From: Alphaproteobacteria bacterium
GTDB taxonomy: Bacteria > Pseudomonadota > Alphaproteobacteria > Micropepsales > Micropepsaceae
NCBI GenBank assembly: GCA_947473475.1
Contig: CANJBZ010000038.1
Location: 1 to 37,571 of the forward strand
Direction of reading: 5' to 3'
DNA: 37,571 nt
Position numbers and translations under genes: made by a program. Below are positions 1 through 37,571 of this stretch, piece after piece. Position 1 is the stretch's first letter. The number at the start of each line of letters is the position of its first letter. The notes under the pieces were generated by a model, which saw only the letters and a program-made list of their open reading frames with translations, made no database searches and was not told the origin of the DNA.

Positions 1-168
1 GGAATCGTGAAGCTGCCGGAAGGCACCGAAATGGTGATGCCCGGCGACAACATCGCGGTTGAAATCGAATTGATCCAGCCGATCGCCATGGAAGAGAAGC
101 TTCGTTTCGCCATTCGCGAAGGCGGCCGTACCGTCGGCGCCGGCGTCGTAGTCAGCATTATTAAATAA
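1..168 (+). CDS. tuf: Elongation factor Tu, C-terminal end (partial)
   Basis: The first 55 codons of the window read in frame as the end of domain 3 of EF-Tu, finishing with the typical segment around [11 protein letters not shown] and a TAA stop at 166-168. EF-Tu is the GTPase that brings aminoacyl-tRNA to the ribosomal A site. Only the C-terminal beta-barrel domain, which contacts tRNA, is present; the GTPase domain lies to the left of the window. It is followed 34 bases later by rpsJ, the usual tuf-rpsJ junction of proteobacteria, so it is likely co-transcribed with the S10 operon. The identity is clear even from this fragment. Confidence 0.97.
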
Positions 169-202
169 GGACGAGGGCGGCTTTAGCCGTTAGGAGAACA
201 TC

Positions 203-511
203 ATGCAGGGCCAGAATATCCGTATACGGCTCAAAGCCTTCGACCACCGTATTCTCGATAACTCCACCAAGGAGATCGTGAATACGGCAAAGCGTACCGG
301 CGCACAGGTGCGGGGACCAATTCCCCTGCCGACGCGTATCGAACGCTTTACGGTCAATCGTTCGCCGCACGTAGACAAAAAAAGCCGTGAGCAATTTGAG
401 ATCAGAACACACAAACGGCTTCTCGACATCATCGACCCGACCCCGCAAACCGTGGACGCGCTTATGAAGCTCGACCTTGCGGCCGGCGTCGACGTCGAGA
501 TCAAACTCTGA
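203..511 (+). CDS. rpsJ: 30S ribosomal protein S10
   Basis: The 102-residue product has the normal S10 length and its signatures: an N-terminal strand with [10 protein letters not shown], the [21 protein letters not shown] loop (about residues 40-60) and the RLLDI segment near the end. S10 sits in the 30S head and, in many bacteria, also partners NusB in transcription antitermination. The ATG follows a GGAGAA Shine-Dalgarno at about 191-196. It is the first gene of the S10 operon and lies 34 bases after tuf, so the tuf promoter to the left probably drives it. Confidence 0.98.
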
Positions 512-524
512 AGGCTTGCGAACA

Positions 525-1232
525 ATGCGCACCGGAGTCATCACACAGAAGTTGGGCATGACCCGCCTCTTTTTAGAGGATGGTCGTCACGTGCCCGTGA
601 CCGTTTTGAAGCTCGACAAATGCCAGGTCGTGGCGACGCGGACACCCGAAAAGGACGGCTATACGGCCGTGCAATTGGGTTCTGGGTTCGTCAAAGCCAA
701 AAGCGTTACGAAGCCGGAACGGGGTCATTTCGCCAAGGCCGAAGTCGAGCCGAAGCGGAAGGTCGCGGAATTCCGCGTCGATATGGCCAACATGCTGGAA
801 GTGGGCGATGAGATTCTCGCCTCTCACTTCCTCCCAGGCCAGAAGGTCGACGTGACTGGCATTACCATCGGCCGCGGTTTCACGGGCGCCATGAAGCGCT
901 GGAACTTCCGCGGTTTGGAGGCCAGTCATGGTGTGTCGATTTCGCACCGCTCACTTGGCGGTACGGGCGGACGCCAGGATCCCGGCAGGACGTTCAAGAA
1001 CAAGAAGATGCACGGCCATTACGGCGTCGAGCGCGTGACCACGCAAAACGTGGAAATCGCCAAAGTCGATGTCGAACGCGGTCTCATCATGGTGCGTGGC
1101 GCGGTGCCCGGTTCCAAGGGCGGCTGGGTCATGATCCGCGATTCGGTGAAACGTCCGCCTAAGGATGTTCCGCTGCCCGGGTCCATAAAGAAGCCGGAAA
1201 AAGCGGCGCAAGCCGAAGGAGCTGGGCAATGA
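525..1232 (+). CDS. rplC: 50S ribosomal protein L3
   Basis: The product is 235 residues when started at ATG 525, where the conserved [16 protein letters not shown] opening begins. An open frame runs 16 codons further upstream into rpsJ, but that extension is not L3-like. L3 is an early 23S rRNA binder near the peptidyl transferase centre. The conserved loop [17 protein letters not shown] is visible around residues 145-161. Gln151 corresponds to the glutamine that PrmB methylates in other proteobacteria (family knowledge). The C-terminal tail is Lys/Ala rich, as in other alphaproteobacteria. The 3' end overlaps rplD by 4 bases (ATGA), suggesting translational coupling. Confidence 0.97.
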
Positions 1233-1861
1233 AGACCAAGGTGCTCACGCTCGATGCCGGCGATGCCGGTGAGATCGAATTGAAGGACGAGATTTTCGGT
1301 CTCGAACCTCGCGCCGATCTGATTCAGCGGGTGGTGGTGTGGCAGCTCGCAAAGCGCCGCGCCGGCACGCACAAAACCAAGACGCGCGGCGAAGTGAACC
1401 GCACGACGAAGAAGGTCTATAAGCAGAAGGGCACCGGTTCAGCCCGTCACGGCGCGCGGTCTGCTCCGAACTATGTCGGCGGTGGTAAGGCCATGGCGCC
1501 TGTCGTTCGCAGCCACGAGTTCGATCTGCCGAAGAAAGTACGCGCCGCCGGTTTGCGTCATGTGCTTTCGTCAAAGGCCCGCGATTCCAAGATTATCGTC
1601 CTGGATGCCGCCTCCGTCGGCGACATAAAGACGAAGACCTTGGCGCAGCGTCTCGGCAAGCTCGGCAATGGCCATATGTTGATTGTGGATGGCGATTTCG
1701 AAGTGAACTTCGCGCTCTCCGCGCGGAACATCGCGAAAGTGTCGCTGCTGCCGGCAAGCGGTCTGAACGTCTACGACGTCATGCGCCGCGACACGCTGGT
1801 GCTGACAAAATCCGCTATTGCGGCGATCGAACAAAGACTTGGCTCGGAGCAGTCGTCATGA
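1229..1861 (+). CDS. rplD: 50S ribosomal protein L4
   Basis: The 210-residue product matches the usual L4 length. It has the extended internal loop with many basic residues ([20 protein letters not shown], roughly residues 50-70) that reaches into the peptide exit tunnel, followed by [18 protein letters not shown]4 binds 23S rRNA; in gammaproteobacteria it also represses its own operon, but no such leader can be judged here because the operon start is outside the window. It overlaps rplC by 4 bases and rplW by 4 bases. Confidence 0.98.
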
Positions 1862-2145
1862 CGACCCATTACGATGTCATCCTCTCCCCGGTTATCACGG
1901 AAAAATCGACACGGCTTTCGGAAACGAACCAGGTGGTTTTCCGGGTGACCAAGGACGCAACAAAGCCTCAAATCGCCAAAGCAGTGGAGACGCTGTTCAA
2001 GGTGAAGGTGAAAGCGGTCAACACGATCGTCACCAAGGGCAAGCAAAAGGCCTTCCGCGGAAAACGCTTTTATAAAAGCGACGTGAAGAAGGCGATCGTG
2101 ACGCTGGCCGAGGGCCATCAGATCGACGTAACGACGGGCCTGTAA
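1858..2145 (+). CDS. rplW: 50S ribosomal protein L23
   Basis: The 95-residue product has the L23 opening [14 protein letters not shown] and the conserved [13 protein letters not shown] segment. L23 lies at the exit of the ribosomal tunnel, where trigger factor and SRP dock. Start ATG 1858 overlaps the rplD stop; a frame extending 40 bases upstream lies inside rplD in another frame and is not L23. It sits 11 bases before rplB. Confidence 0.97.
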
Positions 2146-2156
2146 GGAATAAAACT

Positions 2157-2993
2157 ATGGCACTTAAAACCTACAAGCCGGTTACGAATTCACAGCGCCA
2201 ATTGGTGTTGGTGGATCGCTCGGGACTGCACAAGGGCCCCCCGGTCAAGAAATTGACCGAAGGGCAGAAGCGCCCTGGTGGCCGTAACAATCTCGGCCGC
2301 ATCACGGTGCGCTGGCAGGGCGGCGGGCATAAGCAGGCCTATCGCATCATCGACTTCAAGCGGAACAGGCATGACGCTCCGGCGACCGTGCAGCACATCG
2401 AATACGATCCGAACCGCACATCGTTCATCGCGCTGATAAAATATCGCGACGGGGAGTTGGCCTACATCATTGCGCCGCAACGGCTTGCAGCGGGCGACAC
2501 CGTAGTTTCCGGCGACCGGGTTGACGTGAAGCCGGGCAATGCCATGCCGCTCTCGGCCATGCCGGTTGGCACGATTGTGCACAACATCGAAATGAAGCCG
2601 GGCAAGGGAGCGCAGGTTGCGCGCGCTGCCGGCGCCTACGCGCAATATCTCGGCCGCGACGCGGGCTTCGCCCTGTTGCGGTTGAATTCGGGTGAAGTTC
2701 GCCGCGTGCGTCTGGAATGCAAGGCCACGGTCGGTGCGGTCTCTAATCCCGATCACATGAACGAAGTCCTGTCCAAAGCGGGCCGTAACGTGTGGCGCAA
2801 CCGCCGTCCGTCCGTTCGCGGTACTGCGATGAACCCGATCGATCATCCGCACGGCGGCGGCGAAGGCCGCACCAAGGGTGGCCGTCACCCCGTAACGCCG
2901 TGGGGTAAGCCGACCAAGGGTGGCAAGACCCGTAAGAACAAGCGCACCACACGCGACATCGTTCGTTCGCGTCACGCCAAGAGCAAGGGCTAA
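2157..2993 (+). CDS. rplB: 50S ribosomal protein L2
   Basis: The 278-residue product has the expected L2 length. Visible motifs are the opening [15 protein letters not shown], the RNA-binding core [19 protein letters not shown] (about residues 41-60) and, near the C-terminus, [19 protein letters not shown]. The last includes the conserved histidine that approaches the peptidyl transferase centre (family knowledge). L2 bridges the subunits and binds 23S rRNA early in assembly. It lies between rplW and rpsS with an 11-base and a 3-base gap. Confidence 0.98.
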
Positions 2994-2996
2994 GTC

Positions 2997-3281
2997 ATGA
3001 CCCGTTCAGTTTGGAAAGGTCCCTTTGTAGACGGGTATCTGCTGAAGAAGGCCGATGCCCATCGCGGCTCCGGACGCAAAGACGTGATCAAGATCTGGTC
3101 GCGCCGCTCGACCGTCCTGCCGCAATTCGTCGGACTTACCTTCGGCGTCTACAACGGTCACAAACACATTCCGGTGCTCGTCACCGAAGACATGGTTGGG
3201 CACAAGTTCGGCGAGTTTTCGCCGACGCGTACCTTCCACGGTCATTCGGGCGACCGCAAAGCCACGAAGAAGGAGGGCTAA
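2997..3281 (+). CDS. rpsS: 30S ribosomal protein S19
   Basis: The 94-residue protein begins [18 protein letters not shown] and contains [27 protein letters not shown], both hallmarks of S19. It ends in [13 protein letters not shown] plus a basic tail. S19 forms a head complex with S13 and contacts the A-site tRNA region. The ATG is 3 bases after the rplB stop and the gene ends 2 bases before rplV, so these three are tightly packed. Confidence 0.98.
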
Positions 3282-3283
3282 GC

Positions 3284-3730
3284 ATGGGTAAACCGGCACG
3301 GAAGCGCACGCTTTCCGAATCCCAGGCAAAGGCCGTGGGGCGGAACATCCGCACGTCTCCGCGGAAGCTGAATCTGGTGGCGCAGTCGATCCGCGGTCAA
3401 AGCGCGGAAGCGGCGCTTGCGACGCTTACCTTTTCACCCAAGCGCGTAGCGCGCATCGTGAAAAAGGTTCTGGAATCGGCGATTGCGAACGCTGAAAACA
3501 ATCACGATCTGGACGTCGACGATCTGGTCGTCTCGGAAGCCTCGGTCGGCAAGAACCTGATCATGAAACGCTTCCATGCGCGCGCACGCGGACGCGGCGC
3601 CCGGATCGAGAAGCCGTTTTCGCAAGTGACCATCGTGGTCGAAGAGAAACAGGAAGAGGCTAGGACCGAAGCGGTAAGACCCCCAAAGGGCAAGCGCGCC
3701 GGCAAGCCGGAAGTTAGGGAGCAGGCCTGA
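3284..3730 (+). CDS. rplV: 50S ribosomal protein L22 with long basic tail
   Basis: Start ATG 3284 gives [20 protein letters not shown] and 148 residues; the open frame extends further left only through rpsS in the wrong frame. The L22 core is clear: [16 protein letters not shown] near residues 22-37, the region for the beta-hairpin that lines the exit tunnel, and [26 protein letters not shown]. The last 25 or so residues (about 122-148) form a charged Lys/Arg/Glu-rich tail beyond the usual 110-125 residue length. Such tails are seen in some alphaproteobacteria. The stop overlaps the rpsC start in TGATG. Confidence 0.97.
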
Positions 3731-4437
3731 TGGGTCAGAAGGTCAATCCGATCGGGCTCAGGCTCGGAGTCAACCGCACTTGGGATTCGCGCTGGTACGC
3801 GAACAAAAGGGAGTACGGAAAGCTCCTGCAGGAAGACATCAAGATTCGTGAATACCTGCACGACAAGCTGAAGCAGGCGGGCATCTCGCGCATCTTCATC
3901 GAACGCCCGCACAAGAAGTGCCGCGTGACGATTCACTCGGCGCGTCCGGGTGTGGTCATCGGCAAAAAAGGCGCCGACATCGAGAAGCTGAAATCCGATC
4001 TGTCCAAATACACGGACTCGGAAATTCATCTGAATATTGTCGAGATTCGTAAGCCGGAAATCGACGCCAAGCTGGTTGCGGACAATATTGCCCAGCAGCT
4101 CGAACGCCGCGTCGCCTTCCGTCGCGCCATGAAGCGTGCCGTGCAATCGGCCATGCGTCTTGGCGCGCAGGGCATCCGTATCAACTGCACCGGCCGTCTC
4201 GGCGGGGCTGAAATCGCCCGTATCGAATGGTACCGCGAAGGGCGGGTGCCACTGCACACGCTTCGCGCCGACATCGATTATGGCGTCTCGACCGCGAAAA
4301 CCACTTATGGCACCTGCGGCGTCAAAGTGTGGGTCTTCAAGGGCGAGATCATGGAACACGATCCGATGGCACAGGATAAGCGCCTGAACGAAGCAGCCGA
4401 CAGCTCCAGCCGCGGCAGCGCGCGTCCGGCAGCGTAA
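3730..4437 (+). CDS. rpsC: 30S ribosomal protein S3
   Basis: The 235-residue product begins [13 protein letters not shown], the invariant S3 N-terminus. A KH domain is visible with the motif [17 protein letters not shown] at about residues 76-92, followed by the C-terminal S3 domain ([19 protein letters not shown] and [31 protein letters not shown]). S3 lines the mRNA entry channel and contributes helicase activity with S4 and S5. It overlaps rplV by one base and precedes rplP by 15 bases. Confidence 0.98.
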
Positions 4438-4452
4438 CAAAGGTCAATTGTC

Positions 4453-4866
4453 ATGCTTCAACCATCACGAACCAAATTCCGCAAACAGCATAAGGGCCGC
4501 ATCCACGGCGCTGCGAAAGCGGGCTTCTCGCTGGCCTTTGGCTCCTTCGGTCTCAAAGCGATCGAGCCAGAGCGCGTGACCGCCCGTCAGATTGAAGCAG
4601 CGCGCCGCGCCTTGACGCGTCACATGAAGCGCGCCGGCCGCGTTTGGATCCGTGTTTTCCCGGACGTTCCGGTGTCGAAGAAGCCCGCAGAAGTGCGTAT
4701 GGGCTCCGGTAAAGGCGCCCCGGAATTCTGGGTCTGCAAAGTCAAACCGGGACGCATCCTGTTCGAAGTGGATGGCGTCTCGCGTGAAACCGCCGAGGAG
4801 GCCATGCGCCTTGCGGCCGGAAAGCTTCCCATCGCGACGAAGTTCGTCGCGCGGCTCTCCGCATAA
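4453..4866 (+). CDS. rplP: 50S ribosomal protein L16
   Basis: The 137-residue product has normal L16 length and motifs: [16 protein letters not shown] at the start, [23 protein letters not shown] (about residues 45-66) and [21 protein letters not shown]16 organises the A-site tRNA region and the peptidyl transferase centre. It lies between rpsC and rpmC. Confidence 0.98.
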
Positions 4867-4876
4867 GGAACGTGTG

Positions 4877-5119
4877 ATGACGAAGGTAGCCAATTTTCGC
4901 GACCGCTCCGACGATCAGCTCAATGACGAGCTGACCAAGCTGAAGAAGGAGCAGTTCAATCTGCGTTTTCAGCGCGCGAGCGGGCAATTGGAAAACACGT
5001 CCCGTTTTCGGGTCGTGCGGCACGATATTGCGCGCATTATGACGGTTCTGGGCGCGCGTGCGTCCGGCGCCGAGGCGAAAAGCACCAAGCCGGCCAAGAG
5101 CGCCGGCGGTAAGAAATAG
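4877..5119 (+). CDS. rpmC: 50S ribosomal protein L29
   Basis: The start ATG 4877 yields 80 residues, [20 protein letters not shown], then [36 protein letters not shown], the two-helix L29 fold. The reading frame is open upstream through rplP, but that part is not L29. L29 sits near the tunnel exit next to L23. The C-terminal 20 residues are a Lys/Ala-rich tail beyond the usual 63-70 residues. The gene begins 10 bases after rplP and ends 11 bases before rpsQ. Confidence 0.96.
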
Positions 5120-5130
5120 GAGAAGCCGCG

Positions 5131-5385
5131 ATGCCAAAACGCGTGCTGCAAGGTGTGGTGGTGAGCGATGCGAACGCCAAGACCGTCGTGGTCAAGGTGG
5201 AGCGGCGCTTCATCCATCCGGTACTCGGCAAGACCGTGCGCCGTTCGAAGAAATATCACGCCCATGATGAAGCCAAGAGCTTCAAAGTCGGTGACATCGT
5301 TCGCATCCGGGAGTGCAAGCCGGTTTCCAAGCTGAAACGCTGGGAAGTCGTCGACCGTCCGGGCGAAGCCGAAGGAAAGGCGTAA
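5131..5385 (+). CDS. rpsQ: 30S ribosomal protein S17
   Basis: The 84-residue product shows the S17 OB-fold features: [26 protein letters not shown], then [19 protein letters not shown] and the segment [23 protein letters not shown]17 binds 16S rRNA early in assembly of the 30S body. It lies 11 bases after rpmC and 5 bases before rplN. Confidence 0.98.
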
Positions 5386-5390
5386 GTCCT

Positions 5391-5759
5391 ATGATCCAGA
5401 CAACGACAGAACTCGATGTGGCCGACAATTCCGGTGCGCGCCGAGTCATGTGCATCAAAGTGCTGGGCGGTTCGAGACGCCGGTATGCCGAGGTGGGCGA
5501 CACCATTGTCGTGTCGGTCAAGGAAGCGATTCCGCGCGGCCGCGTGAAAAAGGGCGAAGTGCTCAAGGCCGTCGTCGTGCGTACCGCCCATGGCGTGCGC
5601 CGTCCGGACGGTTCGCTGATTCGTTTCGACGGCAACGCCGCGGTGCTGGTGAATGCGCAGAACGAGCCGATCGGCACCCGTATCTTTGGCCCCGTGACGC
5701 GTGAGCTTCGGGCAAAGAATCATATGAAGATCATTTCGCTGGCGCCGGAGGTGCTCTAA
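5391..5759 (+). CDS. rplN: 50S ribosomal protein L14
   Basis: The 122-residue product starts [27 protein letters not shown], which fixes ATG 5391 as the start although the frame is open 26 codons further upstream through rpsQ. It continues with [30 protein letters not shown] and ends [22 protein letters not shown]14 contacts the 30S subunit and is the docking site for the silencing factor RsfS (family knowledge). Confidence 0.98.
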
Positions 5760-5761
5760 CG

Positions 5762-6079
5762 ATGCCCGCCAAAGTTAAAAAAGGCGATCGTGTGGTCGTC
5801 ACGTCTGGCCGGGACAAAGGTAAGTCCGGTGAAGTCTTGCGCGTATTCCCGACCGATGGGCGTGTGCTCGTCGCCGGTGTGAACGTGGTCAAGCGTCATC
5901 AGCGTCAGACCCCGCGCGCGCAAGGCGGCATCATTTCGAAAGAATTGCCGATTCATCTGTCCAAGATCGCTCATGTCGATCCGCAGACGGGTGGCCCCAC
6001 ACGTGTCGGTTTTAAAGTTTTAGCAGACGGACGCCTCGTGCGGTTCGCCAAGAAGTCCGGAGAGGTCCTCGATGTCTGA
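5762..6079 (+). CDS. rplX: 50S ribosomal protein L24
   Basis: The 105-residue product carries the KOW motif near its start ([25 protein letters not shown], residues 5-29), then [21 protein letters not shown] and [21 protein letters not shown]24 is one of the two assembly initiators of the 50S subunit. It begins 2 bases after rplN and overlaps rplE by 8 bases. Confidence 0.98.
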
Positions 6080-6779
6080 GGCAGGTAGCCCAAAAGCGGG
6101 AAAGGCCCCGAAGAAGAAAGCCGAAGGCGGCGGCGGTGGGGGCGGTAAGCCTCCTGATAAGAAGGCCGAAGCCAAAGCTGCGAAGGCGTCGAGAAATTCC
6201 GGCCCGCCGGCTGGCGAGACCGCACATGATCCCAATTACGTTCCGCGGTTGAAGAAGCATTATCTGGATGTCGTGCGTCCGGAGCTTGTGAAGCAGTTCG
6301 GTTACAAGAACCTGCTCCAGGCGCCGCGCATCGAGAAGATCGTGCTGAACATTGGTGCGGGCGAGGGCGCTTCGGACACGAAGAAGATACAAAGCGCGCT
6401 GAACGATTTGACCGCGATTGCCGGCCAGAAGGGCGTTATCACGCGGTCCAAGAAAGCCATCGCGGCATTCAAGATCACGGCGGGCCGCCCCGTCGGTGTG
6501 AAGGTGACGCTGCGCAAAGACCGCATGTACGAGTTCCTTGACCGTCTGGTGACGACTGCGCTGCCGCGGGTGCGAGATTTCCGAGGCGTTTCGGGAAAGA
6601 GCTTCGACGGCAAAGGCAATTATGCGATGGGGCTCAAGGAGCACATCGTGTTTGTCGAAATCGACTACGACAAGACCGAGACGGTATGGGGCATGGATAT
6701 AATTTTTCAGACCTCGGCGCGCACCGATGACGAAGCCAAGGCGCTTCTCGCCGGTTTCCGCATGCCGTTTGTGATTTAA
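6072..6779 (+). CDS. rplE: 50S ribosomal protein L5 with N-terminal extension
   Basis: The L5 domain is unmistakable from about residue 55: [58 protein letters not shown] and [14 protein letters not shown]. Bacterial L5 is normally about 180-187 residues, but this product is 235. The extra 52 or so N-terminal residues are rich in Lys, Ala, Gly and Pro, including a run of seven Gly (residues 19-25). No ATG or GTG in frame offers a shorter start near the domain; only a TTG at 6249 does, and it would cut into the domain. The start overlaps the end of rplX by 8 bases. L5 contacts 5S rRNA and P-site tRNA. What the extension does is unknown. Confidence 0.95.
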
Positions 6780-6802
6780 GCCCGGAAGGAGCGAACAGGC
6801 CA

Positions 6803-7108
6803 ATGGCCAAACTCAGCCAGATCAACCGTAACAACAAGCGGGTTAAGATGGCCGCGCAATACGCGGGCAAGCGCGCGGAGCTCAAGGCGAAGGCCGACGA
6901 TATGTCGGTGGCGCCGGAGGATCGGTTTGCGGCTCGTCTTAAGCTCGCCAAGCTTCCGCGCAATTCCGCGCCGACCCGCATACACAATCGTTGCGAATTG
7001 TCGGGCCGCGCAAAGGGCTATTATCGTAAGCTTAAATTGTCGCGCATCGCGCTTCGTGATCTTGGAAATTTCGGCCAGGTGCCGGGCATGACCAAGGCAA
7101 GCTGGTAG
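6803..7108 (+). CDS. rpsN: 30S ribosomal protein S14 (zinc-free form)
   Basis: The 101-residue product is the long S14 form without the four zinc cysteines; it has a single Cys in the motif [28 protein letters not shown] near the C-terminus. It begins [18 protein letters not shown]14 sits in the 30S head with S3 and S10. An AAGGAG Shine-Dalgarno lies at about 6785-6790. The 23-base gap after rplE is ordinary for this operon. Confidence 0.98.
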
Positions 7109-7120
7109 GAGGGCCGAGAA

Positions 7121-7519
7121 GTGGCAATCAGCGACCCGATTGGCGATTTGTTGACCCGTATTCGTAACGGTCAGCTCCGCGGTCTTTCCAAGGTGTCCTC
7201 GCCGGCATCCAACCTTCGTGCGCGTCTGTTGGACGTGCTCAAGTCCGAAGGATACATTCGCGGCTATTCCGAGGTGGAATTGAAGGGGCAGCCGCGTGAG
7301 TTCGAGATCGAGCTTAAATATCACGAAGGCAAACCCGTGATCCGCGAGCTTAAGCGTATCTCGACCCCGGGACATCGCGTGTACAACTCCGTTGCGGACT
7401 TGAAGCCGCATCGTGGCGGCTTGGGCATTTCGATTCTGTCGACCCCGCAAGGCGTGATGTCGGATGCCGACGCGCGCGCCAAGCATGTCGGCGGCGAAGT
7501 ACTCTGCCGCGTGTTCTGA
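7121..7519 (+). CDS. rpsH: 30S ribosomal protein S8
   Basis: The 132-residue product starts at GTG 7121 ([18 protein letters not shown]), preceded by GGAGGG at 7108-7113. It ends with the conserved [32 protein letters not shown]8 is a primary 16S rRNA binder and, in enterobacteria, the translational repressor of the spc operon. Whether the same control exists here was not established; no S8-like target helix was searched for. It lies 12 bases after rpsN. Confidence 0.98.
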
Positions 7520-7533
7520 TTTAGGAGACGAAT

Positions 7534-8067
7534 ATGTCCCGTATCGGCAAATATCCCGTTCCGCTGCCAAGTGGCGTCACCGCGCAGGTGACCGATGGCA
7601 CGGTTTCGGTCAAAGGACCGAAGGGCGAGCTGAAGCTGAAACTGGTGCCGGAAGTGAACGCGGATATTAAGGACGGCGCAATTGCCGTCACACCGCGTGA
7701 ACAGTCGCAACGCGCTCGCGCGATGTGGGGCATGCAGCGAACGCTGGTGAACAATCTCGTCAAAGGCGTCACGGAAGGTTATACCGAACGCCTTGAGATT
7801 TCGGGCGTCGGCTATCGCGCCGCGGTTCAGGGCAAGAACCTGAATTTGCAGCTTGGCTTTTCGCACGACGTCAATCATCCGATCCCCGCTGGGATTCAGA
7901 TCGTCTGCGAAAAGCCGACGCTGATTACCATCACCGGGATCGATAAACAGCTTGTGGGCCAGGTTGCGTCCGAAATTCGCAGTTACCGTCCGCCGGAGCC
8001 GTACAAAGGCAAAGGCGTGAAGTATGCAAGCGAGCGCATCCGCCGCAAAGAAGGCAAGAAGAAGTAA
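7534..8067 (+). CDS. rplF: 50S ribosomal protein L6
   Basis: The 177-residue product has the two L6 repeats: [15 protein letters not shown] and SVKGPKGEL in the first half, [15 protein letters not shown] in the middle, and [42 protein letters not shown] at the end. L6 sits near the factor-binding site at the base of the stalk. An AGGAGA Shine-Dalgarno lies at about 7522-7527. Confidence 0.98.
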
Positions 8068-8078
8068 CGAGAACCGAC

Positions 8079-8441
8079 ATGGCGAACCAAAAATCTCTCT
8101 TCGACCGCCGCAAACGCCGGGTGCGCTATCATATAGCGCAGGTCAGTGGCGGCCGTCCCCGTCTGTCCGTGTTCCGCTCGGGCAAACACATCTATGCGCA
8201 GCTTATCGACGATAAGCAGCAAGCGACCATTGCCACGGCAAGCTCCAGCGAGCAAACCAAGGACGGTCAGAAGGCCAAGACGTACAACGTCGCGGCCGCT
8301 TCCGAAGTCGGCAAGCTGATCGCGGCGCGTGCGCTGGAAAAAGGCGTCAAACAGGTCGTGTTCGACCGTGGCGGCTACATCTACCATGGGCGCGTGAAGG
8401 CGCTCGCCGAGGCGGCCCGCGAGGGCGGCCTGGAATTCTAA
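8079..8441 (+). CDS. rplR: 50S ribosomal protein L18
   Basis: The 120-residue product contains the L18 signatures [33 protein letters not shown] and the C-terminal [27 protein letters not shown]18 carries 5S rRNA into the 50S subunit together with L5. It is 11 bases after rplF and 31 bases before rpsE. Confidence 0.98.
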
Positions 8442-8472
8442 AGAACCAGGATTCTAATGAAAGGACATATCC

Positions 8473-9039
8473 GTGGCACGTGAACCCCGCGAGCGTGAGG
8501 ACCGCGAAAGCGAGTTCGTAGACAAGCTCGTGCACATCAATCGCGTCGCGAAAGTGGTGAAGGGCGGCCGGCGTTTTGGCTTTGCCGCGCTTGTCGTGGT
8601 TGGCGATCAACGCGGGCGCGTCGGCTTCGGCCACGGCAAGGCACGTGAAGTTCCGGAAGCCATCCGTAAAGCCACCGAAGCTGCGAAGCGTTCGATGATC
8701 CGCGTTCCGTTGAAAGACGGCCGCACGCTGCATCACGAGACCGCCGGTCATCATGGCGCAGGCAAGGTAATCGTGCGTCCGGCCGATCAGGGCACCGGCA
8801 TCATCGCGGGCGGTCCCATGCGTGCGGTGTTCGAGAGCTTGGGCGTTGGCGATGTTGTGGCCAAGAGCCTCGGCACCTCCAATCCCTACAACATGGTGCG
8901 CGCCACGTTCGACGCTCTGAAGCAGCAGCAATCGCCACGGCTGATTGCGCAGCGGCGCGGCAAGAGCGTGTCGGAAATCATTCAGCGCCGCGAAGGCCAG
9001 GGCAAAGACAAGGCCGAAGCCGCGGCCCAAGGGGCGTGA
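8473..9039 (+). CDS. rpsE: 30S ribosomal protein S5
   Basis: The 188-residue product starts at GTG 8473, with GAAAGGA upstream at 8459-8465. It has the S5 double-stranded-RNA-like N-terminal domain ([31 protein letters not shown], about residues 30-60) and the C-terminal domain with [19 protein letters not shown]5 affects decoding fidelity and is a site of spectinomycin-resistance changes in other bacteria. The C-terminus has a charged Ala/Lys tail. The stop lies 2 bases before the chosen rpmD start. Confidence 0.98.
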
Positions 9040-9041
9040 AT

Positions 9042-9233
9042 ATGGCGAACGAAAAAAAGACGCTGACGGTCCGGCAGGTTAAAAGCCAGGCGCGTCGTCC
9101 GGCCTCCCAGGAACAAACCCTGAAAGGTCTTGGACTTGGCAAAATCGGCAGGGAAAGAATTCTTGAGGATACGCCTTCCATTCGCGGCATGATCCGCGTG
9201 GTGGCGCACCTCGTGAAGGTTGTTGGAGAGTAA
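9042..9233 (+). CDS. rpmD: 50S ribosomal protein L30
   Basis: ATG 9042 gives 63 residues, [20 protein letters not shown], then [29 protein letters not shown] and VAHLVKV, the L30 pattern. A GTG two codons upstream (9036) overlaps the rpsE stop, but the AAGGGG Shine-Dalgarno at about 9029-9034 fits ATG 9042 (7-base gap) and would leave only one base before the GTG. L30 is a small late-binding 50S protein. An 85-base palindromic repeat separates it from rplO. Confidence 0.96.
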
Positions 9234-9240
9234 TACGATT

Positions 9241-9325
9241 TGTCATGGCCCGCGAAGCGGGGCATCCGGGCGAAGCGGTTGTGACGCAACGCCGGCGGCC
9301 TGAGCAGACCGGGCCGGAAATGACA
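9241..9325. repeat. Palindromic intergenic element between rpmD and rplO
   Basis: The 85-base element has terminal inverted repeats TGTCAT (9241-9246) and ATGACA (9320-9325), with inner GGCCCG and CGGGCC arms just inside. It fills the 108-base gap between rpmD and rplO, the widest gap inside the spc part of the cluster. It resembles the TGTCAT/CCGG-type intergenic repeats at 13995-14030 and 17039-17060, so it is probably a member of a dispersed repeat family. It has no coding potential. It may form a long hairpin in the polycistronic mRNA. Confidence 0.6.
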
Positions 9326-9341
9326 GAAAGCGATGGATGCC

Positions 9342-9887
9342 ATGAAGCTGAATGAAATTCGGAACAATGAAGGCGCGACGAAGTCGCATACCCGCGTCGG
9401 CCGGGGTTCGTCTTCGGGTCTTGGTAAGACCTGCGGCCGCGGCGTGAAGGGTGCGAAAGCACGCGCCGGCAGTTCGATCGAGGGCTTCGAAGGCGGCCAG
9501 ATGCCCCTTCACATGCGTTTGCCCAAGCGTGGCTTCTTCAATCATTTCGGCAATGATTTCGCTGTCATCAATCTGGGACGCATCCAGGCCGCTCTCGACT
9601 CCGGTAAGCTCAAGGCTGGCGACACCGTCACCAGCGCCACGCTGAAGGAAGCGGGTATGGTTGGAGGGTCTGCGAACGGCGTTCGTTTGCTCGGTAAGGG
9701 CGAACTGAAGGCTGGTCTGAACTTTGAAATCGCCGGCGCGTCCGCTTCGGCCATTGCTGCCGTCGAAAAGGCTGGCGGTTCGGTCAAGACGACCTTCGTG
9801 AAGGTCGTCCACATGGACCGCAAGGGAAACCCTGGTAAGAAGGTTCAGCGCCGCCAGAAAGCCGCGGAGAAGAAGTCCGCCGGCTAA
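9342..9887 (+). CDS. rplO: 50S ribosomal protein L15
   Basis: ATG 9342 gives [26 protein letters not shown], the standard L15 opening, and 181 residues. An ATG three codons upstream (9333) is possible, but GAAAG at 9326-9330 is only 2 bases from it and 11 bases from 9342. The body shows [28 protein letters not shown] and the C-terminal KAGG-V. L15 is an organiser of the 50S core. It is separated from rpmD by a palindromic repeat and from secY by 118 bases. Confidence 0.96.
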
Positions 9888-10005
9888 GTTTTGCCGGGCG
9901 CGCCCCTGAAACGGAGCAGCAGGCACCCCATATGGCGGGGTAACGCGTTTTCGCCAAAGACCTGTATAGTCCTGATCTGCGTCCTGTCCGGTTTCGGAGC
10001 CGCCC

Positions 10006-11343
10006 ATGCCTTCAGCAGCCGAACAATTAGCTTCCAATTTCAATCTGTCCGCCTTCGGTAAGGCGACAGAGCTCAAGCAGCGCATCCTGTTTACGGCGGT
10101 GGCGCTGATCGTGGCGCGGCTTGGGACTTACATCCCGATGCCCGGTATCGATGCTTCGGAACTTGCCCGTCAGATTCAGCAGCAGCAGGGCAGTCTGCTC
10201 GACGTGTTCAATCTGCTCGCGGGCGGCGCGATCGGGCGTATGGCGATCTTCGCGCTTGGCATCATGCCTTACATCTCCTCCTCGATCATCATTCAGCTGA
10301 TGACGACGGTGTCGCCCACCCTCGAAACCCTGAAGAAGGAAGGCGAGGCGGGCCGCAAGCAGATCAACCAATACACCCGCTATGGCACGGTGATGTTGGC
10401 GGCGGTACAGGCCTACGCCATTGCCATCGGATTAGAGCAATGGGGCACGGTCGTTATCGCGCCGGGGATGGCCTTCCGTCTGTCGACGGTGATTACGCTT
10501 ACCGGCGGAACGATCTTCCTGATGTGGCTGGGCGAACAGATTACCGCCCGCGGCGTCGGCAACGGTATTTCACTCATCATCATGGCCGGGATTGTCGCGC
10601 GCATTCCGACCTTCCTAGTTCAACTGTTCGAGCAGGCACGCACGGGCGCGGTCAATCCTGCGCTTATCATCGGCATGTTTGCGCTGTTCACATCGCTGAT
10701 CGCCTTTGTGGTCTTCATGGAGCGTGCACAGCGGCGGCTGCTTGTGCAGTATCCCAAGCGACAGCAGGGGAACCGTGTCTTTGGCGGCGAGTCCTCGCAC
10801 CTGCCGCTGAAGATCAACGTCGCCGGCGTCATTCCGCCGATTTTTGCCTCCTCGCTCCTGCTGTTGCCGACAACGGTAGCCAATTTCAACGCGACCAATA
10901 TTCCGGGATGGCTTCAGAACATCGTCGTGCTGTTGGGGCACGGCAAGCCGATGTTCATTCTCCTGTACGCGTCCGGCATCATCTTCTTCTGCTTCTTCTA
11001 CACGGCGATCGTCTTTAATCCGGAAGAGACCGCCGACAATCTAAAGAAGTATGGCGGCTTCATTCCTGGTATCCGCCCCGGCAAGCGCACCGCCGAATAC
11101 ATCGACTATGTGCTGACGCGGATTACTGTCATCGGCTCGCTGTATCTGACCATCGTGTGCTTGGTGCCGGAGGTCATCGGTGGGGTTTACAACATCCAGC
11201 AGTTTGCCTTTGGCGGCACCTCGCTGCTCATCGTTGTCAGTGTCACCATGGATACGGTCGCGCAAATTCAAAGCCATTTGATTGCCCAGCAATATGAAGG
11301 CCTCATCAAAAAGGCCCGCCTCAAGGGAGCGCGGCCGAAATAG
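10006..11343 (+). CDS. secY: Preprotein translocase subunit SecY
   Basis: The 445-residue product has the SecY pattern of ten hydrophobic segments. Family motifs are [13 protein letters not shown] near residue 40, the plug/TM2 region [28 protein letters not shown], and the cytoplasmic loops [15 protein letters not shown] and [22 protein letters not shown]. SecY forms the membrane channel for Sec-dependent export and insertion. It sits at its usual place after rplO and is followed 23 bases later by adk. The start ATG has CGGAGC upstream at 9995-10000. Confidence 0.98.
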
Positions 11344-11366
11344 CGGCTGCCGGTCAGAGCACGACG

Positions 11367-11960
11367 ATGAATCTGATTTTGTTCGGACCTCCGGGCGCCG
11401 GTAAAGGCACACAAGCCAAAATTCTGGAAACAGAATGGGCGCTGCCGCAGCTTTCCACGGGCGACATGCTGCGCGCCGCGATTGCCGCGGGCACTGAGCT
11501 GGGGCTTCGTTGCAAGTCCATCATGGACCGGGGCGATCTTGTGCCCGATGAGATCGTGGTCGGCATCATCTCGGAGCGGCTGGATAGACCTGACTGCGCC
11601 AAGGGGGCGGTGTTCGACGGCTTCCCGCGCACCGTGCCTCAGGCAGAGGCGCTGGATAAAATGCTCTTGGGGCGCGGTAGCCGAATCGATGCCGTGATCG
11701 AACTGAAGGTCGACGATGAGGCGATGGTCGGCCGTATGGAAAACCGGGTGAAGGAAAATCCGGGGTCTGCCCGCGCCGATGACAATCCGGAAACGCTTAA
11801 GAAGCGGCTGGTGGTCTATCACGCCAATACCGCGCCTCTCCTCGCGTTCTATGAGGGGCACGGCAAGCTGAAGTCGGTCGACGGTATGGCGCCGATTCTC
11901 CAGGTATCGGCTGAAATCCGGGCCATGCTGTCGGCCCTGGTCTCTGCGGTTTCGAGCTAA
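11367..11960 (+). CDS. adk: Adenylate kinase (short LID form)
   Basis: The 197-residue enzyme interconverts ATP + AMP and 2 ADP in the cytoplasm. The P-loop GPPGAGKGT is at residues 7-15, [10 protein letters not shown] follows near 30, and [11 protein letters not shown] near 85. The LID segment is the short type ([25 protein letters not shown]) with no zinc cysteines, as in other alphaproteobacteria. Its place between secY and rpsM is the conserved alphaproteobacterial order. After its stop comes a 152-base gap with a strong promoter for the next genes. Confidence 0.97.
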
Positions 11961-12000
11961 GACCTTGGAAAAGAAAGCCTTTGCTGAAAATATCGAGGTA

Positions 12001-12028
12001 TTGACTAAAGGTTCCCCGTACCTATAAT
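12001..12028 (+). promoter_or_regulatory. Sigma70-type promoter upstream of rpsM
   Basis: TTGACT (12001-12006) and a perfect TATAAT (12023-12028) are separated by 16 bases, one short of the ideal. The bases just after the -10 box are GC-only (CCGCGCC), the kind of discriminator associated with stringent (ppGpp) down-regulation of ribosomal promoters in proteobacteria. Transcription would start near 12035 and leave a leader of about 78 bases before the rpsM GTG. The leader contains a tandem TGTCCGCG repeat at 12071-12086. The promoter allows rpsM-rpsK-rpoA-rplQ to be transcribed apart from the upstream genes. Confidence 0.8.
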
Positions 12029-12112
12029 CCGCGCCCTCGCGGCGGGATTTATCTTAATTCTGGACGCAACTGTCCGCGTGTCCGCGGGCCCATAGAAAGC
12101 AAGGAGATCACC

Positions 12113-12490
12113 GTGGCGCGTATCGCCGGCGTCAATATTCCGACCAACAAGCATGTGGATATCGCACTGCGCTATATCTACGGGATAGGTCCTGCCAATG
12201 CGAAGGTGATCTGCGAGCAGGTCGGCATCGCGCTGGATCGTCGCGTGAGCGACCTGACCGAAAACGAGGTCATCCAGATTCGCGAAATTATCGACCGCGA
12301 CTATGTCGTGGAAGGCGATCTGCGCCGCGAAATCTCGATGAATATCAAGCGGCTGATGGATCTCGGCTGCTATAGGGGCCTGCGTCATCGCAAAGGCCTT
12401 CCGGTTCGCGGTCAGCGCACTCACACCAATGCACGCACGCGCAAGGGTCCTGCGCGCGCCATTGCAGGCAAGAAGAAGGTCACTAAATAA
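12113..12490 (+). CDS. rpsM: 30S ribosomal protein S13
   Basis: The 125-residue product begins at GTG 12113 ([26 protein letters not shown]), preceded by a clear AAGGAG at 12101-12106. It ends with [29 protein letters not shown] and a basic tail, all S13 hallmarks. S13 contacts S19 and P-site tRNA. It is the first gene after the 12001-12028 promoter. Its TAA overlaps the rpsK ATG by one base. Confidence 0.98.
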
Positions 12491-12879
12491 TGGCGAAAGC
12501 AGCTCAGCGTGCACGCAAGAAGGAAAAGAAAAACGTCGTGACGGGCGTGGCGCATGTGAATGCGTCATTCAACAACACGATCGTGACCATCACGGACGGG
12601 CAGGGCAATGCCATCTCGTGGTCGTCCGCCGGTTCGCTCGGCTTCAAAGGTTCGCGCAAGTCCACGCCGTACGCGGCGCAGGTGGCAGCCGAAGACGCCG
12701 CCAAGAAAGCGGTCGAACACGGCATGCGCACGCTTGAAGTCGAAGTCAGCGGTCCGGGTGCGGGCCGTGAATCGGCGCTTCGCGCGCTGCAGGCGGTGGG
12801 CTTGAACGTCACCTCCATCCGCGACGTGACGCCGATTCCGCACAACGGGTGCCGTGCGCCCAAGCGCCGCCGCGTCTAA
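12490..12879 (+). CDS. rpsK: 30S ribosomal protein S11
   Basis: The 129-residue product has [30 protein letters not shown] near residue 20 and the conserved [26 protein letters not shown] end. S11 shapes the mRNA exit channel in the platform. In gammaproteobacteria rpsD usually follows, but here rpoA follows directly, as in alphaproteobacteria. Confidence 0.98.
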
Positions 12880-12889
12880 AATAAGCATC

Positions 12890-12955
12890 CGCGTAAACAC
12901 GCGTTTTGCCATCGAACGAATGGGGCGGCGCCGTTGGCGTTTCGTCCGGGAAACG
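12890..12955 (+). other. Two small hairpins in the rpsK-rpoA gap
   Basis: The 89-base gap between rpsK and rpoA holds CGCGT-AAAC-ACGCG followed by TTTT (12890-12907), a short terminator- or attenuator-like hairpin. A second stem is CGTTTC-GTCCGG-GAAACG (12938-12955). Both stems are short (5 and 6 bp), so they may affect the stability or read-through of the rpoA message rather than stop transcription. Function is inferred from shape only. Confidence 0.35.
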
Positions 12956-12968
12956 ATGAGGAAAGACA

Positions 12969-13985
12969 GTGTTCCAGAAAAATTGGCAAGAATTAATCAA
13001 ACCGCAGAAACTTAAAGTCGATGCGGGTCATGAACAGGCGAAAACCGCCACCATCGTCGCCGAACCGCTGGAACGCGGTTTCGGTCTGACGCTGGGCAAT
13101 GCGCTGCGGCGTGTGCTGCTGTCCTCTCTGCAGGGCGCGGCAGTCACGGCGATTCAAATCGAAGGCGTTCTGCACGAATTCTCTTCGATTCCGGGCGTCC
13201 GGGAAGACGTTACCGATATTGTGCTCAACGTGAAGCAGGTCGCGCTGCGCCTTCACGCCGAAGGTCCGAAGCGTCTGACGCTTCGCGCCGATGGTCCGGG
13301 CGAAGTCACGGCCGGACAGATCACGCAGATCTCGGACGTCGAAATTCTTAATCCCGACCTCGTGCTCTGCACGCTGGATGAAGGCGTTTCGCTGCGCATG
13401 GAACTGACCGTTGCGTCGGGCAAGGGCTATGTGGCGGCCGAGCGCAACCGTCCGGAAGATGCGCCCATCGGTTTGATACCCGTGGATTCGCTCTTCAGTC
13501 CGGTGAAGAAGGTCTCCTACAAAGTCGAGAACACCCGCGAGGGGCAAATCCTCGACTACGACAAGCTCACCATGACGTTGGAAACCAACGGGGCGGTTAC
13601 GCCGGATAACGCGGTGGCCTATGCCGCGCGCATCCTGCAGGACCAGCTTCAGGTCTTCATCAATTTCGAGGAGCCTAAGGAGCGCGTCACCGACGAATCC
13701 AAGCCGGATCTTGCGTTCAACCCGGTGCTGCTCAAGAAAGTGGACGAGCTCGAACTTTCGGTTCGTTCGGCAAACTGTCTCAAGAACGACAACATCGTCT
13801 ACATCGGCGATTTGATCCAGAAGACTGAAGCCGAAATGCTCCGTACACCGAATTTCGGCCGCAAGTCGCTGAACGAGATCAAGGCGGTGTTGGCGGAAAT
13901 GGGGCTGCATCTGGGCATGGAAGTGCCGGGCTGGCCGCCAGAGAACATCGAAGAACTGGCCAAGCGTTACGAGGATCAGTACTAA
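12969..13985 (+). CDS. rpoA: DNA-directed RNA polymerase subunit alpha
   Basis: The 338-residue product starts at GTG 12969 with GAGGAAAG at 12958-12965 as ribosome-binding site. The N-terminal dimerisation/assembly domain shows [31 protein letters not shown] (about residues 32-62). The C-terminal DNA- and activator-binding domain (from about residue 255) contains [48 protein letters not shown]. Length and domain order are normal. It lies in the alpha operon between rpsK and rplQ. Confidence 0.98.
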
Positions 13986-13994
13986 GAACTGAGG

Positions 13995-14030
13995 TGTCAT
14001 CCCGGAAAGCCGCATAAGCGGCTATCCGGG
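13995..14030. repeat. Palindromic repeat between rpoA and rplQ
   Basis: TGTCAT (13995-14000) is followed by a near-perfect hairpin: CCCGGA (14001-14006), one unpaired A, AGCCGC (14008-14013), loop ATAA, GCGGCT (14018-14023), one unpaired A and TCCGGG (14025-14030). It lies 10 bases after the rpoA stop in the 129-base gap before rplQ. Its TGTCAT-CCCGG motif links it to the elements at 9241-9325 and 17039-17060. It has no T tract, so it is probably a dispersed repeat that could stabilise the upstream rpoA mRNA. Confidence 0.6.
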
Positions 14031-14114
14031 CCCCACCGTCCAATTTGTCTCTGTGGGTCCACTTGGCGCGGAAGCGTTTGGTGGAGGACACAAAAGAGTT
14101 TCGGGGAGCTTACA

Positions 14115-14534
14115 ATGCGTCATTTGAAACAGGGCCGCCGGCTCAACCGCACGTCATCGCACCGCACCGCGATGTTCGCTAACATGGCCTGCGCGCTGAT
14201 CAAGCACGAGCAGATCACCACCACGCTGCCGAAAGCCAAAGAGCTTCGGCCCATCGTGGAAAAGCTGGTGACCTCCGCGAAGAACGGCAAGGGCAGCCTG
14301 GCCGCACGCCGTCAGGCGCTGTCGCGGATCAAGGACGCCGATATGGTGACGAAGCTGTTCGACGTCCTGGCGTCGCGCTATTCCGGCCGTTCCGGCGGTT
14401 ACATCCGCGTGTTGAAGGCCGGCTTCCGCTACGGCGATCATGCACCGCTGGCGGTGATCGAATTCGTCGACCGCGACCCCGACGCCAAGGGCAAAGATTC
14501 CGGCCCGGTCCAGAGCGAAGAAGAAGCCGCGTAA
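14115..14534 (+). CDS. rplQ: 50S ribosomal protein L17
   Basis: The 139-residue product begins [20 protein letters not shown], then [27 protein letters not shown], the L17 signatures, and contains [31 protein letters not shown]17 surrounds the tunnel exit together with L22, L23 and L29. It is the last gene of the large ribosomal block and is followed by hairpins and a strong terminator. Confidence 0.98.
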
Positions 14535-14537
14535 TTT

Positions 14538-14596
14538 CCTCCCCTGCGAAGCGGGGGAGGTGGATCGCCTTTCTTCCCCCGTTTTTACGGGGGAAG
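14538..14596. repeat. Double palindromic repeat after rplQ
   Basis: Two adjacent hairpins lie just after the rplQ stop. The first pairs CCTCCCC (14538-14544) with GGGGAGG (14554-14560). The second is a perfect 10-bp stem, CTTCCCCCGT (14573-14582) with ACGGGGGAAG (14587-14596), around a TTTT loop. The same CCTCCCC or CCTCTCCCC cores occur after the HtrA gene (16892-16915) and after rarA (18393-18437), so this is a dispersed repeat type found at gene ends. Confidence 0.65.
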
Positions 14597-14642
14597 TGGC
14601 GCGCGAAGCGCGACGAAGGGGGCGGTTTCAAATTTCAACTTC

Positions 14643-14671
14643 AAAAAGAGCGGCCCCGTGCCGCTCTTTTT
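14643..14671. terminator. Bidirectional intrinsic terminator
   Basis: A perfect 12-bp stem, AAAAAGAGCGGC (14643-14654) with GCCGCTCTTTTT (14660-14671), encloses the loop CCCGT. Both strands end in five or more T residues, so it can stop the rplQ transcript from the left and the M50 protease transcript from the right. Its position between two convergent genes fits this role. Confidence 0.9.
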
Positions 14672-14681
14672 GTTTGTCGTG

Positions 14682-15356
14682 TCAGACGTATCCGGTGAGC
14701 CGCAGCAAACTGCGCGACAGGAAATCCGCCGGGCGCTCCACCAGCCAGCCGAAAATATCGAAGTGCAGACCGGAACGTGCCGACACCATCGGCAGAATGA
14801 ACAGCAGCATCAGGAGCAGAAGCATGCCGTAGCGTTCCAGACGCAGGAATGCGTTCATGGCGCGTCCCGGCAGCAGCGCAGCCAACACCTTGCTGCCATC
14901 AAGCGGCGGCAGCGGCAGCATGTTGAACACCGCCAGCAGCATGTTCAGCTCCAGCGACCGCAGCAGCAGGTTGCCGGAAAGTTCCGCGGTATCGCCTTCG
15001 AGCGAGCCCAAAGTCTTAATCAGCAGCACCGAGACAAGCGCCAGTACCACGTTCATAGCGGGACCGGCGGCGGCCACCCGAATCATGTCCGTTCGCGGAT
15101 GATTCAGCCGTGAGAAATTCACCGGCACGGGTTTGGCGTATCCGAACACAAAACCGGCGTGAAGGAAGATGAGTAGGAACGGCAGGATCACCGTACCGAA
15201 GGGGTCGATGTGCTTTATCGGATTGAGCGTCAGCCGGCCGGCGCGCTTGGCGGTGTCGTCGCCGCACCACAGCGCCATGTAACCGTGCGCGGCTTCGTGG
15301 AAGGTGATGGCGATGATCACCGGCACGGCGAAAAGGATAATTTCCTCAAAGTTCAT
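14682..15356 (-). CDS. Site-2 protease-like M50 membrane metallopeptidase
   Basis: The 224-residue product is a compact integral-membrane protein of peptidase family M50. The zinc motif HEAAH is at residues 20-24 inside the first hydrophobic segment. NPIKHIDPFGT follows near 46-55, GPAMN near 98-102, and the third-ligand motif NMLPLPPLDGSKV places Asp at about residue 153. Such short YwhC-type proteases cleave within membranes; their substrates are mostly unknown. There is no PDZ domain, so it is not RseP. It is convergent with rplQ across a shared terminator and divergent from the HtrA gene. Confidence 0.9.
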   Translation of the reverse strand: MNFEEIILFAVPVIIAITFHEAAHGYMALWCGDDTAKRAGRLTLNPIKHIDPFGTVILPFLLIFLHAGFVFGYAKPVPVNFSRLNHPRTDMIRVAAAGPAMNVVLALVSVLLIKTLGSLEGDTAELSGNLLLRSLELNMLLAVFNMLPLPPLDGSKVLAALLPGRAMNAFLRLERYGMLLLLMLLFILPMVSARSGLHFDIFGWLVERPADFLSRSLLRLTGYV

Positions 15357-15524
15357 GAAAGTTCTGTCCCGGACGTGCGTCCGCCAAAGGATTGGAATAT
15401 CGGATGGAAAGGCAAATCGGCCTCTTCCACTCGCAATGCGCCGTCACTATATGCGGTTCGCGATTTCATCCGGCTGAATTCTGCCGTTTTGTTGCGTTCA
15501 GATTGTGTCGTCAGGGAGGCCGAT

Positions 15525-16886
15525 ATGCGAATTCTGATGGCGGCGCTTGCGTTTGTGGCCGCGGCTTTTGGTACAGCCAGCGCGCAGGAGCGCGTGCTGC
15601 CGCAATCCCCGGCTCAGGTTCAACTTTCGTTCGCCCCCGTGGTGTCGAAGGTCGCCCCTGCGGTGGTCAATGTCTATTCGCGGCGTGTGGTTCGCCAGGC
15701 GGTCAATCCGTTCTTTCAGCAATTCTTCGGCGGCAGCCCCATGCGTTCGCGCGTCGAGCAATCGCTTGGTTCCGGCGTCATTGTTCGCCCCGAAGGTATC
15801 ATCGTGACCAACAATCACGTGATCGACGGCGGCCAGGATATCCGCATCTCGCTGACGGATCGGCGGGAGTTCGATGCGAAAGTCATCTTCGCCGACCCGC
15901 GCACGGACCTTGCGGTGCTGCGCATCGACACCAAAGGCGAGAAGCTGGCCGCGCTGCAATTCGGTGACTCGGACAAACTTCAGGTCGGCGATCTGGTGCT
16001 GGCGATCGGCGATCCGTTCGGCGTGGGGCAGACCGTCACCAGCGGCATCGTATCGGCGCTGGCCCGGTCCAATGTCGGCGCGTCCGATTATCAGTTCTTC
16101 ATTCAGACCGATGCGCCGATCAACCCCGGCAATTCCGGCGGCGCGCTGGTGAGTCTGGACGGCAGACTGATCGGCATCAACACGTCCATCTATTCGCAGT
16201 CCGGCGGCAGTATCGGCATCGGCTTTGCCATTCCCTCCAACATGACCCGCGTCATTGTCGACGGCGCGCTGAGCGGTGGCGTGAAGCGTCCCTGGCTCGG
16301 CGCTGACGGGCAGGCCATGACCTCCGACATTGCGAAGAGTCTCGGATTGGCGCGCCCCGACGGCGTGCTGATCTCGCAGGTTTATTCCGGCGGACCGGCG
16401 GCGCAGGCGGGGCTTGCGAAAGGCGACGTGCTGCTGACGCTGGATGGCTTCCCGGTCTCCGATCCCAGCGCGATGCGCTACCGCATCGTCACGCACCGCC
16501 CTGGTGAGACAGCATCGATGCGTTATTGGCACAACGGCGCCATGAAGGATGCAACCATCCGCATCGCACTGCCGCCGGATCAAGGGCGCGAGGAAGGCGT
16601 CGTAGCCGGCGAAAACCCGATGCAAGGCGCCAAGATCGCCAACATCACACCGGCCCTGGCCGACGAAATGCAGCTCGACATGATGGCCAAGGGCGTCATC
16701 GTGACTGCCGTCGCCAATCCTTCGCAGGCAGCGCGCTTCGGCTTCCGCCAAGGCGACATCATCCGCGCGGTCAACGGTGAACGCATCGCCAGCGCCGCCC
16801 AGCTCCGCCGCGCCATAAACCAATCCGACGGCTGGCAAATGTCCATCCAACGCGGCGACCAGGTCCTGCAATTCGCTGTCCAATAA
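15525..16886 (+). CDS. Periplasmic HtrA/Deg-type serine protease
   Basis: The 453-residue product starts at ATG 15525 after GGGAGG (15514-15519); the frame is open further upstream but lacks protein-like sequence. A signal peptide covers about residues 1-20 (ending ASA-QE). The trypsin-like domain has the full triad: His98 in TNNHVID, Asp128 in RTDLAVL and Ser204 in NPGNSGGAL. Two PDZ regions follow at roughly 240-345 and 365-450. These proteases degrade or refold damaged envelope proteins. It may be DegP, DegQ or a DegS-like paralogue; the two PDZ regions favour DegP/Q. A palindromic repeat follows its stop. Confidence 0.93.
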   Translation: MRILMAALAFVAAAFGTASAQERVLPQSPAQVQLSFAPVVSKVAPAVVNVYSRRVVRQAVNPFFQQFFGGSPMRSRVEQSLGSGVIVRPEGIIVTNNHVIDGGQDIRISLTDRREFDAKVIFADPRTDLAVLRIDTKGEKLAALQFGDSDKLQVGDLVLAIGDPFGVGQTVTSGIVSALARSNVGASDYQFFIQTDAPINPGNSGGALVSLDGRLIGINTSIYSQSGGSIGIGFAIPSNMTRVIVDGALSGGVKRPWLGADGQAMTSDIAKSLGLARPDGVLISQVYSGGPAAQAGLAKGDVLLTLDGFPVSDPSAMRYRIVTHRPGETASMRYWHNGAMKDATIRIALPPDQGREEGVVAGENPMQGAKIANITPALADEMQLDMMAKGVIVTAVANPSQAARFGFRQGDIIRAVNGERIASAAQLRRAINQSDGWQMSIQRGDQVLQFAVQ

Positions 16887-16891
16887 AGAAT

Positions 16892-16915
16892 CCCTCTCCC
16901 CGTCGGGGGAGAGGG
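16892..16915. repeat. Palindromic repeat after the HtrA gene
   Basis: A perfect 10-bp stem pairs CCCTCTCCCC (16892-16901) with GGGGAGAGGG (16906-16915) around a GTCG loop, 5 bases after the htrA stop. A purine-rich tail (AAGGGTGAGGGGGCGG) follows to about 16931. There is no T run, so classical termination is unlikely. The element matches the CCTCCCC-type repeats elsewhere in the window and may protect the mRNA 3' end. Confidence 0.6.
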
Positions 16916-17038
16916 AAGGGTGAGGGGGCGGTCCCTCAACCAGACTCATTCAACGAGATTGGGCCCAAAGCGCCGATTGCAGCACGTGCTGTACGATCGC
17001 GGCTCACACTCACCCAGGTCCGCGTTTATGCCGCCTGG

Positions 17039-17060
17039 ATGGCCCGCTGTGGCGGGCCAT
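17039..17060. repeat. Palindrome upstream of rarA
   Basis: A perfect 9-bp stem pairs ATGGCCCGC (17039-17047) with GCGGGCCAT (17052-17060) around TGTG, followed by GACA. It lies 30 bases before the rarA start. The GGCCCGC/ATGACA wording matches the ends of the element at 9241-9325, so it is probably a short member of the same repeat family. Confidence 0.5.
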
Positions 17061-17090
17061 GACACTATGGTTTCTGGAAGGACGCTTCGC

Positions 17091-18389
17091 ATGACCGATC
17101 TCTTCGGCGCTGCCGGAATGGACAAGGACGTGCCCCGTCCGTTGGCGGATCGTCTACGTCCGAAGACGCTGGGCGAGGTCGTCGGCCAGAACCATCTGCT
17201 TTCGCCGGAAGGCCCTCTGGGCCGCATGATTGCGGCGGGACGTCCGGCTTCGATCATCCTGTGGGGACCGCCGGGCACCGGCAAGACCACAATCGCCCGG
17301 CTGCTTTCGACGGTTTTCAAACTTCACTTCGAGCAACTTTCCGCTGTGTTCACCGGCGTCGCCGAATTGAAGAAGACCTTTGAAGCCGCGCGCCTGCGCC
17401 GCCGGATCGGGCAGGGGACGCTGCTGTTCATCGACGAAATCCACCGCTTCAATCGCAGCCAGCAGGATTCGTTTCTGCCGGTAATGGAAGACGGGACGAT
17501 CACGCTGGTGGGCGCGACTACCGAAAATCCCTCCTTTGAGCTGAACGGCGCCGTGCTGTCGCGGGCGCAGGTGCTGGTGCTGCGGCGGCTGGACGATGGC
17601 GATCTGGAAACGCTGCTGCAGCGGGCGGAAGACCATTTCGGCCGCAAGCTGCCGCTGACCGATGACGCGCGCGCGTCCTTGCGTGCCATGGCCGATGGCG
17701 ATGGACGCTATCTGCTGAACCTCACCGAGGAAGTGGCGGCGATGAAACCGCCTGCGCCGCTCGATACCGCCGCGCTTGTCGCCGCCGTCCAAAAGCGCGC
17801 GCCGCTGTACGACAAGAGCCGGGAGGAGCACTACAACCTCATCTCCGCGCTGCACAAATCCATCCGTGGCTCCGATCCAGACGCGGCGCTGTATTGGCTA
17901 GCTCGCATGCTCGCGGGCGGCGAGAGCCCGCTTTACATCGTCCGGCGGGTTGTGCGGGCGGCGGTGGAAGACATCGGTCTTGCCGATCCGCAGGCGCTCG
18001 TTCAGGCGCTTGCCGCTAAGGACGTGTTCGATTTCCTCGGCTCTCCGGAAGGCGAACTCGCCATCGCGCAGGCGGTGGTCTATCTCGCCACCGCGCCCAA
18101 ATCGAACGCGGTTTACGCCGCGTATAACGAGTCGCGGGCATCCGCAGCCAAGTACGGCTCGCTCACGCCGCCGGCGCATATCTTGAACGCGCCAACGCGG
18201 CTGATGCAGGATTTGGGCTATGGCGCGGGCTACCAATACGACCACGCGACCGAAGGCGCTTTCTCCGGCCAGAATTATTTCCCTGACGATATGGAGCGCG
18301 AAAACTTCTACCGTCCGAGCCCCCGCGGCTTCGAAAAGGAAATCGAAAAGCGTCTCGCCTATTGGTCCAAGCTGCGGGGGAAGACGTGA
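17091..18389 (+). CDS. rarA: Replication-associated recombination AAA+ ATPase RarA (MgsA)
   Basis: The 432-residue product starts at ATG 17091 with GGAAGGA (17075-17081) upstream; an ATG at 17067 is less well placed. The AAA+ features are Walker A GPPGTGKT at residues 59-66, Walker B LFIDE at 112-116 followed by IHRFNRSQQD, and sensor-1 GATTENPSFELN near 141-152. The C-terminal half carries the MgsA tetramerisation region (HKSIRGSDPDAALYWLARML and EDIGLADPQAL). RarA acts at stalled replication forks and interacts with SSB in other bacteria. The product has the usual family length. Confidence 0.95.
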   Translation: MTDLFGAAGMDKDVPRPLADRLRPKTLGEVVGQNHLLSPEGPLGRMIAAGRPASIILWGPPGTGKTTIARLLSTVFKLHFEQLSAVFTGVAELKKTFEAARLRRRIGQGTLLFIDEIHRFNRSQQDSFLPVMEDGTITLVGATTENPSFELNGAVLSRAQVLVLRRLDDGDLETLLQRAEDHFGRKLPLTDDARASLRAMADGDGRYLLNLTEEVAAMKPPAPLDTAALVAAVQKRAPLYDKSREEHYNLISALHKSIRGSDPDAALYWLARMLAGGESPLYIVRRVVRAAVEDIGLADPQALVQALAAKDVFDFLGSPEGELAIAQAVVYLATAPKSNAVYAAYNESRASAAKYGSLTPPAHILNAPTRLMQDLGYGAGYQYDHATEGAFSGQNYFPDDMERENFYRPSPRGFEKEIEKRLAYWSKLRGKT

Positions 18390-18392
18390 CCG

Positions 18393-18437
18393 GATTTCCT
18401 CCCCCGTGATGGCCAAGCCATTACGGGGGAGGAAATC
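18393..18437. repeat. 45-base near-perfect palindrome after rarA
   Basis: The outer 15-bp stem pairs 18393-18407 with 18423-18437 (GATTTCCTCCCCCGT with its exact complement). One G.T pair follows, then a 5-bp ATGGC/GCCAT stem around a 3-base CAA loop, making about 21 paired positions. It starts 3 bases after the rarA stop. The core is the CCTCCCCC type seen after rplQ. Without a T tract it is more a repeat than a terminator, though it would form a very stable RNA hairpin. Confidence 0.75.
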
Positions 18438-18524
18438 GCATATGAGATTTGGGCGGCCTTCTGGGGGAAGAAAGGGGATTCTAGAGGGCTCTAAAGGAGT
18501 CTCCTGATTCGGCAGGAGACAACG

Positions 18525-18880
18525 ATGGATCGTTTTTACGAATGCTTTTGGGGATTTGGCCGGCCCACGGGCAGAGAATTGCCGTCACGAATTGCTGGAG
18601 ATTCTGTTCATTGTCTTTGTGGCCTCGTTGTGCGGGGCGCGGGACTGTACGGCGATGGCGGAGTTTGGCCGCGCCAAGCAATGTCTGCTTCGTTCGATTC
18701 TGATGCTGAAGCACGGGATACCAAGCCACGACACGTTCAGCGCCGTTTTCCGTATGCTCGATCCGAAAGCCTTCGAAGCGTCGTTCCAGACGTTTGTGGT
18801 CAGCTTCGGGGCGGCTGCAGGTATCGGCAAGACCAAAGGTGTCGTAGCGGTGGATGGCAAGGCCCTGCGGCGCGCCAGCA
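18525..18880 (+). pseudogene. ISAs1-family transposase, 5' fragment with frameshift
   Basis: The fragment encodes the N-terminal part of an ISAs1-family transposase (DDE_Tnp_1-associated plus start of the DDE domain). ATG 18525 opens MDRFYECF, but an extra base in the TTTTGGGG stretch near 18546-18553 shifts the frame. The +1 frame then continues [60 protein letters not shown] and [12 protein letters not shown], the last including the first catalytic Asp motif (VDGK). After about 18875-18885 similarity stops and the sequence becomes the antisense of an IS3-type orfA. It is therefore a dead, truncated copy. The left end of the element probably lies near 18477, not precisely defined. Confidence 0.85.
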
Positions 18881-19066
18881 CGCTTGCCGCTGTCGACCTC
18901 CGCCTTCTTCACCCACTCATGCAGCGTCCGCGGCACGCAACCGATCTTCGGCGCGATCGACACCACCGCGGCTCCACCGTGACGGGTAATCGACCTGGTG
19001 ATCCTGAACCATCCGGACAGCCCGCTCACGAACCTCCGGTGAAAACTTGTTCGTCGTCTTATTCAC
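18874..19066 (-). pseudogene. IS3-family transposase orfA, 5' fragment with frameshift
   Basis: On the minus strand, GTG 19066 starts [20 protein letters not shown] and [10 protein letters not shown], the helix-turn-helix opening of IS3-family orfA. An extra base near 18973 then shifts the frame; the other frame continues [20 protein letters not shown] and [13 protein letters not shown], the expected next part. The fragment stops at about 18874, where it abuts the ISAs1 remnant, and the rest of orfA and all of orfB (the DDE domain) are missing. It is a broken relic. Confidence 0.85.
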
Positions 19067-19119
19067 AATAGCCCCTTACTCTCAGGAGTTGGGGCCTCCG
19101 GCAATCCCTGGGCGGTTCA
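19067..19119 (-). repeat. Left end of the IS3-family relic
   Basis: Read on the minus strand from 19119, the sequence begins TGAACCGCCCAGGGATTGCC and runs 53 bases to the orfA start. The TGAACCGCCC opening followed by a GC-rich stretch is typical of terminal inverted repeats in this IS3 subgroup. The matching right end is absent, in line with truncation. The boundary at 19119 is the most likely original insertion edge. Confidence 0.6.
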
Positions 19120-19137
19120 CTCGGGCGGTTGATCGCT

Positions 19138-19356
19138 TTACCCCTCGTTCAACCCGACACCGCGTTTGCCAAGAAACTCGATTGCCTTGGCGGTCAGCTT
19201 GAAGCCTGCGCCGGAAGTACTCACCTCGGGCTCCGCGTAACCGGCGGAGATAAGCCATTCCAGATCGTGTTTCCTGTCATGTGTGAGGTGCTCGCGGTCG
19301 TCTTCGCCGACAGCACACAGGACTGCGATCTGGTCGTTTGTCAGGTCTTCGGACAT
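19138..19356 (-). CDS. Small uncharacterised protein (72 aa)
   Basis: ATG 19356 gives 72 residues beginning MSEDLTNDQIAVLCAVGEDD. A GGAAG Shine-Dalgarno sits 7 bases upstream on the minus strand. The frame is open further upstream, but that part is low-complexity and unlikely to be translated. The product is soluble and acidic, with the pattern (LTNDQIAVL, DLEWLISAGYAEP, GFKLTAKAIEFLGKRG) of a compact winged-helix fold similar to those in small regulators. That fold is a guess from the helix-helix-strand layout. It sits between the IS relics and the LOG-like gene. Confidence 0.55.
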   Translation of the reverse strand: MSEDLTNDQIAVLCAVGEDDREHLTHDRKHDLEWLISAGYAEPEVSTSGAGFKLTAKAIEFLGKRGVGLNEG

Positions 19357-19482
19357 GTGTTCGCTTCCGGTTGTGCTCGAGGATGGGTGGTTGAATGAAA
19401 AAGGGGAAGTGGGCCCGCGGTGACAGGGAAACGCGTTCGCCGGGGAAAGGGACTGGTGCATCTTTGTCCGGACCGCATTTGC

Positions 19483-20331
19483 TTACGCCGTTTTCGGAGG
19501 TAGCGAAGGATAACCCGCTGGTCGTGGTCCCGCCCTAAGGCCAAGGCGGAGCAGGGCGCTCCATGCGCTTTCGGCGTCGTCAGCGTAAGCGAAGAGATCG
19601 AGATCGCCGGGGGAGATCATCTGTTCCTCGGCAAGGCGCTCGAAGTTGATGATGCCGTTCCAGTATTGCTTATCGACAAGAACCACGGGTATGCGAGGCA
19701 TCTTGACGGTTTGCATCAGCGTCAGCAGCTCGAACAATTCGTCCAGGGTGCCGAAGCCGCCGGGGAATATGACCAGCGCGTTTGCCCGCATCGCGAAATG
19801 GAATTTTCGGACGGCAAAATAGTGAAACAGGAATGTCAGTTCGGGCGTGGTGAAGGCGTTGGGTTCTTGTTCGCGCGGCAGGCCGACATTGTACCCGATC
19901 GACGGTGCGCCGGCTTCCATAGCGCCACGGTTCGCCGCTTCCATGATGCCCGGGCCGCCGCCCGTCGCGATGACATGATCGCGCGCGCCACCGCCATCTG
20001 GGGTAAGCGCCCCGCCGCGCTCTGACGCGATGCGGCCAAAGAGGCGGGCCTGTTCGTACCAAAACGCAGAACCGGTTCCTGGACGCGGGCGTGCGCCAGG
20101 TGGAAGCGATGCCGTGGAGGTCTCCGCGTCAGGCGTGCCTCCCGGAAGCACGCGAGCACTTCCAAAAACGACGATGGTTGAACGAACGCCCCAACTTTGA
20201 AGGCTCGCTTCTGCCTTCTCATACTCGAGCTGAAGCCTGACGCCCCGCATGCGATCGCTCAGTAGGAAGTCTGAGTCGAACGTCGCCAGCCGGTACGCCG
20301 GCGAATTCTTTTGGGCCGTATTGTCCATCAT
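19483..20331 (-). CDS. LOG-family protein (TIGR00730-type Rossmann fold)
   Basis: The 282-residue product has the LOG/lysine-decarboxylase-like signatures: VVFGSAR at residues 54-60, GGGPGIMEA at 124-132, Arg175-Lys176 in FAVRKFHFA, and PGGFGTLDELFE at 190-201. Family members hydrolyse the N-glycosidic bond of nucleoside monophosphates, including cytokinin riboside 5'-monophosphates. Many bacterial ones act in nucleotide clean-up. This is the larger form, with a 50-residue N-terminal helix region and a Pro/Gly-rich insertion (about 63-87) after the first strand. ATG 20331 and 20328 are both possible starts. It is divergent from the beta-propeller gene. Confidence 0.88.
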   Translation of the reverse strand: MMDNTAQKNSPAYRLATFDSDFLLSDRMRGVRLQLEYEKAEASLQSWGVRSTIVVFGSARVLPGGTPDAETSTASLPPGARPRPGTGSAFWYEQARLFGRIASERGGALTPDGGGARDHVIATGGGPGIMEAANRGAMEAGAPSIGYNVGLPREQEPNAFTTPELTFLFHYFAVRKFHFAMRANALVIFPGGFGTLDELFELLTLMQTVKMPRIPVVLVDKQYWNGIINFERLAEEQMISPGDLDLFAYADDAESAWSALLRLGLRAGPRPAGYPSLPPKTA

Positions 20332-20395
20332 AGTTCAGACGTTAGGTTAGATGCCTGCCATTTGGTACCATGAAGCCCAACTCGGCAATGTTGCC

Positions 20396-20413
20396 GCATC
20401 AGTCCGCTGATGC
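20396..20413 (+). other. Hairpin in the leader of the beta-propeller gene
   Basis: A perfect 7-bp stem pairs GCATCAG (20396-20402) with CTGATGC (20407-20413) around TCCG, just after a GGCAA-TG-TTGCC palindrome (20383-20394). Both lie in the 118-base divergent region, 36 bases before the ATG at 20450. They could be an operator or a 5'-leader hairpin. No regulator is identified. Confidence 0.35.
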
Positions 20414-20449
20414 TGCCAGTTATTTTTCCGATCCGGAGGAAGTGACGTC

Positions 20450-21460
20450 ATGAAAATTCTTGGTGTTTCGCTCGCTGCATGCGGAATTCTTTTTGGCTCG
20501 GTACAGATGGCGAGCGCGGCTGCGGCGCCGAACTACAGGATTGCCGAACGCATCAAGGTCCCGGACGGTGGCTTCGATTACGCAACGGTCGATCCGGCGA
20601 CGGGGCATTTGCTTGTGGCGCGGACGGATTTTACGACCGTTATCGATCTGAAGACGCACGCTGTCTCTCAGCTGAAGAGCGCGTCGGGCGGCCACATTGC
20701 GCTTGCCGTGCCAGGGACCACGACAATTGCGCTTGCACAGCGGTCGGGGGCGGTCCGGCTTGTGGATGCGGTATCTGACACAGTGCTCGCCGATATTCCC
20801 GCAAGTGAAAATCCCGACGGCGCGATTTACGATCCGGTGAGCAAGCTCGTCTTTGCCATGAGCCACAACGCAGGCATCGCCACTGCCATCGATCCGGTGA
20901 CGCGAAAGAGCGTGGGTGCAATAAATGTCGGTGGCGAACTGGAATTTCCGCAAACCGACGGCGCGGGCAGGGTGTACGTCAATATTGAATCGAGCGCCGA
21001 GATCGGCGTGATCGACGTGAAATCGCTTCGGCTTGTCGGCAAATACAAACTGGCGGGCTGCGAGGAACCGACCGGGCTGGCCTATGACATGTTCAGCAAA
21101 TTTCTGATTTCGTCGTGCGGCAATGGCGTTGCCAAGGTCGTGCAGGCGGAAACGGGAAAGGATGTGGCGACCATTCCAATTGGGCGCGGCCCCGACGCCG
21201 TGTTTCTCGATGCCGGGAAAAGGCTTGCCTTCATTCCGTGCGGCCGCGACGGTGTCTTGGAGGTCATTTCACTCGCCGACCTATCGCACATCGCAGTAGT
21301 GCAGCACGTGCAAACGGAAGCGGGGTCGCGCACCGGGACGATTGATCCGGCGACGGGGCTTATTTACATGATGGCATCGAAGCCAGATCCCAATGCTCCT
21401 CCCGGTCCACGGCCCGCACGGCTTGCGGGGTCTTACGAGGTTCTCGTCATCAGCCCCTAA
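20450..21460 (+). CDS. Exported YncE-like beta-propeller protein
   Basis: The 336-residue product starts at ATG 20450 after CGGAGGA (20434-20440) and has a signal peptide (about residues 1-23, ending ASA-AA). The mature part consists of repeated 40-45 residue units of the YVTN/YncE type, e.g. GGFDYATVDPATGHLLVA, IYDPVSKLVFAMSHNAG, PTGLAYDMFSKFLISSCGNG and GTIDPATGLIYMMASK, forming a seven-bladed propeller in the periplasm. Such proteins bind ligands or other proteins rather than catalyse known reactions. The specific role is unknown. Confidence 0.8.
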   Translation: MKILGVSLAACGILFGSVQMASAAAAPNYRIAERIKVPDGGFDYATVDPATGHLLVARTDFTTVIDLKTHAVSQLKSASGGHIALAVPGTTTIALAQRSGAVRLVDAVSDTVLADIPASENPDGAIYDPVSKLVFAMSHNAGIATAIDPVTRKSVGAINVGGELEFPQTDGAGRVYVNIESSAEIGVIDVKSLRLVGKYKLAGCEEPTGLAYDMFSKFLISSCGNGVAKVVQAETGKDVATIPIGRGPDAVFLDAGKRLAFIPCGRDGVLEVISLADLSHIAVVQHVQTEAGSRTGTIDPATGLIYMMASKPDPNAPPGPRPARLAGSYEVLVISP

Positions 21461-21562
21461 CGGGCTACTGACGTCGTGAGGCGCGCAGAGGGCGGGAGCC
21501 TGCTGAGAGACGCGGCGCTATGATCGTCGCCGAATCATCTGCAGCCGGGTTCGACTTTCCGC

Positions 21563-22243
21563 GTGACGACTGAGAGCGCACTGTATTTGCCGGTTAAGAA
21601 ATTTCTCGAAAAGCTTGGCTTCGAGGTCAAGGGCGAGATTTGCGGCTGCGATCTTGTGGCACTGCGTGGCGATGGATCGCCTATCGTTGTGATTGGCGAG
21701 TTAAAGCTCAGCTTCAATCTCGACTTGCTGCTTCAGGGTGTCGATCGCCAAGCTGCGTGCGATGAGGTGTGGCTGGCTGTCGGCGCCTCGAAACGTGCCC
21801 GCGGACGGGAACGCGACCGGCGCGTGCGCAAGCTGTGCCGGCTGCTTGGGTTCGGCCTCCTGAGCGTTTCGCGGGCCGGTTACGTCGAGGTGCTTGTGGA
21901 GCCCGAACCCTGGAAGCCCAGGCGCGATGCCAAAAGACGCTCGGTGCTGGTGACGGAGCACCGTAAGCGAACGGGCGATCCAGTGACTGGAGGCGTGACC
22001 CGGTCCCCCATCATGACGGCGTATCGGCAGCAGGCGCTCGTTTGTGCCGCGTTGCTCGCAAAAGGTCCGTGCCGTCCCCGTGACATCAAGGCGTCCGTCC
22101 CGGACGCGGCAAAAATTCTGCTGGGAAACGTCTACGGCTGGTTCGTCCGCATCGAGCGTGGTGTGTATGCATTGACCGACGCTGGCCGTGCCGCCCTGGT
22201 CCGCTGGCCCCAAACACTTCCGGGCGCCGCAAACGCCGCATAG
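21563..22243 (+). CDS. DUF2161 protein, PD-(D/E)XK nuclease-like
   Basis: The 226-residue product starts at GTG 21563 and matches the DUF2161 family seen mostly in alphaproteobacteria: ESALYLPVKKFLEKLGFEVK, GEICGCDLVALRG, IGELKLSFNLDLLLQGVDRQ. The acidic and lysine residues Asp30, Glu46 and Lys48 (GELKL) form a PD-(D/E)XK-like active site. The C-terminal third (PIMTAYRQQALVCAALL, NVYGWFVRIERGVYALTDAG) looks like a winged-helix module. The family has been annotated as putative phosphodiesterase, but I know of no demonstrated role. There is no obvious Shine-Dalgarno. It is convergent with the cupin pair. Confidence 0.8.
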   Translation: MTTESALYLPVKKFLEKLGFEVKGEICGCDLVALRGDGSPIVVIGELKLSFNLDLLLQGVDRQAACDEVWLAVGASKRARGRERDRRVRKLCRLLGFGLLSVSRAGYVEVLVEPEPWKPRRDAKRRSVLVTEHRKRTGDPVTGGVTRSPIMTAYRQQALVCAALLAKGPCRPRDIKASVPDAAKILLGNVYGWFVRIERGVYALTDAGRAALVRWPQTLPGAANAA

Positions 22244-22256
22244 GCAGCGCGCGTTT

Positions 22257-22721
22257 CTATTTCTTGCCGATGGCGAAGCGGGTCTCCACATAGGTGATCG
22301 AACCGTCGATCTTCCTGAACCAATGCGGTGTGCCGGGCGGCAGAACGACAAAATCGCCTGCCGCGACGTGCCGCTCCACGCCGCCGGTGATTCCCGCGGT
22401 CCGCTCTTTCGGATTTGTAATCGCGCCGCCGGTGACGAACGTGCCGGAACCCGCGACGATGTTGTAAGTCTCGGTCACGTCGTCATGGACGCTGGCGTTG
22501 TTCGGACCGTCCTGCCTGCGTCTCACAACGATTTGACCCGCGCCGGTTTCGACAACCGTTGTCGCTTGTCCCGCGACGATGCCAAGCGCGGGTGTGGAAT
22601 GGTCCAGATCCGCTTGGATTTGTGATTGGGTCTTGACGGTACCCGGTGCGTGCCCTTCCGCCGCGAAGGCGGGGACACAGGGCGCAAGCCCGAACAGCAA
22701 TCCGACAACGATCGTCCGCAT
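22257..22721 (-). CDS. Exported single-domain cupin protein
   Basis: The preferred start ATG 22721 lies 8 bases after AAAAGGA on the minus strand; ATG 22727 is only 2 bases from it. The 154-residue product has a signal peptide (about residues 1-20, ending AFA-AE) and a cupin barrel. The first motif, VHDDVTETYNIVAGSGTFVTGG, holds His79 and Glu84; the second, VVLPPGTPHWF, holds His133. These residues usually bind a metal, though the classical HxH pair is reduced to a single His. It is the second gene of a pair with the cupin at 22751, about 29 bases downstream of it. The ligand is unknown. Confidence 0.82.
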   Translation of the reverse strand: MRTIVVGLLFGLAPCVPAFAAEGHAPGTVKTQSQIQADLDHSTPALGIVAGQATTVVETGAGQIVVRRRQDGPNNASVHDDVTETYNIVAGSGTFVTGGAITNPKERTAGITGGVERHVAAGDFVVLPPGTPHWFRKIDGSITYVETRFAIGKK

Positions 22722-22750
22722 TGTCATTTCCTTTTTTGGGCGCTTGGCGT

Positions 22751-23383
22751 CTACGGTTTCGGCCTGGCGAATTGCGCCTTGCCCAATTCCAGCAACGGAG
22801 CGACGCCCTTCGGATCGGCGCGCACCACCACGTAATACGTGAATTGGTCGGACGATTCCCATTTGTGCGGCGTGCCGGCGGGAATGATCAGCATGTCGCC
22901 TTTCGAGATCGTAACGTCCTTGGCGCCAACGGCCGTCGTGCCGCGGCTTCCTTCGCCGTTTTCGATGCTGACAGGCCGCCTCTCCCAATCGGTGATGGTG
23001 CCGCCCACCTTCATGGTCCCTTTGCCTTCGATCACGTAGTAGACCTCGGCCACGTCGTCATGAATGGCAAAGTATTTGTTTTCGCCATCCTTTGGCCGCA
23101 GCACCACGCTGACCCCGATCTGGTTGGCGTCGGAGCCGCCGCCCATTTTCACCATGGTCATCGCGACATCGGTTTCTTTGACCGCAAGCATGCTCTGCTT
23201 GTGTGCTTCGATTTGTGCGGCGCTGATCTTGGTCGCCGGCAGATCGTAGCGGTGACCGGGCAATCTTAGGGGTGAAGGACTATTTGCGGGCTGTGCCTGT
23301 GTCCCGATGACGACACCCAAACCCAGCGCAAGGGCCACCAGCCCGCCAATCGCAATTTTTCCGCCCCAGAGCGTTCTGTTCAT
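22751..23383 (-). CDS. Exported cupin protein, membrane-anchored or secreted
   Basis: ATG 23383 has GGAGG 6 bases upstream and gives 210 residues. An N-terminal hydrophobic stretch (about residues 9-28) is a signal peptide or anchor. The cupin region (about 85-190) has IHDDVAEVYYVIEGKGTMKVGG with His108 and Glu113, and MLIIPAGTPHKW with His173. The paired motifs closely match the downstream cupin, so the two are likely paralogues produced by duplication. A roughly 60-residue helical segment (ISAAQIEAHKQSMLAVKE and neighbours) precedes the barrel. The substrate is unknown. Confidence 0.82.
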   Translation of the reverse strand: MNRTLWGGKIAIGGLVALALGLGVVIGTQAQPANSPSPLRLPGHRYDLPATKISAAQIEAHKQSMLAVKETDVAMTMVKMGGGSDANQIGVSVVLRPKDGENKYFAIHDDVAEVYYVIEGKGTMKVGGTITDWERRPVSIENGEGSRGTTAVGAKDVTISKGDMLIIPAGTPHKWESSDQFTYYVVVRADPKGVAPLLELGKAQFARPKP

Positions 23384-23486
23384 GACGTTCCTCCATCCAT
23401 GAATGCGCACGATACAATCTGGTCCCATCGGGTCAATGACCGCAATGCGCGGGAAAGCGCCGATCGGGCCTTTGAAAGGCGCGGCA

Positions 23487-23506
23487 CTGTCGTCATATTA
23501 CGACAG
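23487..23506. promoter_or_regulatory. 20-base operator-like palindrome
   Basis: CTGTCGT (23487-23493), spacer CATATT and ACGACAG (23500-23506) form a perfect inverted repeat with AT-rich centre, the shape of a dimeric repressor or activator site. It lies 46 bases before the ModA-like start (23553) and 103 bases before the divergent cupin operon start (23383), so it could control either or both. The bound factor is unknown. It is too AT-rich in the centre and lacks a T tract to be a terminator. Confidence 0.6.
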
Positions 23507-23552
23507 AATGTCGCTCGAATTTCGAAGCCGCCCCACAGATTGGACAAACCCG

Positions 23553-24314
23553 ATGACCGCACAATTTCGCACCCTGAGTATTATCGCGTCTTGCGCCGTG
23601 TTGTGTGCCTTTACGGGTGCGGCCGATGCGGCGGAAATCAAGCTGATCGCTTCCAATGCGGTGAAGGAAGCCTATAGCCAGCTGCTTCCGGTCTACGAGA
23701 AGGCAAGCGGGAACAAGGTCGCCGTCGCCTGGGGCGGCACGGCGGATATCATCAAGCGGGTGAATGGCGGCGAGGCGGCCGATGCCGTCATCATTACCGA
23801 TGTAGGCATCGATGGCCTGATAAAAACCGGAAAGCTGGTCAGCGCGGGACGCATCAATGTCGCCAAATCCCCTGCCGGCATGGCGGTGCGCGCGGGCGCA
23901 CCGAAGCCCGATATTTCCTCGACGGAAGCGCTGAAGAGGACCGTGCTCGCGGCGAAGGGAATCGTCCTGACGCCGGGCCCCAGCAATCCCTTCCTGCACC
24001 AACTCTTCAATAAAATGGGCATTGGAGCGGAGGCGGAGGCGAAAGTAGTTCAACCCGCGCAGGGACAGCTGCTCACTGATCCCATCGTTGCGGGCAAGGC
24101 GGATTTTGTCTTTTCACAGGTCAGCGAATTGATCGCGGTGAAGGGTGTGGCTTTCGCCGGTCCGCTGCCGAAGGGTTCGGAAATCGTGCTCACCTATTCG
24201 GTCGCGTACCATGCCGCAGCGCAGAACGCGGAAGCGACCAAGGCGCTGATGAAATTCCTCACCTCGTCCGACGCAACGAAGGTGCTGAAAGCGAACGGCC
24301 TCGAACCGGGCTGA
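23553..24314 (+). CDS. ModA-like periplasmic substrate-binding protein
   Basis: ATG 23553 is chosen because it gives a good signal peptide (MTAQFRTLSIIASCAVLCAF, cut near ADA-AEIK); the frame is open 50 codons further left. The 253-residue product has the type-II binding-protein layout of the ModA family (COG0725): IKLIASNAVKEAYSQLLPVYEK, AWGGTADIIKRVNGGEAADAVIITD, and later GKADFVFSQVSELIA and LKANGLEPG. ModA proteins bind molybdate or tungstate, but relatives bind other ligands. No ABC permease or ATPase is nearby, so the molybdate assignment is doubtful. The stop is 5 bases from the convergent MFS gene. Confidence 0.8.
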   Translation: MTAQFRTLSIIASCAVLCAFTGAADAAEIKLIASNAVKEAYSQLLPVYEKASGNKVAVAWGGTADIIKRVNGGEAADAVIITDVGIDGLIKTGKLVSAGRINVAKSPAGMAVRAGAPKPDISSTEALKRTVLAAKGIVLTPGPSNPFLHQLFNKMGIGAEAEAKVVQPAQGQLLTDPIVAGKADFVFSQVSELIAVKGVAFAGPLPKGSEIVLTYSVAYHAAAQNAEATKALMKFLTSSDATKVLKANGLEPG

Positions 24315-24319
24315 CGGTG

Positions 24320-25648
24320 CTAACCGGAAAACCTGAAGCGATTTTCGCGTGCTTCGAACCATGGCGTCAGCAGCACCTGTGCGGCGCCGAGGAAGGATAG
24401 CAGGGCGAGGAATAGCAGCCCGCCGGTGAAGCCTCCGGAGCTTTCCCGAATCCATCCCACAATCGCCGGCAGCACAAAGCCCGACAGGCCGCCCAAAGCG
24501 GAGATCATCGCAATCGCGCCCGGCGCTGTTCGTCCCGTGAAGTTCTCGGTGATCAGGGCCATGTTGGGGCCCTTGAGCGCATAGATTCCGGTGGTCGCGG
24601 CGCATATCGCGAAAAGCTGCATCAACGGCGTGTGTACGATGACGGAGAGGGTGAGGCCAAGTCCGGCGAGGGCGCTTGCCATGGCGACCGGCCACACCCG
24701 GTCGCCCGTCCAATCGGAGAAGCGCGCCCACCCAATCATGCCGATGATGCCGAAGATATAAGGGATTGCGGTGACGTAATTGCTTTCAATCGGCGACAGG
24801 CCGCTCGCATGGACAATCTGCGGCAGCCAGAAGACCAATCCAAAAGAGGCAGCTGTGACGTTGAAAAAAACCAGGCTGTAAAAAAGCACGCGGCGATCGA
24901 ACAGCGTGCCCAGGAACGTCGCCGCATGACTTTGCGCCGCGACCGGCTCGGCGGCCAATTCCTTCGTCAGCCAATCCTTCTGTGCCGCCGTCAGCCAATG
25001 CGCTTCGGCAGGCCGGTCGGTCAGAAGAAAGCGCACGCTGATGCCAAGCAGCACCGCCGGCATAGCCTCTACGATGTACAGCCATTGCCAGCCGTGCAGG
25101 CCCAGAACACCTTCGCGGCCCAAGAGCAATGCCGACATCGGTGCGCCGATAAGGGCCGACAAGGGCATGCCGATCAGAAGCAGCGCAAGATAGCGCGCGC
25201 GATACCGGCGAGGGAGCCAAAGCGCCATGAACAGAAGAATGCCGGGGAAATATCCCGCTTCCGCCACGCCCAGCAGAAACCGCACGATAAAAAAGCTGAT
25301 CGGTCCCACGACGAAGGCCGTGCATGCGGAGATCAGACCCCACGTAATCATGATGCAGGAGAGCCAGAACCGCGCGCCCACTCGTGCCAGAATCTGATTG
25401 CTCGGAAATCCGAACAGGATATAGCCGACGAAGGCGATGCCGGCGCCCAAGCCATAGACGCTGGGAGAGAGGTGAAGGTCGCGGTTCGCCGTGATGGCGG
25501 CAAAGCCGACATTCACGCGATCGATCATCGAGAAAATATAGCCCAGGGCCAGAAGCGGAATGAAACGCCATGTGATGCGCCGTATCGTGGAGCGTTCCAG
25601 GCTGTCCGCCGCATCGAGCGGCGGCGCTGTTATGGCCAGTCCATTCAT
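24320..25648 (-). CDS. MFS transporter, anion:cation symporter (ACS) type
   Basis: The 442-residue product has about 12 hydrophobic segments and the ACS-family hallmarks FIPLLALGYIFSMIDRVNVGFAA near residue 30, then GVAEAGYFPGILLFMALWLP and RYRARYLALL. The C-terminal half shows SNYVTAIPYIFGIIGMIGWARFSDWTGDR. ACS members import organic acids such as tartrate, phthalate, glucarate or hydroxyphenylacetate by proton symport. The substrate is not evident. The start ATG 25648 has GGGAAG upstream. It is next to the ModA-like gene and the exported hydrolase group, so it may import their products. Confidence 0.88.
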   Translation of the reverse strand: MNGLAITAPPLDAADSLERSTIRRITWRFIPLLALGYIFSMIDRVNVGFAAITANRDLHLSPSVYGLGAGIAFVGYILFGFPSNQILARVGARFWLSCIMITWGLISACTAFVVGPISFFIVRFLLGVAEAGYFPGILLFMALWLPRRYRARYLALLLIGMPLSALIGAPMSALLLGREGVLGLHGWQWLYIVEAMPAVLLGISVRFLLTDRPAEAHWLTAAQKDWLTKELAAEPVAAQSHAATFLGTLFDRRVLFYSLVFFNVTAASFGLVFWLPQIVHASGLSPIESNYVTAIPYIFGIIGMIGWARFSDWTGDRVWPVAMASALAGLGLTLSVIVHTPLMQLFAICAATTGIYALKGPNMALITENFTGRTAPGAIAMISALGGLSGFVLPAIVGWIRESSGGFTGGLLFLALLSFLGAAQVLLTPWFEARENRFRFSG

Positions 25649-25756
25649 ATCGCGCTTCCCCGTGTTCCCGTATCGGCTCTTTCCGGGGGTGCAGAAAACC
25701 TCGCAAATCCCGGTGGCCGGTCCCGTCTTTATATCCTCAAACAGCTGGGGATCGGA

Positions 25757-26638
25757 CTAGAAATCCGGCTTGGACGCCTGCGGGACGTTGGTGTCCTTAG
25801 CGGCATAATATTCGTGGACGTTCTCGGCGCAGACGTTCTCCACCCATTCGCCGGACGCATGCAGATAGGTCGCCAAGCCCGACCACGGCTGGACAAACAT
25901 GGTCTTGTCTTCGACGGTGAACCGCACTTGCAGGCCGGCCCCTTTGTAATCACGGTCCACGATGGCGCCTTGCTCCGTGGCGGGCGGGCCGTATTCCCGC
26001 AAGGCGCGGTCCTGCGCCGCGCGCGCCTCGGCGTAATCGATCATCCGGTAGCGTTCGATGACGTGTAGCGCGCTGCTGAAGGGTGTGCCGAACTGGTCCA
26101 GAACGGCAGCCGGGCCCGCGACGACGCCCACCGTGTCGATCACCAGCGTGTCCCCTTCGTAATGGCCGATGGAATCACCGTGCCATGTCGGCGGGACCCG
26201 CCCCGGATGCGTTCCGTTCAAACGCACATGGCGGACCTGATGATCCTGCATGTAGAGCATGAGCACTTCATTCTTGGTCTGCAGAATCTCCATGCCTTGG
26301 ACACGAAAAATATAGGGGGCCACCATCGGCAGGCACTGGTTGGAGGGATTTAAATAATCCTCTCCGCGCGCCGTCACGTCGCTGCGCTCTTTGATCAATT
26401 GCGCCGCGGCCGGTGTGAGGTTCGGATTGTTGTAGTCGCCGACGGCCTTGCTTTGATTGGAGGTGCCGTCGGGCTTGCGGCTGAGATTGCGCGTGGGGCC
26501 AAGGCCGCTTTCGGGAAATTCAAGCCCGAACACCGCTCGCGACCAGAAGCCGGAGAAATTGGGAACGGAGTCTGCTGCGCGGGGTGAGCCGCAAAAGACC
26601 AATAGGCTGAGTGCAAAAACACAGGAATAGCTGCGCAT
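25757..26638 (-). CDS. Exported uncharacterised protein, FSG(F/I)W family, copy 1
   Basis: The 293-residue product has a signal peptide (about residues 1-21) and no domain I recognise. Clear shared blocks with the product of 29017-29934 are NFSGFW near 27-32, the NP-NQC-P motif, MLYMQDHQVRHVRLNGTHP, YEGDTLVIDTVG, FGTPFSSALHVIERY, VRFTVEDKTMF and the C-terminal VCAENVHEYY...PDF. This family is often annotated as hypothetical and looks secreted. It lies upstream of the MFS gene on the same strand with a 108-base gap and is divergent from the alpha/beta hydrolase. Confidence 0.75.
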   Translation of the reverse strand: MRSYSCVFALSLLVFCGSPRAADSVPNFSGFWSRAVFGLEFPESGLGPTRNLSRKPDGTSNQSKAVGDYNNPNLTPAAAQLIKERSDVTARGEDYLNPSNQCLPMVAPYIFRVQGMEILQTKNEVLMLYMQDHQVRHVRLNGTHPGRVPPTWHGDSIGHYEGDTLVIDTVGVVAGPAAVLDQFGTPFSSALHVIERYRMIDYAEARAAQDRALREYGPPATEQGAIVDRDYKGAGLQVRFTVEDKTMFVQPWSGLATYLHASGEWVENVCAENVHEYYAAKDTNVPQASKPDF

Positions 26639-26668
26639 AAGCGGCCCATATTTTCACAAGCAAGCACA

Positions 26669-26677
26669 ATTATAACA
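26669..26677 (-). promoter_or_regulatory. Extended -10 promoter for copy 1 of the FSG(F/I)W family
   Basis: On the minus strand the sequence TGTTATAAT (26677 down to 26669) is an exact extended -10 element (TGnTATAAT), which works without a strong -35. It is 31 bases before the start codon at 26638 and would initiate near 26662. No good -35 box is seen 17 bases upstream. The element sits in the 119-base divergent gap shared with the alpha/beta hydrolase gene. Confidence 0.5.
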
Positions 26678-26757
26678 TCAAGCTTGCCGTTCCGGGCCAG
26701 AATTGCAGCCTTGCTGGGGCAGTCCTATGATGGATACGGGTACGGGAGGGTGGAACA

Positions 26758-27495
26758 ATGACCAAGACAATTGGCTTTATGCGCATGATGCCGGTGGCGG
26801 CCGTTTCGACGCTCATGTTCTGCGGAGCAACCGCGCAAGCCAGCGTGATGGAGCAGACCAAGAAAATCGCCGGCTTCACCGTTCATTACAAGGTTGTGCT
26901 CCCGAACGGTTACGATCCGGCCAAAGCGTATCCCGCCATTCTGGCATTTGGCGGCGGGCCGCAGACCATGAACACGGTAGACGGAATCCTGGATCGCAAT
27001 TTCCGGGTTGAGGCTGAGAAACGCGGCTACATCGTCGTGTCGCCGGCCGCGCCCGATGGCGAGCTGTTTTTTGAAGAAGGCGCCCGGATATTTCCGGAGT
27101 TCCTGAAGATGATCCTGGCGGACTACAAAATCGAAGGCGGCAAATTTCACATCGCCGGGGTATCGAATGGCGGCATCGCCTCGCTCCACATTGCGGCTGC
27201 CCACCCGCAATACTTCCTCTCGGCGACGGCGTTTCCCGGCTATTTGTGGGAGCCGAACCAGGCCAAGCTTCAGGCCATCTCGACGATGTGCGTCTTCATG
27301 TATGTCGGCGAGAACGACGAATACCGCTGGCACAACGAGATGAAAAGCGAGGTGGAGTATCTGCGGTCCAAAGGGACGGTCGCGCGCTACACCGTTGAAA
27401 AAGGACAGCCGCACCGCTTGGACACGCTTGCCGGCCCCAATGCAAAGCGTCTCTTCGAAGGCTTCGAAGAGACGAAGAAGGGCTGCTCCAAGTAA
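26758..27495 (+). CDS. Exported alpha/beta hydrolase (esterase-like)
   Basis: The 245-residue product has a signal peptide (about residues 1-28) and an alpha/beta-hydrolase fold related to polyhydroxybutyrate depolymerase and feruloyl-type esterases. The nucleophile Ser136 is in GVSNGG, the acid is probably Asp187 in GENDEY, and the base His219 in GQPHRLD. PAILAFGGGPQT near 59-70 is the oxyanion region. ATG 26758 has GGAGGG at 26746-26751. The substrate is unknown; an ester or lactone is plausible. A 27-base perfect palindrome lies in its last codons. Confidence 0.82.
   Translation: MTKTIGFMRMMPVAAVSTLMFCGATAQASVMEQTKKIAGFTVHYKVVLPNGYDPAKAYPAILAFGGGPQTMNTVDGILDRNFRVEAEKRGYIVVSPAAPDGELFFEEGARIFPEFLKMILADYKIEGGKFHIAGVSNGGIASLHIAAAHPQYFLSATAFPGYLWEPNQAKLQAISTMCVFMYVGENDEYRWHNEMKSEVEYLRSKGTVARYTVEKGQPHRLDTLAGPNAKRLFEGFEETKKGCSK
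27448..27474. repeat. Perfect 27-base palindrome in the 3' end of the hydrolase gene
   Basis: CGTCTCTTCGAAG (27448-27460), one central G, and CTTCGAAGAGACG (27462-27474) form exact 13-base inverted arms. The repeat is within codons for the last 17 residues (RLFEGFEETKK region) and 18 bases before the stop of the hydrolase, next to the convergent amidohydrolase gene. It could form an 11-bp RNA hairpin on either strand and act as a shared end-of-transcript structure. It may also be a chance product of the coding sequence. Confidence 0.55.
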
Positions 27496-27512
27496 CGCGC
27501 TCTTCTGCGGGC

Positions 27513-28649
27513 TTAGGGTGTGGCCGAAGCTGTCTGCACCGGAAGCCGATAGTATTTGCGCGCGACGCCGGCATAGAGCGCTGCCTTCTCATCGGTCGAA
27601 GCGCCGGCCGTGATACGTTTGAAGGTGTTCCAGATCGTGCCGTAGCTGCACGCCGTCTTGTCGACGGGGAAGTTGCTTTCGAACATGCAGCGCTGAACGC
27701 CGAACAGCTCGATGGTAGTTTCGAACCAGGGTTTCCATTTCTTGGCCAAAGCAACCGACGTGCTCGCCGGGTCGACATGGCCTATTGGGTAATCCCAATT
27801 CTGGCCTAGACCGCCCACCTTCACCGCGACGTTCGGCCGCTTGGCGAGTTCGGTCATACCCTTCTTCCACTCCGCGAACGTCTCGGCCGGATTGTTGCGA
27901 TAGCGGCCGATGGTCAACGGTCCGCCGACATGGTTCAGGATGATCGTCACATTGGGAAGGGCCGAAACAAACGCGACCATATCCATGAGCTGCGGGTGGT
28001 AGCAGCCGGTGTCGAGCGTCAGGCTATAGCCGGCGAGCGCCGCGGCGCCTTCGCGAAATTTCGCATCGGCCAGAAGACCCTTGGGCGTAATGAGCGGCGC
28101 GCGCTCCATGCCCATCACGGGAATGTCGGTATTAAAGGCGTTGTAGCGCGTGCCGCGCAAACGGCCATCGCCGGCGCGCAGCAGTGCTTCCAGCACCGGC
28201 TTCACAGCATCGCCCGTGGTGAAATCGACCCGCCCGACAATGCCTGATGCCACACGCATCGGGCCGTATAGGCCGCTGGCGCTTTGGGCGGCGACGCCAT
28301 TCACAAACTCCACTTCGCCGACGAAGCGCATATCGCGCGGGCCTTCGGCGCGATACATTGAGCCGCACTCGATGAATACGGTCTGTTGAATGTTGTGCCC
28401 GCAGCCGCCGATGTCGGCGAGGACCTCAGGAAAGAGGAATCGCGGTACGCCGGGGCGCAAATCCCACAAATGATGATGGGGATCGACGATCGGCAGCGCC
28501 GGCTCCAGCGCAGGCTCTTCGTCGCCGCGCGGATTGGGCCACGTTGGCGCATCCGCGGCGGCGGCTTTGGCCGCGATGGGCGCGCTAACGGTTGCGGAGG
28601 CTGCCAAACCGGCCACCGCGCCGGCGGCGAGAAAACTGCGACGATCCAT
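27513..28649 (-). CDS. Exported amidohydrolase, COG3618-type TIM barrel
   Basis: ATG 28649 gives 378 residues beginning MDRRSFLAAGAVAGLAASA, a Tat-type signal (twin Arg at 3-4, then a hydrophobic stretch). AAGGGG lies 9 bases upstream; ATG 28658 would have no spacing. The catalytic barrel follows: IVDPHHHLWD at 54-63 holds the metal-binding histidines. Later segments are LDTGCYHPQLMD, IILNHVGGP, and CMFESNFPVD with the conserved Asp. The family (COG3618, amidohydrolase 2) includes lactonases such as those for fuconolactone and pyrone dicarboxylate. The Tat signal points to a periplasmic enzyme with metal loaded in the cytoplasm. It is convergent with the alpha/beta hydrolase. Confidence 0.87.
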   Translation of the reverse strand: MDRRSFLAAGAVAGLAASATVSAPIAAKAAAADAPTWPNPRGDEEPALEPALPIVDPHHHLWDLRPGVPRFLFPEVLADIGGCGHNIQQTVFIECGSMYRAEGPRDMRFVGEVEFVNGVAAQSASGLYGPMRVASGIVGRVDFTTGDAVKPVLEALLRAGDGRLRGTRYNAFNTDIPVMGMERAPLITPKGLLADAKFREGAAALAGYSLTLDTGCYHPQLMDMVAFVSALPNVTIILNHVGGPLTIGRYRNNPAETFAEWKKGMTELAKRPNVAVKVGGLGQNWDYPIGHVDPASTSVALAKKWKPWFETTIELFGVQRCMFESNFPVDKTACSYGTIWNTFKRITAGASTDEKAALYAGVARKYYRLPVQTASATP

Positions 28650-29016
28650 TTGAGGCATCCCCTTATTGCGGCTCGGAGTTTCCTGCTTACGGCCGGTTTT
28701 GTCACGTGCAGCATGAGCGCACCAGGGCGATTTCAGCAAAGTTACGGCTCACTTGATGTGGAAAACGAAGAGAGCGTTTTTTCGTCAAAGCGGGGTGTTG
28801 CGCCAGCGTTACATTCGGCAGGCGCGGATTTCATAACGGTTTGCAGCAAGGACTATGCCCTGCTCGGAGATTGTGAAACCACCGCTCTCGCGGGAAGCGG
28901 CGGCGCTATCGATTGACTGAGCTGCCCCCGCTTCGATTCCTATGCTTGGTTTGCGCAGAGTTTAACGTGTCCGGAAACCGGTGTAGCATTGCCTTGGTTA
29001 CGCGCAGGAGGCGGCG
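28650..29016. other. 367-base divergent intergenic region
   Basis: The gap lies between the divergent amidohydrolase (start 28649, -) and copy 2 of the FSG(F/I)W family (start 29017, +), so it must hold promoters for both. I see no consensus -35/-10 pair: TTTAAC (28961-28966) with TAGCAT (28984-28989) at 17 bases spacing is the best but weak. A Shine-Dalgarno AGGAGG is at 29006-29011. No convincing small gene, repeat or RNA is seen. Confidence 0.4.
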
Positions 29017-29934
29017 ATGAGGCTCAAGACGGGATTGAAGCTGGCTGCATTGGCGGCGGTTGCAACGGTGTCTGCGTCCGTTCAGGCGGCGCCGGGCGGC
29101 GGTCCCCGGCCCGATTTTTCGGGCATCTGGGCGCATCCCTGGCTGCCGGGGTTTGAGGCGCTTCCTTCCGGTCCGACCGCACTGGTCAATCTTTCGCGCA
29201 CCCCGCAAGGGCAGAGCATCCAGACCCAACTGGTCGGCGATTATAAGAATCCGATTCTGAACCCCGCGGCGTCTGAAACCGTTCGTAAAATGGGCGAGCA
29301 GTCCAAATCGTTTTTCGGCTTCCACAATCCGCGCAACCAGTGCTGGCCGAACGGTATACCCTTCGTCCTGTCGGCCAACGGTATGCAGATATTCGACCGC
29401 GGCGATCATCTGACCATGATCTATCGCGTGGATCATCAGATGCGTACGGTGCGGATGAACGGGTCGCATCCCGCCAATGTCAGGCCATCCTATTACGGGG
29501 ACTCGGTCGGCCATTTTGAAGGGGACACGCTGGTGATTGACACGGTCGGCATCAAGCCCGGCCGTTTTGCGATGATCGATTGGTTCGGTACGCCGCAAAC
29601 GCCCGCGTTGCACGTGGTCGAACGCTATCAGCTCCTTACCTATGAACAGGCGCAGGAAGGCGTGAAGCGTGCGTACAAGGACAATGTGCTCCCGCAATTC
29701 AACAATCCGCCGGTGGTCGATTTCAATTCGCGAGGCAAATGGTTGCAGCTTCGCTTCACGGTCGACGATCCGACGGTTTTTACGGGTCCGTGGTCCGCGA
29801 CGGTGACCTATGGGCCGGCAGCGCGGGCCGTGGGACCGGAAACCTGGCCTGAGGATGTCTGCGCCGAAAATCCGCACAAATACGGCACGGAAGAAGATGT
29901 TCAACTGCCGACGGCGGCAGTCGCCGATTTCTGA
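29017..29934 (+). CDS. Exported uncharacterised protein, FSG(F/I)W family, copy 2
   Basis: The 305-residue product starts at ATG 29017 after AGGAGG (29006-29011) with a signal peptide (about residues 1-25, ending VQA-AP). It is a paralogue of the product of 25757-26638: DFSGIW near residue 34, NPRNQCWPNGIPFVL, HLTMIYRVDHQMRTVRMNGSHP, FEGDTLVIDTVGI, FGTPQTPALHVVERY, LRFTVDDPTVF and the C-terminal DVCAEN...ADF. No enzyme motif is recognised; the conserved Cys pair (NQC and CAEN) could form a disulphide. The two copies flank the two hydrolase genes. Confidence 0.75.
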   Translation: MRLKTGLKLAALAAVATVSASVQAAPGGGPRPDFSGIWAHPWLPGFEALPSGPTALVNLSRTPQGQSIQTQLVGDYKNPILNPAASETVRKMGEQSKSFFGFHNPRNQCWPNGIPFVLSANGMQIFDRGDHLTMIYRVDHQMRTVRMNGSHPANVRPSYYGDSVGHFEGDTLVIDTVGIKPGRFAMIDWFGTPQTPALHVVERYQLLTYEQAQEGVKRAYKDNVLPQFNNPPVVDFNSRGKWLQLRFTVDDPTVFTGPWSATVTYGPAARAVGPETWPEDVCAENPHKYGTEEDVQLPTAAVADF

Positions 29935-30094
29935 GGCGTTTCCGCCCGAAAATCTGGCGTGGGGCGGCATCCGGATGATGTCCTGCGGCATCTGCATCCC
30001 ATGCCGCATTGCGGGAATGGAACCATTCGCCCACTCGTTCATTGACCCCGCTGCGGGGGCAAATCGCTGAATAGTCTGAAGGGTAAATTCACGC

Positions 30095-31924
30095 GTGCGG
30101 CTTGTCGTTCTTTGCGCGTTCCTATTGGGTTTGTGCTTCGCTTTTTCGGCGGCTGAAGCTGCCGATCCCCAGTCCTATACCGTGACGTTGGATTCGAGCG
30201 GGTCGTCGGCCGTCGACGACGTGGTTCGCAACAGCTCGCTTCTTGTGAGCTTGCGCGACTCCGCGCCCGTGCCGCCTTTCGGGCTTGTGACGCGCGCCAC
30301 GGGCGATATCGAGCGTCTGAAAACCGCCATCAATAGCTTCGGCTACTACCAGCCTATGATTGCGATCACCATCGCCGGGCGCGATGTGAACGATCCGGGT
30401 CTGTCGCAAGTGTTGGACGAGACACCGGCGGGCGTGGCGGTTCCGGTGCATGTCGCGATCGCGGCTGGGCCGCTCTATCGCCTCGGCCGCATTTCGGTCG
30501 AGGGCGCGATCCCGGCGGGGGCCGAAGAACAGATTAAGCTCAGTGCGGGAGATGCGGCGGTCGCCTCGGACGTGATCGCGGCACAGGCGCGGCTGCTGAC
30601 CGCGTTGCAGGAGCAAGGGTACGCCTTTGCCGACGTCCACCAGCCCATCGCCTATGCCGACGATGAGGCCCATACGCTCGATATCGTCTTTGAGACCGAA
30701 GTGGGACCGAAAGCCGACATTGGTGCGATCCGGTTTGAGGGTCTTAAGCAGGTGGATGCCTCATTCGCGCAGCACGCCTTCACGGTGAAGTCCGGCGATT
30801 TGTACCAGCCTACCGTGATTGAGAGAGCGCGACTGGCTCTGCTGCAAACCGGGGTGTTCAGCGGCGTCAGCATCACGCCGGGCGAGAAGCCCAACAACGG
30901 CCGCGTCGATCTCGTCATTCAGGTCGAGGAACGGCCGCCCCACGCGGTCAGCGTCGCAGGGACGTATTCGACCGATCTCGGTGTCAGCCTCTCGGGCACT
31001 TGGAGCCACCGCAATCTCTTCGGCAATGCAGAGCAGTTGAATCTGACCGCTGCCGGAACCGGATTGTGGGGAAACGCCACAGACGACATCGGCTACCAAT
31101 TTGCCGCTCAGTTCATAAAGCCAATGTTCTTGCGCGACGACCAGACGCTGGAAACAAACCTATCGGCGGTGAAGCAGGATTTGCGCGCCTTCACGCAGCG
31201 CGCGGAAACGCTGGCGGGCCTTTTGCGGCGCAAATTCTCGCCGCAATGGACCGGCACGGCGGGCGCATCGCTGGCACATGACGTGGTGTCGCAGAAAAGC
31301 GTGGATCGCAAATACCAGCTCTTCAGCACGCCGGTCGCAGCCAGCTATGACAGCACGGGCCTCACCAATCCGATCTCCGATGCGGTGCGTGGGTCACGCG
31401 CGCTGCTGCAGATTACTCCTGCGCTGGCTTTCGGAAATGTGGTGTCGAATTTCTTCATCTTTCAGGCAAGCGGGTCCACCTATTTCGATCTTGCCGGTAA
31501 CGGCAATACGGTTCTCGCCTTGCGCGGGACCGTCGCAAACGTGATCGGCGCTTCGAATTTCGACCTGCCGCCGGATCAAAGATTGTATGCCGGCGGAAGC
31601 GGAACGGTGCGCGGTTACAAATATCAGACGATTGGCCCGCTGTTTGCCGACGGCGATCCCATCGGAGGAACCGCGCTGGATGCGGTTACCGTCGAGCTGC
31701 GGCAGCGTGTTTACGGTAATTACGGTGTGGTTGCGTTTGTCGATGCCGGGCAGGCGAGCGCCGAGAAGGTGCCGTTCACCGGCACGCTGCGTACCGGCGT
31801 TGGAGCCGGGGTTCGCTACTACAGTCCGATCGGTGTCGTGCGCGCCGATTTCGCGGTCCCGTTGAAACGGCCAGCGAGCGGTGATGCATTCGAAATCTAC
31901 ATCGGACTGGGACAGGCGTTCTGA
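30095..31924 (+). CDS. tamA: Outer-membrane translocation and assembly protein TamA
   Basis: The 609-residue product starts at GTG 30095, after GAAGGG (30078-30083), with a signal peptide (about residues 1-22). Three POTRA repeats occupy roughly 28-270 (e.g. GPLYRLGRISVEGAIP, LTALQEQGYAFADVH, IGAIRFEGLKQVD with GDLYQPTVIERARLALLQTGVFSGV). The BamA-like barrel follows, with the motif GGSGTVRGYKYQTIGP and a final aromatic residue (IGLGQAF). TamA acts with TamB in delivering outer-membrane proteins and lipids. Its stop overlaps the tamB ATG by one base (TGATG), so the two are coupled. Confidence 0.93.
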   Translation: MRLVVLCAFLLGLCFAFSAAEAADPQSYTVTLDSSGSSAVDDVVRNSSLLVSLRDSAPVPPFGLVTRATGDIERLKTAINSFGYYQPMIAITIAGRDVNDPGLSQVLDETPAGVAVPVHVAIAAGPLYRLGRISVEGAIPAGAEEQIKLSAGDAAVASDVIAAQARLLTALQEQGYAFADVHQPIAYADDEAHTLDIVFETEVGPKADIGAIRFEGLKQVDASFAQHAFTVKSGDLYQPTVIERARLALLQTGVFSGVSITPGEKPNNGRVDLVIQVEERPPHAVSVAGTYSTDLGVSLSGTWSHRNLFGNAEQLNLTAAGTGLWGNATDDIGYQFAAQFIKPMFLRDDQTLETNLSAVKQDLRAFTQRAETLAGLLRRKFSPQWTGTAGASLAHDVVSQKSVDRKYQLFSTPVAASYDSTGLTNPISDAVRGSRALLQITPALAFGNVVSNFFIFQASGSTYFDLAGNGNTVLALRGTVANVIGASNFDLPPDQRLYAGGSGTVRGYKYQTIGPLFADGDPIGGTALDAVTVELRQRVYGNYGVVAFVDAGQASAEKVPFTGTLRTGVGAGVRYYSPIGVVRADFAVPLKRPASGDAFEIYIGLGQAF

Positions 31925-34900
31925 TGCGCAAACTGGTGCGAACCGTTGTCAGGGTCTTAGCCGTCTCATTGGCGCTGGTTGCAGCTGTCGTTGTGCTTGG
32001 TGCGCTGTTCGTCAACACGCAATTTGGAGCCGGCAACGTCGCCTCTCTCGTAGGCAGGCTCACGGATGGGCGTGTTTCCATTGAGGGGTTGAGCGGCCGC
32101 GTTCCCGATCATCTGCGGGCGCGCCATTTCGAATTGCGCGATGCCCAAGGCGTATGGCTGACGCTCGACGACGTGGTGCTGGATTGGAATCCGCTTCCGC
32201 TGTTGCGGAATCGCTTTGAAATTTACCGTGTCGAGGCTGCACGCGCGCACGTTCTGCGATTGCCGGTCCGGGACGATTCCGGTCCAAGCTATGTCTTCGA
32301 CATTGGAATGCTTCGCATACCAATGATCGAAACGGATGCCCCGGTTAGCGGCAGGCCCGCGGTCCTCAGCGTGCAGGGCTCGCTCCGTTACGCGGGCCTG
32401 ATGGACTGGTCGGCGGACTTGAAAGCGACACGCCTCGATGAGCCTGGCTCCTATCGCATTGCCGGACAGTTCGTGGATGGAATCGCCGATGGTTTGGCGA
32501 GCCTGCAAGAGAGACCTCTTGGGCTTGTCGGCGGGCTTCTTGGCCTGAGCGATATCGGCCCAATTTCTGCCGAAGCACACGCATCCCGCGGCGCCGCGAC
32601 CAATGCGATGTCGTTCCAAGTGCATGCCGGACCTCTTGCGGCGACGGGCAGCGGGACCATCGACGTCGCGCGGCGGATTGCGGACATGGATTTTAGGGCC
32701 GATGCGCCGGCCATGGAACTGCGTCCCGATCTGAGATGGCAAAGTCTTGCCGCAGAGGGTCACTTCCATGGGCCTTTCGTCCGGCCCGATGTTACGGCCA
32801 ATGTCGATGTGCGCGCGCTCACGGCCTACGGCACGAGCGTCGGTCAAATCGTGGCGAAGGTGCAGGGCAATACCGGCGATGTAAGATTTTCGGGCAGCGC
32901 GTCCGGACTCATGCTCCCGGGCGATCAGGGGCAGCTTTTCGCCCGCCAACCGGTCGGGCTGGAGGGAAGCATCGATCTTGCGGCCGCCCGTCACCCGTTC
33001 AACGTCACGGTCACCCATCCGCTGGTGACCATCGGCGCGGCCGGCGAAGCGGCTACGCCGGTCAGCGCGCGACTGTCCATCGAAGCGCGCGATCTGGCGC
33101 CGTTTGCGCGTCTTGAGGACATCGATCTGGGCGGCCGTGCAAAAATCGATGTCGATCTGAATTCCTCCGCGAATGCGTACAGCATTGCCGCACGCGGGAC
33201 GATCGATCTGCTGGGCGAGTCGGTACTCGCGCGTCTGACGGGACGCAATGCAACGTTTCGCTCGACGGTCGCCATCTCCGGAACGACAGCTACAATTACC
33301 GATGCGCGGTTCGACGCGGCCAAACTGACGGCGCGGTTGTCTGGAAGTTTCCGCAACGGAATGGTGGATCTGCATTCCTCCGCACGGCTGCCCGATGTTT
33401 CGGTGCTGGCGCCGCGATTGAGGGGCGATTTGGAATTCAACCTCGATGCGCTGGGGCCGCTGGAAGATGCGCGCCTATCGGCAAGGGGGAGAGGCAATCT
33501 TGGAACGGACGGATTCCCACAGCAGGAGCTAACTCTCACGGCAGAGGCAAAAGGTCTGCCGATGCCGCAATCGGGCAATTTCGCCGTGGCGGGACGTTTT
33601 GCCGATGCCCCGGTAAGGGTCATTGGCGACATCACGCATTCGGACAAGCAGGTGTTTCTCGTCAGCTTGAAACAGGCCGAATGGAAAACGCTGCGGGCGT
33701 CCGCGTCCATTTCGGTGCCCAACGCGGCGCCGGTTACCGGCGAAGGGACGGTCTCCGTCGCCAATCTCAGGGACCTGTCCGCCCTTCTTGCGATACCGTT
33801 GGAGGGCAGCTTGCAGGCGCGTGTTGCATTCACCGACCGTAATAATACGACGAATGCGGCCATTTCCGCACAGGCTGCCAATATTTCTTATGATGGCATC
33901 ACTGCCCAGACGTTGACCGTCGATGGAGCCGTCGTCGATCCATTCGGGAATCTTTCTCTCGATCTGTATGCCGCGGCGCGCGGTATGAAGGCGGCGGGCT
34001 TTTTCGGGAACGTAAACGCGGGCCTGAAAGGTATGCTGGATGCGCTGGCGGTTCGCCTCGATGCCGATGTGATGGATGGCGACGGAAATCCCGCTGAGAT
34101 CGCGGGAGCAGCTACCGCTAACATTCGCGACAAATACGTGCGCTTGCTTTCGCTGCACGCCAAATACCGCGACGAGAGTGTGTCGCTGACCGAGCCCGCG
34201 CGGATAGACTTTAGGGATGGTTTGGCCGTCGATCGTCTTGTGCTGGCTACGGCCGGGGGCAGGGTTTCCGTCGCCGGACGCTTTACGCCTACGCTCGCCA
34301 CGACCATCACGGCACAGAATATTTCCGCGGCTGCTTTCACACCGTTTGTCCCGGAATGGAAGCCGCAAGGCGTCCTGTCAGGCTCTGCGGAGTTGAGCGG
34401 AACGCTGGCCACGCCACGCGGCACGATCATCCTGGAAGGAAAAGGTCTGCGAAGCCCTGTCGTTCCCGGTGCGATCAGTAGCGGCGATTTGACGGCACGT
34501 GCCGACCTTGGCGGAGACACCGCGCGCATCGAGGCCCAACTCGCTGCCGGAACCGCGATCCGTATCAATGTGACGGGGTCCGTCCCCATGGATATGCAGC
34601 GCGAAATGGCGCTTCGCGTAACGGGCACGACAGACCTGTCGGTTTTCAACGCGGTCCTTTCCGCCGAGGGCCGCAAAGTGTTGGGGCGGGTCAGTCTCGA
34701 TACATCCGTGAACGGAACGTTTGGTGCGCCGCGCATCGCCGGGCATGCTTCATTGGCCGGAGGAGAGGTGCAGGACATTCCGCACGGATTTCGCGTTCAC
34801 GACATCGCCGCCGAGGTTGACAGCGATGGCGTCACGGCGCGGCTGACCAAACTCTCGGGGATTGCCGGCGATGGCGCCATCGGCGGAACGGGGACGATGA

Positions 34901-35922
34901 CGTTTGGCGAATGCCTGCCTATCGATCTCGTCATAACCGCGCGCAAAGCCCGCCCCTTAGTGAGCGACCGGTTTGCCGGAATAGTCGACTCCGATCTACG
35001 TCTGACAGGAGACGTGCAGGATCAGCTCACCGTTTCGGGCAATCTGAACATCACGCGCGGCGAGATCAATTTGCCGGACACGTATCCGCAGAGCGTCGTG
35101 GTCTTGGACGTGAGGCGCCGGGGCCAAGCGCCATTACCGCCACAACCCGCGCGCAAGCCGCTGCGGTTGAATTTAAGGGTTACGAGTCCGGGGCAAGTAT
35201 TCGTGCGCGGCCGCGGCATCGAGGCCGAGGTTCAAGGTGAAATGCGCATCACAGGAACGACCGAATACCCGCAGGTGGGCGGCGGATTGGATCTCCGGCG
35301 CGGGACCTTCAGCGTTGCCGGTCAGACGCTGAATTTCACGCGCGGACGCGTATCGTTCACGGGCGCCAGCCTTCGCAACGAAATCAATCCCTCGCTCGAC
35401 CTTGTGGCCGAGAAGCAGTCGGGCAATATCGATGTCCAACTCGCCGTGACGGGCGCCGCGTCCGAACCGCGGGTTCAGCTTTCAAGTGCGCCATCTCTCC
35501 CCCAGGACGAAATCCTGGCGGCGCTTTTGTTTCAGCAGACGACGGCGCAGTTGAGCCCAATTCAGCTGGCGGAAATTGCACGGGCTGCGCTTTCGTTGAC
35601 GGATTCAGGGCGCGGGCTGGATCCCATCGGCACTGTTCGCAAGGGGCTTGGACTCGATCGCCTCGCCGTCGGCAGTGCCGGCACGACCGGCACCGACACC
35701 CAGACGACCGTGACCGCGGGAAAGTACGTGGCGCGCAATATCTATCTGGGCGCCACCCAAGGTGTCGGCGGGGGTACGCAAGCCGAAGTTCAGGTCGACC
35801 TCTCGCGCAATCTCAAAGCCATCGGGACGGTGAACGCCGGACTTCCGGAGAGTACTACGCAGCAAGCCCGGCAGCATGGGACGAGTACGAGTTTCGGCCT
35901 GCGCTACCAGTTCGAATATTGA
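31924..35922 (+). CDS. tamB: Translocation and assembly protein TamB
   Basis: The 1332-residue product has an N-terminal inner-membrane anchor (about residues 9-31, VLAVSLALVAAVVVLGALF). A long periplasmic stretch of repetitive beta-strand sequence follows, then the C-terminal TamB/DUF490 domain from about residue 950 (GEINLPDTYPQSVVVLDVRRR, LDLRRGTFSVAGQTLNFTRGRVSF, LPQDEILAALLFQQTTAQLSP) ending FGLRYQFEY. TamB is thought to form a hydrophobic groove bridging inner and outer membranes. Order and coupling with tamA are standard. Confidence 0.93.
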   Translation: MRKLVRTVVRVLAVSLALVAAVVVLGALFVNTQFGAGNVASLVGRLTDGRVSIEGLSGRVPDHLRARHFELRDAQGVWLTLDDVVLDWNPLPLLRNRFEIYRVEAARAHVLRLPVRDDSGPSYVFDIGMLRIPMIETDAPVSGRPAVLSVQGSLRYAGLMDWSADLKATRLDEPGSYRIAGQFVDGIADGLASLQERPLGLVGGLLGLSDIGPISAEAHASRGAATNAMSFQVHAGPLAATGSGTIDVARRIADMDFRADAPAMELRPDLRWQSLAAEGHFHGPFVRPDVTANVDVRALTAYGTSVGQIVAKVQGNTGDVRFSGSASGLMLPGDQGQLFARQPVGLEGSIDLAAARHPFNVTVTHPLVTIGAAGEAATPVSARLSIEARDLAPFARLEDIDLGGRAKIDVDLNSSANAYSIAARGTIDLLGESVLARLTGRNATFRSTVAISGTTATITDARFDAAKLTARLSGSFRNGMVDLHSSARLPDVSVLAPRLRGDLEFNLDALGPLEDARLSARGRGNLGTDGFPQQELTLTAEAKGLPMPQSGNFAVAGRFADAPVRVIGDITHSDKQVFLVSLKQAEWKTLRASASISVPNAAPVTGEGTVSVANLRDLSALLAIPLEGSLQARVAFTDRNNTTNAAISAQAANISYDGITAQTLTVDGAVVDPFGNLSLDLYAAARGMKAAGFFGNVNAGLKGMLDALAVRLDADVMDGDGNPAEIAGAATANIRDKYVRLLSLHAKYRDESVSLTEPARIDFRDGLAVDRLVLATAGGRVSVAGRFTPTLATTITAQNISAAAFTPFVPEWKPQGVLSGSAELSGTLATPRGTIILEGKGLRSPVVPGAISSGDLTARADLGGDTARIEAQLAAGTAIRINVTGSVPMDMQREMALRVTGTTDLSVFNAVLSAEGRKVLGRVSLDTSVNGTFGAPRIAGHASLAGGEVQDIPHGFRVHDIAAEVDSDGVTARLTKLSGIAGDGAIGGTGTMTFGECLPIDLVITARKARPLVSDRFAGIVDSDLRLTGDVQDQLTVSGNLNITRGEINLPDTYPQSVVVLDVRRRGQAPLPPQPARKPLRLNLRVTSPGQVFVRGRGIEAEVQGEMRITGTTEYPQVGGGLDLRRGTFSVAGQTLNFTRGRVSFTGASLRNEINPSLDLVAEKQSGNIDVQLAVTGAASEPRVQLSSAPSLPQDEILAALLFQQTTAQLSPIQLAEIARAALSLTDSGRGLDPIGTVRKGLGLDRLAVGSAGTTGTDTQTTVTAGKYVARNIYLGATQGVGGGTQAEVQVDLSRNLKAIGTVNAGLPESTTQQARQHGTSTSFGLRYQFEY

Positions 35923-35943
35923 GCTGCCCCGCGCTTCAGAGGC

Positions 35944-37296
35944 TCAAAACGCAACCCAGGTGAACAGCCGGAAAGTGTTGTTGTCAGAAGCATTATGGCC
36001 TTGGCCGTCGTAATCTTTCGTTGCGCCATTCAGCTCTGTGTACAGCGTATATTGAGCCCCGACCCGCAGATTAAAGCGCCGTCCCAAGGGTGATACGTCG
36101 GCGCCCCAAGGTGTGTAATCGAGTTGAAATATGACGCCCGTGCTGTTCGGGGTCATTGTTCTATTGTCCGCGTAAAACAAGGAATCGGTTGAACCCCAAA
36201 TATGAAAGGGGCTGACCGTCACGCCGATCATGTTGCGCCAGTAATAAGACGCGTCGATTTGCGTCTCCTGCAGTGTGTTGTGACGATTGGCTGCCTCATT
36301 CAGCGCCAGCGATGCGGCGAGGTTCTGCGCTTCATGGGTGTAGCGCGCGTCCACGGAAACCGTAACGTCGCTCAGCCCCGTATATTGCCAGCTCGCATCG
36401 ATGCCCAAATCGCGGAACGTGTCGCCGCCTGCAAGCCTGTTTCCGCCGGGATAGGATTTTGGAAAGAACGCAAAGGCGCCGATTTCAAAATTTTGGACGC
36501 CTAAGTCCTTCGTATAAGCAACACGCGCATAGGGGGCGGCGCCTTTCATCATGGTGTCCCCATCGTTGATATCGACGCCCATAGCACTCAGAAATTTCTT
36601 ACCTGGGGTCCAATAAAGCCCCGCCTCCGCGTAGATGGCGTGATTCCACATCATGTAGACGCTGGAGCCCAGAACGCGTTGTGCGAATGCTTCCGCGATC
36701 ATGGGGGCGGCGGCTGGTGATGGCGCGAGGCTTGAGGCCGTAAAGGGGAAACCCCATGACGGCAGTGTATTCCAGGCATCCTGCACGCCCGGCGAATTGT
36801 TGAGGTCCACGCCGATGAGGACGTCCGTGCCGCTTATGGTCGTTTGCTTGGCCGCGCGAAGATCCAGTTGGTCCCATGCGAAGGCACGTCCAATGCCATC
36901 GTAGGTAAACTGCCCAAATGCCCCGAAATATTGGCCAACACCGCCGGCGACAAAGACGCTGATCTGGTCCAAGGCGAGATTGTTATTCGTGTCGTAATGC
37001 GGAGGAGCCGCGTCCTGGTCCTTGCGCGTGCTCACGTTGGACGCGATGGCCATTGCCGCCAATGGATTGGTGAAGCCCGTGCGTGCGCGCAACGTATAAC
37101 CCCCGAGCTTAAATTCGCGCCCGAATTGCGTGAGATGCGGACCCAAGCCGCCGACATGACACGCGCTGCACCGCTGCCCGGTCTGTTCGGCGAAGCTGGG
37201 AACGGCCTCGGCGCCAAGCGGAGCAAAACCTGCAATGAGCGCCAAAAGGACAAGCGCAGCCTTGAGTGTCTTATGAACGGAGATATGGCGAGTCAT
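35944..37296 (-). CDS. Fused monohaem cytochrome c-outer-membrane porin, Cyc2-like
   Basis: The 450-residue product has a signal peptide (about residues 1-31), then one CXXCH haem-c site, Cys43-Ser-Ala-Cys46-His47. The flanking pattern PSFAEQTGQRCSACH and FGREFKLGGYTLR is typical of fused cytochrome-porins. From about residue 75 it has amphipathic strands with aromatic girdles (e.g. FGAFGQFTYDGIGRAFAW, YAEAGLYWTPGKKFLSAMGV, VGAQYTLYTELNG) and ends with Phe, as outer-membrane barrels do. This is the architecture of Cyc2, the iron-oxidising outer-membrane cytochrome. Whether this one oxidises iron cannot be read from sequence. No other haem protein is nearby. It is convergent with tamB. Confidence 0.75.
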   Translation of the reverse strand: MTRHISVHKTLKAALVLLALIAGFAPLGAEAVPSFAEQTGQRCSACHVGGLGPHLTQFGREFKLGGYTLRARTGFTNPLAAMAIASNVSTRKDQDAAPPHYDTNNNLALDQISVFVAGGVGQYFGAFGQFTYDGIGRAFAWDQLDLRAAKQTTISGTDVLIGVDLNNSPGVQDAWNTLPSWGFPFTASSLAPSPAAAPMIAEAFAQRVLGSSVYMMWNHAIYAEAGLYWTPGKKFLSAMGVDINDGDTMMKGAAPYARVAYTKDLGVQNFEIGAFAFFPKSYPGGNRLAGGDTFRDLGIDASWQYTGLSDVTVSVDARYTHEAQNLAASLALNEAANRHNTLQETQIDASYYWRNMIGVTVSPFHIWGSTDSLFYADNRTMTPNSTGVIFQLDYTPWGADVSPLGRRFNLRVGAQYTLYTELNGATKDYDGQGHNASDNNTFRLFTWVAF

Positions 37297-37424
37297 ACGG
37301 AGTGCGGACTCCTCATTAATTGGTTTTGAGATGAAAAATCAAAATTGAACACAGCAGGAATTCACGGCATGGAGAGCTGCGGACCATCCGCCGTCATTGG
37401 AAAAATTTCTTTACATGGGTTTTA

Positions 37425-37571
37425 GGGCGTGTCGTCATTTAAGGGATTCGTAAATCAGTAAAAGTGTGATTCATAGGGAGCTTCCAGAAGGAGGCTTGCG
37501 ATGGAACGCCATGCGTTGCGCGACGATCAATTCGCCCGGATTGAAAAATTCCTTCCGGGTCGCCCCGGCAC
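37425..37571 (+). mobile_element. Left end of an IS5-family insertion sequence (cut by the window)
   Basis: A possible left terminal inverted repeat starts at GGGCGTGTCGTCATTTAA (37425), directly after TTTA, and the transposase start lies 76 bases on. The right end is beyond the window, so neither the inverted repeat nor the target duplication can be confirmed. It sits 129 bases upstream of the cytochrome-porin start and on the opposite strand. Confidence 0.5.
37501..37571 (+). CDS. IS5-family transposase, N-terminal end (partial)
   Basis: ATG 37501 follows a perfect AAGGAGG (37488-37494) at 6 bases. The 23 visible codons read MERHALRDDQFARIEKFLPG then RPG, the opening of transposases of the IS5 family (DUF4096-type N-terminal region, with the DDE domain further on). 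The rest lies outside the window. No frameshift is seen in this part, so the element may be intact. Confidence 0.75.
   Translation, partial: MERHALRDDQFARIEKFLPGRPG

Follow-up and report, generated by a model that had tools for sequence, protein, structure and literature searches.

The open reading frame at positions 35944-37296 (minus strand) of the window, the whole stretch of DNA analysed here (37,571 nucleotides, all of contig C38 of a 3.87 Mb genome that is 99% complete), encodes a divergent Cyc2-like fused cytochrome-porin and not a canonical Cyc2. The protein probably serves as a Cyc2-like electron conduit of the outer membrane, connected to a periplasmic class I cytochrome c. Its architecture, homology and strand count, and the linkage to class I cytochrome c in relatives, were established by computation.

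Gene and sequence motifs

The gene begins with ATG, contains no internal stop codon and encodes 450 amino acids. The only CXXCH of the protein is set in AVPSFAEQTGQRCSACHVGGLGPHL, with surroundings of the FGREFKLGGYTL context; the N-terminal part includes the stretch AVPSFAEQTGQRCSACHVGGLGPHLTQFGREFKLGGYTL, and the C-terminus reads ...LFTWVAF with Phe as the terminal residue. The features of the protein were assigned as follows.

35944..37296, minus strand: fused monohaem cytochrome c-porin (Cyc2-like), 450 aa (open reading frame, homologues, AlphaFold2 (AF2) model)
37207..37296, minus strand: predicted signal peptide, residues 1 to about 30 (hydrophobic N-terminus, model helix 7-23)
37180..37206, minus strand: Cyc2-like signature AVPSFAEQT, with Glu for the Arg of the published form AXPXFAR[Q/K][T/Y] (PMC8406198)
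37156..37170, minus strand: putative haem c attachment site CSACH, residues 43-47 (C43, C46 and H47 invariant in 74 homologues)
37132..37140, minus strand: PXL motif (PHL), residues 53-55 (L55 invariant, P53 nearly invariant)
35950..37062, minus strand: predicted 16-strand beta-barrel, residues 79-449 (AF2 pLDDT 92.3, pTM 0.87; OmpC/OmpF Z about 22)
36673..36798, minus strand: long loop between strands 5 and 6, residues 167-208 (strand order and conservation)

Searches of Pfam and NCBIfam returned no family model covering the cytochrome-porin, and a sequence search against solved structures gave chance-level matches only.

Predicted structure

Structure prediction was performed with AF2 using a 74-row homologue alignment, and gave a 16-strand barrel, from strand 79-90 to strand 441-449, at a mean pLDDT of 92.3 and a pTM of 0.87. 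In comparisons with Foldseek and VIA-align the model resembled general porins, with Z about 22 to OmpC/OmpF over about 300 residues. The longest loop of the model (167-208) lies between strands 5 and 6, which is also the position of the constriction loop L3 of general porins. Its conserved motif, NNSPGVQDAWN, begins at residue 166, and the NNxPxVxDxW pattern at the loop start was among the best-conserved stretches outside the haem site in the 74 homologues. With its signal peptide and barrel the protein would be located in the outer membrane, where the cytochrome part may act as a plug, as has been argued for a periplasmic plug in Cyc2 (PMC8406198).

An earlier note on this DNA had described a signal peptide, one CXXCH and a Phe-ending barrel in one 450-residue protein, the architecture of Cyc2, and had proposed a count of barrel strands by structure prediction and a profile search against Cyc2 as checks. 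The described elements are all present in the one chain, the predicted strand count is that of Cyc2, and the profile comparison below bears out the homology.

Relation to Cyc2

Cyc2 has been defined by AXPXFAR[Q/K][T/Y], CXXCH and PXL together with a 16-strand porin, with PXL about 4 residues past CXXCH and a length of at least 365 residues (PMC8406198). The window protein carries its single CXXCH near the N-terminus, a PXL 5 residues past it and a fused 16-strand porin in a chain of sufficient length; its AVPSFAEQT departs from the signature by Arg to Glu. With a haem domain and a porin in one chain homologous to Cyc2, it belongs to the broad Cyc2-like superfamily, and because the published signature was tested and did not match, it is not classed as Cyc2 proper.

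The family profile found proteins with AIPAFARQTGAACLSCHFQ in one family of the phylum (f64), one to three per listed genome; from their sequence and distribution these are probably Zetaproteobacteria. Profile-profile comparison of the cytochrome-porin family with these Cyc2-motif proteins gave a probability of 99.2 and E 2.3e-19 over 280 columns. The similarity peaked in the haem (cytochrome) region, and past its first part the barrel showed scant sequence similarity to them.

A 109-row tree was computed by quick search with SH-aLRT support and no bootstrap. The window protein fell within an alphaproteobacterial clade of 54 rows (SH-aLRT 100) that includes Micropepsaceae with Rhizomicrobium electricum, Caulobacteraceae and Sphingomonadaceae. 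The signature Arg was present in most rows outside this clade and in none of the 54 within it. The strict Cyc2 pattern was found in 31 of the 109 rows, all 11 Cyc2-motif proteins among them; an NNxPxVxDxW-like motif was present in none of these 11 and in 94 of the other 98 rows. Since sequences without PXFAR[Q/K][T/Y] were dropped from the reference Cyc2 tree (PMC8406198), the 54-row clade should be absent from that tree. 'Cyc2' is too narrow a label because the change from Arg to Glu is clade-wide; the Cyc2-type architecture described in the earlier note stands, as does homology, and the strict signature does not match. Microbial iron oxidation is searched for with Cyc2 motifs as a marker gene, and with an Arg-less homologous clade common in heterotrophic alphaproteobacteria, such searches either miss the clade or would overcall iron oxidation.

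Homologues and host range

Homologues were found in 15 of 61 sampled genomes, in 12 of the 39 near-complete genomes of the relatives sample and, phylum-wide, in 64/397 genomes, a spread far beyond chance. Scanning genome contigs yielded 374 relatives, the best 80 of which were retained for locus analysis. Hosts among these best 80 of 374 were Micropepsaceae (including R. electricum DSM 21034; Rhizomicrobium is a member of this family), Caulobacteraceae, Phenylobacterium, Novosphingobium, Sphingomonas, Robiginitomaculum, Solimonas, Pseudomonas and others. Plasmid-borne homologues were present in Polymorphobacter, Caballeronia, Paraburkholderia, Methylocystis, Acidiphilium, Ideonella and one A. 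ferrooxidans strain. Across the 74 aligned homologues 30 columns were invariant, C43, C46 and H47 among these; in the first 21 sequences these three and 31 more columns were invariant.

The hosts of the clade are widespread, little-studied alphaproteobacteria. The earlier note was right about the alphaproteobacterial host, which by kinship belongs to Micropepsaceae. It called extracellular electron transfer little studied in the lineage; Cyc2 homologues from alphaproteobacteria had already been published (PMC10654088, PMC10715153).

Partner cytochrome gene at related loci

Partner genes were counted at those 70 related loci, taken from the best 80 of 374, whose 3′ flank was 500 nt or longer. 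A class I cytochrome c lay directly 3′ on the same strand in 35 of these 70 loci, which, being related, are not independent trials; a dihaem cytochrome lay directly 3′ of the porin gene in 2/70, and the remaining 33 had no adjoining 3′ partner. As a control, a class I cytochrome c was found in 2 of 996 random windows elsewhere in the same loci. Class I cytochrome c was the only plausible neighbour gene family to recur widely in the best 80 of 374 loci. At three loci (L109, L111 and L116) the class I cytochrome gene was upstream of the porin gene instead. Plasmid homologues of Polymorphobacter, Caballeronia, Methylocystis, Ideonella and Acidiphilium had a c-type cytochrome gene directly downstream, and the Caballeronia plasmid locus also had a HiPIP gene upstream.

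In 30 loci the first start codon of the cytochrome frame lay 16 nt ahead of where the porin stop codon ends, an offset fixed because the conserved C-terminal codons ACA TGG contain an out-of-frame ATG. Several partner cytochromes had no other Met that would keep the signal peptide, and the same overlap pattern was seen in Solimonas and Pseudomonas loci. This constant offset suggests translational coupling. Since the fixed overlap names the likely periplasmic partner, the electron path is directly testable in culturable hosts (Rhizomicrobium electricum, Novosphingobium).

Separately, at the R. electricum locus (L112) two class I cytochrome c genes and one dihaem cytochrome open reading frame were located within about 3 kb downstream.

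Window neighbourhood

The surroundings of the gene in the window were as follows.

35944..35961, minus strand: site of the predicted partner-gene start in relatives (ACATGG there, ACCTGG here, no ATG)
31924..35922, plus strand: tamB, convergent, in the place of the partner gene and judged outside the system (PF04357, E 2.2e-51)
30095..31924, plus strand: tamA (Omp85/POTRA), judged outside the system (PF01103, E 4.4e-41)
37423..37571, plus strand: end of a multicopy insertion sequence, followed by the contig end (99-100% copies at six other places in the genome)

No cytochrome frame follows the porin stop codon in the window, where the overlap ATG is lost through the codons ACC TGG. The end of tamB lies about 22 bp from the cytochrome-porin gene. 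TamA and TamB both scored above the Pfam cut-off, and all six further copies of the insertion sequence begin at the same base; both neighbours named in the earlier note, tamAB and an insertion sequence end, were identified correctly. The edge of the element at 37423 is about 127 bp upstream of the cytochrome-porin start codon; the contig ends inside the element, and the upstream side of the gene is cut in the window by the element and the contig end. A functional link to tamAB was considered and dropped, as no tamAB-like neighbour family recurred in the best 80 of 374 loci, and the position of TamAB next door appears incidental.

Three similar-looking secreted proteins with PNFSGFW, PDFSGIW or PDFTGNW starts were also observed, at 25757-26638 (minus strand) and 29017-29934 (plus strand) of the window and at 813-1628 of L188; one of the three sits on the mtrAB-like contig.

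Other cytochromes of the source genome

The source genome contains 37 Cytochrom_C domain matches. On contig C14 an MtrA-like decahaem cytochrome with 10 CXXCH (258.7 bits, cut-off 192.2) adjoins an MtrB-like porin (262.5 bits, cut-off 240.05); the pair is at C14:50044-53303 (L213 6042-9655). This MtrAB-type conduit thus equips the genome with another route to extracellular electron transfer. MtrA-like matches were also obtained in G002 (same genus) and G027, and none (TIGR03508) in R. electricum. The statement of the earlier note that the protein stands without other cytochrome genes accordingly holds for the window, and does not hold for the genome or for the half of related loci with a class I cytochrome c. 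RuBisCO large chain was not found in the source genome, and RuBisCO-based lithoautotrophic life is therefore not indicated.

A cytochrome at C14:39072-39434 is 53% identical to a partner protein. It was considered as a displaced partner and rejected, as an ortholog is present in a same-genus genome with no detected porin gene, a cytochrome tree gave it no firm place, and no remnant of a porin 3′ end precedes the gene; it is a candidate acceptor only.

Further multihaem and secreted proteins were observed in the source genome. C42:1223-2917 (L214) is a 564-aa open reading frame with nine CXXCH and a weak decahaem-family match; a membrane segment and a haem site resembling class I form its start. 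Large paralogous secreted proteins with a IGGVVTGAKGPEAGVWVIAETKDLPTKYVKIVV start (L188 from 10821 onwards; L213 1348-3510, 3753-5930 and 9626-11923) lie in the region of the mtrAB-like genes; the three in L213 are 720-765 aa long and have one CXXCH each.

Proposed function and alternative explanations

In the proposed mechanism a short N-terminal c-type domain with one covalently attached haem would be joined to the 16-strand porin. A soluble redox partner outside the cell (ferrous iron, some other metal ion or a small shuttle) would reach the haem via the pore, passing the conserved strand 5-6 loop on its way, and electrons would be exchanged between this haem and the periplasmic class I cytochrome c. 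Many relatives have a small partner cytochrome that is probably expressed together with the cytochrome-porin, which therefore probably moves electrons across the outer membrane; this flow is inferred, as are any direction and substrate proposed for it. Published work shows iron oxidation by Mariprofundus Cyc2 (PMC8406198). As the window locus lacks the linked partner gene, another periplasmic cytochrome would have to serve in the source genome, for example C14:39072-39434. Against the conduit reading are the absent signature Arg, the absence of the partner gene from the window and from the 3′ flanks of the 33 relatives counted above, the scant similarity of the barrel past its first part to the Cyc2-motif proteins, and the lack of a detected RuBisCO large chain, by which growth as a RuBisCO-based lithoautotrophic iron oxidiser is not indicated. 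A broader reading is put forward tentatively: the Arg-less clade could form a two-gene conduit with an overlapping class I cytochrome c for extracellular electron transfer in common heterotrophs not regarded as iron oxidisers (Caulobacteraceae, Sphingomonadaceae, Micropepsaceae), and the loss of Arg could reflect a changed substrate or redox potential.

The protein might be a ferrous iron oxidase with the role that Cyc2 has in Mariprofundus or Acidithiobacillus, a possibility of some weight that we nevertheless rather doubt. Many hosts, such as Novosphingobium and Phenylobacterium, are not known as iron oxidisers, the clade is separate and has lost the signature Arg, and the source genome lacks a detected RuBisCO large chain. 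Homology to the Cyc2-motif set, the 16 strands, the same haem context and a cytochrome c partner, as with Cyc1, speak for iron oxidation, and related Acetobacteraceae proteins have been read as iron wires (PMC10715153), but the three Cyc2 clusters diverge strongly from one another, and their authors regard what distant homologues do as uncertain (PMC8406198). Electron export to an acceptor outside the cell or to an electrode, when the cell ferments or is short of oxygen, is unlikely; a single high-potential haem is ill-suited to reducing low-potential acceptors. In R. electricum two class I cytochrome c genes lie near the gene of a close homologue, and according to a title cited in PMC3408238 the species was isolated from a microbial fuel cell; in the papers searched this title was all that was found on its electron transfer mechanisms. 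Such isolation is no proof of current production, and the species gave no TIGR03508 match. The MtrAB-like conduit of the source genome and the acidithiobacilli Cyc2 isoforms tied to ferric iron reduction (PMC10715153) agree with outward flow.

The copy in the source genome could also be a decaying remnant that has lost its partner, with an insertion sequence just upstream. The overlap start codon is gone, tamB and the element lie close on either side, and no homologue was seen in four of six other same-genus genomes, several of them incomplete; yet the frame is open over 450 aa, all invariant motif residues and a high-confidence fold are kept, and intact homologues with no partner are common, which makes decay quite improbable. 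Least probable is a solute porin whose haem domain plugs the pore structurally or gates it by sensing redox state or oxygen, and is not an electron wire: the general porin fold, the conserved loop at the place of L3 and the half of loci with no adjacent redox partner fit such a porin, but the strong class I cytochrome c linkage and the c-type cytochrome neighbours in distant relatives argue against it.

Comparison with known systems

Cyc2 proteins (Mariprofundus ferrooxydans Cyc2PV-1, Acidithiobacillus ferrooxidans Cyc2 and Leptospirillum Cyt572) share with the window protein the signal peptide, the N-terminal AXPXFAxQT...CXXCH...PXL with a single CXXCH and the 16-strand barrel. They differ from it in the signature Arg, which is Glu in the window protein and never Arg in its clade, and the conserved NNxPxVxDxW loop of its family has no counterpart in the compared Cyc2-motif set. 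The Cyc2 homologues of Acetobacteraceae (PMC10715153) are of the same kind, fused cytochrome-porins of alphaproteobacteria whose genes are linked to one for a c-type cytochrome, and their cyc2-adjacent cytochrome genes had been noted in that study. They adjoin a mono- or dihaem cytochrome c, whereas the partner gene is missing in the window, and in the 109-row tree the Acetobacteraceae proteins (L169 and the Acidiphilium plasmids) are outside the clade of the window protein.

General 16-strand porins (OmpF, OmpC and Omp32) have the barrel fold and the long strand 5-6 loop in common with the cytochrome-porin, but have no cytochrome domain and are about 10% identical to it in sequence. MtrAB, MtoAB and PioAB resemble it as electron conduits through an outer-membrane barrel; they consist of two proteins with ten haems and a larger barrel (for MtrAB/PioAB, a separate decahaem cytochrome, TIGR03508, and a large porin, TIGR03509), whereas the cytochrome-porin falls outside that class as one chain with one haem.
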